Translations under genes and position numbers: made by a program
Assembly: GCF_900112525.1 (NCBI RefSeq)
Contig: NZ_FOMD01000001.1
Coordinates: forward strand, 1,426,001-1,490,000
Source of the DNA: Klenkia taihuensis
GTDB lineage: Bacteria > Actinomycetota > Actinomycetes > Mycobacteriales > Geodermatophilaceae
Length of the DNA stretch: 64,000 nt
Direction: 5' to 3'
Shown: positions 1-64,000 of the stretch, piece after piece
Layout: every line of letters starts with the position of its first letter
Position numbering within the stretch: the first letter of the stretch is position 1
Notes under the pieces: model-generated
What the model was told of the DNA's origin: nothing
Databases searched by the model: none
The model's input: only the letters and a program-made list of their open reading frames with translations

Positions 1-2
1 GG

Positions 3-704
3 GAGGACGAGCGGTGGGTGCTGCTCGGGCCCAACGGCGCGGGCAAGACCACGCTCATGCAGCTGGCGTCGGCGCAGCTGCACCCCACCCGCGGCACGGT
101 CGAGCTGCTGGGGGAGACCCTCGGTGCGGTCGACGTCTTCGAGCTGCGGCCCCGGATCGGGCTGACCAGCGCGGCGCTGGCCCAGCGGATCGGCCCCGCC
201 GAGCGGGTCGGCGACGTCGTCGTCTCGGCCGGCTACGCCGTGATGGGCCGCTGGCGCGAGCGCTACGACGTGCACGACCTGACCCGCGCGGCGCTGCTCA
301 TGGACCGGTGGGGTGTCGGCCCCTACGCGAACCGGGCCTTCGGCACGCTGAGCGAGGGCGAGCGCAAGCGCGCCCAGATCGCCCGCGCGCTGATGACCGA
401 CCCCGAGCTGCTGCTGCTCGACGAGCCCGGCGCGGGCCTGGACCTGGGTGGCCGCGAGGACCTGGTGTCCCGGCTGACCGACCTGGCCCGCGACCCGCAC
501 GCCCCGGCGCAGGTGCTGGTCACCCACCACGTCGAGGAGATCCCGCCCGGCTACACGCACGCGATGCTGCTGCGCGCGGGCTCGGTGGTCGCGGCCGGCC
601 CGGTGGACGACGTCCTCACCGCCGAGCTGCTCGGCGAGACCTTCGGCCTGCCCCTGGCGCTGGGCCGGGTGCGCGGCCGCTTCACCGCCCGCCGCGCCGG
701 CTGA
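3..704 (+). CDS. ABC transporter ATP-binding protein (5' end outside window)
   Basis: This is an ABC-type ATPase whose first residues lie before the window. Translation from base 3 runs straight into Walker A (GPNGAGKTT). The signature LSEGERKRAQIARAL, Walker B LLLLDEPGAGLDL and an H-loop LVTHHVEEI follow in the right order and spacing. It is a stand-alone nucleotide-binding subunit; no membrane partner is visible downstream. In M. tuberculosis a similar ATPase (Rv3041c, from memory) lies near echA17, as here, so the context is conserved. The substrate cannot be told from the sequence. The domain assignment is certain, the transport role is inference. Confidence 0.9.
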   Translation, partial: EDERWVLLGPNGAGKTTLMQLASAQLHPTRGTVELLGETLGAVDVFELRPRIGLTSAALAQRIGPAERVGDVVVSAGYAVMGRWRERYDVHDLTRAALLMDRWGVGPYANRAFGTLSEGERKRAQIARALMTDPELLLLDEPGAGLDLGGREDLVSRLTDLARDPHAPAQVLVTHHVEEIPPGYTHAMLLRAGSVVAAGPVDDVLTAELLGETFGLPLALGRVRGRFTARRAG

Positions 705-757
705 CGCCCCTGCATAAGGTCGGTGTCGAACCCATCGAGGACGCTGGAGGACGACGC

Positions 758-1543
758 ATGGCCGAGCCGGAGTTCGTGACGCTGCAGGTCGAGGACGGCG
801 TGGGCACCATCCGCCTGGACCGCCCGAAGATGAACGCGATCGACGAGCAGCTGCACTGGGAGGTCCGCACCGCCGCGCAGGAGGCCGGCAGCCGGGCCGA
901 CGTCCGCGCGGTGGTCATCTACGGCGGCGAGCGGGTGTTCGCCGCGGGCGCCGACATCAAGGCCATGTCGCAGCTGACCGGCTCGTCGATGGTGGCGTGG
1001 GGCCGGGAGCTGACCAGCTCGTTCCGCGAGGTCGCCCGCGTGCCCAAGCCGGTCATCGCCGCGATCACCGGCTACGCGCTGGGCGGGGGCTACGAGCTGG
1101 CGCTGTGCGCAGACTTCCGGGTCATGGGGGAGTCGGCCAAGGTCGGCCAGCCCGAGATCCTGCTCGGCGTCATCCCCGGCGCCGGCGGCACCCAGCGACT
1201 GGCCCGGTTGGTCGGTCCGGCCAAGGCCAAGGACCTGGTGTTCACCGGCCGGCACGTCGGTGCCGAGGAGGCACTGGAGCTGGGGCTGGTGGACGCCGTC
1301 GTCCCCGACGACCAGGTCTACGCCGCCAGCGTCGCGATGGCCCGCAAGTTCGCCGCCGGCCCGCCGCTGGCGCTGGCCGCGGCCAAGCGCGCGATCGACG
1401 AGGGCCTGGACGGCGCGATCGACCACGGCCTGGCGCTGGAGAGCGAGCTGTTCGCCGGGCTGTTCGACACCGAGGACCAGAAGACCGGCATGGCCTCCTT
1501 CCTCTCCGAGGGGCCCGGCAAGGCCACCTTCAGCGGCCGATGA
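758..1543 (+). CDS. Enoyl-CoA hydratase/isomerase family protein
   Basis: A 261-residue crotonase-fold protein, normal length for the family, likely hydrating trans-2-enoyl-CoA in beta-oxidation. The oxyanion-hole segment AAGADIKAM and the active-site region with [13 protein letters not shown] and [15 protein letters not shown] are intact, with the catalytic glutamates in place. The ATG at 758 is preceded by GGAGG seven bases upstream, which fixes the start although the frame stays open further 5'. It overlaps the next gene by ATGA. The etfBA genes 1.2 kb downstream, which take electrons from acyl-CoA dehydrogenases, fit a fatty-acid role. EchA17 of mycobacteria is the likely counterpart; the exact substrate is unknown. 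Confidence 0.9.
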
Positions 1544-2670
1544 GCGACCGGCCCGCCCACCTCGACCGCCCCGCGCAGCTCGACCGCTGCGACGAGGCGG
1601 GGCGGGCCTGGGTGGAGCGGGCCGTCGCGCTCGTCGAGGCCGATGCCCGGCGCAGCGCCGACACCCACCTGCTGGTCTACCCGCTGCCGCCGGAGTGGGG
1701 GGTGCAGCTCTACCTCAAGGACGAGTCCACCCACCCGACCGGCAGCCTCAAGCACCGGCTGGCCCGCTCGCTGTTCCTGCACGCGCTGTGCTCGGGCTGG
1801 ATCGGCGAGGGCTCGACGGTGGTGGAGGCCTCCAGCGGGTCGACGGCGGTCAGCGAGGCCTACTTCGCCCGGATGCTGGGCCTGCCGTTCGTCGCGGTCA
1901 TGCCGGCCTCCACCAGCCCGGAGAAGATCGCGCTCATCGAGTTCCACGGCGGTCGCTGCCACCTGGTCGCCGACGCCGGCACCGTCTACGACGAGGCCCG
2001 CCGGATCGCCACCGAGACCGGCGGGCACTACCTGGACCAGTTCACCCACGCCGAGCGGGCCACCGACTGGCGGGGGAACAACAACATCGCCGAGTCGGTG
2101 TTCGAGCAGCTGGCCGCCGAGGAGCACCCGGTGCCCGAGTGGGTGGTCGTCGGCGCCGGCACCGGGGGCACCAGCGCGACGATCGGCCGCTACCTGCGCT
2201 ACCGGCGGCTGCCCACCCGGCTGGCCGTCGTGGACCCTGAAGGGTCGGCGTTCTTCCCCGGCTGGCGGGACGGCGACCCCGCGGCGGTGGGGCGGCCCTC
2301 CCGCATCGAGGGCATCGGCCGGCCCCGGGTGGAGCCCTCCTTCGTGCCGACGATCGTCGACCGGATGTTCTGCGTGCCCGACGCGGCGTCGATCGCGGCC
2401 ATGCGGCACCTGGAGACGGTGACCGGCCGCCGGGCCGGCGGCTCGACCGGCACCAACCTCTGGGGCGCCTTCCAGCTGGTCGCCGAGCTGGTGGCCGCCG
2501 GACGGCGGGGGAGCGTGGTGACGCTGCTGTGCGACGGCGGCGAGCGGTACGCGCACACCTACTACTCCGACGCCTGGCTGGCCGAGCAGGGCCTGGACCT
2601 GGAACCGCACCGCCGGACCCTGGAGCGGTTCACGGTCAGCGGTGACTGGTCTCACTCCCCGACCGTCTGA
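1540..2670 (+). CDS. Cds1-like PLP-dependent cysteine synthase-family protein (putative L-cysteine desulfhydrase)
   Basis: A 376-residue fold-type II PLP enzyme. The segment [10 protein letters not shown] carries the PLP-binding lysine. [19 protein letters not shown] matches the substrate/phosphate loop and [16 protein letters not shown] the glycine-rich phosphate-binding loop. The long C-terminal part with [15 protein letters not shown] and [17 protein letters not shown] resembles M. tuberculosis Cds1 (Rv3684), which degrades cysteine to sulfide, pyruvate and ammonia, rather than CysK or CysM. The start overlaps the stop of the hydratase gene (ATGA), so the two are probably co-translated. 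Function is inferred from family resemblance; cysteine synthase or cystathionine synthase activity is possible. Confidence 0.8.
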
Positions 2671-2677
2671 CGCCCCG

Positions 2678-2697
2678 ACGTTACCCACGAGTAACGT
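2678..2697. promoter_or_regulatory. Perfect palindrome upstream of etfBA, candidate operator
   Basis: Seven-base arms ACGTTAC and GTAACGT flank a six-base spacer (CCACGA). The site starts 7 bases after the stop of the Cds1-like gene and ends 59 bases before etfB. Size and symmetry fit a dimeric regulator of TetR type. The regulator is not encoded in the window, and no T-run follows, so a terminator is unlikely. Confidence 0.55.
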
Positions 2698-2756
2698 GAA
2701 TCATCAGTGCGTGTGCGGGCTCACGTCCGCACCCTGAACCCACTCGCGGAGGTGCG

Positions 2757-3536
2757 ATGAACATCGTCGTCCTGGTCAAGCAGGTGCCCGACTCGGGCAC
2801 CGAGCGCCAGCTGGACAGCTCGGACAACACCGTCGCGCGCGCCAGTGCCGACAACGTCATCAACGAGATGGACGAGTACGCCATCGAGGAGGCGCTGACG
2901 GTCAAGGAGTCGCAGGGCGGCGAGGTCACCGTGCTGACCGTCGGCCCCGACGGCGCCACCGACGCCATCCGCAAGGCCCTGTCGATGGGTGCGGACAAGG
3001 CCGTGCACGTCTCCGACACCGCCATCCACGGCTCCTGCGCGGTGCAGACCTCGGCGGTCATCGCCGCGGCGCTGTCGCAGCTGGAGTACGACCTGGTGAT
3101 CTGCGGTGCCGAGTCCACCGACGGCCGCGTCTCGGTGATGCCGGCGCTGCTGAGCGAGCGGCTGGGCATCCCGCACCTGTCCGGCGCCCGCAAGCTCACC
3201 GTCGAGGGCTCGACGCTGAAGGTGGAGCGCCAGACCGACGGCGGCTTCTGGGCCCTGGAGGCGCAGACCCCGGCCATCGTGAGCACCTGGGACACCATCA
3301 ACGAGCCGCGCTACCCCTCCTTCAAGGGGATCATGGCCGCCAAGAAGAAGCCGGTGGAGACCAAGTCCCTGGCCGACCTCGGCGTCGACGCCGGCTCCGT
3401 GGGCCTGGCCACCGCCACCAGCCAGGTGCTGGACTTCGCCGGCCGCCCGCCCAAGGGCGAGGGCGTCAAGGTGACCGACGAGGGCGACGGCGCCGAGAAG
3501 CTCGTGGGCTACCTGGCCGAGCAGAAGCTCGTCTGA
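2757..3536 (+). CDS. etfB: Electron transfer flavoprotein beta subunit
   Basis: EtfB (259 aa, usual length) forms the heterodimer with EtfA that carries electrons from acyl-CoA dehydrogenases to ETF-quinone oxidoreductase in the cytoplasm. The N-terminus MNIVVLVKQVPDSG, the central LVICGAESTDGRVSVMPALL and the signature VERQTDGGFWALEAQTPAIV are typical. The ATG has GGAGG five bases upstream. It is followed after 27 bases by etfA, so the two form an operon; a palindromic candidate operator sits upstream at 2678-2697. Equivalent to fixA (Rv3029c) in mycobacteria. Confidence 0.97.
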   Translation: MNIVVLVKQVPDSGTERQLDSSDNTVARASADNVINEMDEYAIEEALTVKESQGGEVTVLTVGPDGATDAIRKALSMGADKAVHVSDTAIHGSCAVQTSAVIAAALSQLEYDLVICGAESTDGRVSVMPALLSERLGIPHLSGARKLTVEGSTLKVERQTDGGFWALEAQTPAIVSTWDTINEPRYPSFKGIMAAKKKPVETKSLADLGVDAGSVGLATATSQVLDFAGRPPKGEGVKVTDEGDGAEKLVGYLAEQKLV

Positions 3537-3563
3537 GCACCGGAACCTGAGGAGAACGCAGTC

Positions 3564-4526
3564 ATGGCTGAAGTACTGGTCCTCGTCGAGACCGCCCCCG
3601 ACGGCTCCGGCGTCCGCAAGACCACCCTCGAGGCGCTCACCGCCGCCCGGGCGCTGGGCGAGCCCTCGGCCGTCGTCCTCGGTGCCCCCGGCACCGCGGC
3701 GCCGGTCAAGGACGTCCTCGCCGAGTACGGCGCGGCCAAGGTGCTGGTGGGTGAGTCCGACGACATCGACGCCTACCTCGTGGCCCCCAAGGCCGAGGTG
3801 CTGGCGCAGCTGGTCGCCGACCGCTCGCCCGCCGCCGTCGTCATCCCCTCCACCCCTGAGGGCAAGGAGATCGCCGGCCGCCTGGCGATCAAGACCGGCT
3901 CGGGCTTCCTGACCGACGTCACCGAGATCGCCGCCGACGGCACCGCCACCCAGGTGGCCTTCGCCGGCGCGACCATCGTGCACGCCAAGGTCACCACCGG
4001 GACCCCGATCTACACCCTGCGCGGCAACTCCGTCGCCCCCGAGGCCTCGGCCGCGGCGGGCGAGGAGGAGACCATCGCCGTCTCGGTCTCCGACGCCGCC
4101 AAGCAGACCCGCGTGGTCGACCGGGTGGTCGAGCAGAAGTCCGACCGCCCGGACCTCACCGAGGCCGCGATCGTGGTCTCCGGTGGCCGCGGGGTCGCCT
4201 CGGCCGAGAACTTCTCGATCATCGAGGGCCTGGCCGACTCCCTCGGCGCGGCCGTGGGTGCCTCCCGCGCCGCGGTCGACTCCGGCTTCTACCCGCACAG
4301 CTTCCAGGTGGGCCAGACCGGCAAGACCGTCTCGCCGCAGCTCTACATCGCCGTCGGCATCTCCGGGGCCATCCAGCACCGGGCCGGCATGCAGACCTCG
4401 AAGAGCATCGTCGCGGTCAACAAGGACCCCGAGGCGCCGATCTTCGAGCTCGCCGACTTCGGCGTCGTGGGCGACCTCAACACCGTCGTGCCGGCCGCGA
4501 CGGAGCAGATCACCGCCCGCAAGTAG
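3564..4526 (+). CDS. etfA: Electron transfer flavoprotein alpha subunit
   Basis: EtfA (320 aa) holds the FAD of the ETF dimer. The C-terminal FAD domain is clear: [10 protein letters not shown], then [37 protein letters not shown] and [19 protein letters not shown]. The N-terminal half shows the related nucleotide-binding fold that contacts EtfB. An RBS (GAGGAG) lies ahead of the ATG. The transcript appears to stop at the 17-bp hairpin 42 bases downstream. Equivalent to fixB (Rv3028c) in mycobacteria. Confidence 0.97.
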
Positions 4527-4567
4527 CCCCTCCCCGCGGGCCCAGCGTGGATCAGGTCCCCTGGTCG

Positions 4568-4611
4568 AAGTCCGTCCTCCCTCACCAGCGCTGCTGAGGG
4601 AGGACGGACTT
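4568..4611. terminator. Strong hairpin terminator after etfA
   Basis: A perfect 17-bp stem (AAGTCCGTCCTCCCTCA and its complement) with a 10-base loop lies 41 bases after the etfA stop. There is no long T-run, as is usual for hairpin terminators at this GC content. Confidence 0.85.
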
Positions 4612-4634
4612 TCGCGCAGGAGGACGCGCCGGGT

Positions 4635-4649
4635 GACGATGGGCCGGTG
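4635..4649 (+). promoter_or_regulatory. Leaderless-type -10 box of ligB
   Basis: GACGAT at 4635-4640 is followed after exactly six bases by the GTG start, with no ribosome binding site, matching the leaderless pattern seen repeatedly in this window. Called by eye. Confidence 0.5.
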
Positions 4650-6182
4650 CTGCTCGCCGACGTCGTGACCACCTCCGCCGCGGTCGGCGCCACCCGCGCC
4701 CGGACGGCGAAGCGGGACGCCGTCGCCGACCTGCTCCGCGCCGCCGGTCCCGACGAGGTCGGCCCGGTCACCGCGTGGCTGTCGGGTGCGCCCCGCCAGG
4801 GCAAGCTCGGCGCCGGCTGGCGCACCCTCTCCGGCGTCGACGCCGCCCCGGCCGGCGAGCCCACCCTCACCGTCGCCGCCGTCGAGGCCGCCCTCGACCA
4901 GCTCGCCGCGGTCGCGGGCAGCGGCTCCACCGCCCGCCGCGCCCGGCTGCTCACCGACCTGTTCGGTGCCGCCACCGCCGACGAGCAGTCCTTCCTGCTG
5001 CGGCTGCTCGGCGGGGAGCTGCGGCACGGTGCCCTGGAGGGCGTGGTGCTCGACGCCGTCGCCGCGGCCGCCGACGCACCCGCCCCCGCCGTCCGCCGGG
5101 CGTTCTTCCTGTCCGGGGAGCTGCCGGCCGTCGCCGAGCTGGCGCTGGGCGGGGGAGCGGCGGCGCTGGAGGCGGTGCGGCTGGAGGTCGGCCGTCCGCT
5201 GCGCCCGATGCTCGCCTCGCCCGCCGAGGACCTCGCCGACGCGCTGGGGGACGGCGACGTGGTGGTCGAGCAGAAGATGGACGGCGCCCGGATCCAGGTC
5301 CACAAGGACGGCGACGACGTCCGCGTCTGGACCCGGTCGCTCAAGGAGGTCACCGCGCGGGTGCCCGAGCTGGTCGAGGTGGTCCGCGCGCTGCCCGCGC
5401 AGCGGCTGGTGCTCGACGGGGAGACCCTGGCGCTCACCGACGACGGCCGGCCGCGGCCCTTCCAGGAGACCGCGGCCCGGTTCGGTGCCGAGACCGGCGA
5501 GCTGCTGCTGCGGCCGTTCTTCTTCGACTGCCTGCACGCCGACGGCACCGACCTGGTCGACGAGCCGCTGTCGGTCCGCCGCGAGGTGCTCGAGCGGGAG
5601 GCGGGGGAGCACCGCATGCCCGGGGTGGTCCGGCCGACGCCGGAGGAGGCGGTCGCCTTCCAGGACGCGGCCCTGGCGGCCGGCCACGAGGGCGTCGTGG
5701 TCAAGGTGCTCGCCAGCCCGTACGCCGCCGGCCGGCGGGGGAGCGCCTGGCGCAAGGTCAAGCCGGTGCACACCCTCGACCTCGTCGTGGTCGGCGCCGA
5801 GTGGGGCTACGGCCGGCGCACCGGGTCGCTGTCGAACATCCACCTCGGCGCCCGCGACCCCGACGGCGGCGCCCCGGTGATGGTCGGGAAGACGTTCAAG
5901 GGCATGACCGACGAGCTGCTCGCCTGGCAGACCGCGACCTTCCCGGACCTGGTCACCGCCACCGAGGGCGGTGCGGTGGCGATGCGCCCGGAGCTGGTCG
6001 TGGAGATCGAGCTGGACGGCGTGCAGCGCAGCCCGCGGTACCCCGGCGGTGTCGCGCTGCGGTTCGCCCGGGTGCTGCGCTACCGCCCGGACAAGGGCCC
6101 CGCCGACGCCGACACCATCGACGCCGTCCGGGCGCTGCTGCCGGGAAGAGGGTCGGCCGGGGGCGGGTTGACCGACGGGTGA
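4647..6182 (+). CDS. ligB: ATP-dependent DNA ligase (LigB type)
   Basis: A 511-residue ATP-dependent DNA ligase; the whole chain is close to M. tuberculosis LigB (Rv3062). An N-terminal DNA-binding domain covers about residues 1-190. Adenylation motif I is [10 protein letters not shown] with Lys210 as the expected AMP-acceptor. Later nucleotidyltransferase motifs include [37 protein letters not shown] and [15 protein letters not shown], followed by an OB-fold ending near [11 protein letters not shown]. Its role is probably repair, with the NAD-dependent LigA at 13.3 kb as the replicative enzyme. The GTG start fits a leaderless transcript. The stop overlaps the following MFS gene (GTGA). Confidence 0.95.
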
Positions 6183-7555
6183 GCGGCATCCTCGACGGCC
6201 GGCACCGGCTGACGACCGCCGGGCTGGTCACCCTGGTCACCTTCGTGGCGTTCGAGGCGATGGCGGTGGCCACGGTGCTGCCCACCGCGGTCGCCGAGCT
6301 CGACGGCCTGGCCTGGTACGGCTGGCCGTTCACCACCTTCCTCGTCGCGCAGGTCGTCGGCATGGTGCTCGGCGGCGACCTCGGCGACCGGCGCGGGCCG
6401 CGGGTCGCGCTGCTGTGGGGCGTGGGCGTCTTCGCCGCCGGGCTGGTCGCCTCCGGCCTGGCCGTCGACATGCCGCTGTTCGTCCTCGGCCGGGCCGTGC
6501 AGGGCCTGGGCGGCGGGTTCATCTCCGTGTCGATCTACGTGGTCGCCGGTGCCGCCTTCGACGCCCGGCTGCGGCCTGCGCTGTTCGGCGCGCTCTCCGC
6601 GGCGTGGGTGGTGCCCGCGCTGGTCGGGCCGCTGCTGGCCGGCCTGCTGACCTCGGTGGCCACCTGGCGGCTGGTGTTCCTCGGCATCCTGCCGCTGGTC
6701 GCCGCGGGCCTGGCGCTCGTGCTGCCCGCGCTGCGCCGCCTCGCCGTCCCCGACGGCACCGCCCGGGTGGACCGGACCCGCCGCTGGTGGGCGCTGCTGT
6801 CCGGCGTCGGCGTCGCGGCGCTGCAGTACGCGGGCCAGCGGCTGGACCTGCTCGCCGTCCCGGTCGCCGCCGCCGGGCTGGTCGCGCTGGTGCTGGGCCT
6901 GGGTCACCTGCTGCCCCGCGGCACCGCCCGCGCCGCGCGCGGCCTGCCCACCGTCGTCGCCTCCCGCGGGCTGCTGGCCGGGGCGTTCTTCGGCGTGGAG
7001 TCGCTCATCCCGCTCTCGCTGTCGCAGCTGCACGGGTTCACCCCCACCGCGGCCGGGGTCCCGCTCACCGCGGGTGCGGTCGGCTGGTCGCTGGCCAGCG
7101 CGCTGCAGGGCCGGCGCCCCGACCTCAGCCGGGTCCGGCTGCTGCAGGCCGGGTTCGCCTTCGTCGTGGTGGGGGTCGGTGGGACGGCGCTGGTCGCCGT
7201 CGGCGGGCTGCACGGCTGGCCGGTCTACGCCACCTGGGCGGTCGCCGGCCTGGGCATGGGGCTGGGCATGTCCAGCGTCGGGGTGCTGCTGCTGGAGCAG
7301 TCGCCCGAGCACCGGCGGGGCGCGGACTCCGCGTCGCTGCAGATCGCCGACGTCACCGCGGCCGCGCTGTGCATCGGGGCGGTCGGGGTGCTGGTCGGCG
7401 CGGCCACGGCCGGCCTGCTGCCGCTGCCGGCCGCCGTCCTCGCCGGGGTCGCCGGGTGCACCGCGGTGGCCGCGGTGGGCTGCGCCGTCGCCGGCCGGGC
7501 CCGGGTCCCGGCGACCCCGGTGGCCCAGGACGCGCCTACGCTGGCTCAGTCATGA
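6179..7555 (+). CDS. MFS transporter, probable drug/metabolite exporter
   Basis: A 458-residue major facilitator protein with about 12 or more hydrophobic segments. The first helix is followed by the typical loop [16 protein letters not shown] (MFS motif A) after the second helix. The GTG start overlaps the ligB stop, and its own stop overlaps the desulfurase start, so expression is likely linked to both. The family exports drugs or small metabolites by proton antiport; no residue here identifies a substrate. Neighbouring DNA repair and thiolation genes give no hint of function. Confidence 0.85.
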
Positions 7556-8748
7556 CGTACCTCGACCACGCGGCGACCACGCCGATGCTCCCCGAGGCCG
7601 TCGCGGCGATGACCGAGCAGCTGGCCCGGGTGGGCAACGCCTCGTCGCTGCACGCCAGTGGCCGCGAGGCCAGGCGCACCGCCGAGCAGTCCCGCGAGCG
7701 GCTGGCCGCCGCGCTCGGCGCCCGGCCGTCGGAGGTGCTGTTCACCGGCGGGGGCACCGAGAGCGACAACCTCGCCGTCAAGGGCATGTTCTGGGCCCGC
7801 CGGGACGCCGACCCGCGGCGCACCCGCGTCGTCGTCAGCCCGGCCGAGCACCACGCCGTGCTCGACAGCGTCGAGTGGCTGGTCGAGCACGACGGCGCCG
7901 AGGTCACCTGGCTGGACGTCGACCCCACCGGCGCGGTGCGGCCCGGCGCGCTCGCCGAGGCGCTCGGCGACGGCACGGACGTCGCCGTCGCCAGCGTCAT
8001 GTGGGCCAACAACGAGATCGGCGCGGTCAGCGACCTGGCGGCCCTCGCCGCGGTGGCGCACGAGGTCGGCGTGCCGCTGCACACCGACGCCGTGCAGGCG
8101 GTCGGCCAGGTACCGGTGGACGTCGCCGCGAGCGGTGTCGACGCGCTGACGATGACCGGGCACAAGCTCGGCGGCCCGATGGGTGCCGGGGTGCTGGTGC
8201 TGCGCCGGGACGCCGAGTGCACCCCGCTGCTGCACGGCGGCGGCCAGGAGCGCGACGTCCGCTCCGGCACCCTCGACGTCGCGGCGATCGTCGGGCTGGC
8301 GGTGGCCACCACCGCCAGCGTCGCCTCCCGCGTCGAGCGGGCAGCCCGGGTCGCCGCGCTGCGCGACCGGCTGGTCGCCGGCGTGGTCGAGCGGGTGCCC
8401 GACGTGCAGCTCAACGGTCCGCCGCTGGACGCCGTCGTGGCCGGCGGGCCGGGCCGCCTGCCGGGCAACGCGCACCTGTCCTTCCCCGGCGCGGAGGGCG
8501 ACGCCCTGCTGATGCTGCTGGACGCCAACGGCGTCGAGTGCTCCACCGGCTCGGCCTGCAGCGCGGGTGTCGCGCGGCCCAGCCACGTGCTGCTGGCCGC
8601 CGGCGCCGACCCCGACCGGGCGCGCAGCTCGCTGCGGTTCAGCCTGGGCCACACCTCGACCGCCGCCGACGTCGACGCGGTGCTCGACGTCATCGGCCCC
8701 GTCGTCGAGCGCGCACGGCGGGCGGGCCTGGGGCGGCGGTCGGCATGA
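7552..8748 (+). CDS. iscS: Cysteine desulfurase (IscS/NifS type)
   Basis: A 398-residue PLP enzyme that releases sulfur from cysteine as an enzyme persulfide, here most likely for tRNA thiolation because mnmA follows with an ATGA overlap. [10 protein letters not shown] begins the chain. [12 protein letters not shown] and [13 protein letters not shown] hold the PLP site with Lys205. The loop [17 protein letters not shown] carries the persulfide cysteine, Cys336. The same iscS-trmU pair exists in mycobacteria (Rv3025c-Rv3024c). No iscU or suf genes lie nearby, so a general Fe-S role cannot be judged from context. Confidence 0.93.
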
Positions 8749-9842
8749 GGGTCATCGCCGCGATGAGCGGCGGGGTGGACTCCGCGGTCGCCGCCGCGCT
8801 CGCCGTCGAGGCCGGGCACGACGTGACCGGCGTGCACCTGGCGCTGTCCCAGCAGCGGCAGCGGCAGCGGCTGCGCAGCGGGTCGCGGGGCTGCTGCAGC
8901 GTCGAGGACGCCGACGACGCCCGCCGGGTCGCCGCCGAGCTCGGCATCCCGTTCTACGTGTGGGACATGGCCGACCGGTTCGCCGAGGACGTCGTCGACG
9001 ACTTCGTCGCCGAGTACGCGGCGGGCCGGACGCCGAACCCGTGCCTGCGGTGCAACGAGAAGATCAAGTTCGCCGCGGTGCTGGACCGGGCGCAGGCGCT
9101 GGGCTTCGACGCCGTCGTCACCGGCCACCACGCCCGGCTGGCCGGCGGCGAGCTGCGCCGCTCGGTGGACACGGCCAAGGACCAGAGCTACGTGCTCGGG
9201 GTGCTCACCGCCGGGCAGCTGGCCGGCGCGGTGTTCCCGCTGGGGTCGATGACCAAGGAACGGGTCCGCGAGATCGCGGCCGAGCGCGGCTACGCGGTGG
9301 CCACCAAGCCCGACAGCCACGACATCTGCTTCATCCCCGACGGCGACACCCGCGGCTTCCTGGACCGCCGGCTGGGTGCGGCACCCGGACCGGTGGTCGA
9401 CGCCGCGACCGGTGCGGTGGTGGGGGAGCACACCGGCACCCACGGCTTCACGATCGGCCAGCGCAAGGGCCTGGGCATCGCGGTGGGCGACCAGCGGCCG
9501 CGCTACGTGCTGGGCATCGAGCCGGTCAGCCGCACCGTCACCGTCGGGACCGCCGACCTGGCCGGGGTGGACGAGGTCCGCACCGGCGCGCCGACCTGGA
9601 CCGGCCCGGCGCCGTCGCTGCCGTTCGGGGCGGTGGTGCAGCTGCGTGCGCACGGCGCCGGCGTGCCGTGCACGGTCACCGGGGACGACGACGGCGGCCT
9701 CGTGCTGGTGCTGCACGAGGTGCAGCGCGGGGTGGCGCCGGGGCAGTCCGCGGTGCTGTACGAGCCCGACGCCGAGCGCGGGGACAAGGTGCTGGGCCAG
9801 GCCGCGGTCGCGCGGGCCGCCCGCCGCACCCCCGTCGCCTGA
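8745..9842 (+). CDS. mnmA: tRNA-specific 2-thiouridylase
   Basis: MnmA (365 aa) thiolates U34 of tRNAs for Lys, Glu and Gln using ATP and sulfur relayed from a desulfurase. The PP-loop is [13 protein letters not shown] at residues 6-18. The catalytic cysteines are Cys100 ([15 protein letters not shown]) and Cys195 ([11 protein letters not shown]). TGHHARL and [13 protein letters not shown] are family signatures. The start overlaps the desulfurase stop (ATGA), making a sulfur-relay operon. A substrate tRNA family member (tRNA-Gln) is encoded 35 kb away, although that tRNA has a C at position 34. Confidence 0.95.
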
Positions 9843-9923
9843 CCCCGTCGCGGCGCGACCGGGCGGTGTTCCCGGGCCGCGTTTCCGGCCGGTGAACGAT
9901 CGGCGTCGGTTCTCAGCGGAGTC

Positions 9924-9952
9924 TTGGTTTCGTCAGGGGCGCGGGCTAGGTT
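9924..9952 (+). promoter_or_regulatory. Candidate promoter of the 5'-nucleotidase gene
   Basis: TTGGTT (9924-9929) and TAGGTT (9947-9952) are separated by 17 bases, close to the primary-sigma pattern. The start codon is about 90 bases further on, so this mRNA would have a leader. The rest of the 9843-10044 gap shows nothing else I can support. Confidence 0.5.
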
Positions 9953-10044
9953 CGCCGGGGCGAGAAGGTTCGCCGCGCTACTTAGTCATGCTCTGTGACC
10001 GTTCCGTCACGCACGGTTCGGCCGAGCCAGTTCCTGGAGGACCC

Positions 10045-12264
10045 TTGCGCCGAACGCGCCTCACCCTCGCCGCGACCCTGGTGGCCTCGGCCGGCCTGGT
10101 CGCGCTGCCCACCGCGGCGTCCGCCGCCCCGGCAGCTGCCGCCGACGTACCGGTGCAGTTCCTGACCCTCAACGACCTGCACGGGCGCATCGCCACCCCT
10201 GCGGCGGACAACCGCGACGGCCAGATCACGGTGGACGGCCAGTCGACCCTGGTCGGCGGCGCCGCGAACATCGCGACCCTGGTCGCCGACGCCCGGGCCT
10301 CGTTCGCCGCGGCCGGCGGTGCCGCGGCCTCCTCCGCGCTGATCGGCATGGGGGACCTGGTCGGGGCCTCCCCGTTCGAGTCCGCCGCCTTCCGGGACGA
10401 GTCGACCATCGAGGTCCTGAACTCGATGGGCATGGCGGTGTCCGTGGTCGGCAACCACGAGTTCGACCGCGGCACCGACGAGCTGCGGCGCATCTCGGGC
10501 GCGACGGACGGCACCTTCACCGACGGCATCACCGCCTGCGAGGACGTCGGCCTGCCGTCGGACTACTGCTTCGACGACAGCGCGCGTCAGCCCTTCGCCG
10601 GGACCGACTTCCCCTACCTGGCCGCGAACGTCGTGGTCAAGGGCACCACCACCCCGATGCTGCCGCCGTACGAGGTCCTCGACGTGGGCGGCGGCCAGCG
10701 TGTCGGCGTCATCGGCGTCGTGACCGAGACGACCGACACCATCGTCGCCCCGACCGGCATCGCGGACGTCGACTTCATCGACGAGGCCGACGCCATCAAC
10801 CGCTACGTGCCGCAGCTGCAGGCCCAGGGCGTCCAGGCCATCGTTGCGCTCGTCCACGAGGGCGGTGAGCCCGAGACCCCTGCGGCGGTGTCCGGATGCG
10901 GCGAGCTGACCGGGCCCATCGTCGACATCAACGAGCGCACGGACGCGGCCGTGGACATCGTGCTCTCGGCGCACACGCACCAGAACTACAGCTGCTACCT
11001 GACCGACCCGGCAGGTCAGCCGCGCCTGGTGGCCCAGGCCGGCTACTACGGCCGCGAGCTCGGGGACATCCGGTTCGTCGTCGACGGCGCGACCGGCGAC
11101 GTCGACCGGCTCTGCGGCACCTACACGGCGACCAACCTGCCGGTCCTCCAGTCGCTGGCCGACGACCCGGCCACGACGGCGATCGTCGACTACTGGGTCG
11201 CCCAGGCTGCCACCGTGGGCAACCAGCAGGTGGGGACCACGGCCGTCGCCGTCAACCGCGACTCGGCGCGCACCGCCGAGTCCCCGCTGGCCAACACCAT
11301 CGCCCAGGCGCAGCTGGAAGCGCTGCAGGACGACCCGGCCGGTGCCTACGACGACCCCGCGGCCGAGTTCGGTGGTGTCCCCGTCGTCGCGTTCATGAAC
11401 CCCGGCGGTGTCCGCGCCAACATCGACGCCGGACCGGTCACCTACAACGAGGCGTTCACCGTCCAGCCGTTCGGCAACTACGTCAACGCGGTGACGCTGA
11501 CCGGCGAGCAGCTGCGGCTGGTCCTGGAGCAGCAGTTCATCACCCCGGCGCGCAGCACCCAGCTGTTCATGGGCACCTCGGAGGGTTTCCGGTACGACTA
11601 CGACGCCGCCCGGCCGGCCTACGACCGCGTCGACCCCACGTCGATCGAGGTCCAGGACCCGGCGACGGGGACGTTCGTCCCGGTCAGCCCGACCGCGACC
11701 TACCGCGTGGTCGAGAACTCGTTCCTGGCGACGGGTGGCGACACGTTCACCGCCTTCACCCTCGGCACGGAGCCCGTGACGGGTCCGGTCGATGTCGACA
11801 CCTTCATCGACTTCCTCGGCCGCAACCCGAACTACACGCCGCCGTCGGGTTCGGCAACGGCGCCCAACGGGTTCCACGCCACCCCCGTCACCGGCGGCAC
11901 GTGGGCCTCGGCCCCGCTCACCCCGCCGGCCGGCGGTGGCGGCGGCGCCGGTGACAACGGCGGCTCCGCGTCCGCGACCGGTGTCAGTGGTGCGCTCGGC
12001 GTCGCCGCGGCCGGGTACACCTGCCCGGCCGAGCCGACCCCGGGCACCGGCGGCGGCGCGGGCACCCCGGGCGGCGGCACCGGCACCGGCACCCCCGTCA
12101 CCCAGCCGGTCGCCAACCCCGGCAACGGCATCGGGACCGGTCAGCTCGCGAACACCGGGGCGGCCACCGGGCAGCTGACCGCGCTCGGCGTCGGCCTGCT
12201 GCTGGCCGGCGGGGTCGCCACCGTGGCGGGCTACCGTCGCGGGCGTGGCATCACCCAGCAGTAG
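10045..12264 (+). CDS. Secreted 5'-nucleotidase/metallophosphatase with LAxTG cell-wall sorting signal
   Basis: A 739-residue exported enzyme that probably dephosphorylates nucleotides outside the cell. The TTG start has GGAGG four bases upstream and gives a clean signal peptide (RRTRLTLAATLV, cleavage near ASA-AP). The metallophosphatase domain shows LNDLHGRI, MGDLVGASPF, VVGNHEFDRG and SAHTHQN, which hold the two-metal site. The C-terminal nucleotidase domain shows MNPGGVRANID and YNEAFTVQPFGNY. A Gly/Thr-rich linker then leads to LANTG (residues 701-705), a hydrophobic helix and a basic tail RRGR, which is a sortase signal of the LAxTG class read by class E sortases. An in-frame ATG at 9988 would add 19 residues and spoil the signal peptide. 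No sortase gene is nearby. Confidence 0.9.
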   Translation: MRRTRLTLAATLVASAGLVALPTAASAAPAAAADVPVQFLTLNDLHGRIATPAADNRDGQITVDGQSTLVGGAANIATLVADARASFAAAGGAAASSALIGMGDLVGASPFESAAFRDESTIEVLNSMGMAVSVVGNHEFDRGTDELRRISGATDGTFTDGITACEDVGLPSDYCFDDSARQPFAGTDFPYLAANVVVKGTTTPMLPPYEVLDVGGGQRVGVIGVVTETTDTIVAPTGIADVDFIDEADAINRYVPQLQAQGVQAIVALVHEGGEPETPAAVSGCGELTGPIVDINERTDAAVDIVLSAHTHQNYSCYLTDPAGQPRLVAQAGYYGRELGDIRFVVDGATGDVDRLCGTYTATNLPVLQSLADDPATTAIVDYWVAQAATVGNQQVGTTAVAVNRDSARTAESPLANTIAQAQLEALQDDPAGAYDDPAAEFGGVPVVAFMNPGGVRANIDAGPVTYNEAFTVQPFGNYVNAVTLTGEQLRLVLEQQFITPARSTQLFMGTSEGFRYDYDAARPAYDRVDPTSIEVQDPATGTFVPVSPTATYRVVENSFLATGGDTFTAFTLGTEPVTGPVDVDTFIDFLGRNPNYTPPSGSATAPNGFHATPVTGGTWASAPLTPPAGGGGGAGDNGGSASATGVSGALGVAAAGYTCPAEPTPGTGGGAGTPGGGTGTGTPVTQPVANPGNGIGTGQLANTGAATGQLTALGVGLLLAGGVATVAGYRRGRGITQQ

Positions 12265-13285
12265 CAGCACCGAGCACGCCGGCACCACCGACCCGAGGCC
12301 GGTCCCCACGTCACCGTGGGGGCCGGCCTCGGGCGTCGGGTCGCTGCCCGGCACGGACCCGGCGGAGGCCGTCCGGCTCGTGGTGGGGGAGCTGCCCGGG
12401 TTCGCGCACCTGCCCGAGCTGCCCGCCCGCGGCGCCGGCGCCGACATCACCGGCCGCACCGCCGCCCTGCTGGTCGACCTCTCCGTCGACCTGACCCCCG
12501 CCGGCTGGCGGCTGGTGCCCCGCCCGGGCAGGGACCTGCAGCGGGCCCAGGAGTTCCTCGCCCGCGACCTCGACGCCCTCCACGAGGTCGCCGGCGACTG
12601 GACCGGCCCGTTCAAGGTGCAGGCGGCCGGGCCCTGGACGCTCGCCTCCATGCTCGAGCGCACCCGCGGTGACCGCGCCGTCGTCGACCCCGGCGCCCGC
12701 CGCGACCTCGCCCAGTCCCTCGCCGAGGGCCTGCGCGCGCACGCCGCCGAGGTCGCCGCCCGGCTGCCCGGCGCCACGGTCGTCGTCCAGGTCGACGAGC
12801 CGGCCCTGCCCGCGGTGCTGCAGGGTGGGCTGCCCACCGCCAGCGGCTTCGGCAAGCTGCCCGCCGTCGAGGAACCCGTGGCCACCGAGGAGCTCACCCG
12901 CTTCCTCGACGCCCTCGACCTGCCGGTCGCCGTGCACTGCTGCGCCCGGCAGGTGCCGCTCGCGCTGCTGCGCACCGCCGGCGCCGACGCCGTCGGGTTC
13001 GACCTGGGCCTGGTCACCGACCTCGACGCCGTCGGCACCGCGGTCGACGAGGGCACCCACCTGTTCCTCGGCGTCGTCCCCGGCACCGACACCGCCCTGC
13101 CCGCCCCCAAGGCCACCGCCACCCGCCTGCAGCAGTGGTGGGGTCGGCTCGGCTTCCCGGCCGAGCAGCTGCACACCGCGGTGACGCTGACCCCCACCTG
13201 CGGGCTCGCCGGCGCGAGCCCCGGCTACGCCCGCGCGGCGATGGCGCACGTCCGCGAGGCGGCGAAGTACCTCCTGCCGGACTGA
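12245..13285 (+). CDS. MetE-like (UROD/MetE fold) protein, Rv3015c-type
   Basis: A 346-residue protein related to the C-terminal catalytic half of cobalamin-independent methionine synthase. VVQVDEPALPAVL, the zinc-ligand-like VAVHCCARQVP and TPTCGLAGASPGYARAAM supply His and Cys residues matching MetE metal ligands. It lacks the N-terminal half of true MetE, so methionine synthesis is unproven. The gene immediately before ligA in mycobacteria (Rv3015c) is of the same type. The GTG at 12245 is the only plausible start, yet it lies inside the end of the nucleotidase gene, and a strong hairpin (12295-12330) falls within its first 30 codons. The family start is usually just before GVGSLPGTDP. Confidence 0.8.
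   Translation: MASPSSSSTEHAGTTDPRPVPTSPWGPASGVGSLPGTDPAEAVRLVVGELPGFAHLPELPARGAGADITGRTAALLVDLSVDLTPAGWRLVPRPGRDLQRAQEFLARDLDALHEVAGDWTGPFKVQAAGPWTLASMLERTRGDRAVVDPGARRDLAQSLAEGLRAHAAEVAARLPGATVVVQVDEPALPAVLQGGLPTASGFGKLPAVEEPVATEELTRFLDALDLPVAVHCCARQVPLALLRTAGADAVGFDLGLVTDLDAVGTAVDEGTHLFLGVVPGTDTALPAPKATATRLQQWWGRLGFPAEQLHTAVTLTPTCGLAGASPGYARAAMAHVREAAKYLLPD
12295..12330. terminator. Hairpin terminator of the 5'-nucleotidase gene, inside the next ORF
   Basis: A 15-bp stem (GAGGCCGGTCCCCAC with its complement, one G-U pair) and a six-base loop start 31 bases after the nucleotidase stop. It lies in the predicted 5' coding part of the MetE-like gene. Confidence 0.65.
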
Positions 13286-16266
<2,981 letters not shown>

Positions 16267-16387
16267 GGGCACCTCCGCAGGACCGCCGGGTGTCGATCTC
16301 CGTCGATCGTGGGCGCCGCCAGCCTGCCGCACCGACCCCCGTCGAGGTCAACCCGCCTCGCGGACCGGGGCCGTGGTCCGCCCCACG

Positions 16388-16393
16388 TAGACT
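16388..16393 (+). promoter_or_regulatory. Candidate -10 box for the gatCAB operon
   Basis: TAGACT lies 69 bases before the gatC ATG in the divergent gap between gatC and the ACT gene. No convincing -35 box was found. Confidence 0.4.
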
Positions 16394-16462
16394 TCCCGGG
16401 TCGGGGAGCCGCGTGCTCCCCGCCGTCCACCGAGCAGATCGACACTGGGGTCCCGCCACCGC

Positions 16463-16774
16463 ATGAGCACGGACGCACACAGCCTGTCCCGAGACGACGT
16501 CGCCCACCTGGCGCGGCTGTCCCGCCTCGCCGTCACCGACGAGGAGCTCGACCGCTTCGCCGAGCAGCTCGGCGTCGTGCTCGGCGCCGTCGCCCGGGTG
16601 CAGGACGCGCCGACGGCCGACGTCACCCCCACCACGCACGCCGTGCCGCTGACCAACGTGCACCGGCCCGACGTGGTCACCCCCAGCCTGCCCCGCGAGC
16701 AGGTGCTGGCCGGTGCCCCGGCGGCCGAGGACGACCGGTTCCGCGTGCCGCGCATCCTGGGGGAGGAGGCGTGA
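16463..16774 (+). CDS. gatC: Glutamyl/aspartyl-tRNA(Gln/Asn) amidotransferase subunit C
   Basis: GatC (103 aa) is the small subunit that wraps around GatA and stabilises the GatCAB amidotransferase. The N-terminal helices show [21 protein letters not shown], and the C-terminal part LRPD-like stretch reads [11 protein letters not shown] before the conserved [10 protein letters not shown]. Length is typical. The stop overlaps the gatA start (GTGA). With gatA, gatB, gltX and tRNA-Gln in the same window, indirect Gln-tRNA formation is the likely job. Confidence 0.95.
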
Positions 16775-18288
16775 GCAGCGACCTGACCCGCCTGGACGTC
16801 ACCGCGCTGCAGGCCGCCCTCGCCGGCGGGGAGACCAGCGCCGTCGAGGTCACCCGCGCGCACCTGGACGCCATCGAGGCCACCGACGGCGCGCTGAACT
16901 CCTACCTGCACGTCGACACCGAGACCGCGCTGGCCACCGCCGCCGAGGTCGACCGCGCCCGCGCCGCCGGCGAGGAGCTGGGCCGGCTGGCCGGCGTCCC
17001 CGTCGCGCTCAAGGACGTCGTCGTCACCGACGGCGTGCCCACCACCAGCGGCTCGCGCATCCTCGAGGGCTGGCGGCCGCCCTACGACGCCACCGTCGCC
17101 GCGCGCCTCAAGGCCGCCGGGACCGTGCTGCTGGGCAAGACCAACATGGACGAGTTCGCGATGGGCTCCTCCACCGAGAACTCCGCCTACGGCCCGACCC
17201 GCAACCCGTGGGACCACGACCGCATCCCCGGCGGCTCGTCCGGCGGGTCCTCGGCCGCGGTCGCCGGGTTCCTCGCGCCGTGGGCCGTCGGCACCGACAC
17301 CGGCGGTTCGATCCGCCAGCCCGCCGCCGTCACCGGCCTGGTCGGGCACAAGCCCACCTACGGCTCGGTGTCCCGCTACGGGCTCATCGCGTTCTCCTCC
17401 AGCCTCGACCAGGCCGGCCCGATGGCCCGCACCGTCGCCGACGCCGCGCTCATGCACGAGGTCATCGGCGGGCACGACCCGCGCGACTCCACCTCCATCG
17501 ACGCCCCGGCCGCCCCCTACGTCGCCGCGGCGCAGCAGGGCGCGCAGGGCGACCTGACCGGCACCGTGGTCGGCGTCGTCCGCGAGCTCGGCGGTGAGGG
17601 CCACACCGACGGCTACGAGCCCGGCGTCCTCGAGGCCTTCCGGGCCGGGGTCGAGCAGCTGCGCGCGCTGGGCGCCGAGGTCCGCGAGGTGTCCTGCCCC
17701 AGCTTCGACCTGGCGCTGGCCGCCTACTACCTGATCGCGCCGAGCGAGGCGTCGTCCAACCTGTCCCGCTTCGACGGCGTCCGGTACGGCCTGCGGGTCG
17801 GCGACGACGGCAGCCGCGACCTCGACGAGGTCATGGCGCTGACCCGCGAGCAGGGCTTCGGGCCCGAGGTCAAGCGCCGGATCATCCTCGGCACCTACGC
17901 CCTGTCGGCCGGCTACTACGAGGCCTACTACGGCCAGGCGCAGAAGGTCCGCACGCTCATCGGCCGCGACTTCCTCACCGCCTTCGGCGACGGCGTCGAC
18001 GTGCTGGTCAGCCCGACCTCGCCCAGCGTCGCCTTCCCGATCGGGCAGCGGGTCGACGACCCCCTGGCCATGTACGCCGCCGACCTGTGCACGCTGCCGG
18101 CCAGCCTCGCGGGTCTGCCGGCGATCTCCGTGCCGTGCGGGCTCTCCGAGGGGCTGCCCGTCGGGCTGCAGGTGATGGCGCCCGCGCTCGCCGACGACCG
18201 CTGCTACCGGGTCGGTGCCGCGCTCGAGGCCGCGCAGGACGCCGCCCGCGGCGGCACGTTCCTGGGTCAGCTGGCGGCCCGCGCATGA
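16771..18288 (+). CDS. gatA: Glutamyl-tRNA(Gln) amidotransferase subunit A
   Basis: GatA (505 aa) is the glutaminase that feeds ammonia to GatB for converting Glu-tRNA(Gln) to Gln-tRNA(Gln). The amidase signature [21 protein letters not shown] is present. The Ser-cisSer-Lys triad can be assigned by comparison to Lys81 (VALKDVV), Ser156 and Ser180 ([10 protein letters not shown]). [13 protein letters not shown] and [22 protein letters not shown] are typical. The GTG start follows GGGAGGAGG and overlaps gatC; its end overlaps the small membrane protein gene by ATGA. Confidence 0.97.
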
Positions 18289-18470
18289 GCACCGCCCTCA
18301 AGGCCGCGTGGGGCCTGACCGCCTTCGTCGTCCTCGCCGGCGCCGTGCTGTGGGCGACCACCGGCCGCGCCGTGTTCGCCGTGTTCATCGTCCTCGGGGT
18401 CCTCACCGCCGTCGGTGCCGTGGTCACCGGCCGGGCCGAGGCCCGGGAAGCCAAGAAGGAGCAGAAGTGA
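18285..18470 (+). CDS. Small two-helix membrane protein inside the gat operon
   Basis: A 61-residue protein that begins ATGA over the gatA stop and ends GTGA over the gatB start, so it is translationally coupled on both sides. The sequence contains two hydrophobic stretches (about residues 7-24 and 29-46, the second [19 protein letters not shown]) and a charged tail [10 protein letters not shown]. No family is recognised. Its position suggests a role or expression tied to GatCAB, perhaps membrane association, but that is speculation. Codon usage resembles its neighbours, with GC-rich third positions. Confidence 0.8.
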
Positions 18471-19969
18471 GCACCGACCGTCTGCTCGAGTTCGACGACG
18501 TCGTCTCCCGGTACGAGCCGGTCTTCGGCCTGGAGACCCACGTCGAGCTGGGCACCGCCTCCAAGATGTTCTGCGGCTGCTCGACCACCTTCGGCGCCGA
18601 GCCCAACACCCAGACCTGCCCGGTCTGCCTGGCGCTGCCCGGCGCGCTGCCGGTGGCCAACGCCGCCGCCATCGAGGCCACCATCCGCATCGGCCTCGCG
18701 CTCGGCTGCCGGATCGCCACCTGGTGCCGGTTCGCCCGGAAGAACTACTTCTACCCCGACATCCCCAAGGGCTTCCAGACCTCGCAGTACGACGAGCCGC
18801 TGTGCACCGCGGGGCACCTGGACGTCGAGGTCGACGGCGAGACCTACCGGGTGGAGATCGAGCGGGTGCACCTCGAGGAGGACACCGGCAAGAACCTGCA
18901 CGTCGGCGGGGCCACCGGGCGCATCCACGGCGCCGACCACTCGCTGGTCGACTTCAACCGCGCCGGCATCCCGCTGGTCGAGATCGTCACCCGCCCCGTC
19001 CCCGGCGTCGGTGCCAAGGCCCCCGAGGTCGCCCGCGCCTACGTCGCCGAGCTGCGCGAGATACTGCTGGCCCTGGGCGTGTCCGAGGTCCGCATGGAGC
19101 GCGGCAACCTGCGCTGCGACGTCAACACCTCCCTGGCGCCGGTCGGGTCGCTGGAGTGGGGCACCCGCACCGAGACCAAGAACGTCAACTCGCTGCGCTC
19201 GGTCGAGCGGTCCGTGCGCTACGAGATGCGCCGGCAGGCCGCGCTGCTCGACGACGGCGAGCGGATCCTGCAGGAGACCCGGCACTTCCACGAGGACACC
19301 GGGTCCACCTCGGCCGGGCGGAGCAAGGAGGAGGCCACCGACTACCGGTACTTCCCCGAGCCCGACCTCGTGCCGATGGCCCCCGACGTCGCGTGGGTCG
19401 AGCAGCTGCGCGCCGACCTCCCCGAGCTGCCCGCCGCCCGCCGGGCGCGGCTGCGCGAGGAGTGGGGCCTGTCCGACACCGAGATGGCGTGGCTGGTCAA
19501 CGCCGGCGCCCTCGGCCTGGTCAGCGACACCGTCGCCGCCGGCGCCGACCCCGCCGACGCCCGCAAGTGGTGGCTGGGCGAGCTGTCCCGCCGCGCCAAG
19601 GACGCCGGGGTCGAGCTCACCGACCTGGCCGTCACCCCGGCGCAGGTCGCCGAGCTCACCCAGCTCGTCGCCGAGGGCACCGTCAACGACCAGCTGGCCC
19701 GCCAGGTGCTCGACGGCGTGCTGGCCGGCGAGGGCTCCCCGCGCCAGGTCGTGGACTCCCGCGGGCTGGCCGTGATGGGCGACTCCGACGAGCTCGGCGC
19801 GGCCGTCGACGCCGCGATCGCCGGCGCCCCCGACGTGGTCGAGAAGGTCCGCGGCGGCAAGACCGCGGCGCTGGGTGCGCTGGTCGGTGCGGTCATGAAG
19901 GAGACCCGCGGCAAGGCCGATGCAGCCACCGTCCGCCGCATGCTCGAGGAGCGGGTGCTCGGCGGGTGA
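18467..19969 (+). CDS. gatB: Aspartyl/glutamyl-tRNA amidotransferase subunit B
   Basis: GatB (500 aa) phosphorylates and amidates the misacylated Glu-tRNA(Gln). The signature begins [16 protein letters not shown] and continues [21 protein letters not shown], with the cysteine motifs Cys-Gly-Cys and Cys-x2-Cys that bind zinc. [16 protein letters not shown] and [13 protein letters not shown] are conserved active-site segments. The C-terminal YqeY-like tail for tRNA binding ends [12 protein letters not shown]. The GTG has AAGGAG upstream and overlaps the small membrane protein gene. Confidence 0.97.
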
Positions 19970-20035
19970 TCCCGCTGCAGCCACTGCACCGAGCCGGCAC
20001 CGGGGCCGCCGGCGGGGCTCACGTCCGGTCAGGAC

Positions 20036-20075
20036 GCAGCGATCCGGTCACCGCACGCCGTGACCGGATCGCTGC
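20036..20075. terminator. Bidirectional hairpin between gatB and the lipoprotein gene
   Basis: A perfect 16-bp stem (GCAGCGATCCGGTCAC) with an eight-base loop. It lies 66 bases after gatB and 47 bases after the convergent lipoprotein gene, so it can serve both. Confidence 0.8.
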
Positions 20076-20122
20076 ACGGTGACCGCCCGAGGCCACGGTG
20101 ACCGGGCGACGGGGACGTCGGA

Positions 20123-21268
20123 CTACAGCGGGCTGGTGGCGTCCGAGGCGGGCGGCTGGATGCGCAGCACCTTGTCGTCGTCCTCGGCGGGGGAGCCGAT
20201 CCCGTCGGTGTTGGACGTGGTGATCCACAGCGCGCCCTCGGGGTCGACCAGCACCGTGCGCAGCCGCCCGTACTCGTCGGCCAGGAACGGCTGCGGCTCC
20301 TCGACAGGCGCGCCGTCGGGGCCCAGGGTGGCCAGCACGACCTGCCGGCCGTCCAGCGCACCGAGGAAGACGAAGCTGCCCGACAGCGCGCAGCCCGACA
20401 GCCCGCCCGCCTCGCCGGGGACGCTCAGCACCGCGGGCAGGCTGCCCGGCAGGGCCACCGGCGAGCCGTAGTCGCCGTCGGCCACCAGCCGGTTGAGCTC
20501 GTCGGCGCCGGTGGCCGAGTCGTCGGTGGCGAAGACCGCGCCGTCGGCGCCCAGGCACAGGCCCTTCACGTCCGACAGCCCCGAGCTGTACACCGGCCCG
20601 GCACCCACCGGCTGGCCGAACACGTCGTAGGCGAGCACCTTGCCGGCCAGCGAGGTCGGGTCCTGGGCCAGCCGCGCGTCGCCGGTGTCGCCGGTGCCCA
20701 CGTAGAGCGTGCCGTCGACGCCGAACACCAGGCCGCCGCCGTTGCGGGTCTCCCCGCGCGGGATGCCGGTGACCACCGGGTTGGGCGTGCCGCCCAGCGG
20801 GAACCGCACCACCCGGTTGTCGGTCGCGGTGGACAGGTAGGCGTAGAACAGCCCGTCCTGGGCGAAGGTCGGCGACAGCGCCAGCCCCAGCAGCCCGCCG
20901 TCGCCGGTGGTGTCGACCCCGGGCACGACCATCAGCTCCTGGGCGGGGGAGCGGTCGGGGAAGACCTTGAGCAGCCGGCCGGTCTCGCGCTCGGCGACCA
21001 CCCCGGTGCCGTCGGGCAGCAGCACCAGCCCGGTGGGCACCGCGAGGTCGGTGGCCAGGACGTTGGGGTCGCCCTCCTGCTCCTGCCCGGTGCCGGGGGA
21101 GGGGTCACCCGGCGCGGGGGCGGGTGCGGTCGCCGAGGGCGGACCGACCTGCGGGCCGGGCGCGTCCTGCACCTCGCGGAAGGGACCGGAGGGGGTGTAG
21201 CCACCGCCGCACGCGGCGAGCAGCAGGCACGCCGACGCCGCCACCAGCGCGCGGGCTCCCCGGGTCAC
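20123..21268 (-). CDS. LppZ-like lipoprotein, glucose/sorbosone dehydrogenase-type beta-propeller
   Basis: A 381-residue exported lipoprotein. The signal sequence ends in the lipobox LLLAAC (lipidated Cys20), followed by a Pro/Gly-rich linker. The body has the repeats of soluble PQQ sugar dehydrogenases, e.g. LAVPTGLVLLPDGTGVVAER, GDGGLLGLALSPTF and NGGGLVFGVDGTLYVGTGD. In mycobacteria LppZ (Rv3006) has this fold and this position opposite gatB. Whether it binds PQQ is unknown. The GTG start at 21268 gives a normal signal peptide; upstream frame is a shadow. Confidence 0.85.
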   Translation of the reverse strand: MTRGARALVAASACLLLAACGGGYTPSGPFREVQDAPGPQVGPPSATAPAPAPGDPSPGTGQEQEGDPNVLATDLAVPTGLVLLPDGTGVVAERETGRLLKVFPDRSPAQELMVVPGVDTTGDGGLLGLALSPTFAQDGLFYAYLSTATDNRVVRFPLGGTPNPVVTGIPRGETRNGGGLVFGVDGTLYVGTGDTGDARLAQDPTSLAGKVLAYDVFGQPVGAGPVYSSGLSDVKGLCLGADGAVFATDDSATGADELNRLVADGDYGSPVALPGSLPAVLSVPGEAGGLSGCALSGSFVFLGALDGRQVVLATLGPDGAPVEEPQPFLADEYGRLRTVLVDPEGALWITTSNTDGIGSPAEDDDKVLRIQPPASDATSPL

Positions 21269-21325
21269 CCCGCCCAGGGTACGCACCGGTCGGCCCCCCG
21301 GATCGCCGTACGCGCAGCGCAGCCC

Positions 21326-21340
21326 TAGCGTCGGGGCGTG
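21326..21340 (+). promoter_or_regulatory. Leaderless-type -10 box of the 2-hydroxyacid dehydrogenase gene
   Basis: TAGCGT at 21326-21331, six bases, then GTG at 21338, with no ribosome binding site. Confidence 0.6.
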
Positions 21341-22288
21341 CCCGACGCCCCCGTGATCGACCTGCCCGACGACGCCGAGCTGCACGTGCTGGTGCCCTCC
21401 CGCCGCCTCGGCGAGCACCTGGAGCAGCTGTCCCCGCGCGTCCGCGCGCACCGGGTGGACCCCGCCGACGGCCCGCCCACCGGGGACGCCGCCCGCGCCC
21501 GGGTCTGGGTCCCCGCCGGCGGCTCGGGCATCCCCGACGGCTTCCTGGACGGTCTGCCCGACCTCCGGCTGGTGCAGCTGATGAGCGCCGGTGCCGAGAA
21601 GTTCGCCGGCCGGCTGCCCGACGGCGTCGTGCTGTGCAACGCCCGCGGCGCGCACACCCCGGCGACCGCGGAGTGGGTGGTCGCCGCGACCCTGGCCGCC
21701 CAGCGCGGCCTGCCGCACCTCACCCGCGAGCAGGACGCCGGCCGCTGGTCCCCGCGCACCGACCGCTCGCTGGTCGGCGCCCGCGTGCTCGTCGTCGGCG
21801 CCGGCGACATCGGCCGCACCGTCGGGGCGATGATGGCCGGCTTCGACGTCGACCTGACCTACGTCGCCCGCACCGCCCGCGACGGCGTCCGGTCCACCGC
21901 CGACCTGCCCGAGCTGCTGCCCGACGCCGACGTCGTCGTGGTCATCGTCCCGGTCACCGACGAGACCACCGGGATGGTGGACGCCGCGTTCCTGGCCGCC
22001 ATGCCGGACGGCGCGCTGCTGGTCAACGCCGCCCGCGGCGTCGTCGTCGACACCGACGCCCTGCTGGCCGAGCTCACCGCCGGCCGGCTGCGCGCCGCGC
22101 TGGACGTCACCGAGCCCGAGCCGCTGCCCGAGGGCCACCCGCTGTGGACGGCGCCGGGGCTGCTGCTGACCCCGCACGTGGCCGGGAACGTCCCCGACAC
22201 CGGCCGGCGCGCCACCGAGGCGGTCGCCGCGCAGCTGCAGCGCGTCCTGGCGGGGGAGCCGCTGCAGAACGTCGTCGAGACCTACTGA
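21338..22288 (+). CDS. D-isomer specific 2-hydroxyacid dehydrogenase
   Basis: A 316-residue NAD(P)-dependent oxidoreductase of the D-2-hydroxyacid family, cytosolic. The Rossmann motif is VLVVGAGDIGR. The catalytic Arg lies in LLVNAARGVVVDTDAL, the Glu in DVTEPEPLPEGHPLW, and the His in LLTPHVAGN. It lacks an ACT domain, unlike SerA at 32 kb. Substrate not identifiable; glyoxylate or phosphoglycerate-type acids are common. Its end overlaps the convergent Cfp6-like gene by seven bases. Confidence 0.88.
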   Translation: MPDAPVIDLPDDAELHVLVPSRRLGEHLEQLSPRVRAHRVDPADGPPTGDAARARVWVPAGGSGIPDGFLDGLPDLRLVQLMSAGAEKFAGRLPDGVVLCNARGAHTPATAEWVVAATLAAQRGLPHLTREQDAGRWSPRTDRSLVGARVLVVGAGDIGRTVGAMMAGFDVDLTYVARTARDGVRSTADLPELLPDADVVVVIVPVTDETTGMVDAAFLAAMPDGALLVNAARGVVVDTDALLAELTAGRLRAALDVTEPEPLPEGHPLWTAPGLLLTPHVAGNVPDTGRRATEAVAAQLQRVLAGEPLQNVVETY

Positions 22289-22650
22289 GCGGGCGGCGCG
22301 GCGGCCGGGTCGGGGATCCGGCCGCCGGAGACCGCAGCCAGCCGGGGCAGGTCGCGGGCCCGCACCACCGGCAGCCGGACCTCGGTGCCCGCGGTGCGCA
22401 CCAACCACAGCGACTGGTCCTCGGCCACCCGGATGCCGGCCACCTCCGGCCAGGGCACGGTGCGGCCGGACAGCAGGGTGCGCGGGGTGACCCCGTCGGG
22501 GCCGATGTCCAGGCCCACCCGCAGCACCCACGCCGCCACCAGCACCGGCACCAGCAGCAGCGGGGCGCCCCACCAGGCCGCGGTCGCCACCGGCAGCGTG
22601 CAGACGGCCAGCACCAGCACCGGCACCAGGGCCACCCGGCTCATCCTCAT
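22282..22650 (-). CDS. Cfp6-like membrane protein with PH domain
   Basis: About 122 residues: two adjacent hydrophobic stretches at the N-terminus (VALVPVLVLAVCTLPVATAAWW and LLLVPVLVAAWVLRVGLDI), then a bacterial PH-type domain with DGVTPRTLLSGRTVPWPEVAGIRV-like strands. Mycobacterial Cfp6 (Rv3004) has this build and also lies beside the ilv genes on the opposite strand. The start is uncertain: ATG at 22650 or 22644, or GTG at 22677. It diverges from ilvD across a short gap. Function unknown; the domain mediates binding at the membrane in other proteins. Confidence 0.72.
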   Translation of the reverse strand: MRMSRVALVPVLVLAVCTLPVATAAWWGAPLLLVPVLVAAWVLRVGLDIGPDGVTPRTLLSGRTVPWPEVAGIRVAEDQSLWLVRTAGTEVRLPVVRARDLPRLAAVSGGRIPDPAAAPPAQ

Positions 22651-22707
22651 CCGTGCCGTCGTCGTTGCCTGAGCCACGCAGCCGATGGTCCCAGAGGCGC
22701 CCGGGCA

Positions 22708-22723
22708 TACCATCCCCGGCGTG
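22708..22723 (+). promoter_or_regulatory. Leaderless-type -10 box of ilvD
   Basis: TACCAT at 22708-22713, seven bases, then GTG at 22721. An upstream in-frame ATG at 22685 lies before the -10 box and is therefore unlikely to be used. Confidence 0.6.
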
Positions 22724-24418
22724 ACGACCGTGGACGAGAACCGCACCTCCACCATGAAGCCCCGGTCCTTCGAGGTGACCGACGGCATCACCCGCGCCCC
22801 GGCCCGCGCCATGCTGCGCGCGGTGGGCATGGGCGACGACGACTGGGAGAAGCCCCAGATCGGCGTGGCCTCGTCCTGGAACGAGATCACCCCGTGCAAC
22901 CTCTCCCTCGACCGGCTGGCCAAGGCCGCCAAGGAGGGCGTGCACACCGGCGGCGGCTACCCGCTGGAGTTCGGCACCATCTCCGTCTCCGACGGCATCT
23001 CGATGGGCCACGAGGGCATGCGCGCCTCCCTCGTCTCCCGCGAGGTCATCGCCGACTCGGTCGAGACCGTGGTGTTCGCCGAGCGGCTGGACGGCACCGT
23101 GCTGCTGGCCGGCTGCGACAAGTCGCTGCCCGGCATGCTCATGGCCGCCGCCCGCCTCGACCTCGCCGCGGTCTTCCTCTACTCCGGCTCCACCCTGCCC
23201 GGGAAGCTGGGCGACAAGGACCTCACCCTCATCGACGTCTTCGAGGGCGTCGGCGCCTGCGCCGCCGGCAAGATCACCCGCGACGAGCTGACCGCCATCG
23301 AGAAGGCCGCCTGCCCGGGCATGGGCAGCTGCGGCGGCATGTACACGGCCAACACGATGGCCAGCGTCGCCGAGGCGCTGGGCATGAGCCTGCCCGGCAG
23401 CGCCGCCCCGCCGGCCCCCGACGACCGCCGCGACGACTACGCCCGCCGCTCCGGCGAGGCCGTCGTCGAGCTGCTGCGCCAGGGCATCACCGCCCGCCAG
23501 ATCATGACCAAGGAGGCGTTCGAGAACGCCATCACCGTGGTCATGGCGCTGGGCGGCTCCACCAACGCCGTGCTGCACCTGATGGCCATCGCGCACGAGG
23601 CCGACGTCGACCTCACCCTCGACGACTTCAACCGGATCGGTGACCGCACGCCGCACCTGGCCGACGTCAAGCCCTTCGGCCGGTTCGTGATGACCGACGT
23701 CGACCGGATCGGCGGCGTCCCCGTCGTCCTCAAGGCGCTGCTGGACGCCGGCCTGCTGCACGGGGACTGCCTGACCGTCACCGGGCGCACGATGGCCGAG
23801 AACCTCGAGCACATCTCCCCGCCCGACCCCGACGGCGCAATCATCCGCGCGATGGACGACCCGATCCACCGCACCGGCGGGCTGACGATCCTGCGCGGGT
23901 CGCTGTCGCCCGACGGCGCCGTGGTGAAGAGCGCCGGCTTCGACGCCGAGGTCTTCGACGGCACCGCCCGGGTCTTCGACGGGGAGGCCGGCGCGATGGA
24001 GGCCGTCACCGAGGGCACCCTCAAGGCCGGTGACGTCGTCGTCATCCGCTACGAGGGCCCGCGCGGGGGCCCCGGCATGCGCGAGATGCTCGCCGTCACC
24101 GGCGCGATCAAGGGCGCCGGGCTGGGCAAGGACGTCCTGCTGCTCACCGACGGCCGGTTCTCCGGCGGGACGACGGGCCTGTGCGTGGGCCACATCGCCC
24201 CCGAGGCCACCGACGGCGGCCCGATCGCGTTCGTCCGCGACGGCGACCGGATCGTGCTGGACCTGGCCGCCCGCACCCTGGACCTGCACGTCGACGCCGA
24301 CGAGCTGGCCCGCCGCAGGGAGGGCTGGGCGCCCCCGGCGCCGCGGTACACCCGCGGGGTGCTCGCCAAGTACGCCAAGCTCGTCGGCTCGGCCGCGCAG
24401 GGCGCCATCTGCAGCTGA
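22721..24418 (+). CDS. ilvD: Dihydroxy-acid dehydratase
   Basis: IlvD (565 aa) dehydrates dihydroxy-acids to the keto acids of isoleucine and valine. It needs an Fe-S cluster; the cysteines lie in [33 protein letters not shown] and the earlier [34 protein letters not shown] near the C-terminus is the second IlvD/Edd signature. The GTG start is set by the -10 spacing; ATG 22754 is a shorter alternative. In this genome it lies next to ilvBNC, unlike in M. tuberculosis. A hairpin follows the stop. Confidence 0.96.
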
Positions 24419-24443
24419 GGCCACCCGTGCGGGTGACCTCCGT

Positions 24444-24470
24444 CCCGGCCGGCTCCTGCAGCCGGCCGGG
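24444..24470. terminator. Hairpin terminator of ilvD
   Basis: A perfect 11-bp stem (CCCGGCCGGCT) with a five-base loop, 25 bases after the ilvD stop and 18 bases before the next gene. Confidence 0.65.
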
Positions 24471-24488
24471 ACTGCCGACCTGGCTGAG

Positions 24489-27146
24489 GTGGAACGCACC
24501 CGGCGCCGGACACCCCTCGTGGGCCTGCTGTGCCTCGCGCTGCTCGGTGCCACCTGGCTGCTGCCCACCGGTGCCCACCGGCTCGCCGCCGACGGGGTGG
24601 TGGTCCTCGCCGCGCTGAGCACGGCCGCCGTCCTCGCCCGGGTCGGCCGGGACGCCCCCGCGCGCGGCTGGGTGCTGGTCTCCCGCGCCCTCGTGCTGGG
24701 CGTCGTCGTGGCCACGGCCGCCGAGCTGGTCGGCCCCGCCCCCGGCGCGGTCGACCCGCCCCGCACCGCCGCCTCGGTGCTGCCCCACCTGCTCGGCGCG
24801 GTCGCCGTCCTGGTCCTGCTCGGCCGTGACCGGCTGCGCGCCGGCGGGGCCCGGCTGCTGGTCGAGAGCGCCCTGTTCTGGACCGCGGCCTTCGTGCTGG
24901 CCCAGCTGCTCGTCGTCGGGCCCGTGCTGCGCCGCGTGCCCCTGGACGCCGCCGCGCGCGCCGGCCTGGAGGCCAGCTGCCTGGCCGCCACCGTGCTGCT
25001 GGCCGCCGGCCTGGTCTTCCTCACCGCCGCCGGACCCGCCCGCCGCACCACCGCGGGCACCACCCTGGCCGGGCTCGCCGCGGTCGCCGTCGCGGACTGC
25101 CTGGCCGTGCTGGGGTCCACCGGCGGCTTCGGCCTGCTGGGTCTGGGCAGCCGGGCGCTGTTCGTCGCGGGCCTGGTGCTGCTCGCCCTGGCCGCCGCGC
25201 ACGACCCGGGCACCGCGACCGACGGCCGCCCCGGTGGCGACGGCCGGCTGGCCGCCGGCATCACCCTGGCCGGCCAGCTGCTGCCGCACGCGGTGATGGT
25301 CCTGGCCGCCGTCCTGGTGCTGGCCTCCGCGCTGTTCGTGGCCACCCCGACCCCGGCCGCGCTGGTCGCCGTCGCGACCGGCCTGGCGCTGACCGGTGTG
25401 CACCGCGTGGTCGTGGTCGGCGACGAGATGCGCTTCGCCGGCCGGCTCGGCCGCAGCGAGGCCTACTTCCGGAAGCTGGTCCGGGCCAGCAGCGACGCCG
25501 TCCTGGTCCTCGACGAGGACCGCGCCATCACCTGGGCCGCCCCGGCGCTGGCCGGCCCGGCCGACGCCGCCGGCCGCCCGCTCGTGGGGCACCCGGTCAC
25601 CGACCGCGTGCACCCGCAGGACGTCGAGACCGTGCGGGCCTGGCTCGCCGACGACGGGGACGGCGCGACCCTGGGCGGGCTGTGCAGCTTCCGGCTGCCC
25701 GCCGCCGACGGCAGCTGGCAGGTGTGGGAGGCCGGCGTGACCGACCTGCGCGCCGACGCCGCCGTCGGGGCCCTGGTGCTGCACTGCCGCGACGTGACCG
25801 TCCGGCTGCACGCCGAGGACGAGCTGCGGTCGCTGGCCTTCACCGACCCGGTGACCGGGCTGCCCAACCGGGCCGCGCACGTCATCGCCCTGGCCGAGGA
25901 GCTGGCCGCGGCCGGCGACGAGGCCGAGGTCAGCCTGTTGCTGTTCGAGCTCGAGGGGCTCGACGACGCCCGCGAGAACGTCGGCCGCGACGTCGTGGAC
26001 GTCGCGGTGGTCGAGGTCGGCCGCCGGCTGCGCGGCACCGTGCGCGGCGACGACCTCGTGGCCCGGGTCGGTGCCGAGGTGTTCGCCGTGCTGGCCCACG
26101 GCACCGGCGACGAGCCCGACCGGGTCGCCGCCCGCTGCCTGTCGGTCGTCGAGCAGCCCGTGGTCACCCAGCTCGGCCTGGTCGACCTGTCCGCCGCCGT
26201 CGGCCTGGTGCCGCTGGTCGCCGGGCTGGGCGCCGAGACCGCGCTGGACCGGGCCGAGCTGGCCGTGCGCAGCGCACGGCAGGCCGGGCCGGGGTCGGTG
26301 CGCCGCTGGGAGCACTCGCTGGCCGCCGCCCGCGACCGCCGCGAGCGGCTGCGCGAGGACCTGGTCGGTGCCCGCGCCCGCGGCGAGCTGGCCCTGGCCT
26401 GGCAGCCGATCGTGTCGCTGACCGAGCAGCGGGTGACCGGCGTGGAGGCGCTGGCCCGCTGGGTGCACCCGGCCTTCGGGGAGCTCGAGCCCGAGGAGTT
26501 CATCCCGATCGCGGAGCGCGCCGGGCTGGTCGGGGACCTGCAGCGCTGGGTGCTGCACGAGGCCATGACCCAGGCGGCCGCGCTGCCCGAGCACGGCGAA
26601 CCGCTGCGGCTGGGCGTCAACGTCTCGCCGGTCCACCTGGCCAGCGGCACCGTCGTCGGCGACGTCGCGGCGGCGCTGGGGGCCACCGGCTTCCCGGCCC
26701 AGCGGCTGGTCGTCGAGGTCACCGGCTCCACCGGGCTGGTCGACAGCCCCTCGCTGGCGGCCGACTTCGCCGCGCTGCGGCTGATGGGCGTGCACCTGGC
26801 GCTGGACGACTTCGGCGCCGGCGCCTCCTCGCTGGAGCACCTCACCCGCTGGGCGGTCGACGTGGTCAAGCTCGACCGGTCCTTCCTCGCCCGGGTGGAC
26901 AAGGACGCCCGCCCGCGGGCGCTCACCGCATCGGTGATCGGCATCGGCAGCACGCTGGGCATCGACGTCGTCGCCGAGGGCGTGGAGACGCCCAGCCAGC
27001 TGACCGTGCTGCGCGCGCTGGGCTGCGGGTTCGCGCAGGGCTTCCTGCTGTCCCGCCCGCTCAGCCTGCCCGCGCTGGTGGCCACCCTGGACGCCGGTGC
27101 GGGGCACCTGTGGCCCGGCAAGGTCGGCCGGGTCGGGGCAAGCTGA
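24489..27146 (+). CDS. Membrane PAS-GGDEF-EAL protein (c-di-GMP metabolism)
   Basis: An 885-residue signalling protein. Residues 10-310 form about ten hydrophobic helices, a sensor of unknown ligand. A PAS-like domain (about 322-440, SEAYFRKLVRASSDAVLVLDED) follows. The GGDEF domain starts at FTDPVTGLPNRAAH but its signature is GAEVF at residues 528-532, so cyclase activity is doubtful. The EAL domain looks intact: VEALARW (Glu653), LGVNVSP, LVVEVTG, ALDDFGAGASSL, VVKLDRSFL, VVAEGVET and AQGFLLSRP. It therefore probably hydrolyses c-di-GMP. The GTG 24489 start has only a weak RBS; GTG 24519 is an alternative. Confidence 0.85.
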   Translation: MERTRRRTPLVGLLCLALLGATWLLPTGAHRLAADGVVVLAALSTAAVLARVGRDAPARGWVLVSRALVLGVVVATAAELVGPAPGAVDPPRTAASVLPHLLGAVAVLVLLGRDRLRAGGARLLVESALFWTAAFVLAQLLVVGPVLRRVPLDAAARAGLEASCLAATVLLAAGLVFLTAAGPARRTTAGTTLAGLAAVAVADCLAVLGSTGGFGLLGLGSRALFVAGLVLLALAAAHDPGTATDGRPGGDGRLAAGITLAGQLLPHAVMVLAAVLVLASALFVATPTPAALVAVATGLALTGVHRVVVVGDEMRFAGRLGRSEAYFRKLVRASSDAVLVLDEDRAITWAAPALAGPADAAGRPLVGHPVTDRVHPQDVETVRAWLADDGDGATLGGLCSFRLPAADGSWQVWEAGVTDLRADAAVGALVLHCRDVTVRLHAEDELRSLAFTDPVTGLPNRAAHVIALAEELAAAGDEAEVSLLLFELEGLDDARENVGRDVVDVAVVEVGRRLRGTVRGDDLVARVGAEVFAVLAHGTGDEPDRVAARCLSVVEQPVVTQLGLVDLSAAVGLVPLVAGLGAETALDRAELAVRSARQAGPGSVRRWEHSLAAARDRRERLREDLVGARARGELALAWQPIVSLTEQRVTGVEALARWVHPAFGELEPEEFIPIAERAGLVGDLQRWVLHEAMTQAAALPEHGEPLRLGVNVSPVHLASGTVVGDVAAALGATGFPAQRLVVEVTGSTGLVDSPSLAADFAALRLMGVHLALDDFGAGASSLEHLTRWAVDVVKLDRSFLARVDKDARPRALTASVIGIGSTLGIDVVAEGVETPSQLTVLRALGCGFAQGFLLSRPLSLPALVATLDAGAGHLWPGKVGRVGAS

Positions 27147-27198
27147 GGACCCGTCCCACGGAGCGGTCGGCCTCGTCCCAGTGGGTGGGACGAGGTGG

Positions 27199-27228
27199 TT
27201 GACGCGGGCGTGCCCCGCGGCGCACAGT
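27199..27228 (+). promoter_or_regulatory. Promoter of the ilvB leader
   Basis: TTGACG (27199-27204) and CACAGT (27223-27228) are 18 bases apart. Six bases later the leader peptide GTG begins, so the leader mRNA is probably itself leaderless. Confidence 0.65.
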
Positions 27229-27234
27229 GACCGC

Positions 27235-27270
27235 GTGCTGCGCTCTGCCCTCCTCGTAGTCATCGACTAG
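27235..27270 (+). CDS. ilvB leader peptide (MLRSALLVVID)
   Basis: An 11-codon ORF, GTG to TAG, reading Met-Leu-Arg-Ser-Ala-Leu-Leu-Val-Val-Ile-Asp. Six of its residues are Leu, Val or Ile, the end products of the pathway served by ilvBNC, and five of these run consecutively before the stop. It lies directly after a good promoter and directly before a hairpin and an intrinsic terminator. This is the classic build of a ribosome-mediated attenuator, as described for ilv operons in other Actinobacteria. Confidence 0.85.
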   Translation: MLRSALLVVID

Positions 27271-27331
27271 CGCGACGGTCACCCGACCGTCGCGCCCACC
27301 CCTCCGTGCCTGCCGGCACGAGGGGTTTTTT
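27270..27331 (+). promoter_or_regulatory. ilvB transcription attenuator (two hairpins and U-run)
   Basis: First hairpin: perfect 11-bp stem, 27270-27280 with 27285-27295, whose first base is the last base of the leader stop codon. Second hairpin: CCCCTC + GTGCC paired with GGCAC + GAGGGG (27299-27325, one bulged C), followed by six T (27326-27331), a textbook intrinsic terminator. The two hairpins as drawn do not overlap. A possible competing pair is leader bases 27250-27257 with 27318-27325 (eight pairs). Confidence 0.8.
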
Positions 27332-27408
27332 GTTGGCCGGGTCCGATCCCGAGCACGAACGAGAGCCCCGCCGCACGCCCGCCCACGCCTTCCAGGGAGA
27401 CCCCCCAG

Positions 27409-29304
27409 ATGAGCACCACCGCCAGTGCCCAGGCCACCCCCGGTGCACCCACCCAGGCCGCCGCGGCGGCCACCGTCGGCGTCGAGTCCACCGACCGCTC
27501 GCTGACCGACGCGGCCCGACCGGCGGGCGCCCCCGCGACCGGCATCACCGGCGCGCAGAGCCTCGTCCGCTCGCTGGAGGCCGTCGGCGTCGACATGGTC
27601 TTCGGCCTCCCGGGCGGGGCGATCCTGCCGCTCTACGACCCGCTGTTCGACTCCTCCGTGCGGCACGTGCTGGTCCGCCACGAGCAGGGCGCCGGGCACG
27701 CGGCCACCGGCTACGCCCAGGCCACCGGCCGGGTCGGGGTCTGCATGGCGACGTCGGGCCCCGGCGCGACCAACCTGGTCACCCCGCTGGCCGACGCCTA
27801 CATGGACTCGGTGCCGGTCGTGGCCATCACCGGCCAGGTCGCCAGCGGCTTCATCGGGACCGACGCCTTCCAGGAGGCCGACATCCGCGGCATCACGATG
27901 CCGATCACCAAGCACAACTTCCTGGTCACCGACGCCGCCGAGATCCCGCAGCGGATCGCCGAGGCCTTCCACCTGGCCTCCACCGGCCGCCCCGGCCCGG
28001 TGCTGGTCGACGTCCCCAAGGACGTGCTGCAGGCGACCACCGACTTCAGCTGGCCGCCGAGGATCGACCTGCCCGGCTACAAGCCGACCACCCGCCCGCA
28101 CGGCAAGCAGGTCCGCGAGGCCGCCGCGGTCATCCAGGCCGCGCGCCAGCCGGTCCTCTACGTCGGCGGCGGCGTGCTCAAGGCCGGTGCCAGCGAGGTG
28201 CTGCGGGAGCTCGCCGAGCTGACCGGCGCCCCCGTCGTCACCACCCTGATGGCCCGCGGCGCCTTCCCCGACAGCCACGCCCAGCACCTGGGCATGCCCG
28301 GCATGCACGGCACCGTCACCGCCGTCGCCGCGCTGCAGAAGGCCGACGTCCTGGTCGCCCTGGGCGCCCGCTTCGACGACCGGGTCACCGGCAAGCTGGA
28401 GAGCTTCGCGCCCGGCGCCACCGTCGTGCACGCCGACATCGACCCGGCCGAGATCGGCAAGAACCGCAAGGCCGACGTCCCGATCGTGGGCGACGCCAAG
28501 GAGACCATCACCGAGCTGGTCGCCGCGATCACCGCGCTGCAGGAGAAGGAGGGCCGCGCGGACCTGTCGGGCTGGTGGGCGCAGCTGGACCGCTGGCGGG
28601 AGACCTACCCGCTGGGCTACGACCTGCCCGAGGACGGCGCGCTCTCCCCGCAGTACGTCATCGAGCGGCTGGGCGAGATCGCCGGGCCCGACGCGGTCTA
28701 CTGCGCCGGCGTCGGCCAGCACCAGATGTGGGCCGCGCAGTTCGTGAAGTACGAGAAGCCGGGCACCTGGCTCAACAGCGGCGGCCTGGGCACGATGGGC
28801 TACGCCGTCCCCGCCGCCATGGGGGCCAAGGCCGGCCGACCCGAGGCCACCGTGTGGGCCGTGGACGGCGACGGCTGCTTCCAGATGACCAACCAGGAGC
28901 TGGCCACCTGCGCCATCGAGGGCATCCCGGTCAAGGTCGCGCTGATCAACAACGGCAACCTCGGCATGGTCCGGCAGTGGCAGACCCTGTTCTACGAGGG
29001 TCGCTACTCCAACACCCGGCTGCACAACCGCGGCTCCGGCGGCGGGGAGATCGAGCCCATCCGCATCCCGGACTTCGTGCAGCTGGCCGAGGCGCTGGGC
29101 TGCGTGGGGCTGCGCTGCGAGCGCGCCGAGGACGTCGACAAGGTGATCGAGGAGGCCATGGCGATCGACGACCGCCCGGTGGTCATCGACTTCGTCGTCG
29201 GCTCGGACGCGCAGGTCTGGCCGATGGTCGCCGCCGGCGCCAGCAACGACGACATCCTGGCCGCGCGGGACGTCCGCCCGGTCTTCACGGAGGGACCGGT
29301 CTGA
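27409..29304 (+). CDS. ilvB: Acetolactate synthase large subunit
   Basis: IlvB (631 aa) is the ThDP- and FAD-dependent enzyme joining pyruvate with pyruvate or 2-ketobutyrate, the first common step to Val/Leu and Ile. The catalytic Glu is in [19 protein letters not shown]. The ThDP motif is [12 protein letters not shown] to LINN. NHDRV-type central domain residues and [14 protein letters not shown] are present. The first ~40 residues are a Thr/Ala-rich extension of no known role. The ATG follows AGGGAGA. The stop overlaps ilvN (TGATG). An attenuator lies 78 bases upstream. Confidence 0.97.
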
Positions 29305-29828
29305 TGACGCGCCACACCCTGTCGGTCCTGGTCGAGAACAAGTCCGGTGTGCTGGCCCGCGTCTCGGCGCTGTTCAGCCGCCGCGGCTTCAACATCGAGT
29401 CCCTGGCCGTCGGCCCCACCGAGAACCCCGACCTCTCGCGCATGACGATCGTGGTCGACGTGGAGAGCCAGCCGCTGGAGCAGATCACCAAGCAGCTCAA
29501 CAAGCTGGTCGAGGTCATCAAGATCGTCGAGCTGGACGGCGCCTCGGTGCAGCGCGAGCTGCTGCTGGTCAAGGTGCGCGCGCCGCTGGCCGACCGCGCC
29601 CAGGTGCTGCAGACCGTCGAGCTGTTCCGGGCCAAGGTCATCGACGTCAACGCCGACACCGTGACCGTCGAGGCCACCGGCACCACCGAGAAGCTGCAGG
29701 CCCTGCTGGCCGTCCTGGCCCCGCTCGGGATCAAGGAGATGGCCCAGTCGGGCACCGTCGCCCTGGCCCGGGGACCCCGCTCGATGAGCGGCGCCGGTAC
29801 GTTGCGCCCGGTCGAACGCTCCGCCTGA
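29304..29828 (+). CDS. ilvN: Acetolactate synthase small (regulatory) subunit
   Basis: A 174-residue ACT-domain subunit that activates IlvB and confers feedback inhibition, normally by valine. The N-terminal ACT domain reads HTLSVLVENKSGVLARVSAL, RRGFNIESLAVGPTE; the C-terminal half is the typical IlvH/IlvN domain with ELLLVKVRAP and ALLAVLAPLGIKEMAQSG. It starts within the ilvB stop (TGATG) and is followed after 42 bases by ilvC, so ilvBNC is one operon. Confidence 0.96.
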   Translation: MTRHTLSVLVENKSGVLARVSALFSRRGFNIESLAVGPTENPDLSRMTIVVDVESQPLEQITKQLNKLVEVIKIVELDGASVQRELLLVKVRAPLADRAQVLQTVELFRAKVIDVNADTVTVEATGTTEKLQALLAVLAPLGIKEMAQSGTVALARGPRSMSGAGTLRPVERSA

Positions 29829-29855
29829 AACGCCCCACCCTCACCACAGAGATAG

Positions 29856-30899
<1,044 letters not shown>

Positions 30900-30905
30900 C
30901 GTGAC

Positions 30906-30945
30906 GCAGAAGGGCCCCGCACCGGCCGGTGCGGGGCCCTTCTGC
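30906..30945. terminator. Terminator of ilvBNC, shared with convergent genes
   Basis: A perfect 40-base palindrome; the hairpin has an 18-bp stem starting GCAGAAGGGCCCCGC and a GGCC loop. It is nine bases from the end of the minus-strand membrane gene, so it likely acts in both directions. Confidence 0.9.
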
Positions 30946-30954
30946 CGTCCCGGC

Positions 30955-31347
30955 TCAGGCGGCCCAGGCGCGCACCTCGGGCTTGCGGGTGAGCACCACG
31001 ACGCCGACCGCGAGGCCCAGCAGCAGCACCGACAGGACGTCGAAGGTCCCGGCCACGCCGACCGCGAGCACCAGGTTGACCAGCCACACGACGACCAGCG
31101 CGGCGCCGGCCAGCGCCAGCAGGCGGACGTCGAGGCCGCGGTAGAGGCGCACCGAGCCGAGCACGGTGGCCGCCGACAGCACCAGGTACAGCCCGCCGAC
31201 GAGGAAGGCCAGCGCGCTGCCGCCGGCCAGGCCGAAGCTCAGGCCGTTGAGGCCGGGCAGCAGGCAGAACACCGCCTGCAGCCCGGCGAGGGCCACCGCG
31301 GCCACCACGGTGGGTGGCGGCCGGTGGCCGGCTGCGGGTCCGGTCAC
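30955..31347 (-). CDS. Four-helix membrane protein, unknown
   Basis: A 130-residue protein with four hydrophobic segments and little else: AAVALAGLQAVFCLLPGL, ALAFLVGGLYLVLSAATVL, LLALAGAALVVVWLVNLVLA and VLSVLLLGLAVGVVVLT. No motif identifies a function. It starts at GTG 31347, ten bases after the stop of the Tyr/Gln/Gly-rich gene, so the two form a minus-strand pair ending at the shared ilvC terminator. Mycobacteria also have a membrane protein gene near ilvC, but I cannot say they are orthologous. Confidence 0.7.
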   Translation of the reverse strand: MTGPAAGHRPPPTVVAAVALAGLQAVFCLLPGLNGLSFGLAGGSALAFLVGGLYLVLSAATVLGSVRLYRGLDVRLLALAGAALVVVWLVNLVLAVGVAGTFDVLSVLLLGLAVGVVVLTRKPEVRAWAA

Positions 31348-31357
31348 GGCGCCGGGC

Positions 31358-32149
31358 TCAGCGGCCGCGGCGCGCGCGGTGCGCGGCGAAGAACTGCGCC
31401 GACGCCGGGATGCACAGCAGCACGACGATGGCGACCGCGGCGGCGAAGAACGCCAGGCTCAGCACGACGTCGCCGCCGCTGGTGGAGCCGAACTCGTTGC
31501 CGAGGTTGGACAGGTTGCCCACCAGGCCGAAGCCGGTGACCACGATGGAGATGGACCCGGCGACGATGAGCAGCACCCGGCTGCGCCCGGTCAGCGCCCA
31601 CACCGAGCCCCAGATGGTGAGCACGGTCCAGGTCAGGGCCAGCAGGCCGACCACCACGATCACGCCGGTGATGGCACCGACCGCCCCGCCCACCAGGGAG
31701 CCGAAGCCGGGGATCTCGTCGTCCAGGCTCCCCGCGCCGGCCCCGGCCCCGGCGACGATTGCCCCGCCGATGAGCAGCGCGAGGGAGAACAGGACGCCGA
31801 TGGCGCCGAAGATGAACCCGAACACCGCCGAGGTGATCACCGCGCCCGGCTTCGCCGGCGCCGCGGGGGCGTAGCCGTAGCCCTGCCCGTAGGGCTGCGC
31901 GTAACCCTGGCCGTAACCCTGGCCGTACCCCTGGCCGTAGCCCTGCGCGGCGTACCCCTGCTGGCCGTGGCCCTGGGCGTAGCCCGGCTGCTGGCCGTAC
32001 TGCTGGGTCTCGTGGCCCTGCTGCCCGTAGGACTGCTGCTGGCCGTAGGTCTGCTGCTCGTAGGGCTGCTGCCCGTAGGACGGCGGCTCGTACGACGACC
32101 CGTACGGCGACGTCTCCGACCGGCCCTGCTCGCCCTGCTGCTCGCTCAC
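31358..32149 (-). CDS. Membrane protein with Tyr/Gln/Gly-rich cytoplasmic-type tail
   Basis: A 263-residue protein. Residues 1-102 are low complexity, dominated by Tyr, Gln and Gly in YGQ and GYGQ repeats (e.g. [20 protein letters not shown]), followed by four hydrophobic segments between about 103 and 255. The GTG start has GGAGGA upstream. Tails like this are disordered, and in other proteins YG/Q-rich stretches drive self-association; whether this one does is inference. The repeats are encoded by a 12-bp tandem array at 31901-31948. It probably forms an operon with the four-helix protein gene. No family function recognised. Confidence 0.75.
31901..31948. repeat. Four tandem 12-bp units within the Tyr/Gln/Gly-rich gene
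   Basis: Units GTAACCCTGGCC, GTAACCCTGGCC, GTACCCCTGGCC and GTAGCCCTGCGC on the plus strand encode repeated GQGY on the minus strand. The unit length is a multiple of three, so copy-number changes would keep the frame. Confidence 0.85.
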
Positions 32150-32256
32150 TGCACTCCTCCGCGCGGGACCGGCGCTGCGGAGGAACGCCGGTGCTGAACA
32201 GCCAGGATGGCGGGCCGCCGGGGGAGGGGCAAGCAGGCGCTCACCCCCGCGGGTCC

Positions 32257-32273
32257 TAGGCTGTCCACCCGTG
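32257..32273 (+). promoter_or_regulatory. Leaderless-type -10 box of serA
   Basis: TAGGCT at 32257-32262, eight bases, then GTG at 32271, with no ribosome binding site. Confidence 0.5.
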
Positions 32274-33872
32274 ACCACGCCTGCGCCCGTCGTCCTCGTC
32301 GCCGAGGAGCTCGCCCCCAGCGCCCTGGAGGTGCTCGGCTCCGGCTTCGAGGTCCGGCACGTCGACGGCGCCGACCGTGCCGCGCTGCTCCCCGCCCTGG
32401 CCGACGCGGCCGCGGTGATGGTGCGCAGCGCCACCACCATCGACGCCGAGGCCCTGGCCGCCGCGCCGAACCTCAAGGTGGTCGCCCGCGCCGGCATCGG
32501 CCTGGACAACGTCGACGTCCCCGCCGCCACCGCCCGTGGCGTCATGGTCGTCAACGCCCCGACCTCCAACATCGTCAGCGCCGCCGAGCACGCCGTCGCG
32601 CTGCTGCTCGCCGCCGCCCGGCACATCCCCGCCGCGGACGCCTCGCTGCGCGAGGGCACCTGGAAGCGGTCGAAGTTCAGCGGCGTCGAGGTCACCGAGA
32701 AGACCGTCGGCGTCGTGGGCCTGGGCCGCATCGGCGTCCTGGTCGCGCAGCGGCTGGCCGCCTTCGGCGTGACGCTGATCGCCTACGACCCCTACATCCA
32801 GCCCGGCCGCGCCGCGCAGCTCGGCGTCCGGCTGGTGTCGCTGGAGGAGCTGCTCCGCGAGTCGGACTTCATCACCATCCACCTGCCCAAGACCCCCGAG
32901 ACCCTCGGGATGATCGGGGCCGAGCAGCTGGCGATGACGAAGAAGGGCGTGATCATCGTCAACGCCGCGCGCGGCGGCCTGGTCGAGGAGGCCGCGCTGG
33001 CCGACGCGCTGCGCTCGGGCCAGGTCGGCGCCGCCGGCATCGACGTCTACGCCAAGGAGCCGTGCACCGACAGCCCGCTGTTCGCGCTGCCCAACGTCGT
33101 GGTCACCCCGCACCTGGGCGCCTCGACCACCGAGGCGCAGGACAAGGCCGGGACGGCGGTCGCCCGCAGCGTCCGGCTGGCCCTGCAGGGCGACTTCGTC
33201 CCCGACGCGGTCAACGTCCAGGCCGGCGGCGTCGTCGCCGAGGACGTCCGGCCGGGCCTGCCGCTGGCCGAGAAGCTCGGCCGGGTCTTCACCGCCGTCG
33301 CCGGGGGCCTGGCCCAGTCGGTCGAGGTGCAGGTGCTGGGCAAGATCGCCGAGTACGACGTCTCCGTCGTCCAGCTGGCCGTGCTGCGCGGGGTGTTCAC
33401 CGACGTCGTCGAGGAGCAGGTCTCCTACGTCAACGCCCCGCTGCTGGCCGAGGCCCGCGGCCTGGAGGTCTCGCTGACCTCGGACGTGGAGAGCCCGCAC
33501 TACCGCAACCTGATCAGCGTGCGCGGGGCCATGGCCGACGGCGCCGAGGTCACCGTCTCGGGGACGCTGTACGGCAAGAACCAGGTGCCCAAGCTGACCG
33601 AGGTCATGGGCTTCGAGATCGACCTCGAGGCCAAGGGCTACCTGCTGTTCTTCACCTACGCCGACCGGCCCGGCGTCGTCGGCACCGTCGGTGCGGCGCT
33701 CGGCGCGGCCGGCATCAACATCGCCGGCGCCCAGGTCAGCCGGACCACCCAGGGCGGCGACGCCCTCATGGCGGTGACCGTGGACAGCGAGGTGACCGGC
33801 GAGCTGCTCGCCGACATCGCCGGCCAGATCGGCGCGCGCGAGGCCCGCTCGGCCGACCTCAACCCGACCTGA
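32271..33872 (+). CDS. serA: D-3-phosphoglycerate dehydrogenase
   Basis: SerA (533 aa, the long form) oxidises 3-phosphoglycerate with NAD, the first step of serine synthesis. The Rossmann loop is [17 protein letters not shown]. Catalytic Arg in [14 protein letters not shown], Glu in [11 protein letters not shown] region, His in [10 protein letters not shown]. An intervening (ASB) domain and a C-terminal ACT domain ([17 protein letters not shown]) that senses serine complete the mycobacterial-type architecture. The gene lies alone between a divergent membrane pair and a strong terminator. Confidence 0.96.
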
Positions 33873-33890
33873 TCCACCCGGCAGCACGCA

Positions 33891-33929
33891 CCGCGGCGCC
33901 GGTCCCCACCACGGGGACCGGCGCCGCGG
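33891..33929. terminator. Hairpin terminator of serA
   Basis: A perfect 17-bp stem (CCGCGGCGCCGGTCCCC) with a five-base loop, 18 bases after the stop. Confidence 0.85.
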
Positions 33930-34233
33930 CGCGTCCGGGCCCAGGTCGCGGGTGGGCCGCCGTCAGGTGGTTGCCAGGTGGGACTGGTTGAGCGCTGGGC
34001 CACTCGGCACCCGGAGCAACCTCGTTCCCCCGGATGCGCTCGACGTTGGGCCGACCGTCCGGTCCGCCACCTGGGCGTCACACGACGTGCGCGACGCGCT
34101 CACAGAATCGGCGGACGGACCACGCAGGCTGCTCCGTTCGGGCCATGGTCCGAAGCGTTGCTCACGACCAGCGTTGGGCGGGTCCGCGCAACGGTGCGCA
34201 GGACCAGGACTCCCAACGCCGACAGGGGTGAAC
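33930..34233. other. Gene-free stretch before the subtilase gene
   Basis: About 300 bases with somewhat lower GC than the rest. The subtilase frame is open through it, but the translation lacks features of a protein N-terminus and the signal peptide begins after it. It probably holds the promoter and a 5' leader; I found no -10/-35 pair that I can defend. Confidence 0.5.
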
Positions 34234-37200
34234 GTGGTTCCCAGGACAACCACCTCCTCCGGGGAGGGACGCCACCGCGTCCTCGCCCGGGGCGGGGTCG
34301 TCGCGATCGCGGCGGCCCTCACCATGACCGGGGGTGCCGGCGCTGCGCTGGCCTCCCCGGCCGACATCGCAGCGCGCGCCGGGCAGGAGCAGATCTCCCT
34401 CAGCCCGGACCAGCTGCAGCAGGTCCGCGACCAGCTCCAGGCGCGCCAGGCCGGGACCCGGCCCGCGGGCCTGCCCGACAGCGGCCCGGCCTCGTTCTTC
34501 GTCGAGACCAGCACGCCGTCGACCTCGCAGGTCTACACCGACACCCTCCCGGGTGCCGGCGAGGCCGCCGCGGGTGCCGCGGCCGCCGCGGCCCAGCCCG
34601 CCGCCGAGGCCGCCGCCGCCGCGGTGGCCGCCGACCTGCCCGCGGCCGTGCCGGACGCCCAGGTGCTCTACACGACCTCGACCGTGCTGTCGGGTGTCGC
34701 GGTGCGCGCGGACGCCGCCGACTACGACGCGCTGGCCGCGCTGCCCGACGTCGTCGCGGTGCACCCGATCACCCCCAAGAAGGTGTCCAACACCGGCGCC
34801 GCCGCGGTCGTGCAGGCCGTGCAGGCGTGGGAGGACCTCGGCAACACCGGCGAGGGGGTGTCGATCGGCATCATCGACACCGGCATCGACTACACGCACA
34901 CCGACTTCGGCGGCAGCGGCAGCGTCGACCAGTTCGACACCCTGCAGGCCTACGAGGCCCAGCCCGCCCCGGCGGGGGTCTACCCCAACGCCAAGGTGGT
35001 CGGCGGCCACGACTTCGTCGGCGACAGCTACAACGCCGACCCCACCAGCCCGGCCTACCAGCCCGTGGCCATGCCCGACGAGAACCCGCTGGACTGCAAC
35101 GGCCACGGCACGCACGTCGCCGGCACGTCGGCCGGCTACGGCGTCAACGCCGACGGCAGCACCTACCGCGGCGGCTACACCGGCGGCGTCCCCGGCGACC
35201 TGCGGATCGGCCCGGGCATGGCGCCCGGCGCCGACCTGTACGCGCTGAAGGTCTTCGGCTGCGACGGTTCCACCGACGTCACGATGCAGGCCATCGAGTG
35301 GGCGCTGGACCCCGACGGCGACGGTGACCCGAGCGACCACCTCGACGTCGTCAACCTGTCGCTGGGCTCGGACTACGGCCTGGCCGACGACGCCGACTCG
35401 ATGGCGATCAACCGGGCGATGGAGCTCGGCATGCTCGCCGTGCTGGCCGCCGGCAACGCCGGTGACAGCTACGACATCGGTGGTTCGCCGGGCAACGCCC
35501 CGCGCGGCATCGGCGTCGCGGCGAGCAACGACGGCTACGGCGTCTTCGACGGCTGGCAGGTCACCTCGCCCGACGGCCTGGTGGAGGGCACCCGCCCGGG
35601 CCTGCGCTCGGTGGCCTACAGCGACACCGACGAGAGCGGGGCCACCAAGCCCGACGTGACCGGGGACCTGGTCTACGCGCCGGCGGGCAACGAGGGCGCC
35701 TGCGCGGCCCTGCCGGCCGGGTACGCCACCGGGAAGATCCTGCTGATCGAGGCCGACGGGTTCGCCTGCGGCTCGGTCACCAAGGGCACCAACGCGGTCA
35801 ACGCCGGCGCGACCGGTTTCGTGATCATCGCCGACGACGACCTGCTCGAGACCGGCATCACCGGTGTCGCGCAGATCCCCGGCATCCTGGTGACCAACAC
35901 CGACGGCGGCGCCCTGCGCGACGCGGTGGCCGGCGGCCAGACCGTCACGGTCACCTTCGGGCCCAGCCTCAAGGACGCGGCCTCCTACACCGACCCCGAC
36001 CAGGTGGACCTGCTCGCCTCGTTCAGCTCGCGGGGCGTGCGCCAGGAGGACGGCAGCAAGCCCGACGTCACCGCGCCGGGTGTGACCGTCTACTCCGCCG
36101 GCGTCGGCCAGGGCTCGGGCGGCGCCAGCCTCTCGGGCACCTCGATGGCCACCCCGGTCACCGCCGGCGTCACCGCGCTCATCCGCGCGGCGCACCCCGA
36201 GTGGACGACCGAGGAGGTCAAGGCGGACCTGATGAACACCGCCACCCACGACCTGTACACCGGGCCCGGCCAGACCGGTGACGTGTACGGGCCCAACCGG
36301 GTGGGCTCCGGCCGCATCGACGCCGCGTCGGCCCTGCGCAACGAGGTGCTGGCGTACGCCGAGGCCGGGTCCGGCGTGGTGACGGCGTCCTTCGGGGTCG
36401 TCGAGGTCGACCAGGAGCAGGTCAGCGCCACCAAGACCATCACGGTGGACAACAAGGGCAGCCGCGCCGCGGTCTACCGCGTCTCCTACGACGCGCTGGT
36501 CCAGCAGCCCGGTGTGCGCTACGCGCTGTCGGCCCAGCGGCTGACCATCCCGCCGGGCCAGAGCCGGACGGTGACGATCACCATGACCGCCACCCAGGAC
36601 GACCTGCTCAAGGTCGCCGACCCGACCGTGGTCGTCGACGACGGCCGGCAGTTCCTCGGCGAGGCCAGCGGCCGCGTGGTGCTCACCCCGACCAACAACC
36701 GGGGCGAGGTGCTGCGGGTGCCGGTGCACGCCAACCCGAAGCCCTCCTCCACGCTGACGGCGACCCCGTCGGAGGACGGGTCGACCATCGGCCTGTCCGG
36801 TGAGGCCGTGGCCAACGGCGACCTGTTCGAGCCGACCAGCTACACCTCGCTGGTCAGCGCGTTCGAGCAGCTGGGCACCAGCCCGGAGATGCCCAGGTGC
36901 GACGCGGACACCGGTCTGGTGAGCACCTGCTACAAGACCGAGCTCGAGCGCTCGGTCGACCTGGCCGGGGTCGGCGTGGCGTCCGACGCCCTGCAGTACG
37001 ACGACGCCGGGCTGTACTTCGCGGTCTCCGCGCACGGGAAGTACACCTCCGCGGAGACGGCCGTGAACTACGGCGTCTTCATGGACACCAGCGGCGACGG
37101 GGTCTGGGACTACCAGGTCACCACCACCCGCATCACCGACTACGACGTCCCGCTGGTCGTCGTCACCGACCGGGACTACAACCTGGTCGGCGCCGGCGAC

Positions 37201-37779
37201 GAGCCCTACGTGGCGCCGATGAACCTCTACGACGGCCTCGTGGACACCAACGCCTACGACTCCGACGTGCAGGTCTTCGGGGTGCCGCTGTCGGTCCTGC
37301 CGGCCGACACCGGCCGGATCACCTTCGGCGTCCAGTCGGCCAGCTACAACGGCACGGTGGACGACGTCGGCACGGTGAGCACGCCGACCGGGCCCGAGCT
37401 CGCGCCGCAGGCGATGAGCTTCGACCCGACCGCCCCGGGGCTGTCCTTCAGCACCGAGGACGGGACGGCGCTGATGGTCCCGGCGACCGACGGCACGCAG
37501 ATCGCCGTCACCCAGGACGCCGCGTCCTACGCGCTGGACACCGCGGTGGGCGGTGACAAGGGCGCCATGGTCGTGCTGAGCCAGAACTCCAGCGCGGCCG
37601 GCCGCACCCAGTCGGTGCCGATCGCGGTCGCGGGGGGTGCCGACTCCACGGTCGTCACCGTCCCGCCGGCCGAGGAGGCCCCGGCCCAGCCGGCGCCCGA
37701 CGCGCAGGTGACCGAGCCGCCGGCCCCGCCGGCCTCGGACGCGCCCGCCACGGACCAGCCGGCGGACACCACCGGCTGA
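34234..37779 (+). CDS. Secreted subtilisin-like serine protease (S8) with PA domain
   Basis: A 1181-residue exported protease. A signal peptide (basic RHRVLARGG, hydrophobic VVAIAAALTM, cleavage near ALA-SP) is followed by an I9-like propeptide with an Ala-rich stretch. The catalytic domain shows IIDTGIDYTHTDFGG (Asp215), GHGTHVAGTSAGYG (His291) and SGTSMATPVTAGVTAL (Ser637). A PA-type insert (about residues 440-570) sits between His and Ser. The last 500 residues are beta-rich domains ending in a Pro/Ala/Glu/Asp-rich tail without sorting motif or membrane helix, so release to the medium is likely. GTG 34234 has AGGGG upstream; GTG 34228 is the alternative. Confidence 0.92.
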   Translation: MVPRTTTSSGEGRHRVLARGGVVAIAAALTMTGGAGAALASPADIAARAGQEQISLSPDQLQQVRDQLQARQAGTRPAGLPDSGPASFFVETSTPSTSQVYTDTLPGAGEAAAGAAAAAAQPAAEAAAAAVAADLPAAVPDAQVLYTTSTVLSGVAVRADAADYDALAALPDVVAVHPITPKKVSNTGAAAVVQAVQAWEDLGNTGEGVSIGIIDTGIDYTHTDFGGSGSVDQFDTLQAYEAQPAPAGVYPNAKVVGGHDFVGDSYNADPTSPAYQPVAMPDENPLDCNGHGTHVAGTSAGYGVNADGSTYRGGYTGGVPGDLRIGPGMAPGADLYALKVFGCDGSTDVTMQAIEWALDPDGDGDPSDHLDVVNLSLGSDYGLADDADSMAINRAMELGMLAVLAAGNAGDSYDIGGSPGNAPRGIGVAASNDGYGVFDGWQVTSPDGLVEGTRPGLRSVAYSDTDESGATKPDVTGDLVYAPAGNEGACAALPAGYATGKILLIEADGFACGSVTKGTNAVNAGATGFVIIADDDLLETGITGVAQIPGILVTNTDGGALRDAVAGGQTVTVTFGPSLKDAASYTDPDQVDLLASFSSRGVRQEDGSKPDVTAPGVTVYSAGVGQGSGGASLSGTSMATPVTAGVTALIRAAHPEWTTEEVKADLMNTATHDLYTGPGQTGDVYGPNRVGSGRIDAASALRNEVLAYAEAGSGVVTASFGVVEVDQEQVSATKTITVDNKGSRAAVYRVSYDALVQQPGVRYALSAQRLTIPPGQSRTVTITMTATQDDLLKVADPTVVVDDGRQFLGEASGRVVLTPTNNRGEVLRVPVHANPKPSSTLTATPSEDGSTIGLSGEAVANGDLFEPTSYTSLVSAFEQLGTSPEMPRCDADTGLVSTCYKTELERSVDLAGVGVASDALQYDDAGLYFAVSAHGKYTSAETAVNYGVFMDTSGDGVWDYQVTTTRITDYDVPLVVVTDRDYNLVGAGDEPYVAPMNLYDGLVDTNAYDSDVQVFGVPLSVLPADTGRITFGVQSASYNGTVDDVGTVSTPTGPELAPQAMSFDPTAPGLSFSTEDGTALMVPATDGTQIAVTQDAASYALDTAVGGDKGAMVVLSQNSSAAGRTQSVPIAVAGGADSTVVTVPPAEEAPAQPAPDAQVTEPPAPPASDAPATDQPADTTG

Positions 37780-37803
37780 TCCACCGCACCACCCGCGCAC
37801 GAC

Positions 37804-37842
37804 CCGGCACCCCCTGCGACGCACTCCCGCGGGGGGTGCCGG
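37804..37842. terminator. Hairpin terminator of the subtilase gene
   Basis: An 11-bp stem (CCGGCACCCCC with its complement) that extends inward by four more pairs, 24 bases after the stop and 20 bases before the leuB -10 box. Confidence 0.75.
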
Positions 37843-37861
37843 TGCGTCCGGGCCCGGGCAC

Positions 37862-37878
37862 TAGCCTCTGAGCCCATG
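37862..37878 (+). promoter_or_regulatory. Leaderless-type -10 box of leuB
   Basis: TAGCCT at 37862-37867, eight bases, then ATG at 37876. Confidence 0.5.
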
Positions 37879-38898
37879 CGCCTGGCAGTGATCCCTGGAG
37901 ACGGCATCGGCCCCGAGGTGGTGGCCGAGGGCCTCAAGGTCCTGGGCGAGGTCGCCCCCGACGTCGAGACCACCCACTACGACCTCGGCGCGGCACGCTG
38001 GCGGCGCACCGGGGAGCTGCTCCCCGACGCCGTGCTCGACGAGCTGCGCGGCCACGACGCGATCCTGCTCGGCGCGGTCGGCGACCCCGGGGTGCCCGCC
38101 GGCATCCTCGAGCGCGGCCTGCTGCTCAAGCTGCGCTTCGAGCTCGACCACCACGTCAACCTGCGCCCGGCCAAGCTCTACGACGGCGTCGAGAGCCCGC
38201 TGGCCGCCCCCGGCACCATCGACATGCTCTGCGTCCGCGAGGGCACCGAGGGCCCCTACACCGGCAACGGTGGCGTGCTGCGCCGGGACACCCCGCACGA
38301 GGTGGCCACCGAGGTCAGCGTGAACACCGCCTTCGGCGTGGAGCGGGTCGCCCGCTACGCCTTCGAGCGCGCCGTCGCCCGCCCCCGCAAGCACCTCACG
38401 CTGATCCACAAGACCAACGTGCTCACCCACGCCGGGTCGCTGTGGTCGCGCACCGTGGAGGAGGTCGCCGCGGAGTTCCCCGAGGTCACCGTCGCCTACC
38501 AGCACGTGGACGCGGCCTCGATGTTCTTCGTCACCGACCCGTCCCGCTACGACGTCATCGTCACCGACAACCTCTTCGGCGACATCGTCACCGACGTCGC
38601 CGCCGCGGTCACCGGCGGCATCGGCCTGGCCGCCAGCGGCAACATCGACGCCTCGGGCACCAACCCCTCGATGTTCGAGCCGGTGCACGGCTCGGCCCCC
38701 GACATCGCCGGGCAGGGCATCGCCGACCCCACCGCCACCGTGCTGTCGGTCGGCCTGCTGCTGGAGCACCTGGGCCGTGCGGACCAGGCCCGCAAGGTCA
38801 ACGCCGCCGTCGCCTTCGACCTGTCCACCCGCGACGCGGCCCAGCCGCTGCGCACCGCCGAGGTCGGCGACCGCCTGGCCGCCCTCGCCGGCGGCTGA
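37876..38898 (+). CDS. leuB: 3-isopropylmalate dehydrogenase
   Basis: LeuB (340 aa) oxidatively decarboxylates 3-isopropylmalate in leucine synthesis, and beta-methylmalate (3-methylmalate) in the citramalate route. [20 protein letters not shown] opens the chain; the NAD/metal signature is [15 protein letters not shown] with [19 protein letters not shown]. The catalytic Lys is in LIHKTNVL and the Tyr in [10 protein letters not shown]. The gene stands alone, 38 kb into the window, with cimA next; leuCD are 16 kb away. Substrate range cannot be read from the sequence. Confidence 0.96.
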
Positions 38899-38922
38899 CG
38901 CCCGCCCGGCCCCGGGACCTGC

Positions 38923-38952
38923 TCGACAGCTCCCGGGGCGGGGTGCCATCAT
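38923..38952 (+). promoter_or_regulatory. Candidate promoter of the cimA leader
   Basis: TCGACA (38923-38928) and CATCAT (38947-38952) are 18 bases apart. The leader ATG follows after eight bases, so the leader mRNA would start at or near its own ATG, as at ilvB. Confidence 0.5.
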
Positions 38953-38960
38953 CTGCGGCG

Positions 38961-38993
38961 ATGCACACCACCGGCACGATCACCATCACCTAG
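38961..38993 (+). CDS. cimA leader peptide (MHTTGTITIT)
   Basis: A ten-codon ORF, ATG to TAG: Met-His-Thr-Thr-Gly-Thr-Ile-Thr-Ile-Thr. Five Thr and two Ile codons make up seven of ten positions. A hairpin and an intrinsic terminator follow, exactly as after the ilvB leader. Isoleucine is the end product of the citramalate route and threonine the precursor of the alternative route, so the peptide reads as a Thr/Ile supply sensor, comparable in logic to the E. coli thr leader. I know of no described example ahead of a citramalate synthase gene. Confidence 0.8.
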   Translation: MHTTGTITIT

Positions 38994-39047
38994 CGCGCAG
39001 TCACCCCCGACTGCGCGCCCACCTCCCGTACCCCGGGAGGTTTTTTT
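38993..39047 (+). promoter_or_regulatory. cimA transcription attenuator (two hairpins and U-run)
   Basis: First hairpin: ten perfect pairs, 38993-39002 (GCGCGCAGTC) with 39009-39018; its first base is the last base of the leader stop codon. Second hairpin: CCTCCCG (39022-39028) with CGGGAGG (39034-39040), loop TACCC, then seven T (39041-39047). The layout and the linker GCGCGCCCACC match the ilvB attenuator. Confidence 0.8.
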
Positions 39048-39080
39048 GTGCCCGGACCCGTCCCGCGAGGAGCACCCCCC

Positions 39081-40667
39081 ATGACCAGCACCCCCGTCGA
39101 GGTCTTCGACACCACGCTGCGCGACGGTGCGCAGCGCGAGGGCATCACCTACTCCGTGGCCGACAAGCTCGCCGTCGCCCGGCTGCTGGACTCCGTCGGG
39201 GTCTCCTACATCGAGGGCGGGTGGCCCGGCGCGCTGCCCAAGGACACCGAGTTCTTCGCCCGCGCCCGCACCGAGCTGCAGCTCCGGCACGCGGTGCTGG
39301 TCGCCTTCGGCGCCACCCGCAAGGCCGGCGTCGCCGTCGAGGACGACGCCCAGGTGCGCGCGCTGCTGGACTCGCAGGCCCCGGTGGTCTGCCTGGTCGC
39401 CAAGAGCGACCCCCGGCACGTGCGCGACGCGCTGCGCACCACGCCCGAGGAGAACCGGGCGATGGTCGCCGACACCGTCGCCTTCCTCGTCGGGCACGGC
39501 CGGCGGGTGTTCGTCGACTGCGAGCACTTCTTCGACGGGTACGCCGCCGACCCCGACCACGGCGTCGCCGTCCTGCAGGCCGCCTTCGACGCCGGCGCCG
39601 AGGTCGGCGTCCTGTGCGACACCAACGGCGGCATGCTGCCCGCCGACGTCACCCGGGTGGTCACCGACGTCCGCGCCCGGGTCGGCGGCCAGCTGGGCAT
39701 CCACTGCCAGGACGACACCGGCTGCGCGGTCGCGAACTCCCTCGCCGCGGTCGACGCCGGGGTCACCCAGGTCCAGGGGACGGCCAACGGCTACGGCGAG
39801 CGCGCCGGCAACGCCAACACCTTCACCCTGATCGGCAACCTGGTCACCAAGATGGGCCTGCCCGTCGTCCCCGCCGAGTGCCTGCCCGAGCTCACCCGGG
39901 TCAGCCACGCCATCGCCGAGCTCGCCAACCTCACCCCCGACGACCACCAGCCCTTCGTCGGCGCCTCGGCGTTCGCGCACAAGGCCGGCCTGCACGCCAG
40001 CGCCATCAAGGTCAGCCCCGAGCTCTACAACCACCTCGACCCGGCGACCGTCGGCAACGACATGCGCATCCTGGTCACCGAGATGGCCGGCCGGGCCTCG
40101 GTCGAGCTCAAGGGCCGCGAGCTCGGCGTCGACCTCACCGGCCAGGACGCCGCGGTCGGCCGGGTGGTCACCGCGGTCAAGGAGCGCGAGGCCCGCGGCT
40201 GGTCCTACGAGGCCGCCGACGCCTCCTTCGAGCTGCTGCTGCGCGGCGAGCTGCCCGGCGCCCCCGCGCCGCTGTTCGAGCTGGAGAGCTGGCGGACCAC
40301 CGTCGAGCACCGCACCGACGGCCAGGTGGTCAGCGAGGCCGTGGTCAAGGTGGGGCTGCCCGACGGCGAGGGCGGCACCGAACGGGTGGTCGCGGTCGGC
40401 GAGGGCAACGGGCCGGTCAACGCCCTGGACAACGCGCTGCGGGCGGCGCTGGTGGGCCGCTGGCCGCAGCTGGCCGACGTCGCGCTCAGCGACTACAAGG
40501 TGCGCATCCTGGGCTGGACCGGAGGCACCAGCGCCACCACCCGGGTGCTGGTGGACACCGCGGACAAGTCGGGGGAGTGGACCACCGTCGGCGTGCACGA
40601 GAACGTCGTCGAGGCCTCCTGGCTGGCCCTGGTCGACGCCCTGACCTACGCCGTCGTCAGCCGCTGA
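39081..40667 (+). CDS. cimA: Citramalate synthase
   Basis: CimA (528 aa) condenses pyruvate and acetyl-CoA to (R)-citramalate, opening the threonine-independent route to 2-ketobutyrate and isoleucine. It belongs to the DRE-TIM family: FDTTLRDGAQREGITYSV at the N-terminus, with the metal-binding His pair region GIHCQDDTGCAVANSLAAVDAG. SAFAHKAGLHASAIKV and the C-terminal LeuA regulatory domain ending ALTYAVVSR follow. DGAQREGITYSVADKL and YIEGGWPGALPKDTEFF are typical of the long CimA group and not of 2-isopropylmalate or homocitrate synthases. The ATG has GAGGAG at good spacing. A Thr/Ile leader and terminator sit just upstream. It overlaps the convergent VOC gene by 11 bases. Confidence 0.92.
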   Translation: MTSTPVEVFDTTLRDGAQREGITYSVADKLAVARLLDSVGVSYIEGGWPGALPKDTEFFARARTELQLRHAVLVAFGATRKAGVAVEDDAQVRALLDSQAPVVCLVAKSDPRHVRDALRTTPEENRAMVADTVAFLVGHGRRVFVDCEHFFDGYAADPDHGVAVLQAAFDAGAEVGVLCDTNGGMLPADVTRVVTDVRARVGGQLGIHCQDDTGCAVANSLAAVDAGVTQVQGTANGYGERAGNANTFTLIGNLVTKMGLPVVPAECLPELTRVSHAIAELANLTPDDHQPFVGASAFAHKAGLHASAIKVSPELYNHLDPATVGNDMRILVTEMAGRASVELKGRELGVDLTGQDAAVGRVVTAVKEREARGWSYEAADASFELLLRGELPGAPAPLFELESWRTTVEHRTDGQVVSEAVVKVGLPDGEGGTERVVAVGEGNGPVNALDNALRAALVGRWPQLADVALSDYKVRILGWTGGTSATTRVLVDTADKSGEWTTVGVHENVVEASWLALVDALTYAVVSR

Positions 40668-41052
40668 CGGGCTCGACCCGGGAGCGCAGCAGGCAGAACT
40701 CGTTGCCCTCCGGGTCGGCGAGGACGTGCCAGGTCATGTCCTCGCCGATCGGGCCCTGGCCGACGTCCACCCTCGTGGCGCCGAGCTGGAGCAGCCGGTC
40801 GAGCTCGGCCTCCTGGTCGCGGTCGGTGGCGTTGAGGTCCAGGTGCAGGCGGCGCCGGCCCGGGGTCGGGTCGGGCACCCGGATGAAGTCCAGCACCGGC
40901 AGCGGGCCCTTCTCCGGCTGTCCGGGCGGTCCGATGCTGACCAGCTCGTCGTCGGCCTCCTGCACCTGCCAGCCGAGGACCCGCGCCCAGAACCCGGCCA
41001 GCGCGCCGGGATCGGAGCAGTTGACGACGACCGACGTGATCCGGGCTGCCAT
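40657..41052 (-). CDS. VOC-family (glyoxalase-like) protein
   Basis: A 131-residue protein with two beta-alpha-beta-beta-beta modules of the vicinal oxygen chelate fold: ITSVVVNCSDPGALAGFWARVLGW at the N-terminus and HVLADPEGNEFCLL at the C-terminus, with RLHLDLNA between. Possible metal ligands are the His of HLDL and the Glu of GNEFC. Such single-domain proteins include glyoxalase-like enzymes and antibiotic-binding proteins; which this is cannot be told. It ends inside cimA on the opposite strand and has no operon partner. Confidence 0.82.
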   Translation of the reverse strand: MAARITSVVVNCSDPGALAGFWARVLGWQVQEADDELVSIGPPGQPEKGPLPVLDFIRVPDPTPGRRRLHLDLNATDRDQEAELDRLLQLGATRVDVGQGPIGEDMTWHVLADPEGNEFCLLRSRVEPVSG

Positions 41053-41094
41053 GCCGCCCGATCATGGCCCGCCGCGTGCCCGGCCGCACATCAG

Positions 41095-41109
41095 TAGCCT
41101 CGACCCGTG
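41095..41109 (+). promoter_or_regulatory. Leaderless-type -10 box of the FAH-gltX unit
   Basis: TAGCCT at 41095-41100, six bases, then GTG at 41107, with no ribosome binding site. Confidence 0.6.
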
Positions 41110-41910
41110 CGCATCGTCCGTTACGCCTCACCCACCGGCATGTCCTTCGGCGTCCTCGACGGCGACGGCCAGGTCGCCCAGATCGAGGGCCACCCCTTCG
41201 GCCAGATCAGCTTCACCGGCCAGCGGCACGCCGCCGCCGACGTCCGGCTGCTCTCGCCGATCCTGCCCAGCAAGGTGGTCTGCGTCGGCAAGAACTACGC
41301 CGACCACGTCGCGGAGATGAAGACCGGTGACGCCCCCGAGGAGCCGCTGATCTTCCTCAAGCCCTCCACCTCGGTGATCGGCCCGGGCGACGCGATCCGC
41401 ATCCCGCCGGGCAGCACCAACGTGCACCACGAGGCCGAGCTGGCCGTGGTCATCGGCGCCCGCGGCGCCCGGCACGTCACCGAGGAGCAGGCCGCGGCCA
41501 GCATCTTCGGCTACACGATCGGCAACGACGTCACCGAGCGCGACATGCAGCGCGCCGACAACCAGTGGACCCGGGCCAAGGGCTTCGACTCCTTCTGCCC
41601 GATCGGCCCCTGGATCGAGACCGACCTGCCCGGCATCGGCAAGGATCCCGCCGACCTCGGCGTCACCTGCACCGTCGACGGCGAGCTGCGCCAGGACGGC
41701 CGCACCAGCCAGCTGCTGTTCGGCATCCCGACGCTCATCTCCTACATCTCGCAGATCATGACGCTGCTGCCCGGCGACGTCGTGCTCACCGGCACCCCGG
41801 CCGGCGTCGGCCCGCTGCGCGCCGGCGGCTCGGTCACCGTCGCGATCGAGGGCCTGGGCGAGCTCACCAACTCCGTCACCGGCGCCGACACCACCTCCAC
41901 CGCCCGATGA
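41107..41910 (+). CDS. Fumarylacetoacetate hydrolase family protein
   Basis: A 267-residue FAH-fold protein, about the size of bacterial 2-hydroxyhepta-2,4-diene-1,7-dioate isomerases and acylpyruvate hydrolases. [28 protein letters not shown] and [12 protein letters not shown] (metal-binding Glu pair) are intact; NDVTERDMQ and [15 protein letters not shown] are conserved too. It overlaps gltX by ATGA. The same pair, Rv2993c-gltS, is found in mycobacteria. Physiological substrate unknown; oxaloacetate decarboxylase or acylpyruvase activity is possible. Confidence 0.9.
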
Positions 41911-43385
41911 CGGCACCCGTCCGCACCCGCTTCTGCCCGTCGCCCACGGGCACCGTGCACGTCGGCGTCATGCGCGCCGCGCTGTTCAACTGGGCCTACG
42001 CCAAGCACACCGGCGGTGCGTTCGTCTTCCGCATCGAGGACACCGACGAGGCGCGCAACACCGAGGAGTCCTACCGGCACCTGCTGGACAGCCTGCGGTG
42101 GCTGGGCCTGGAGTGGGACGAGGGCCCCGAGGTCGGCGGCCCGCACGGTCCCTACCGGCAGTCCGAGCGGGGGGAGATCTACCGCGACGTGCTGGCCAAG
42201 CTGGTCGAGGCCGGGCACGCCTACGAGTCCTTCTCCACCCCCGAGGAGGTCGCCGCCCGCCGGGTCGCCGCCGGGCAGGACCCCAAGCAGGGCTACGACG
42301 GCGCCGACCGCGAGACCACCGAGGCGCAGAAGGCCGCGTTCCGCGCCGAGGGCCGCCAGCCGGTGCTGCGGCTGCGGATGCCCGACACCGACCTGTCCTG
42401 GGACGACCTGGTCCGCGGCGAGGTCACCTTCGCCGCCGGCGCCGTCCCCGACTTCGTGCTCGCCCGGGCCGGCGGCCAGCCGCTCTACCCCCTGGTCAAC
42501 CCGGTCGACGACGCCCTCATGGGCATCACCGACGTGCTGCGCGGCGAGGACCTGCTGTCCTCCACCCCGCGGCAGCTGGCGCTCTACAGCGCGCTGACCG
42601 ACGTCGGCCTGGCCCAGGGCGCCCCCCGCTTCGGCCACCTGCCGCTGGTGATGGGCGAGGGCAACAAGAAGCTGTCCAAGCGCGACCCCACGTCGAACCT
42701 GGACCTCTACCGCGAGCGCGGCTTCCTGCCCGAGGGCCTGGTCAACTACCTGGCCCTGCTCGGCTGGGCGATCGCCGAGGACCGCGACGTGTTCTCACCC
42801 GCCGAGATGGTCGAGGCGTTCGACGTCCGCCGGGTCAGCCCCAACGCGGCCCGCTTCGACCTGAAGAAGGCCGAGGCGATCAACGCCACCCACCTGCGCG
42901 CACTGCCGGTGGCGGAGTTCGTCACCCGCGTGACGCCCTACCTGGCCGACGCCGGGCTGGTCGAGGCCACCCCGACGCCGGAGCAGCAGCGCGTGCTGGA
43001 CACCATCGCGCCGCTGGCCCAGGAGCGCATGGTCGTGCTGTCGGAGGCGGTCGGCCTGCTCGGGTTCCTCTTCCGCGACCAGCCCGAGTACGACGAGGCC
43101 GCGGTGGCCAAGCAGCTCACCGGCCCGGACGCCGTCGAGGTGCTGGACGCCGCCACCGCGGCGCTCACCGCCCTCCCGGACTGGACGACGGAGGCGATCG
43201 AGGCCGCGCTGAGGCAGGCGCTGGTCGAGGAGCTGGGCCGCAAGCCCCGGCAGGCCTTCGGCCCGGTCCGGGTCGCGATCAGCGGCCGCACGGTCAGCCC
43301 GCCGCTCTACGAGTCGATGGAGCTGCTCGGCCGCGAGGCGTCGTTGGCCCGGCTCGCCGCCGCACGGGAGGTCGCGGCGCGGTGA
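41907..43385 (+). CDS. gltX: Glutamate--tRNA ligase
   Basis: GluRS (492 aa), class I aminoacyl-tRNA synthetase. The HIGH-type motif is [20 protein letters not shown], and the KMSKS-type motif is [13 protein letters not shown]. The C-terminal helical anticodon-binding domain follows. Because GatCAB is encoded in the same window and no glutaminyl-tRNA synthetase is seen, this enzyme probably also charges tRNA-Gln with glutamate (non-discriminating), which is known for related actinobacteria; the sequence alone does not prove it. Its own tRNA-Gln and tRNA-Glu genes lie 1.2 kb downstream. Confidence 0.97.
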
Positions 43386-44563
43386 CCGGGCCGGGTGCGG
43401 GGCCGGGCTGGTCCTACGGCGGTCCGCCGCCCACGCGGCCCTGGGGCGCCCAGGCCCAGGTGCCGCGCGCGTGGGTGCAGGCCCCGCCGCCCCCGGTCCC
43501 GCCGCCCCCGCCGCGGGCGGCCGGGCGCCCGGTCACCCCGCCCGGGGCGCCGCCCTTCGACACCCCGCAGCCCTACGCCTGGCTGATGCGCGCCCGCGAC
43601 TGGGCGTGGTGGCGGCCGTTGCTGGGCCTGCTGATGTTCGCCGTCCTCTACGCCGTGGCCGCCGTCCTGGTGGTCCTCGTCGTGGTGCTCACCGGGGTGG
43701 TGCCGGTCGCCGACCTGCTGCAGCTCACCGACCCCGGCGTCCTGCTGGTCACCAACGCCTCGTTGATCGTGGCCATCCCGATCGTCTGGGCCGCCTGGGC
43801 GGTCGCGCACGGCATGGGCCGCGGCTGGTCGGGCTCGGTGCGCGGCCGGGTCCGGTGGCGGCTGCTGAGGCCGCTGACCTGGCGGGCGCTGGCCACCATC
43901 GGGGTGGGCGTCGCGGTCACCATCGGCATCTCGCTCACCGACGGGCCGGTCACGATCACCGGGCCCGACGGCAGCTACGTGTGGCTGCTGGTCGTCGTCC
44001 TGCTGACCACCCCGTTGCAGTCCGCGGCCGAGGAGTTCGTCTTCCGCGGCTACCTGAGCCAGACCATCGCGGCCTGGTTCCGCACCGAGCGCACCGGCGC
44101 GGTGGTCGCCGCCGTCCTCACCGCCGCGCTGTTCTCCGCCGCGCACGCCCCGCCCGACGTCCTGACGTTCCTCGACCGGTTCGTCTTCGGTCTGGCCGCG
44201 TCCTGGGTCACCCGGCTCACCGGCGGCCTGGAGGCCGCGATCGTGCTGCACGCGGTCAACAACGTGGTGGTCTTCGTCCTGGCCGGCGCGCTGGGCGGCG
44301 ACACCGGCACCGCGCTGCCCTCGACCGGTGTCGCCCTGCTGGTGGTGCTGCTGGACACCGTCGCGATGGGCGCCTACGTGGCCCTGGTCGCCCGGGCCCG
44401 CCCCGCCCTGCAGCCGGAGCTGCTGAGCCCCGCGGTGGACCTGCGCCGGGCGCCGGTGGCCTGGCAGCCAACGTGGGTCCCGGCCCCGCCGCTGCCGCCG
44501 CCGGCCCCGCGGTCCACCGCGCCCGAGCCCGACGCGCGGTGGTCCCGCGAGGGGGGTGCGTGA
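43382..44563 (+). CDS. CPBP-family intramembrane metalloprotease
   Basis: A 393-residue membrane protein. About 65 Pro/Gly-rich residues precede roughly eight hydrophobic segments. The CPBP (Abi/Rce1-like) motifs are present in order: [13 protein letters not shown] (EExxxR), a later FSAAHAPPD with the conserved His, and LHAVNNV (HxxxN). These residues bind the catalytic zinc in Rce1-type proteases. A Pro-rich C-terminal tail follows. The GTG start overlaps the gltX stop. Roles in related proteins include peptide maturation and bacteriocin immunity; no substrate is suggested here. Confidence 0.88.
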
Positions 44564-44582
44564 ACGCCGTCCGGGCATCGGG

Positions 44583-44588
44583 TAGTGT
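44583..44588 (+). promoter_or_regulatory. Candidate -10 box of the tRNA-Gln/tRNA-Glu unit
   Basis: TAGTGT lies 40 bases before tRNA-Gln. A weak -35 (GTGAAC, 44560-44565) with 17-base spacing overlaps the stop of the protease gene. Confidence 0.45.
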
Positions 44589-44628
44589 CTCCGACGGCGC
44601 CGCGAGGCCCGCACAACAGCACAGCCCA

Positions 44629-44700
44629 TGGGGTATGGGGTAATTGGCAGCCCGACGGTTTCTGGTTCCGTTAGTCTAGGTTCGAGTCCTGGTACCCCAG
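44629..44700 (+). tRNA. tRNA-Gln (anticodon CUG)
   Basis: A 72-base cloverleaf: acceptor TGGGGTA (44629-44635) pairs with TACCCCA (44693-44699), discriminator G. The anticodon loop TTCTGGT reads CTG. The T arm contains GGTTCGAGTCC. The first anticodon-loop pair is a T-T mismatch (positions 31-39). CCA is not encoded. The weak U1-A72 acceptor pair is a known identity feature of tRNA-Gln. Confidence 0.95.
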
Positions 44701-44745
44701 CGAGGAACGCTCCACCTCCTCTGTACTATCTGCACTGCACGTTCT

Positions 44746-44818
44746 GGCCCCGTCGTCTAGCGGCCCAGGACGCCGCCCTCTCACGGCGGTAGCGAGGGTT
44801 CGAATCCCTTCGGGGCTA
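44746..44818 (+). tRNA. tRNA-Glu (anticodon CUC)
   Basis: A 73-base cloverleaf: acceptor GGCCCCG (44746-44752) pairs with CGGGGCT (44811-44817) including one G-U pair; discriminator A. Anticodon stem CCGCC/GGCGG with loop CTCTCAC gives anticodon CTC. The T arm contains GGGTTCGAATCCC. CCA is not encoded. It follows tRNA-Gln by 45 bases and ends before a strong hairpin. Confidence 0.96.
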
Positions 44819-44824
44819 CACCAC

Positions 44825-44858
44825 GAGGACCCCCGGCCCACCAGGGCCGGGGGTCCTC
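44825..44858 (+). terminator. Terminator of the tRNA unit
   Basis: A perfect 15-bp stem (GAGGACCCCCGGCCC) with loop ACCA, six bases after tRNA-Glu. Confidence 0.85.
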
Positions 44859-44947
44859 TGCGTTGCGGGGGGTTGCCCGGGGCGTTGACGCCGTCCCGTG
44901 CGGTGGGCTGTGATCGACGTCTCACCCACCTCAGCGCGGAGGCGTCC

Positions 44948-46126
44948 ATGAGCAGGCTCCGGTTCGGCATCTTCCTGGCCCCGTTCCACCCGGCGGGGGA
45001 GAACCCCACGACGGCGCTGCAGCGCGACCTCGAGCTCGTCGCCCACCTCGACCGGCTGGACTACGACGAGGCCTGGATCGGCGAGCACCACTCCGCGGGC
45101 AGCGAGATCATCGCCTCGCCGGAGATCTTCATCGCCGCGGCCGCGGAACGGACCAGGCGGATCAAGCTGGGTACCGGCGTCACCTCGATCAGCTACCACA
45201 ACCCGCTCTGGGTGGCCGAGCGCATGGTGCTGCTGGACCACCTCACCCGCGGCCGGGTGATGCTGGGCTGCGGCCCGGGCTCGCTGCCCACCGACTCGAT
45301 GATGCTGGGCCTGGACCCCACGGCCACCCGCGAGCTGCTGGCCGAGAACCTCGACATCATCATGCGGCTGCTGCACGGCGAGACGGTCACCGCGACCACC
45401 CGCACGCACACCCTCGTCGACGCCCGGCTGCACCTGCGGCCCTACAGCGAGCCGCTGTTCGACGTCGCGGTCGCCGCGGTCGCCTCGCCGACGGGCCCCA
45501 AGCAGGCGGGCACGCACGGCGTCGGGCTGCTGTCCATCGGCGCCACGCTCAGCCCCGACGGCTTCGACGCCCTCGCCCACCACTGGGGCGTGGTCGAGGA
45601 GCGGGCTGCGGCGCACGGGCAGACGGTGTCCCGCCGCGACTGGCGGCTGGTCGGGCTGATGCACGTGGCCGAGACCCGCGAGCAGGCCTACGCCGACGTG
45701 CAGCACGGCATCGAGCAGTGGTTCCGGTACTTCCAGAAGACCGCGGCGTTCCCGCAGATGGCGGTCGAGGGCGGCGACGTCAAGGAGATGATCGACTTCA
45801 TCAACGACGCCGGGATCGGCGCCATCGGCACCGTCGAGGACGCCCGCGCCCAGGTGCAGAAGCTGTGGGACCAGTCCGGCGGGTTCGGCGCGATGCTGCT
45901 GCTGGCGCACGAGTGGGCCAACCCCGAGGCGACCAGGCGCTCCTACGAGCTCATCGCCCAGCACGTGTTCCCGCACTTCCAGGGTGGCCAGGTCACCCAT
46001 GCCCGGGCCACGCTGGACGCCAAGGAGCGGGCCGCCGGCAAGCGGGAGGACTACGCCGCCGCCCAGCTGCAGGCGGTGGCGACGATGACCGAGCGCTACC
46101 AGGCCGAGGTGGCCGCGAAGGGTTGA
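44948..46126 (+). CDS. LLM-class flavin-dependent monooxygenase
   Basis: A 392-residue luciferase-like oxidoreductase. RFGIFLAPFHPAGENP, YDEAWIGEHHSAG, IKLGTGVTSISYHNPLWVAERMVLLDHLTRGR and GCGPGSLPTDSMMLGLDP match the FMN-type bacterial luciferase/limonene monooxygenase group more than F420 enzymes. The ATG has GGAGG upstream. It starts the accessory block after the tRNA terminator and ends with its own hairpin, so it is a single-gene unit. Substrate not identifiable. Confidence 0.88.
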   Translation: MSRLRFGIFLAPFHPAGENPTTALQRDLELVAHLDRLDYDEAWIGEHHSAGSEIIASPEIFIAAAAERTRRIKLGTGVTSISYHNPLWVAERMVLLDHLTRGRVMLGCGPGSLPTDSMMLGLDPTATRELLAENLDIIMRLLHGETVTATTRTHTLVDARLHLRPYSEPLFDVAVAAVASPTGPKQAGTHGVGLLSIGATLSPDGFDALAHHWGVVEERAAAHGQTVSRRDWRLVGLMHVAETREQAYADVQHGIEQWFRYFQKTAAFPQMAVEGGDVKEMIDFINDAGIGAIGTVEDARAQVQKLWDQSGGFGAMLLLAHEWANPEATRRSYELIAQHVFPHFQGGQVTHARATLDAKERAAGKREDYAAAQLQAVATMTERYQAEVAAKG

Positions 46127-46132
46127 GACCCC

Positions 46133-46164
46133 TGCGTCCGGGGGCAGAGGAGCCCCCGGACGCA
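46133..46164. terminator. Hairpin terminator of the monooxygenase gene
   Basis: A perfect 13-bp stem (TGCGTCCGGGGGC) with a six-base loop, six bases after the stop. Confidence 0.8.
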
Positions 46165-46198
46165 CCCAACCCGGGTGCCCACACCTCGGGAGCAACTC

Positions 46199-46990
46199 GT
46201 GGACCTCGGCATCAGCGGACGCACGGCCCTCGTCACCGGAGCCGACTCCGGCATCGGGAAGGAGACCGCGCGTCTCCTGCTGGCCGAGGGGGTGCGGGTC
46301 GTCATCAGCGACCAGGACCCCGATGCCCTGGAGAAGGCCGCCGCCGAGCTGGTCGGCGACGTCACCGCGGTGGCCGCCGACCTCACCGACGCCGCCGACG
46401 TGGAGCGGCTGAGGGCGGCGGTGACCGAGGCGATCGGCGACCCGCACATCCTGGTGAACGCGGCCGGGATCACCGGCGCGCAGGGCCTGTTCCACGAGAT
46501 CGACGAGCAGGGGTGGCGGGACACCCTCGAGATCGACTTCTTCGCCGCCGTCCGCGTGGTCCGAGCCTTCGTCGACGGCATGCGGTCGGCCGGCTGGGGC
46601 CGCGTCGTCCTGCTCGCCAGCGAGGACGCCGTCCAGCCCTACGTCGACGAGCTGCCCTACTGCGCGGCGAAGGCCGCCGTCCTGTCGCTGGTCAAGGGCC
46701 TGTCCAAGACCTACGGGTCCGAGGGCGTGCTGGTGAACGCGGTGTCCCCGGCGTTCATCGCCTCCCCGATGACGGACAAGATGATGGAGAAGCGGGCCGA
46801 CGAGAACGGCACCAGCTTCGACGAGGCCGTCGAGTCCTTCCTGGAGGAGGAGCGGCCGGGCATGGAGCTGGGCCGCCGCGGCCGGGTCGAGGAGGTCGCC
46901 TCGGTCATCGCGTTCCTCTGCTCGGAGCGGGCCAGCTTCGTCAACGGCAGCAACTACCGCGTCGACAGCGGGTCGGTCGCCACGATCTGA
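46199..46990 (+). CDS. Short-chain dehydrogenase/reductase
   Basis: A 263-residue classical SDR. The cofactor loop is ALVTGADSGIGKETARLL. The catalytic set includes LLASEDAV with Ser and YCAAKAAVLSLVKGL with Tyr and Lys. The C-terminus SNYRVDSGSVATI is the usual dinucleotide-family ending. GTG 46199 has GGGAG six bases upstream and fits the family start DLGISGRTALVTG; a GTG at 46175 would extend it. Substrate unknown, probably an alcohol or sugar. It precedes the galactose genes but a separate promoter for galT makes linkage uncertain. Confidence 0.88.
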   Translation: MDLGISGRTALVTGADSGIGKETARLLLAEGVRVVISDQDPDALEKAAAELVGDVTAVAADLTDAADVERLRAAVTEAIGDPHILVNAAGITGAQGLFHEIDEQGWRDTLEIDFFAAVRVVRAFVDGMRSAGWGRVVLLASEDAVQPYVDELPYCAAKAAVLSLVKGLSKTYGSEGVLVNAVSPAFIASPMTDKMMEKRADENGTSFDEAVESFLEEERPGMELGRRGRVEEVASVIAFLCSERASFVNGSNYRVDSGSVATI

Positions 46991-47008
46991 GGCCGGGCCG
47001 GGTGGGGC

Positions 47009-47022
47009 TGTTAACGTTCACA
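47009..47022 (+). promoter_or_regulatory. LacI-type candidate operator overlapping the galT -10 box
   Basis: TGTTAACGTTCACA differs at one position from a perfect palindrome with the central CG typical of LacI-family operators. The -10 candidate TAACGT (47012-47017) lies inside it, eight bases before GTG 47026, so a bound repressor would cover the promoter. No LacI-family gene lies in the window. Confidence 0.6.
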
Positions 47023-47025
47023 ATC

Positions 47026-48099
47026 GTGATCAGCACCACCCGGCACCTCGCCGACGGCCGCGAGGTCGTCTACTTCGACAGCGTCCCGACCCCGCGCGAG
47101 GCGGTCGACCCGCGGGAGCTCCCGCCGGTCGCGACCGCCTCCCAGGTCCGCTGGGACCCGCTGCTGGGCGAGTGGGTGGTCATCGCCGCGCACCGGCAGA
47201 CCCGCACCTTCCTGCCGCCGGCCGACCAGTGCCCGCTGTGCCCCTCCACCCCGGAGCGGGCCACCGAGCTGCCCGAGGCCGACTACGAGGTGGCGGTGTT
47301 CGAGAACCGCTTCCCGTCGCTGTCCACCGAGGTCGACCGGGCGGTGCCCCCGCACGCCGAGGGCAACCCGCTGGTCACGCTGCGGCCGGGGGAGGGGCGC
47401 TGCGAGGTCATCGTCTTCACCAGCGACCACGACCGGTCCTTCGCCGACCTCGGTCCCGACCGCGCCCGGCTGGTCGTGGACGCCTGGGCGCACCGCACCG
47501 AGGCGCTGTCGGCGCTGCCGGGGGTGGAGCAGGTCTACCTGTTCGAGAACCACGGCGAGGAGATCGGGGTGACGCTGTCCCACCCGCACGGGCAGGTCTA
47601 CGCCTACCCGTTCCTCGCCCCCCGGGTGCAGAAGATCCTCGGCCAGGTGGGCGCGTACGAGGGCGACCTGTTCGCCGACGTGCTCGCGGCGGAGCGCTCC
47701 GGCCCGCGGGTGGTCGCGGCCAACGACCACTGGACGGCGTTCGTGCCGGCCGCGGCCCGCTGGCCCTACGAGCTGCAGCTGTTCCCGCACCGCCGGGTGC
47801 CCGACGTCGCCGCCCTGACCGACGAGGAGCGCGACGCCTTCGTGGAGGTCTACCTGGACGTGCTGGGCCGCTTCGCGCACCGCTTCGACGAGCCGATGAA
47901 CTACATCTCCTCGTGGAACCAGGCCCCGGTGCACGCCGGCCGGGAGGAGTGGTGGCTGCACCTGCAGCTGTTCAGCTTCCGCCGGGCGCCGGGGAAGCTG
48001 AAGTACCTGGCGGGCTCGGAGTCGGGGATGGGCGCGTTCGTGAGCGACACCTCGCCCGAGGGCGCGGCGGAGGCGCTGCGCGCGGTGGTCCTCCCGTGA
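47026..48099 (+). CDS. galT: Galactose-1-phosphate uridylyltransferase
   Basis: GalT (357 aa) exchanges UMP between UDP-glucose and galactose-1-phosphate in the Leloir pathway. The active-site motif SHPHGQVYAYPF holds the nucleophilic His. The zinc-binding CPLCPST and later MNYISSWNQAPVH and WWLHLQLF are conserved. The start GTG has no RBS but suits a leaderless transcript. It overlaps galK (GTGA). galE is not in the window. Confidence 0.95.
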   Translation: MISTTRHLADGREVVYFDSVPTPREAVDPRELPPVATASQVRWDPLLGEWVVIAAHRQTRTFLPPADQCPLCPSTPERATELPEADYEVAVFENRFPSLSTEVDRAVPPHAEGNPLVTLRPGEGRCEVIVFTSDHDRSFADLGPDRARLVVDAWAHRTEALSALPGVEQVYLFENHGEEIGVTLSHPHGQVYAYPFLAPRVQKILGQVGAYEGDLFADVLAAERSGPRVVAANDHWTAFVPAAARWPYELQLFPHRRVPDVAALTDEERDAFVEVYLDVLGRFAHRFDEPMNYISSWNQAPVHAGREEWWLHLQLFSFRRAPGKLKYLAGSESGMGAFVSDTSPEGAAEALRAVVLP

Positions 48100-49193
48100 C
48101 CGCCTTCGCCGACGTCTTCGGCACCGAGCCGGAGGGCGTGTGGCTGGCGCCGGGCCGGGCCAACGTGATCGGTGAGCACACCGACTACAACGACGGCTAC
48201 GTGCTGCCGGTGGCCCTGCCGCACCGGGTGCTCGCCTCGGTCGCCCGGCGCACCGACGGCCTGCTGCGCACCGCCTCGGTGCAGCAGCCCGGCGCCGTCG
48301 TCGAGCTGCCGATGACGGAGGTCCGCGCCGGCAACCCGGCCGGCTGGGCCGGCTACGTGGCCGGCGTCGCCGAGCAGTTCGACCTGCCCGGTGGCCTGTC
48401 GGTGCTGGTGGACGGCGACGTCCCCGCCGGCGCCGGGCTGTCCTCCTCGGCGGCGGTGACCTGCTCGGTGGCCCTGGCCCTGCGCGACCTGCTGCGCCCG
48501 GACCTGGCCGTCGAGGACCTCGTCGACGTCGCCCGCCGGGCGGAGAACGACTTCGTCGGCGCGCCGACCGGCATCCTCGACCAGTCGGCGTCCTTGCTCT
48601 GCGAGGCCGGGCACGCGCTGTTCCTGGACACCCGCGACCGCAGCCGGCAGCAGGTGCCCCTCGACCTGGCGGCGGCCGGTCTGGCGCTGCTGGTGGTCGA
48701 CACCGGCCACACGCACTCGCACGCCGACGGCGGCTACGGCGACCGGCGGCGGGAGTGCGAGGCGGCCGCCGCGGCCCTCGGCGTCCCCGCCCTGCGCGAC
48801 GCGGCCGTCGACGACGTCGAGGGCATGGCCGACGACCTGCTGCGCCGCCGGGCCCGGCACATCGTCACCGACAACGCCCGGGTGCTGGAGGTCGTGCGGA
48901 TGCTGACCGACGGCGGCGACCCGCGGGCGATCGGGCCGGTGCTGACCGCCGGCCACGTGTCGCTGCGCGACGACTTCGAGATCTCCACCCCCGAGCTGGA
49001 CGCCGTCGTGGCCACCGCGCTGACCGCCGGTGCGCACGGGGCGCGGATGGTCGGCGGCGGGTTCGGCGGGTCGGCGATCGTGCTGGTGGAGACCGGTGAC
49101 CTGGAGGCGGTCACGGCCGCCGTCCAGCCGGCCGGTGGCAGCTACCGGACGTTCGTCGTCGTCCCGTCGCCGGGGGCGCACCGGGTGGCGTGA
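48096..49193 (+). CDS. galK: Galactokinase
   Basis: GalK (365 aa), a GHMP kinase phosphorylating galactose at C1. The signature GRANVIGEHTDYNDGYVLP is near the N-terminus, the GHMP ATP motif VPAGAGLSSSAAV follows, and the third motif is GARMVGGGFGGSAIVL. Catalytic Arg and Asp are expected in APGRAN and LDQSAS. The start overlaps the galT stop. With galT and the sodium symporter it forms a galactose uptake and entry set. Confidence 0.95.
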   Translation: MTAFADVFGTEPEGVWLAPGRANVIGEHTDYNDGYVLPVALPHRVLASVARRTDGLLRTASVQQPGAVVELPMTEVRAGNPAGWAGYVAGVAEQFDLPGGLSVLVDGDVPAGAGLSSSAAVTCSVALALRDLLRPDLAVEDLVDVARRAENDFVGAPTGILDQSASLLCEAGHALFLDTRDRSRQQVPLDLAAAGLALLVVDTGHTHSHADGGYGDRRRECEAAAAALGVPALRDAAVDDVEGMADDLLRRRARHIVTDNARVLEVVRMLTDGGDPRAIGPVLTAGHVSLRDDFEISTPELDAVVATALTAGAHGARMVGGGFGGSAIVLVETGDLEAVTAAVQPAGGSYRTFVVVPSPGAHRVA

Positions 49194-49226
49194 CCCGTCC
49201 GGCGTGCGGAACGCAACCGTCCGCCC

Positions 49227-49241
49227 CATGATCACGGCGTG
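49227..49241 (+). promoter_or_regulatory. Candidate leaderless-type -10 box of the symporter gene
   Basis: CATGAT at 49227-49232, six bases, then GTG at 49239. It suggests a promoter separate from galTK. Confidence 0.45.
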
Positions 49242-50918
49242 CTCCTCACCGCTGCGGACGACACGTTCCGGCTCGACGCCGGGTTCGTCGACTACCTGCT
49301 CGTCGCGATGTACTTCGCGGTCGTCATCGGCATCGGGTTCGCCGCCCGCCGGCGGGTGAGCGACTCGATCGACTTCTTCCTGTCCGGGCGGTCGCTGCCG
49401 GCCTGGGTGACCGGCCTGGCGTTCGTGTCGGCCAACCTCGGCGCGGTCGAGATCATCGGCATGTCGGCCAACGGCGCCCAGTACGGGCTGCCGTCGATGC
49501 ACTACTTCTGGGTGGGCGCCGTCCCGGCCATGCTGTTCCTCGGCGTGGTGATGATGCCCTTCTACTACGGGTCGAAGGTGCGCAGCGTCCCGGAGTTCAT
49601 GCGCCGCCGCTTCGGCACCGGGGCGCACCTGGTGAACGCGATCAGCTTCGCGGTCGCCCAGGTGCTCATCGCCGGGATCAACCTGTTCCTGCTGGCCACC
49701 GTCGTGAACGTGCTGCTGGGCTGGCCGCTGTGGGTCTCGCTGATCGCGGCCGCCGTGGTCGTGCTCAGCTACATCACCCTCGGCGGGCTGTCGGCGGCGA
49801 TCTACAACGAGGTGCTGCAGTTCCTCGTCATCGTCGCCGCCCTCGTGCCGCTCACCTGGATCGGGCTGTCCAAGGTCGGCGGCTGGGACGGCCTGGTCGA
49901 CCGGATCACGTCCTCGGGCGGGGCCGAGCAGCTCAACAGCTGGCCGGGGCAGGAGCTGTCCGGGTTCTCCTCGCCGATCTGGTCGATCGTCGGGATCGTG
50001 TTCGGCCTGGGCTTCGTGCAGTCCTTCGGCTACTGGACGACGAACTTCGTCGAGGTGCAGCGGGCGATGGCGACCAAGTCGATGTCGGCGGCGCGCAGCA
50101 CGCCGATCATCGCGTCGTTCCCGAAGATGTTCATCCCCTTCGTCGTGGTCATCCCCGGGATGATCGCCGGCGTCGCAGTGTCGGAGGTGGTCGCGCTCAA
50201 GGCGGGGGAGGACGCCGGCGTCGAGTACAACGACGCGATCCTGCTGCTCATCCGCGACGTGCTGCCCAACGGTCTGCTGGGGGTGGCGATCGCCGGTCTG
50301 CTGGCCTCCTTCATGGCCGGCATGGCGGCGAACATCTCCGCGTTCAACACCGTCTTCAGCTACGACCTGTGGCAGACCTACGTCAAGAAGGACCGGCCCG
50401 ACGGCTACTACCTGGCCGTGGGCCGGTGGGCCACGGTCGGCGCCACGGTCATCGCGATCGGGACGGCGATCATCGCCAGCGGGTTCTCCAACCTGATGGA
50501 CTACCTGCAGACCCTGTTCGGGTTCTTCAACGCCCCGCTGTTCGCCACGTTCATCCTCGGCATGTTCTGGAAGCGGATGACCCCGACCGCCGGCTGGGTG
50601 GGCCTGGTCGCCGGCACGGTGTCGGCCGTCGCGGTGTTCGTCGCCAACGAGGTGGGCGTGTTCACCCTGCCCGGCCAGGGCGCGGCGTTCCTGGCCGCGG
50701 GGACGGCGTTCGTGGTCGACATCGTGGTCAGCGTCGCGGTGACGATGGTGACCCAGCCGAAGCCGGTGTCCGAGCTGGCCGGACTGGTCTACTCGGAGAC
50801 CCCGAAGGAGGTGCGCACCGACCCGGACGCGCACCGGCTGCCCTGGTACCAGTCCCCGACGAAGCTGGCCGGCATCGCGCTGGTCATGGTCGTCGCGCTC
50901 AACGTGATCTTCGACTGA
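49239..50918 (+). CDS. Sodium:solute symporter (SSS), probable galactose transporter
   Basis: A 559-residue membrane protein with about 14 helices of the SSS family (SGLT type). Helix 1 is DYLLVAMYFAVVIGIGFAARRR; the loop FFLSGRSLPAWVTGLAFVSANLGAVEIIG is a family hallmark, as is SYITLGGLSAAIYNEVLQ. The TYVKKDRPDGYYLAVGRW segment precedes the late helices. Coupling to sodium is family knowledge. The galTK neighbours suggest galactose as cargo. A small two-helix protein gene follows after ten bases. Confidence 0.93.
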   Translation: MLLTAADDTFRLDAGFVDYLLVAMYFAVVIGIGFAARRRVSDSIDFFLSGRSLPAWVTGLAFVSANLGAVEIIGMSANGAQYGLPSMHYFWVGAVPAMLFLGVVMMPFYYGSKVRSVPEFMRRRFGTGAHLVNAISFAVAQVLIAGINLFLLATVVNVLLGWPLWVSLIAAAVVVLSYITLGGLSAAIYNEVLQFLVIVAALVPLTWIGLSKVGGWDGLVDRITSSGGAEQLNSWPGQELSGFSSPIWSIVGIVFGLGFVQSFGYWTTNFVEVQRAMATKSMSAARSTPIIASFPKMFIPFVVVIPGMIAGVAVSEVVALKAGEDAGVEYNDAILLLIRDVLPNGLLGVAIAGLLASFMAGMAANISAFNTVFSYDLWQTYVKKDRPDGYYLAVGRWATVGATVIAIGTAIIASGFSNLMDYLQTLFGFFNAPLFATFILGMFWKRMTPTAGWVGLVAGTVSAVAVFVANEVGVFTLPGQGAAFLAAGTAFVVDIVVSVAVTMVTQPKPVSELAGLVYSETPKEVRTDPDAHRLPWYQSPTKLAGIALVMVVALNVIFD

Positions 50919-50928
50919 GAGGCCCGGC

Positions 50929-51195
50929 ATGAGCGAGCAGCAGCAGGAGAAGCACACGGCGGGCGCGTTCGACGTCCGCAACGTCATCGCCGCGCTGATC
51001 GGCGCCTACGGGCTCGTGCTGGTCGTGATGGCCTTCGCCGGCGACGCCGCCGAGGAGGCCGACCGCACCGGGGGGCTGGACGCGAACCTCTGGGCCGGCA
51101 TCGGGATGCTGGTCTTCGCCGCGGCCTTCGCGCTGTGGGCCCGGCTGCGGCCGGTCGTGGTCGACCCGCCCCGGGACACCGACGACGGCGCGTGA
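50929..51195 (+). CDS. Small two-helix membrane protein coupled to the symporter
   Basis: An 88-residue protein with two hydrophobic helices (NVIAALIGAYGLVLVVMAFAG and LWAGIGMLVFAAAFALWARL) and charged ends. The ATG lies ten bases after the symporter stop with GAGAGG upstream; its stop overlaps the methyltransferase start. Several SSS transporters have small membrane partners encoded next to them, for example YjcH with ActP, and this may be an analogous subunit. No specific family assigned. Confidence 0.78.
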   Translation: MSEQQQEKHTAGAFDVRNVIAALIGAYGLVLVVMAFAGDAAEEADRTGGLDANLWAGIGMLVFAAAFALWARLRPVVVDPPRDTDDGA

Positions 51196-51824
51196 CCGAC
51201 CTCGAGGGGCTGCGGGCGTCCTACGACCGGGTGGCCGACGCCTACGTCGGCATGCAGGCCGGCGACCTCGGCCCGCACCCGTGGCTGCGGGCGGCGTTGG
51301 CCGCGTTCGCCGAGGACGTCCAGGGGCTGGGTCCGGTGCTGGACGTCGGCTGCGGGCCGGGGCAGGTGTCGGCGCACCTGGCAGGGCTGGGCGTCGACGT
51401 CTCCGGGGTGGACCTGTCGCCGCGGATGGTCGAGCACGCCCGCTCGGCGTACCCGCAGCTGCGCTTCGGGGTCGTCTCCGCCACGGAGCTGCGGCCGGAG
51501 CCGGGGTCGCTGGGCGGGGTGCTGGCCTGGTGGTCGCTGTTCCACCTGCCGCGGGCATCGGTGCGCTCCGTGCTGGCCGCGCTGGCCGACGCGCTCGTGC
51601 CCGGAGGTCAGCTGGCGTGGGGCACCCACGTCGGGGACGGCGAGGTGCAGCGGTCGGACGCCTACGGGGTCGGCGGGGTGTCCTGGACGACGTACCTGTG
51701 GCAGCCGGAGGAGATGGCCGCCGTCCTCACCGGGGCGGGGCTGGAGCCCGTCGCGGAGCTGCGCTTCCCGCCGCTGTGGACCGCCCGCCCTCAGGCGCTC
51801 CTCGTCGCCCGCCGCCCCGGCTGA
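51192..51824 (+). CDS. SAM-dependent methyltransferase
   Basis: A 210-residue class I methyltransferase. Motif I is VLDVGCGPGQVSAHLAGLG with GVDLSPRMVEHAR for the acidic residue binding SAM. LAWWSLFHLPR and LVPGGQLAW continue the fold. YDRVADAYVGM near the start is seen in ubiquinone/menaquinone-type and small-molecule methyltransferases. The GTG overlaps the preceding stop. Substrate unknown. It faces the DUF222 gene with 33 bases between their ends. Confidence 0.88.
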   Translation: MTDLEGLRASYDRVADAYVGMQAGDLGPHPWLRAALAAFAEDVQGLGPVLDVGCGPGQVSAHLAGLGVDVSGVDLSPRMVEHARSAYPQLRFGVVSATELRPEPGSLGGVLAWWSLFHLPRASVRSVLAALADALVPGGQLAWGTHVGDGEVQRSDAYGVGGVSWTTYLWQPEEMAAVLTGAGLEPVAELRFPPLWTARPQALLVARRPG

Positions 51825-51857
51825 CCGCCGCTGGGCGCGCGGCCGCCACCCGGTCGA

Positions 51858-53261
51858 TCATCCGGAGCGGTCGACAAGGTGTGGGCCGGGTTCTCGCCGG
51901 TGGTCGATCGGCTCGCCGGTGGTGTCGGTGAGGACGCCGGTGATGACCTCGCGCCCGTCGGGGCGGTAGGTGCGCCGGCACCCGTCGTCGGGGTCCCACT
52001 GCAGGCGGTAGCCGTGGTGGACCTGGGTGTGGTGCCGTTCGCACAGCAACGCCGTGTTGGCCAGCGACGTCTGGCCGCCGTCGATCCAGTGGACGAGGTG
52101 GTGGGCGGCGCACCACCAGGCCGGTGCGTGGCAACCGGCGAACACGCACCCACCGTCCCGCACCTCGGCAGCCCGCCGGATGTGGGCGGGCACCAGCCGG
52201 TGGGCCCGGCCGACGTCCAGCGGCAGGCCATCGGGGCCGAGCAGGATGCGGGCCACGTCGCCGTCGCACGCGACCTGCCGGGCCACCGTGTTCGACGTCG
52301 TCGCGCCGGAGCCCAGGCGGGTGGCGGCGGGGCGGGTGTCGGGGTCGGCCAGGTCCTCCAGCTGGATCAGCGCGGTCACCTGCGGCTTGACCTTGCGCAG
52401 CATCGGCAGGTCCCCGGCGGCCAGGTGCAGCGCCGCCAACTGCACCAGCGCGTCGGCGGCGCGCTGGTCCCGGGACCGCAGGTCACCCTCGCAGCGCCCG
52501 GCCGCGGCGATGGCCTCCAGCGCGGCCTCCACCTGTTCGCCACCGGCGGCGTCGAGCTGCCCGCGGATGGCGCGGGACCCATCGGCACGGCGCGAGATCC
52601 GCAGCCCCCGACCCTCGGTGGGGTCCACGGGTGGTGCGCCGTCGGGGTCGAGGGCGTCGACGATCTGCTGGCACACCGCGAAGAGGGTCCGCGGCGCGTG
52701 CAGCGCGGTCTCGGCCACGAGCCGGTCCAGCGCGGGCAGGTCCGCCCCGGCGGCGTCCCCGGTGGCCCAGACGTCGGCGGTGAGGATCCGCCCGATCACC
52801 GCCAGCTGCCCGGGCGTGATGCCGCCGGCCGCAGCCCCGGCGCCCACGGCCGGCATCCGCACGGCCAGCCGACCGGCGGCCAGCACCGCTGCGGCCTCGG
52901 GCCCGGACAGGTGGGCGTGACCGCGCAGCCACGGCTTCATCCCGGTCAGCCCGTCGGCGTAGGCGGCATCGACGGACTCGGCACGGGCGACGGTGCGGGC
53001 CAGCTCGGCGGCGACCAGGTTCTGCAACCGAGTCAGACCCCGCGCCCGGTCCAGCAGCTGCGCCGCCGTCGTGGTCCCGCCGTCCAGCGAGGTCTGCGCG
53101 ACGCCCATCACCGCCTCGATTGCGGCGCACACGTCGGCCGGCGGCGGGTCGGGTCGCCGCGAGGCCGCAGCCATCGGGGACGGCACCGCCGGCCGCTCGG
53201 CACCCAGCGCCCCGGGGGCGAGGGGCTCGGGTGCCCAGGGTCGGGTGTCGTCGAGCCCCAA
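51858..53261 (-). CDS. DUF222 / 13E12-repeat family HNH endonuclease
   Basis: A 467-residue protein of the family that includes the mycobacterial 13E12 repeats. A long DUF222 domain, with an Ala/Leu-rich helical N-terminus, leads to a C-terminal HNH motif, DGGCVFAGCHAPAWWCAAHH, then HWIDGGQTSLANTALLCERH and HTQVHHG; two Cys and several His could bind a metal. The TTG at 53261 is chosen because GGGGAGG lies six bases upstream; a TTG at 53288 falls inside the SOS box. LexA control is indicated. It may be mobile-element or intron related, but no repeats flank it. Confidence 0.88.
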   Translation of the reverse strand: MGLDDTRPWAPEPLAPGALGAERPAVPSPMAAASRRPDPPPADVCAAIEAVMGVAQTSLDGGTTTAAQLLDRARGLTRLQNLVAAELARTVARAESVDAAYADGLTGMKPWLRGHAHLSGPEAAAVLAAGRLAVRMPAVGAGAAAGGITPGQLAVIGRILTADVWATGDAAGADLPALDRLVAETALHAPRTLFAVCQQIVDALDPDGAPPVDPTEGRGLRISRRADGSRAIRGQLDAAGGEQVEAALEAIAAAGRCEGDLRSRDQRAADALVQLAALHLAAGDLPMLRKVKPQVTALIQLEDLADPDTRPAATRLGSGATTSNTVARQVACDGDVARILLGPDGLPLDVGRAHRLVPAHIRRAAEVRDGGCVFAGCHAPAWWCAAHHLVHWIDGGQTSLANTALLCERHHTQVHHGYRLQWDPDDGCRRTYRPDGREVITGVLTDTTGEPIDHRREPGPHLVDRSG

Positions 53262-53280
53262 GGCACACCTCCCCGTCTGT

Positions 53281-53302
53281 TCGATCAAGTGTTCGAACAG
53301 TA
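53281..53302 (-). promoter_or_regulatory. SOS (LexA) box and -10 box of the DUF222 gene
   Basis: TCGATCAAGTGTTCGA (53281-53296) differs at one base from the actinobacterial LexA consensus TCGAAC-N4-GTTCGA. On the minus strand the -10 box TACTGT (53302-53297) abuts it, so LexA would sit on the start site. LexA control of 13E12 genes is known in M. tuberculosis. Confidence 0.75.
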
Positions 53303-53389
53303 CCGCACGCCGGCAGTGTCGGCGAGGCGAATCCGCAGGTCAGGCGTCATTTGACGCTCATGCACCATTCCGGCGGAGAAGTGGTCGGT

Positions 53390-53407
53390 GAGCGTCGATC
53401 GACGCTC
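53390..53407. terminator. Palindrome after the IclR gene, possible terminator
   Basis: A perfect 18-base palindrome (stem GAGCGTC, loop GATC) lies 61 bases after the iclR stop and about 90 bases from the DUF222 promoter. No T-run. An operator cannot be excluded. The rest of 53303-53468 shows nothing I can support. Confidence 0.45.
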
Positions 53408-53468
53408 GCGCGGGGTGCGGCGACGAGCTGCCGGCCGCATGGCTCGCCGGCTCCGCGACCGGCCCGGG

Positions 53469-54182
53469 TCAGCGGGACGCGCGGGCGATCGCGTGGGCGG
53501 CGTCGAGCACGGCGCCCACCACCTCGGGGCTGGGACGGCGGCCCAGGCGCTCCACCGGGCCCGACACCGAGACCGCGCCCAGCACCCCGCCGGCGCCGTC
53601 CCGCACCGGGGCCGACAGCGACGCCACCCCGGGCTCGCGCTCGGCGACGCTGTGCGCCCAGCCGCGGCGGCGGACGTCGAGCAGCGTGCGGGCGGTGAAG
53701 GAGGCGGCCTGCAGCAGCGGCGTGACCTCCTCGGCGGGGGCGAAGGCGAGCAGTGCGTGCGCGGCCGAGCCGGCGGTCATCGGCAGCCGGGCGCCGACCG
53801 GCACGGTGTCCCGGAGCCCGGAGAGCCGCTCGGCCGCGGCCACGCACACCCGGGTGGACCCGTCGCGCACGTAGAACTGTGCGCTCTCCCCGCTGGCGTC
53901 GCGCAGGGTGACCAGGTGCCGGGTGGCCGCCTCGGCGAGCTGGTCGGCGCGGTCGCGGCTGCCCCGGCCGAGCTCGGCCAGTGCCGGCCCCGGCGCCCAC
54001 GAGCCGTCGGGACGGCGGCGGACGAGCCGGTGGCCCTCCAGTGCCACGGCGAGCCGGTGCGCGGTGGCGCGCGGCAGGCCGGTGCGCTCCACGAGCTCGG
54101 CCAGCGTCGCCGGGTCCTCGGCGACGGCGTGCAGGATCGACACTGCTTTGTCCAGCACGCCGACGGGGTTAGGCTGTCCCAC
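53469..54182 (-). CDS. IclR-family transcriptional regulator (LtbR/NdgR type)
   Basis: A 237-residue regulator. The N-terminal winged helix starts VLDKAVSILHAVAEDPATLAEL with recognition helix LPRATAHRLAVALE; the rest is the effector-binding IclR domain (GSAAHALLAF, LSAPVRDGAGGVLGAVSVSGP). It is divergent from leuCD. Orthologues in this position, LtbR in Corynebacterium and NdgR in Streptomyces, control leucine and other amino acid genes; Rv2989 is the mycobacterial one. GTG 54182 lacks an RBS and suits a leaderless mRNA. An inverted repeat in the gap is a likely target. Confidence 0.92.
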   Translation of the reverse strand: MGQPNPVGVLDKAVSILHAVAEDPATLAELVERTGLPRATAHRLAVALEGHRLVRRRPDGSWAPGPALAELGRGSRDRADQLAEAATRHLVTLRDASGESAQFYVRDGSTRVCVAAAERLSGLRDTVPVGARLPMTAGSAAHALLAFAPAEEVTPLLQAASFTARTLLDVRRRGWAHSVAEREPGVASLSAPVRDGAGGVLGAVSVSGPVERLGRRPSPEVVGAVLDAAHAIARASR

Positions 54183-54192
54183 GAGCTGATAC

Positions 54193-54217
54193 TTGCATCT
54201 CACTGAATGGGATGCAA
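54193..54217. promoter_or_regulatory. Inverted repeat between iclR and leuC, candidate IclR operator
   Basis: TTGCATC (54193-54199) and GATGCAA (54211-54217) with an 11-base spacer lie in the 57-base divergent gap, 11 bases from the regulator start and 23 bases before leuC. Confidence 0.65.
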
Positions 54218-54239
54218 ACGAGCCGGAGGAGGCGCAGCC

Positions 54240-55652
54240 GTGGGACGGACCCTGGCGCAGAAGGTCTACGAGCAGCACGTGGTGCGACGCACCGAGGGCG
54301 AGCCGGACCTGCTCTACATCGACCTGCACCTGGTGCACGAGGTCACCAGCCCGCAGGCCTTCGACGGGCTCCGCGCGGCCGGGCGCACCGTCCGCCGTCC
54401 CGACCTGACCATGTCGACCGAGGACCACAACGTCCCGACGACCGACCTGCTGGCCCCCATCGCCGACCCGGTCAGCCGCGCGCAGGTCGAGGCGCTGCGG
54501 AAGAACACCGCGGAGTTCGGCATCCGGCAGGCCCCCATGGGCACCCGGGACCAGGGCATCGTGCACGTCATCGGCCCGCAGCTGGGCCTCACCCAGCCGG
54601 GCATGACGATCGTCTGCGGCGACAGCCACACCTCCACCCACGGGGCCTTCGGTGCGCTGGCCTTCGGCATCGGCACCAGCGAGGTGGAGCACGTGCTGGC
54701 CACCCAGACGCTGCCGCAGCGCCCCGCCAAGCAGATGTCGGTGCGGGTCGACGGCGAGCTGCCGGTCGGCGTCAGCGCGAAGGACATCATCCTGGCCGTC
54801 ATCGCCGAGATCGGCACCAACGGCGGCCAGGGGCACGTCATCGAGTACCGGGGCACCGCCATCGAGGGGCTGTCCATGGAGTCGCGGATGACGATCTGCA
54901 ACATGTCGATCGAGGCCGGCGCCCGTGCGGGTCTCATCGCCCCCGACGAGACCACGTTCGCCTACCTGCGAGGCCGTGAGCACTCCCCGCGGGGCGCCGA
55001 CTGGGACGCCGCCGTCGCCGCCTGGCGCGAGCTGCGCACCGACGAGGACGCCGAGTTCGACCGCGAGGTGGTCATCGACGCCGCGTCGCTGACGCCCTAC
55101 GTCACCTGGGGCACCAACCCCGGCCAGGGCCTGCCGATCAGCGCCTCGGTGCCCGACCCGGCCGACTTCGCCGACGAGACCGACCGCCGGGCCGCCGAGT
55201 CCGCGCTGGCCTACATGGGCCTGACCGCCGGCACCCCGATGCGCGACATCACCGTCGACACCGTCTTCCTCGGCTCGTGCACCAACGGCCGGATCGAGGA
55301 CCTGCGGGTGGCCGCCGAGCTGCTGCGCGGCCGCAAGGTCGCCGCCGACACCCGGATGCTCGTCGTCCCCGGGTCGGTCGCGGTCAAGCAGCAGGCCGAG
55401 CAGGAGGGCCTGGACGCCGTGTTCACCGAGGCGGGTGCCGAGTGGCGCGGCGCGGGCTGCTCGATGTGCCTGGGCATGAACCCCGACCAGCTGCAGCCCG
55501 GCGAGCGGTCGGCGTCGACGTCCAACCGCAACTTCCAGGGCCGGCAGGGCAAGGGCGGCCGCACGCACCTGGTCTCGCCCGCCGTCGCCGCCGCCACCGC
55601 CCTCACCGGCAAGCTCACCGCCCCCGCCGACCTGCAGGAGGTCAGTGCCTGA
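54240..55652 (+). CDS. leuC: 3-isopropylmalate dehydratase large subunit
   Basis: LeuC (470 aa) with LeuD isomerises 2- to 3-isopropylmalate, and citramalate to 3-methylmalate in the CimA route. The 4Fe-4S ligands are Cys347 ([11 protein letters not shown]), Cys407 and Cys410 ([11 protein letters not shown]). [30 protein letters not shown] and [10 protein letters not shown] are aconitase-family signatures. The GTG at 54240 has GGAGGAGG upstream; the open frame begins earlier at 54207. It overlaps leuD (TGATG). Confidence 0.97.
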
Positions 55653-56248
55653 TGGACGCCTTCACCACCCACACCGGCACCGCCGCCCCGCTGCGGCGCA
55701 GCGCGGTCGACACCGACCAGATCATCCCGGCCGAGTACCTCAAGCGGATCACCCGCACCGGCTTCGAGGACGGCCTGTTCGTCGCCTGGCGCACCAACGA
55801 GCCCGACTTCGTGCTGAACAAGCCCGAGTACGCCGGCGCCTCGATCCTGGTCGCCGGCCCGGACTTCGGCACCGGCTCCTCCCGCGAGCACGCCAACTGG
55901 GCGCTGCTGGACGGCGGGTTCAAGGTCGTCATCAGCCCGCGGTTCGCCGACATCTTCCGCAACAACTCGACCAAGTCCGGCCTGCTCACCGTGGTGCTGC
56001 CGGCCGCCGACGTCGAGGCGCTGCAGGACGCGTCCGAGGCCGACCCGACCCTGCAGGTGACCGTCGACCTCGGCGCCCGCGAGGTCCGCTGGGCCGACCG
56101 GACCGTCGCCTTCGAGATCGACGACTACACCCGCTGGCGCCTCATGGAGGGCCTGGACGACATCGGCCTGACCGAGCGGCACCTCGAGGACATCGACGCC
56201 TACGAGGCGCAGCGCCCGTCCTGGAAGCCGACCACCACCCCGGTCTGA
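55652..56248 (+). CDS. leuD: 3-isopropylmalate dehydratase small subunit
   Basis: LeuD (198 aa) is the swivelling domain subunit that completes the LeuCD active site. [40 protein letters not shown] and [19 protein letters not shown] are the conserved blocks. The ATG shares a base with the leuC stop. A 15-bp hairpin five bases after its stop closes the leuCD operon. Confidence 0.97.
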
Positions 56249-56253
56249 CCGCA

Positions 56254-56288
56254 CCGCGGTGGCCGGGCGACCGGCCCGGCCACCGCGG
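56254..56288. terminator. Hairpin terminator of leuCD
   Basis: A perfect 15-bp stem (CCGCGGTGGCCGGGC) with a five-base loop. Confidence 0.85.
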
Positions 56289-56347
56289 GAACCACCGGAC
56301 GACGGCGGACGACTCCTCCGGGGACGCTCCCGACCGAGAGGCCCGCC

Positions 56348-56911
56348 GTGCCCACCCCCGCCACCCGCCTGCTGCTGTCCCTGCTCCTGGCCCTGGGCGC
56401 CCTGCTCGCCGCACCGGGGACGGCGCAGGCCCACGCCGGCCTGACCGCCTCCTCGCCGGAGGACGGCAGCACCGTCACCGGCGCCCTGCCCGCGGTGGTG
56501 CTCACCTTCAGCGGCACCGTGCGCGGCCCGGAGGTGACCGTGACCGGCCCGGACGGCGGCACCGTGTCCACCGCGGCGGTCGCCGCCGGCAGCACGGTCA
56601 CCGTCCCGGTGGCCGCCACCGCGGCCGGGGTGCACACGGTGACCTGGGCGGTCACCTCCGCCGACGGGCACGACCTCACCGGCACGCTCGGCTTCACCTA
56701 TGCCGGCCCCGTGCCGACGGCCGGACCGACCAGCAGCGCCCCGGCGGCGAGCGCGCCCGCGCCGGGCACCTCCGAGGCCGCGGCCGGGCAGCCGAGCAGC
56801 ACGGAGCCGACCGGGTCCACCGCCGGCACCACCGGCACGGTCGTCGTCGTGGTGCTGGTGGCGGTCGTCGTCCTCGGGCTGGTCACCGCCGGGCTGCGCC
56901 GCCGGGCCTAG
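56348..56911 (+). CDS. CopC-domain protein, secreted and membrane-anchored
   Basis: A 187-residue protein. The signal peptide cleaves after TAQA to expose His29 as first residue (HAGLTASSPEDGS), the known copper(II) ligand of CopC-type proteins; a second His lies in SADGHDLTG. A Thr/Ser/Ala/Pro-rich linker and a C-terminal helix (about 160-182) followed by RRR anchor it to the membrane. The GTG has GAGAGG upstream. No CopD or copper regulator is nearby, so a copper-binding role is inferred only from the domain. Confidence 0.85.
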   Translation: MPTPATRLLLSLLLALGALLAAPGTAQAHAGLTASSPEDGSTVTGALPAVVLTFSGTVRGPEVTVTGPDGGTVSTAAVAAGSTVTVPVAATAAGVHTVTWAVTSADGHDLTGTLGFTYAGPVPTAGPTSSAPAASAPAPGTSEAAAGQPSSTEPTGSTAGTTGTVVVVVLVAVVVLGLVTAGLRRRA

Positions 56912-57831
56912 GCGTCGGGGTCGGCCGGGAAGTCCCGGTAGTAGTCGGCCAGCAGCCGGCCCGGCCGCCCGCCCAGCACCCACACGCTGCCCTTGGCCGA
57001 CGGCGGCCACAGCGACCCCGCCGTCCCCGGGAAGCGCACCCCCAGCGCCATGAGCACCGACGGGATCGCCCCGCCCTGGCTGCACACCACGGTCACCCCG
57101 GGGGTCGGCCGGGGCTCCAGCCACGCCTCCACCTTGTCGATGCCGGCCTGCGGGTCGTCGCCGAAGCCGTCCTCACCCAGCTCCGGGACGGTGCCCAGCG
57201 GCAGTCCCAGCGCCCTCGCCAGCGGCGTCACCGTCTGCACGCAGCGCACCGGCGGCGCGGCGAGCACCTCGGTGGGGCCGAAGGCGGTCAGCAGCTGCGC
57301 CAGCCGGGCGGCCTGCGCGCGGCCCCGGGCGTCCAGCGGGCGCTCGTCGTCCGGGCCGGCGAAGTCGCCGCGCTCGCCGGCGCTGGCGTGCCGCACCAGC
57401 AGCAGGGTCGGCGTCCGGGGCACGTCGGTGCGGGCGAGGTCGGCCAGCACGGCCGCGTCGTGCGGGTGGGTGACCAGCTCCGAGGCCTGCGGGACCGGCA
57501 GCCAGCGCAGCTCGTCGACCTCGTCGTTGGCGGCGAACTCGCCTGCGACGTGCTGCATCGTCCAGTAGTCGACCCGCTTGGGGCCGTGCCTGTGGGTGTA
57601 GCGGGTCTGCACGCTGCGCCGGCCGACCGCCACGCCCAGCCCGGTCTCCTCGCCGACCTCCCGAACGGCGGCCTGCAGCGGGTGCTCCCCGCCGTCCAGC
57701 TTGCCCTTGGGCAGCGACCAGTCGTCGTACTTGGGCCGGTGCACCACGGCGGTCTCCAGCACCCCGCCGGCGCCCAGCCGCCACACCGCGCCCCCGGCGG
57801 CGGGCTGCACCCGCTCAGCCAGCGAGCTCAC
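56908..57831 (-). CDS. mutT1: MutT1-type Nudix hydrolase with histidine-phosphatase domain
   Basis: A 307-residue two-domain protein. The Nudix box [20 protein letters not shown] lies at about residues 46-65, followed by a C-terminal histidine phosphatase domain beginning [10 protein letters not shown]. This fusion is MutT1 of mycobacteria (Rv2985), which acts on 8-oxo-GTP/dGTP and diadenosine polyphosphates. It starts 17 bases inside the end of ppk and is co-transcribed with it. Its stop shares CTAG with that of the CopC-like gene. Confidence 0.93.
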
Positions 57832-59887
57832 CGGCCATCACCCGCGCCTGGAAGTCGTGCTCGCCGGTCCGGGTCCAGGCGCCGTCGGCACCGAGCTGGA
57901 AGCTGCGGACGTCGTCGGCCATGGCGCCGTCGAACATCCGCTGCAGCTGGGCGGCGGCGTGCTCGTCGCCGACCCGGAGCAGGACCTCGACCCGGCGGTC
58001 CAGGTTGCGGTGCATGAGGTCCGAGCTGCCCAGCCACCACTCCGGCGTCCCGTCGTTGGCCACGTGGATGACCCGCGAGTGCTCCAGGAAGCGGCCCACG
58101 ATCGACCGGACCCGGATGTTCTCCGACAGGCCGGGCACCCCGGGCCGCAGCGCGCAGATGCCGCGGATCCACAGCTCCACCGGCACCCCGGCGGCCGAGG
58201 CCTCGTAGAGGGCGTCGATGAGCTCCTCGTCGACCAGGGAGTTCACCTTGATCCGGATACCGGCCGGCCGACCCTCGGCGGCGTGCCGCGCCTCGCGGCG
58301 GATCTTCTCCAGCAACCCGGCCCGGATGCCGTGCGGGGCGACCAGCAGCGACCGGTAGGTGGTCTGCCGGGAGTAGCCGGTGAGGGTGTTGAACAGGTCG
58401 GTGAGGTCCGCGCCCACCCGGGGGTCGGCCGTGAGGATGCCGAGGTCCTCGTAGATGCGCGCGGTCTTGGGGTTGTAGTTGCCGGTGCCGATGTGGCAGT
58501 ACCGCCGCAGGACGCCGTTCTCCCGCCGCACCACCAGCGCGGTCTTGCAGTGCGTCTTGAGCCCGACCAGGCCGTAGACGACGTGGCAGCCGGCGCGCTC
58601 CAGCGTCTTGGCCCAGCTGATGTTGGCCTCCTCGTCGAAGCGGGCCTTGATCTCGACCAGGACGACGACCTGCTTGCCGGCCTCGGCGGCCTCGATGAGC
58701 GCCTGCACGATCGGGGAGTCACCCGAGGTGCGGTAGAGGGTCTGCTTGATCGCCAGCACGTGCGGGTCGGCGGCGGCCTGCTCGATGAAGCGCTGCACGC
58801 TGGTCGCGAAGGAGTCGTAGGGGTGGTGCAGCAGCACGTCGCCCTCGCGCAGGGTGGCGAACACGCTCTTGGGGCTCTCGCCGTCGGACAACCGCGGGTG
58901 CGTGCCCGGCACGAACGGCTCGTCCTTGAGCTCGGGCCGGTCCAGCCCGTAGAGCGCCATCAGCGCCGCCAGGTCGAGCAGACCGGGGACGTGCAGCACG
59001 TCGGTCGGGGCGACCTCGAGCTCGTGCATGAGGACGTCGAGGATCTGCGGGTCCATCGAGTCGGTGACCTCGAGCCGGACGGCGGGGCCGAAGCGGCGGC
59101 GCTGCAGCTCCCGCTCGAGGGCCTGCAGCAGGTCCTCGTCGCGGTCCTCCTCGACCTCGACGTCGGCGTTGCGGGTGACCCGGAAGACGTGCTGGTCGAT
59201 GACGTCCAGCCCGGGGAACAGCTGCCCCAGGTGCGCCGAGATGAGGTCCTCCAGCGGCAGGAACACCGACTGCTCGTCCTCGGTGTGCACGGGGACGAAG
59301 CGCGGCACGTTGTCGGGCACCTTGACCCGCGCGAAGCGCGGCGCCCCGGTCTCCGGGTCGCGCACCGACACGGCCAGGTTCAGCGACAGGCCCGAGATGT
59401 AGGGGAAGGGGTGCGCGGGGTCCACGGCCAACGGGGTCAGCACGGGGAAGACCTGGTCGCGGAAGTACTCGCGCAACCGCATGGCCTCGCCGTCGCCGAC
59501 CGCGTCCCAGTGCACGATCCGGATGCCGTTCTCCTCCAGCTGCGGCAGCACGTCCTCGACGAACACGCCGGCGTGCCGGGCGACGAGGTCCTGGGTGCGG
59601 TCGGAGATGCGGGCCAGCTGCTCGCGGATGGTCAGCCCGTCGGGGGAGCGGACGGTCAGGCCGGTGCTCTGCCGGCGCTTGAGCCCGGCGATGCGCACCA
59701 TGTAGAACTCGTCGAGGTTGCTGGCGAAGATCGACAGGAACTTCACGCGCTCCAGCAGCGGGGCGCCCTCGTCCTCGGCCAGCTCCAGGACGCGGGCGTT
59801 GAAGTCCAGCCAGGACAGCTCGCGGTTGAGGAAGCGGTCGGGGTGCTGGGCGGCGGGGAGGGCCGTGTCGGTCTGCGTGTCGGGCAC
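57815..59887 (-). CDS. ppk: Polyphosphate kinase
   Basis: PPK1 (690 aa) makes polyphosphate from ATP reversibly. Domain order: N domain ([20 protein letters not shown]), head ([18 protein letters not shown]), and the two C domains with the HKD-like active site. The autophosphorylated His is expected in [20 protein letters not shown], and a second His in TGHLSRV-equivalent [13 protein letters not shown] region is less clear. GTG 59887 is chosen because a -10-like GAAGAT lies six bases before it and a candidate PHO box covers the -35 region; GTG 59932 would overlap fbiD. Part of the minus-strand fbiD-ppk-mutT1 run. Confidence 0.95.
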
Positions 59888-59904
59888 CCGCTCATCTTCG
59901 CCTA

Positions 59905-59926
59905 CGCCGGTGAACGGACGGTGATC
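59905..59926 (-). promoter_or_regulatory. Candidate PHO box upstream of ppk
   Basis: On the minus strand two contiguous 11-base units, GATCACCGTCC and GTTCACCGGCG, match the direct-repeat unit of the actinobacterial PhoP box. The site overlaps the 3' end of fbiD and ends 18 bases before the ppk GTG, over the expected -35 region. Confidence 0.55.
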
Positions 59927-60536
59927 ACGCACAGGCCGCGCGCAGCGCCGCCCGGGTGCGCGGCCCGGTGCCCAGCCTGGCTGCCTCGGCCAGGTGCGCG
60001 GGGGTGTCGACGTCGCGCCGCAGACCCGGCCAGCCGCCGTCCAGCGGCACCGCCCCGGACGCCGCGTGCGCCGCCGCCGACCCGGGCCCGAAGGCGGGGT
60101 CCAGGACGCCGTCGGTGACCGCCAGCAGCGTCGTGCCGGTGCCGTCGGCGTCGGCGACGAAGGCCCGCCGGACGGCGGCCGCGGCCGACAGCGCCGCCGC
60201 CAGCTCGTCCGTGCGCAGCGCCGGCAGGTCCGAGTGCAGCGCCGCCACCAGCGGGTTCCCGGACGCCCGGGCCCCGTGGTCGACGGCGGCGTCCAGCCCG
60301 GCCGGTGCGTCGGGCACCACCCTGGCCCCGAGCGCGGCGGCGACGGCGGCGGCGCGGGGGTCGTCGGTCACCACCCAGGCCGAGGCGACGGCGGGGCAGG
60401 CCAGCACCGCGTCCAGGGTGTCGCCGAGCATGGCCAGCACCAGCTCCTCGTGGGCCGCCCGGGTGCCGGTGGGGCCCAGCCGGGTCTTCGCCACGGCCAG
60501 CCGCTTGGCGGGGACCACGACCGACCAGCGCTGCAC
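59925..60536 (-). CDS. fbiD: F420 precursor guanylyltransferase (FbiD/CofC)
   Basis: A 203-residue nucleotidyltransferase that guanylylates phosphoenolpyruvate (FbiD) or 2-phospho-L-lactate (CofC) for coenzyme F420 synthesis. [18 protein letters not shown] at the start, [17 protein letters not shown] and [14 protein letters not shown] with FGPGSAAAH and [15 protein letters not shown] match mycobacterial Rv2983 along the chain. The start is GTG 60536 or 60554. It precedes ppk as in mycobacteria. A candidate PHO box lies just upstream. Confidence 0.9.
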
Positions 60537-60557
60537 GTCCCCACGCTCCCACACGCC

Positions 60558-60579
60558 GCCGGGTGAACGGTCGGTGAAC
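60558..60579 (-). promoter_or_regulatory. Candidate PHO box upstream of fbiD
   Basis: On the minus strand two contiguous 11-base units, GTTCACCGACC and GTTCACCCGGC, share GTTCACC at 11-base period, the hallmark of PhoP direct repeats. It lies 22 bases before GTG 60536 and 40 bases from the divergent small gene. Confidence 0.6.
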
Positions 60580-60618
60580 GGCCTCGCCGGCGGCCCGGCC
60601 GGGGCCTACGGTGCGGCC

Positions 60619-60801
60619 ATGGTGACCGCGCTCGTCGTCCTGGTGGTGGCCCTGCTCGCCGCCTTGGTGTTGCGGGGGCTGCGCCGCCGCCGCGCGGGCT
60701 GGTACGCGACCGCCGCGGATCGCCCGGCCGCCGACGCCCGGGGGGCGGTCAACCGCAACGCCTGGATGCTGGGGGGCGGGGGAGGCGGAGGGGGCGGCTG
60801 A
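60619..60801 (+). CDS. Small single-helix membrane protein with poly-Gly tail
   Basis: A 60-residue protein: N-terminal helix (VTALVVLVVALLAALVL), basic RGLRRRRAG, a short middle and a tail of nine glycines (LGGGGGGGGG). The -10 box TACGGT (60607-60612) is followed after six bases by ATG, so it is probably a leaderless gene. Small size and simple composition make coding less certain, but the promoter, N-terminal helix and good codon bias support it. Divergent from fbiD; plsC follows after 47 bases. No family recognised. Confidence 0.65.
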   Translation: MVTALVVLVVALLAALVLRGLRRRRAGWYATAADRPAADARGAVNRNAWMLGGGGGGGGG

Positions 60802-60848
60802 GCCGGGCGGTCACCGGCGGACGGGGGAGGACCGGGCAGACTGACCCG

Positions 60849-61655
60849 GTGAGCTCCGACGTCGTCCCCGCCCCGGGGAGCAGGTGGCCCCGACGACGCT
60901 GGCGGCCCCGCCCGCCGCTGACGTGGGCGCTGCGGATGTGCCTCGTGGTTGTCTGGCCGGTCGCGAGCCTCCTGTACGACCTCCGGCTGCGGCACGCCGA
61001 GCGCATCCCGGCCACCGGCGGGGTGCTGCTGGTGGCCAACCACGTCTCGGTGCTGGACCCGCTGGCCTGCGCGATGCTGGTCTACGACGCCGGCCGCGTC
61101 CCGCGGTTCCTGGCCAAGGACGCGGTGTTCAAGGGCCTGGCCGGGACGATCCTGCGCTCGGCGGGGCAGATCCCGGTCTTCCGCGGCACCTCGGCCGCGC
61201 AGAGCTCGATGCGGGCCGCCGAGCAGGCCCTCGCCGCCGGCGAGGTCGTGATCATCTACCCGGAGGGGTCGGTCACCCGCGACCCCGACTGGTGGCCCAT
61301 GCAGCCCCGCACCGGCGCCGCGCGGCTGGCGCTCACCAGCGACGCCGTCGTCGTCCCGCTGGCCCAGTGGGGCCCGCAGCGGGTGCACGACTACCACACC
61401 AAGGAGCTGCACCTGCGGCTGCGGACGCGGGCGGAGTACCTGGTCGGCGAGCCGGTCGACCTGTCCGACCTGCGCGCCGAGGTCCGGGCCGGCCGCCCGG
61501 TCACCGCCGAGCTGCTCCGCGAGACCACCGACCGGCTGATGGGCCCGGTGCGCGCCCAGCTCGGGGAGATCCGCGGCACCACCCCGCCGGTCGCCGTGCA
61601 CCCGCGGCCGGGCCGCACGCCCGGCGACCTGCCCGGCTCGGCGGGGGCCGCGTGA
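60849..61655 (+). CDS. plsC: 1-acyl-sn-glycerol-3-phosphate acyltransferase
   Basis: A 268-residue acyltransferase at the membrane that makes phosphatidate. The catalytic block is [11 protein letters not shown] (NHx4D); the second block IPVFRGTS and third [12 protein letters not shown] bind the glycerol phosphate. One hydrophobic helix near the N-terminus ([19 protein letters not shown]). CAGACT six bases before GTG marks a leaderless promoter. It overlaps gpsA, so acyltransferase and glycerol-3-phosphate supply are coupled. A mycobacterial acyltransferase (Rv3026c) is elsewhere in the same region. Confidence 0.9.
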
Positions 61656-62659
61656 CCCGCGCCGTGACCAGGGCGGCGGTCCTCAGCGCGGGCAGCTGGG
61701 GCACGACGTTCGCCAAGGTGCTCGCCGACGCCGGCTCCGAGGTGACCCTGTTCGCCCGCCGGCCCGAGCTCGCCGCCGCCATCACCGCCGACCGGGAGAA
61801 CGCCGACTACCTGCCCGGCGTCCGGCTGCCCGACGGCATCACCGCCACCGACGACGCCGCCCGTGCGCTCGAGGGCGCCGACCTCGTCGTGCTCAGCATC
61901 CCCTCGCAGACGCTGCGCCAGAACCTGGCCGAGTGGGCGCACCTGGTGCCCGCCGACGCCACGCTGCTGTCGCTGATGAAGGGCATCGAGCTGGGCAGCA
62001 CCCGGCGGATGAGCGAGGTCGTCCGCGAGGTCACCGGCGCGTCGCCCGACCGGGTCGCGGTGCTCAGCGGGCCCAACCTGGCCCGCGAGATCGCCGAGGA
62101 GCAGCCCTCGGCCACGGTCATCGCGTGCGCCGACACCGACCGCGCCGAGGCCCTGCAGGCCGCCTGCCACACCCGGTACTTCCGGCCCTACACCAACCCC
62201 GACGTGGTCGGCTGCGAGCTCGGCGGGGCGGTCAAGAACGTCATCGCGCTGGCCGCCGGCGTCGCCGAGGGGCTGGGCTTCGGCGACAACACCCGGGCCT
62301 CGCTGATCACCCGGGGGCTGGCCGAGACCGCCCGCCTGGGCCAGGCCCTGGGCGCGGACCCGCTGACCTTCGCCGGGCTGGCCGGCCTGGGCGACCTGGT
62401 GGCCACCTGCTCCTCGCCGCTGTCGCGCAACCGCACGTTCGGCGAGCACCTGGGCCGCGGGATGAGCCTGGAGGAGACGGTCGCGGTGACCAGGCAGACC
62501 GCCGAGGGCGTGAAGTCCTGCCGGTCGGTGCTCGACCTGGCGCAGGCGCACGGCGTCGACGTCCCCATCACCGAGGCCGTCGTCCGGGTGTGCCACGAGG
62601 GCGAGTCCCCGGCGCAGATGGTGCGGGAGATCATGAGCCGGGAGGCCAAGAGTGAGTGA
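61652..62659 (+). CDS. gpsA: Glycerol-3-phosphate dehydrogenase [NAD(P)+]
   Basis: GpsA (335 aa) reduces dihydroxyacetone phosphate to glycerol-3-phosphate for phospholipids. Catalytic Lys in [29 protein letters not shown] and [19 protein letters not shown] are diagnostic. The nucleotide loop reads [12 protein letters not shown], with Ser in place of the first Gly of GAGSWGT. The start overlaps plsC; its stop overlaps the lyase gene by eight bases. Counterpart of gpdA2 (Rv2982c). Confidence 0.95.
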
Positions 62660-63785
62660 CCTCGGCGACGGCACCCGCGTGGTGCGCGGCGGCGACGAGC
62701 CGGTGGCCCCGGGCGCCCCGCTGCGGCCCTCGCCGGTGTTCGCCGCGCCCTACCACCTGGGCGAGGACCCCTACGCCACCGACTTCTACGCCCGCCCCGG
62801 GCACCCCACGCTGCGGGTGCTCGAGCGGGCCGTCGGCGACCTGGACGGCGGCGAGTGCCTGGTCTTCGCCACCGGCATGGCCGCCATCAGCGCCGCCGTG
62901 CTCGCCGTCGCCGGCGCGGGGGACCGGGTCGTGGTGCCCAGCGACGGCTACTACCAGACCCGCGCGTTCGGCGAGGGTGAGCTGACCAGGTTCGGCATCG
63001 AGGTGCAGCAGGTGCCCACGCTGCGGATCGCCGAGGTCGCCGCCCGCGGGGACCTCGACGGCGCGGCGTTCGTGCTGCTGGAGACGCCGTCCAACCCCGA
63101 GCTCGACGTCTGCGACATCGCCGCCGTCGCCCGGGCCACCCAGGCCGCCGGCGCCGTGCTGGCCGTGGACAACACCACCGCCACGCCGCTGGGCCAGCGC
63201 CCGCTGGACCTGGGCGCCGACCTGGTGCTGGCCGCCGACACCAAGGCGCTCACCGGGCACAGCGACCTGCTCATGGGCCACGTCACCGCCTCCCGCAGCG
63301 AGCGGGGGCAGCAGCTGCACACCCGGCTCAAGGCCTGGCGGGACCGCACCGGCAACGGCCCGGGTGCCTTCGACGCGTGGCTCGCGCACCGGTCGCTGTC
63401 CACCCTGGACCTGCGGCTGGCCCGGCAGGCCACCACCGCGGCCGCCGTCGCCGACCTGCTGGCCGACCACCCGGCCGCCACCGGCGTGCGCTGGCCCGGC
63501 CGGCCCGGCGACCCGTCCTACGAGCTGGCGTCGCGGCAGATGCTGCGGATGAACGGCGTCGTCTCGGCGACCCTGGCCGACGAGGCCGCCGTGCACGCCC
63601 TGGTGCGGGCCAGCGACCTCTGGCTGGCCGCGACCAGCTTCGGGGGCGTGCACTCCACGGTGGACCGGCGGGCGCAGTGGGGCGGGGACGCCGTCGCCGA
63701 GGGGTTCGTGCGGTTCTCCTGCGGCATCGAGGACACCGCCGACCTGGTCGCCGACCTGACCCGCGCGCTGGACACGCTGGTCTGA
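62652..63785 (+). CDS. Cystathionine gamma-lyase/synthase family PLP enzyme
   Basis: A 377-residue Cys/Met-metabolism PLP enzyme. [23 protein letters not shown] and [15 protein letters not shown] contribute the cofactor phosphate site; the PLP Lys lies in [19 protein letters not shown] (before the Thr-Gly-His). [16 protein letters not shown] is typical. Family members cleave cystathionine or make it; activity cannot be fixed. GTG 62652 has GGGAGG upstream and overlaps gpsA. In the plsC-gpsA unit but of unrelated pathway. Confidence 0.9.
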
Positions 63786-63795
63786 CCCGGCCCGA

Positions 63796-63812
63796 TAGGG
63801 TCGCCTGCGATG
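63796..63812 (+). promoter_or_regulatory. Leaderless-type -10 box of ddl
   Basis: TAGGGT at 63796-63801, eight bases, then ATG at 63810. Confidence 0.5.
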
Positions 63813-64000
63813 AGCGCGGGAGCACGCAGGACCAGGGTCGCCGTCGTCTTCGGGGGGCGGAGCGCGGAGCACGCCATCTCGTGCGTCTCCGCCGGCAGCG
63901 TGATGGCCGCGCTCGACCCCGACCGGTACGAGGTGGTGCCGGTCGGCATCACCCGCGAGGGCGGCTGGGTGCTGCACGACGGCGACCGGCTGGCCATCGA
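63810..64000 (+). CDS. ddl: D-alanine--D-alanine ligase, N-terminal part (3' end outside window)
   Basis: The first 63 codons of Ddl, which joins two D-alanines for peptidoglycan. [26 protein letters not shown] is the family signature start, and the segment that follows ([16 protein letters not shown]) agrees. Counterpart of ddlA (Rv2981c), which follows gpdA2 in mycobacteria. The rest lies beyond the window. Confidence 0.93.

Follow-up and report, generated by a model that had tools for sequence, protein, structure and literature searches.

What controls cimA, the citramalate synthase gene of Klenkia taihuensis, and which amino acid would be read by that control? In the thr and ilv operons of enterobacteria, whether an intrinsic terminator takes effect depends on a ribosome stalling at cognate codons, and these attenuators have competing helices and longer leader peptides. 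Within the window (the whole stretch of 64,000 nt that was analysed), the original prediction placed a leader-peptide attenuator ahead of cimA and compared it to the enterobacterial thr system. The promoter, the ten-codon ORF, the hairpin starting in the stop codon, the U-run terminator and cimA are all found where it had placed them:

38923–38952, + strand: promoter-like pair, -35 TCGACA and -10 CATCAT with an 18-nt spacer and TG before the -10
38961–38993, + strand: leader ORF of ten codons (MHTTGTITIT), apparently leaderless, with ATG at 38961 and TAG at 38991–38993
38979–38987, + strand: sensor codons ATC ACC ATC, at -14, -11 and -8 from the first base of P1
38993–39018, + strand: hairpin P1 of 10 bp, arms GCGCGCAGTC/GACTGCGCGC and loop ACCCCC, its first base being the G of TAG
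39021–39047, + strand: intrinsic terminator, 8-bp stem at 39021–39041 and seven-T run at 39041–39047
39081–40667, + strand: cimA, citramalate synthase, with ATG at 39081 (TIGR00977, 594 bits against a cut-off of 450)

The promoter-like pair occurs once between 38700 and 39200 against a shuffle mean of 0.0, and the terminator call is likewise a single one against a shuffle mean of 0.1. The segment 38957–39051, in which two C separate P1 from the terminator, has a fold of -40.8 kcal/mol (z -5.5), equalled by none of 200 shuffles. Since the -10 ends 8 nt 5' of the ATG, the cimA mRNA probably begins at or beside the leader start codon. A -10-like hexamer ends 6–10 nt 5' of the chosen start in 132 of 163 leaders, a count that is not independent because the starts were chosen partly by that hexamer. 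At gathering score the element matches no Rfam family, the only matches in the window being two tRNAs, while scanning the leader and six relatives at a low threshold gave only unrelated sRNA, lncRNA, miRNA and snoRNA families. A threonine-dehydratase C-terminal domain (PF00585, E 9.2e-24) is encoded in the same genome, so that citramalate would plausibly be a second route to 2-ketobutyrate.

That the element is beyond chance follows from its conservation in relatives. The seven leaders of the genus read MHTTGTITIT (twice), MHTTGTIIIT, MHTTGTIIIA, MHTVGTIVIT, MHTAGTIIIT and MHTAGTIIT. Six of them have Ile at -14 and -8 from P1 and the seventh at -11 and -8; the residue at -11 is Ile in four of seven, Thr in two and Val in one. 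For the order, 60 genomes were sampled, all with some match, and the region upstream of cimA was read in 50 loci. Comparing this region between relatives was the check that accompanied the original prediction, and the Ile codons and the terminator are indeed conserved: in 40 of the 50 loci there is an ORF that ends in TAGCGCG, with P1 and terminator after it, and Ile codons and terminator are kept in the class as well. The relatives retain the leader ORF, its length and stop varying. One of the ten loci lacking the leader, L050, has a diverged element (R1, introduced below, E 5.6e-4) without TAG; its Ile codons run into a long hairpin with no TAG at the hairpin base.

A covariance model built from 38 order leaders, ORF columns included (R1), matches in 169 of 296 class genomes at E <= 0.01, and cimA itself is found in 236 of the 296 at E <= 1e-60. 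Their positions were compared using 148 class RNA matches and 149 cimA places among the matches listed, the genome of the window excluded. Among these matches, R1 lies 20–217 nt upstream of cimA on the same strand in 106 of the 149 other genomes, and in those genomes 106 of 108 R1 matches are upstream of cimA and two elsewhere. The R1 matches G311:C3:144–216 and G208:C781:6209–6287 do not lie upstream of a listed cimA.

Because R1 has learned the Ile codons, a further model (R2) was built from P1 and terminator only (19 leaders) and is blind to the ORF. In its alignment 93.0% of the cells pair compared to 87.3% in shuffles, 25 cells are changed on both sides compared to 8.6, and covariation is 0.208 compared to 0.118, each of these being reached by 0 of 500 shuffles. 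Seven pairs are changed on both sides compared to 4.5 (3/500), and further pair types are not above the shuffles (183/500). Sense-strand R2 matches, with E up to 0.5 allowed, lie upstream of cimA in 94 of 120 class regions, covering 24 of 28 families, and at 65 of 80 named loci, giving 159 of 200 together. The class regions were obtained from 149 by dropping 21 (six f32 genomes without and 15 f33 genomes with a match) and fetching 120 of the 128 that were left. Streptomyces, Micromonospora, Amycolatopsis, Nonomuraea, Actinomadura, Cellulomonas, Kribbella, Pseudonocardia and Modestobacter are among the named genera with the element. At least four U are present in the 7 nt 3' of the terminator stem in 157 of 159 class matches.

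Family f32 (at a guess, Frankiaceae) has cimA, with the element at 0 of its 19 loci, and upstream of cimA in Pseudofrankia (L246) the Ile element is absent. A different conserved stretch lies upstream of cimA at f32 loci L094, L099, L105–L107, L111, L112 and L115–L117. It contains an ORF without Ile codons, ending GGEPV(S/P)(V/A)(A/T)R(S/T/F)G(R/H), whose TGA sits in the apparent loop of a GC-rich hairpin; five of these loci were tried against Rfam without a match. Two contigs titled as Bifidobacterium breve MAGs, whose taxon labels look doubtful, carry a cimA 65–66% identical to that of the window; no leader was found at L214, and an Ile leader is present at L210.

The original prediction had both tRNA-Ile and tRNA-Thr controlling cimA. 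In the sequence upstream of R2 matches, 117 of 129 class leaders with a full P1 show two or more Ile among their last five codons, 30 of 159 having been set aside from this count for a partial or long-looped P1. For class and order together this is true of 153 of 169 leaders, nine having one Ile and seven none, compared to 6 of 169 in a control window 30–60 nt upstream, where the best of three frames was taken as for the leaders. An antisense window gives a high 52 of 169 and is a poor, uninformative control. The seven leaders scored without Ile are Streptomyces leaders with a misplaced P1, and all seven show an Ile ORF on re-reading. When these and the 30 set aside were re-read, a short ORF in which ATT or ATC precedes AT(T/C/G) was seen in 34 of 37; the two codons encode Ile-Ile and in a few cases Ile-Met.

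Positions were counted over those leaders that have any Ile (162 of 169), in frames chosen by Ile count. In the main register (139 of 162), Ile stands at -14, -11 and -8 in 76, 129 and 118 leaders, respectively, and Thr is not conserved there, being found in only 3, 2 and 7. Another 20 leaders are shifted by one nt and all have Ile at -12 and -9, and three are shifted the other way. The codon at -11 is ATT in 91 of 169 and ATC in 38, so the residue is kept and the third base is free. Thr makes up 20% of the codons in the upstream half of the leader ORFs. The stop codon falls at the base of P1 (-2) in 89 of 162 and in the P1 loop (+10) in 43. Streptomyces-type leaders have long inserts within P1; in all 28 that were scored, the first paired codon is at -14 (20) or -13 (8), the pattern having allowed only -12 to -14. 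The codons thus speak for the isoleucine half of the predicted control, while threonine sensing was rejected. A leader-peptide attenuator ahead of citramalate synthase as such gains support from the conserved Ile codons and terminator in relatives.

The same architecture is present before other genes, beginning with the window itself:

27235–27333, + strand: ilvB sister element, with leader MLRSALLVVID, TAG at 27268–27270, P1 from 27270 and an abutting terminator
27409–29304, + strand: ilvB-like acetolactate synthase gene 3' of the sister element; the name comes from its sequence and not from a family scan

This ilvB leader shares the architecture of the cimA leader and has Val-Val-Ile at -14, -11 and -8. 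R1 matches it at 27253–27333, and so does a model built from a mixture of leaders of different genes (R3); R2 misses it. At the ilvB loci of relatives, R1 matches in 29 of 30 at E <= 1 and in 28 of 30 at E <= 0.001, the thirtieth locus (L308) having no upstream sequence. Leaving out the two of 29 matches without TAGCGCG, the 27 leaders have Leu or Val at -14 (14 and 13), Val, Ala or Leu at -11 (24, 2 and 1) and Ile, Val or Leu at -8 (17, 6 and 4), whereas the codons ahead of cimA are Ile only. R3 gives three matches in this genome, namely cimA, ilvB and leuS (leuS E 0.0015). The leuS leader (L351, G000:C3:289049–289110) reads MTGGLLLPRPC, with the same architecture and a TGA stop inside the P1 5' arm.

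Of 198 phylum genomes, 48 have an R2 match at E <= 0.001, and 38 of these lie outside the class. Twenty outside-class matches from 18 genomes were fetched and lie ahead of ilvB (13), leuA (2), leuB (2), cimA (1), leuS (1) and glnA (1); the leuA, leuS, leuB, cimA and glnA identities were confirmed at L318, L321, L332, L322, L325 and L324. Fifteen of these leaders could be scored, and cognate codons stand at -14, -11 and -8: Leu-Leu-Leu ahead of leuA and leuS, Ile-Ile-Ile ahead of leuB (L322) and cimA (L325), and Val/Leu/Ile ahead of ilvB, with one Phe in L329. As for the unscored ones, L324 (glnA) has no leader, L327 is unreadable, L330 fits by eye, and L331 and L333 give no clean fit. The codon thus changes with the gene and its distance to P1 hardly does. 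With isoleucine codons that are conserved, and codons that follow the pathway at a nearly fixed distance, the cimA element is very likely a ribosome-mediated transcription attenuator reading charged tRNA-Ile (probability about 0.78). Against this reading stand the absence from f32 and nine order loci that have leuB close upstream of cimA and lack the element.

How the switch would work was approached by testing 13 segment pairs for extra complementarity in 116 non-redundant leaders. The two arms of P1 covary strongly, as do those of the terminator (z about -20 against swapped partners). The P1 3' arm is less complementary to the terminator 5' arm than are shuffled (z +8.4) or swapped (z +2.9) partners, and the same is true of the P1 5' arm and the terminator 5' arm (z +5.7 and +4.7). 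No mutually exclusive antiterminator helix using the terminator 5' arm was found in the 116 leaders, making the analogy with the enterobacterial thr attenuator a loose one. What is constant is geometry. The gap between P1 and terminator is 0, 1 or 2 nt in 85, 25 and 6 of the 116, although the model that finds them itself has abutting hairpins. Thirteen of the 15 leaders outside the class have a gap of 0–2 nt; the exceptions are L325 (4 nt) and L322 (3 nt when a lone pair is ignored). The P1 5' arm is 10–13 nt long in 72 of 116 leaders. The front of a ribosome lies about 12 nt beyond the first base of the A site, so a ribosome starved at -14, -11 or -8 would end at -2, +1 or +4, that is, at the base of P1.

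Based on this constant geometry (the abutment and the codon-to-P1 distance), the following switch is proposed. Transcription would start at or beside the leader start codon, with a ribosome trailing the RNA polymerase. When isoleucine is ample, the ribosome would pass the Ile codons and reach the stop codon, where its front would cover the P1 5' arm; P1 would be held open, the terminator would fold and transcription would end. When charged tRNA-Ile is scarce, the ribosome would stall; its leading edge would then be at the P1 base, and P1 would remain folded. As P1 abuts the terminator, the stalled ribosome would lie against the terminator base and might block its completion, allowing cimA to be transcribed. 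That termination responds to isoleucine, and in this direction, we infer from the arrangement of the parts. The last step, in which P1 acts as a steric staple, is the least certain part and is put forward tentatively. It is equally tentative to extend the scheme to the Actinomycetota as one shared, modular attenuator, with three cognate codons about 14, 11 and 8 nt before a terminator-abutting hairpin, no antiterminator helix, and a stalled ribosome stapled by P1 as the antiterminator. Only the codons would be swapped (Ile for cimA and leuB, Leu for leuA and leuS, Val/Leu/Ile for ilvB).

A close rival to the staple is that P1 alone is the antiterminator: folded beside the terminator, it would not be accommodated in the polymerase exit channel, and the ribosome would only melt P1 when isoleucine is plentiful. 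It has the same geometry, but it predicts read-through without translation, an unsafe default, and we consider it unlikely. About as improbable is that the P1 loop pairs with the 3' arm of the terminator to form an antiterminator, a pairing put forward for the ilvB-II motif of Corynebacterium. In the window, loop ACCCCC faces GGGAGG. Over 127 leaders the loop:3'-arm duplex averages -9.29, compared to -8.48 for shuffled loops (0/200) and -9.06 for swapped loops (6/200), and in the 116 leaders this is the sole pair with an excess besides the hairpins' own arms, a modest one (z -3.2 and -2.1). Some class leaders, however, have almost no such pairing (L137 and L148 with small loops, L149 at +0.4, L216 at -0.1), and most of the P1 loops predicted outside the class (12 of 15) are only 3–4 nt long, so that loop pairing can hardly be general.

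Leader-peptide attenuators of the trp type provide a general precedent for another arrangement, in which the stalled ribosome blocks P1 and its freed 3' arm pairs with the terminator 5' arm. Given the below-chance complementarity of these arms, and a ribosome that, starved at -14 or -11, would scarcely extend to P1, such an antiterminator is very improbable and was rejected. Rejected too, as contradicted by conservation and scarcely credible, was the idea of a leuB terminator followed by an ordinary cimA promoter region with an ORF arisen by chance. leuB does lie just upstream of the cimA leader in the window, but in 23 of the 40 leader-bearing order loci no leuB was found within 400 nt upstream in the available stretch, whereas in nine of the ten leaderless ones leuB lies 6–217 nt upstream of cimA. 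Moreover, a promoter-like site precedes the ORF and the Ile codons are conserved.

As to known systems, the ribosome-stalled cimA attenuator proposed here resembles the enterobacterial thr and ilv attenuators in stalling on cognate codons and in its intrinsic terminator, and differs in that no competing helix of their kind was found and the sensor positions lack conserved Thr. The actinobacterial ilvB attenuators, including ilvB-II, are alike in having a short ORF with branched-chain codons, P1, a U-run terminator and a branched-chain gene. According to the parts consulted of PMC10272879, P1 loop pairing with the terminator is proposed for Corynebacterium ilvB-II and the uORF there spans most of P1, whereas here P1 starts at or just after the sensor codons. 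The same parts report a Val-to-Glu change in the Corynebacterium ilvB leader without effect, as the available text of PMC1262725 does for exchanged codons in the ilvB leader of S. coelicolor; both count against an attenuator reading. The latter text covers trp, cys, ilvB, leuA and leuS elements and ileS T-boxes in Actinobacteria, with no cimA in it. The T-boxes also respond to tRNA-Ile, but they bind the tRNA directly and have no leader ORF, while the cimA element matches none of the Rfam families at gathering score. The leuS, leuA, trp and other leaders of Streptomyces are similar in being small, mostly leaderless peptides with cognate codons (sections of PMC8079986 and PMC1262725). Table 4 of the S. 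lividans reannotation (PMC8079986) holds eight leader peptides, none before cimA; in S. lividans, LeuL2 (MRAVRLLLSEPR) precedes leuS and looks like the leuS leaders of the present analysis. For Firmicutes, PMC9413887 describes His attenuators that have antiterminators, and the main text of PMC11109978 and of PMC2965389 mentions neither cimA nor citramalate. The original prediction was not aware of a cimA leader, and none was found in the literature searched, mostly without subscription papers; a class-wide Ile attenuator of cimA thus provisionally appears to be undescribed.

Such an attenuator would give regulatory logic to the citramalate route to isoleucine, for which cimA is widespread in the class. 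The Ile codons ahead of cimA and the Val/Leu/Ile codons ahead of ilvB point to a cell that monitors individual amino acids enzyme by enzyme. With its codon ruler and abutting hairpins, and no competing helix found, the element would be a test case for a stalled ribosome that itself blocks a terminator. Genes for citramalate synthase and 2-isopropylmalate synthase are easily confused by sequence, and the leaders may also help to separate them, with Ile codons marking the former and Leu codons the latter. Outside the class, two leuB genes have the attenuator, L322 (G474) and L333 (G356); the Ile-Ile-Ile leader of L322 looks as if LeuB there served the citramalate route.
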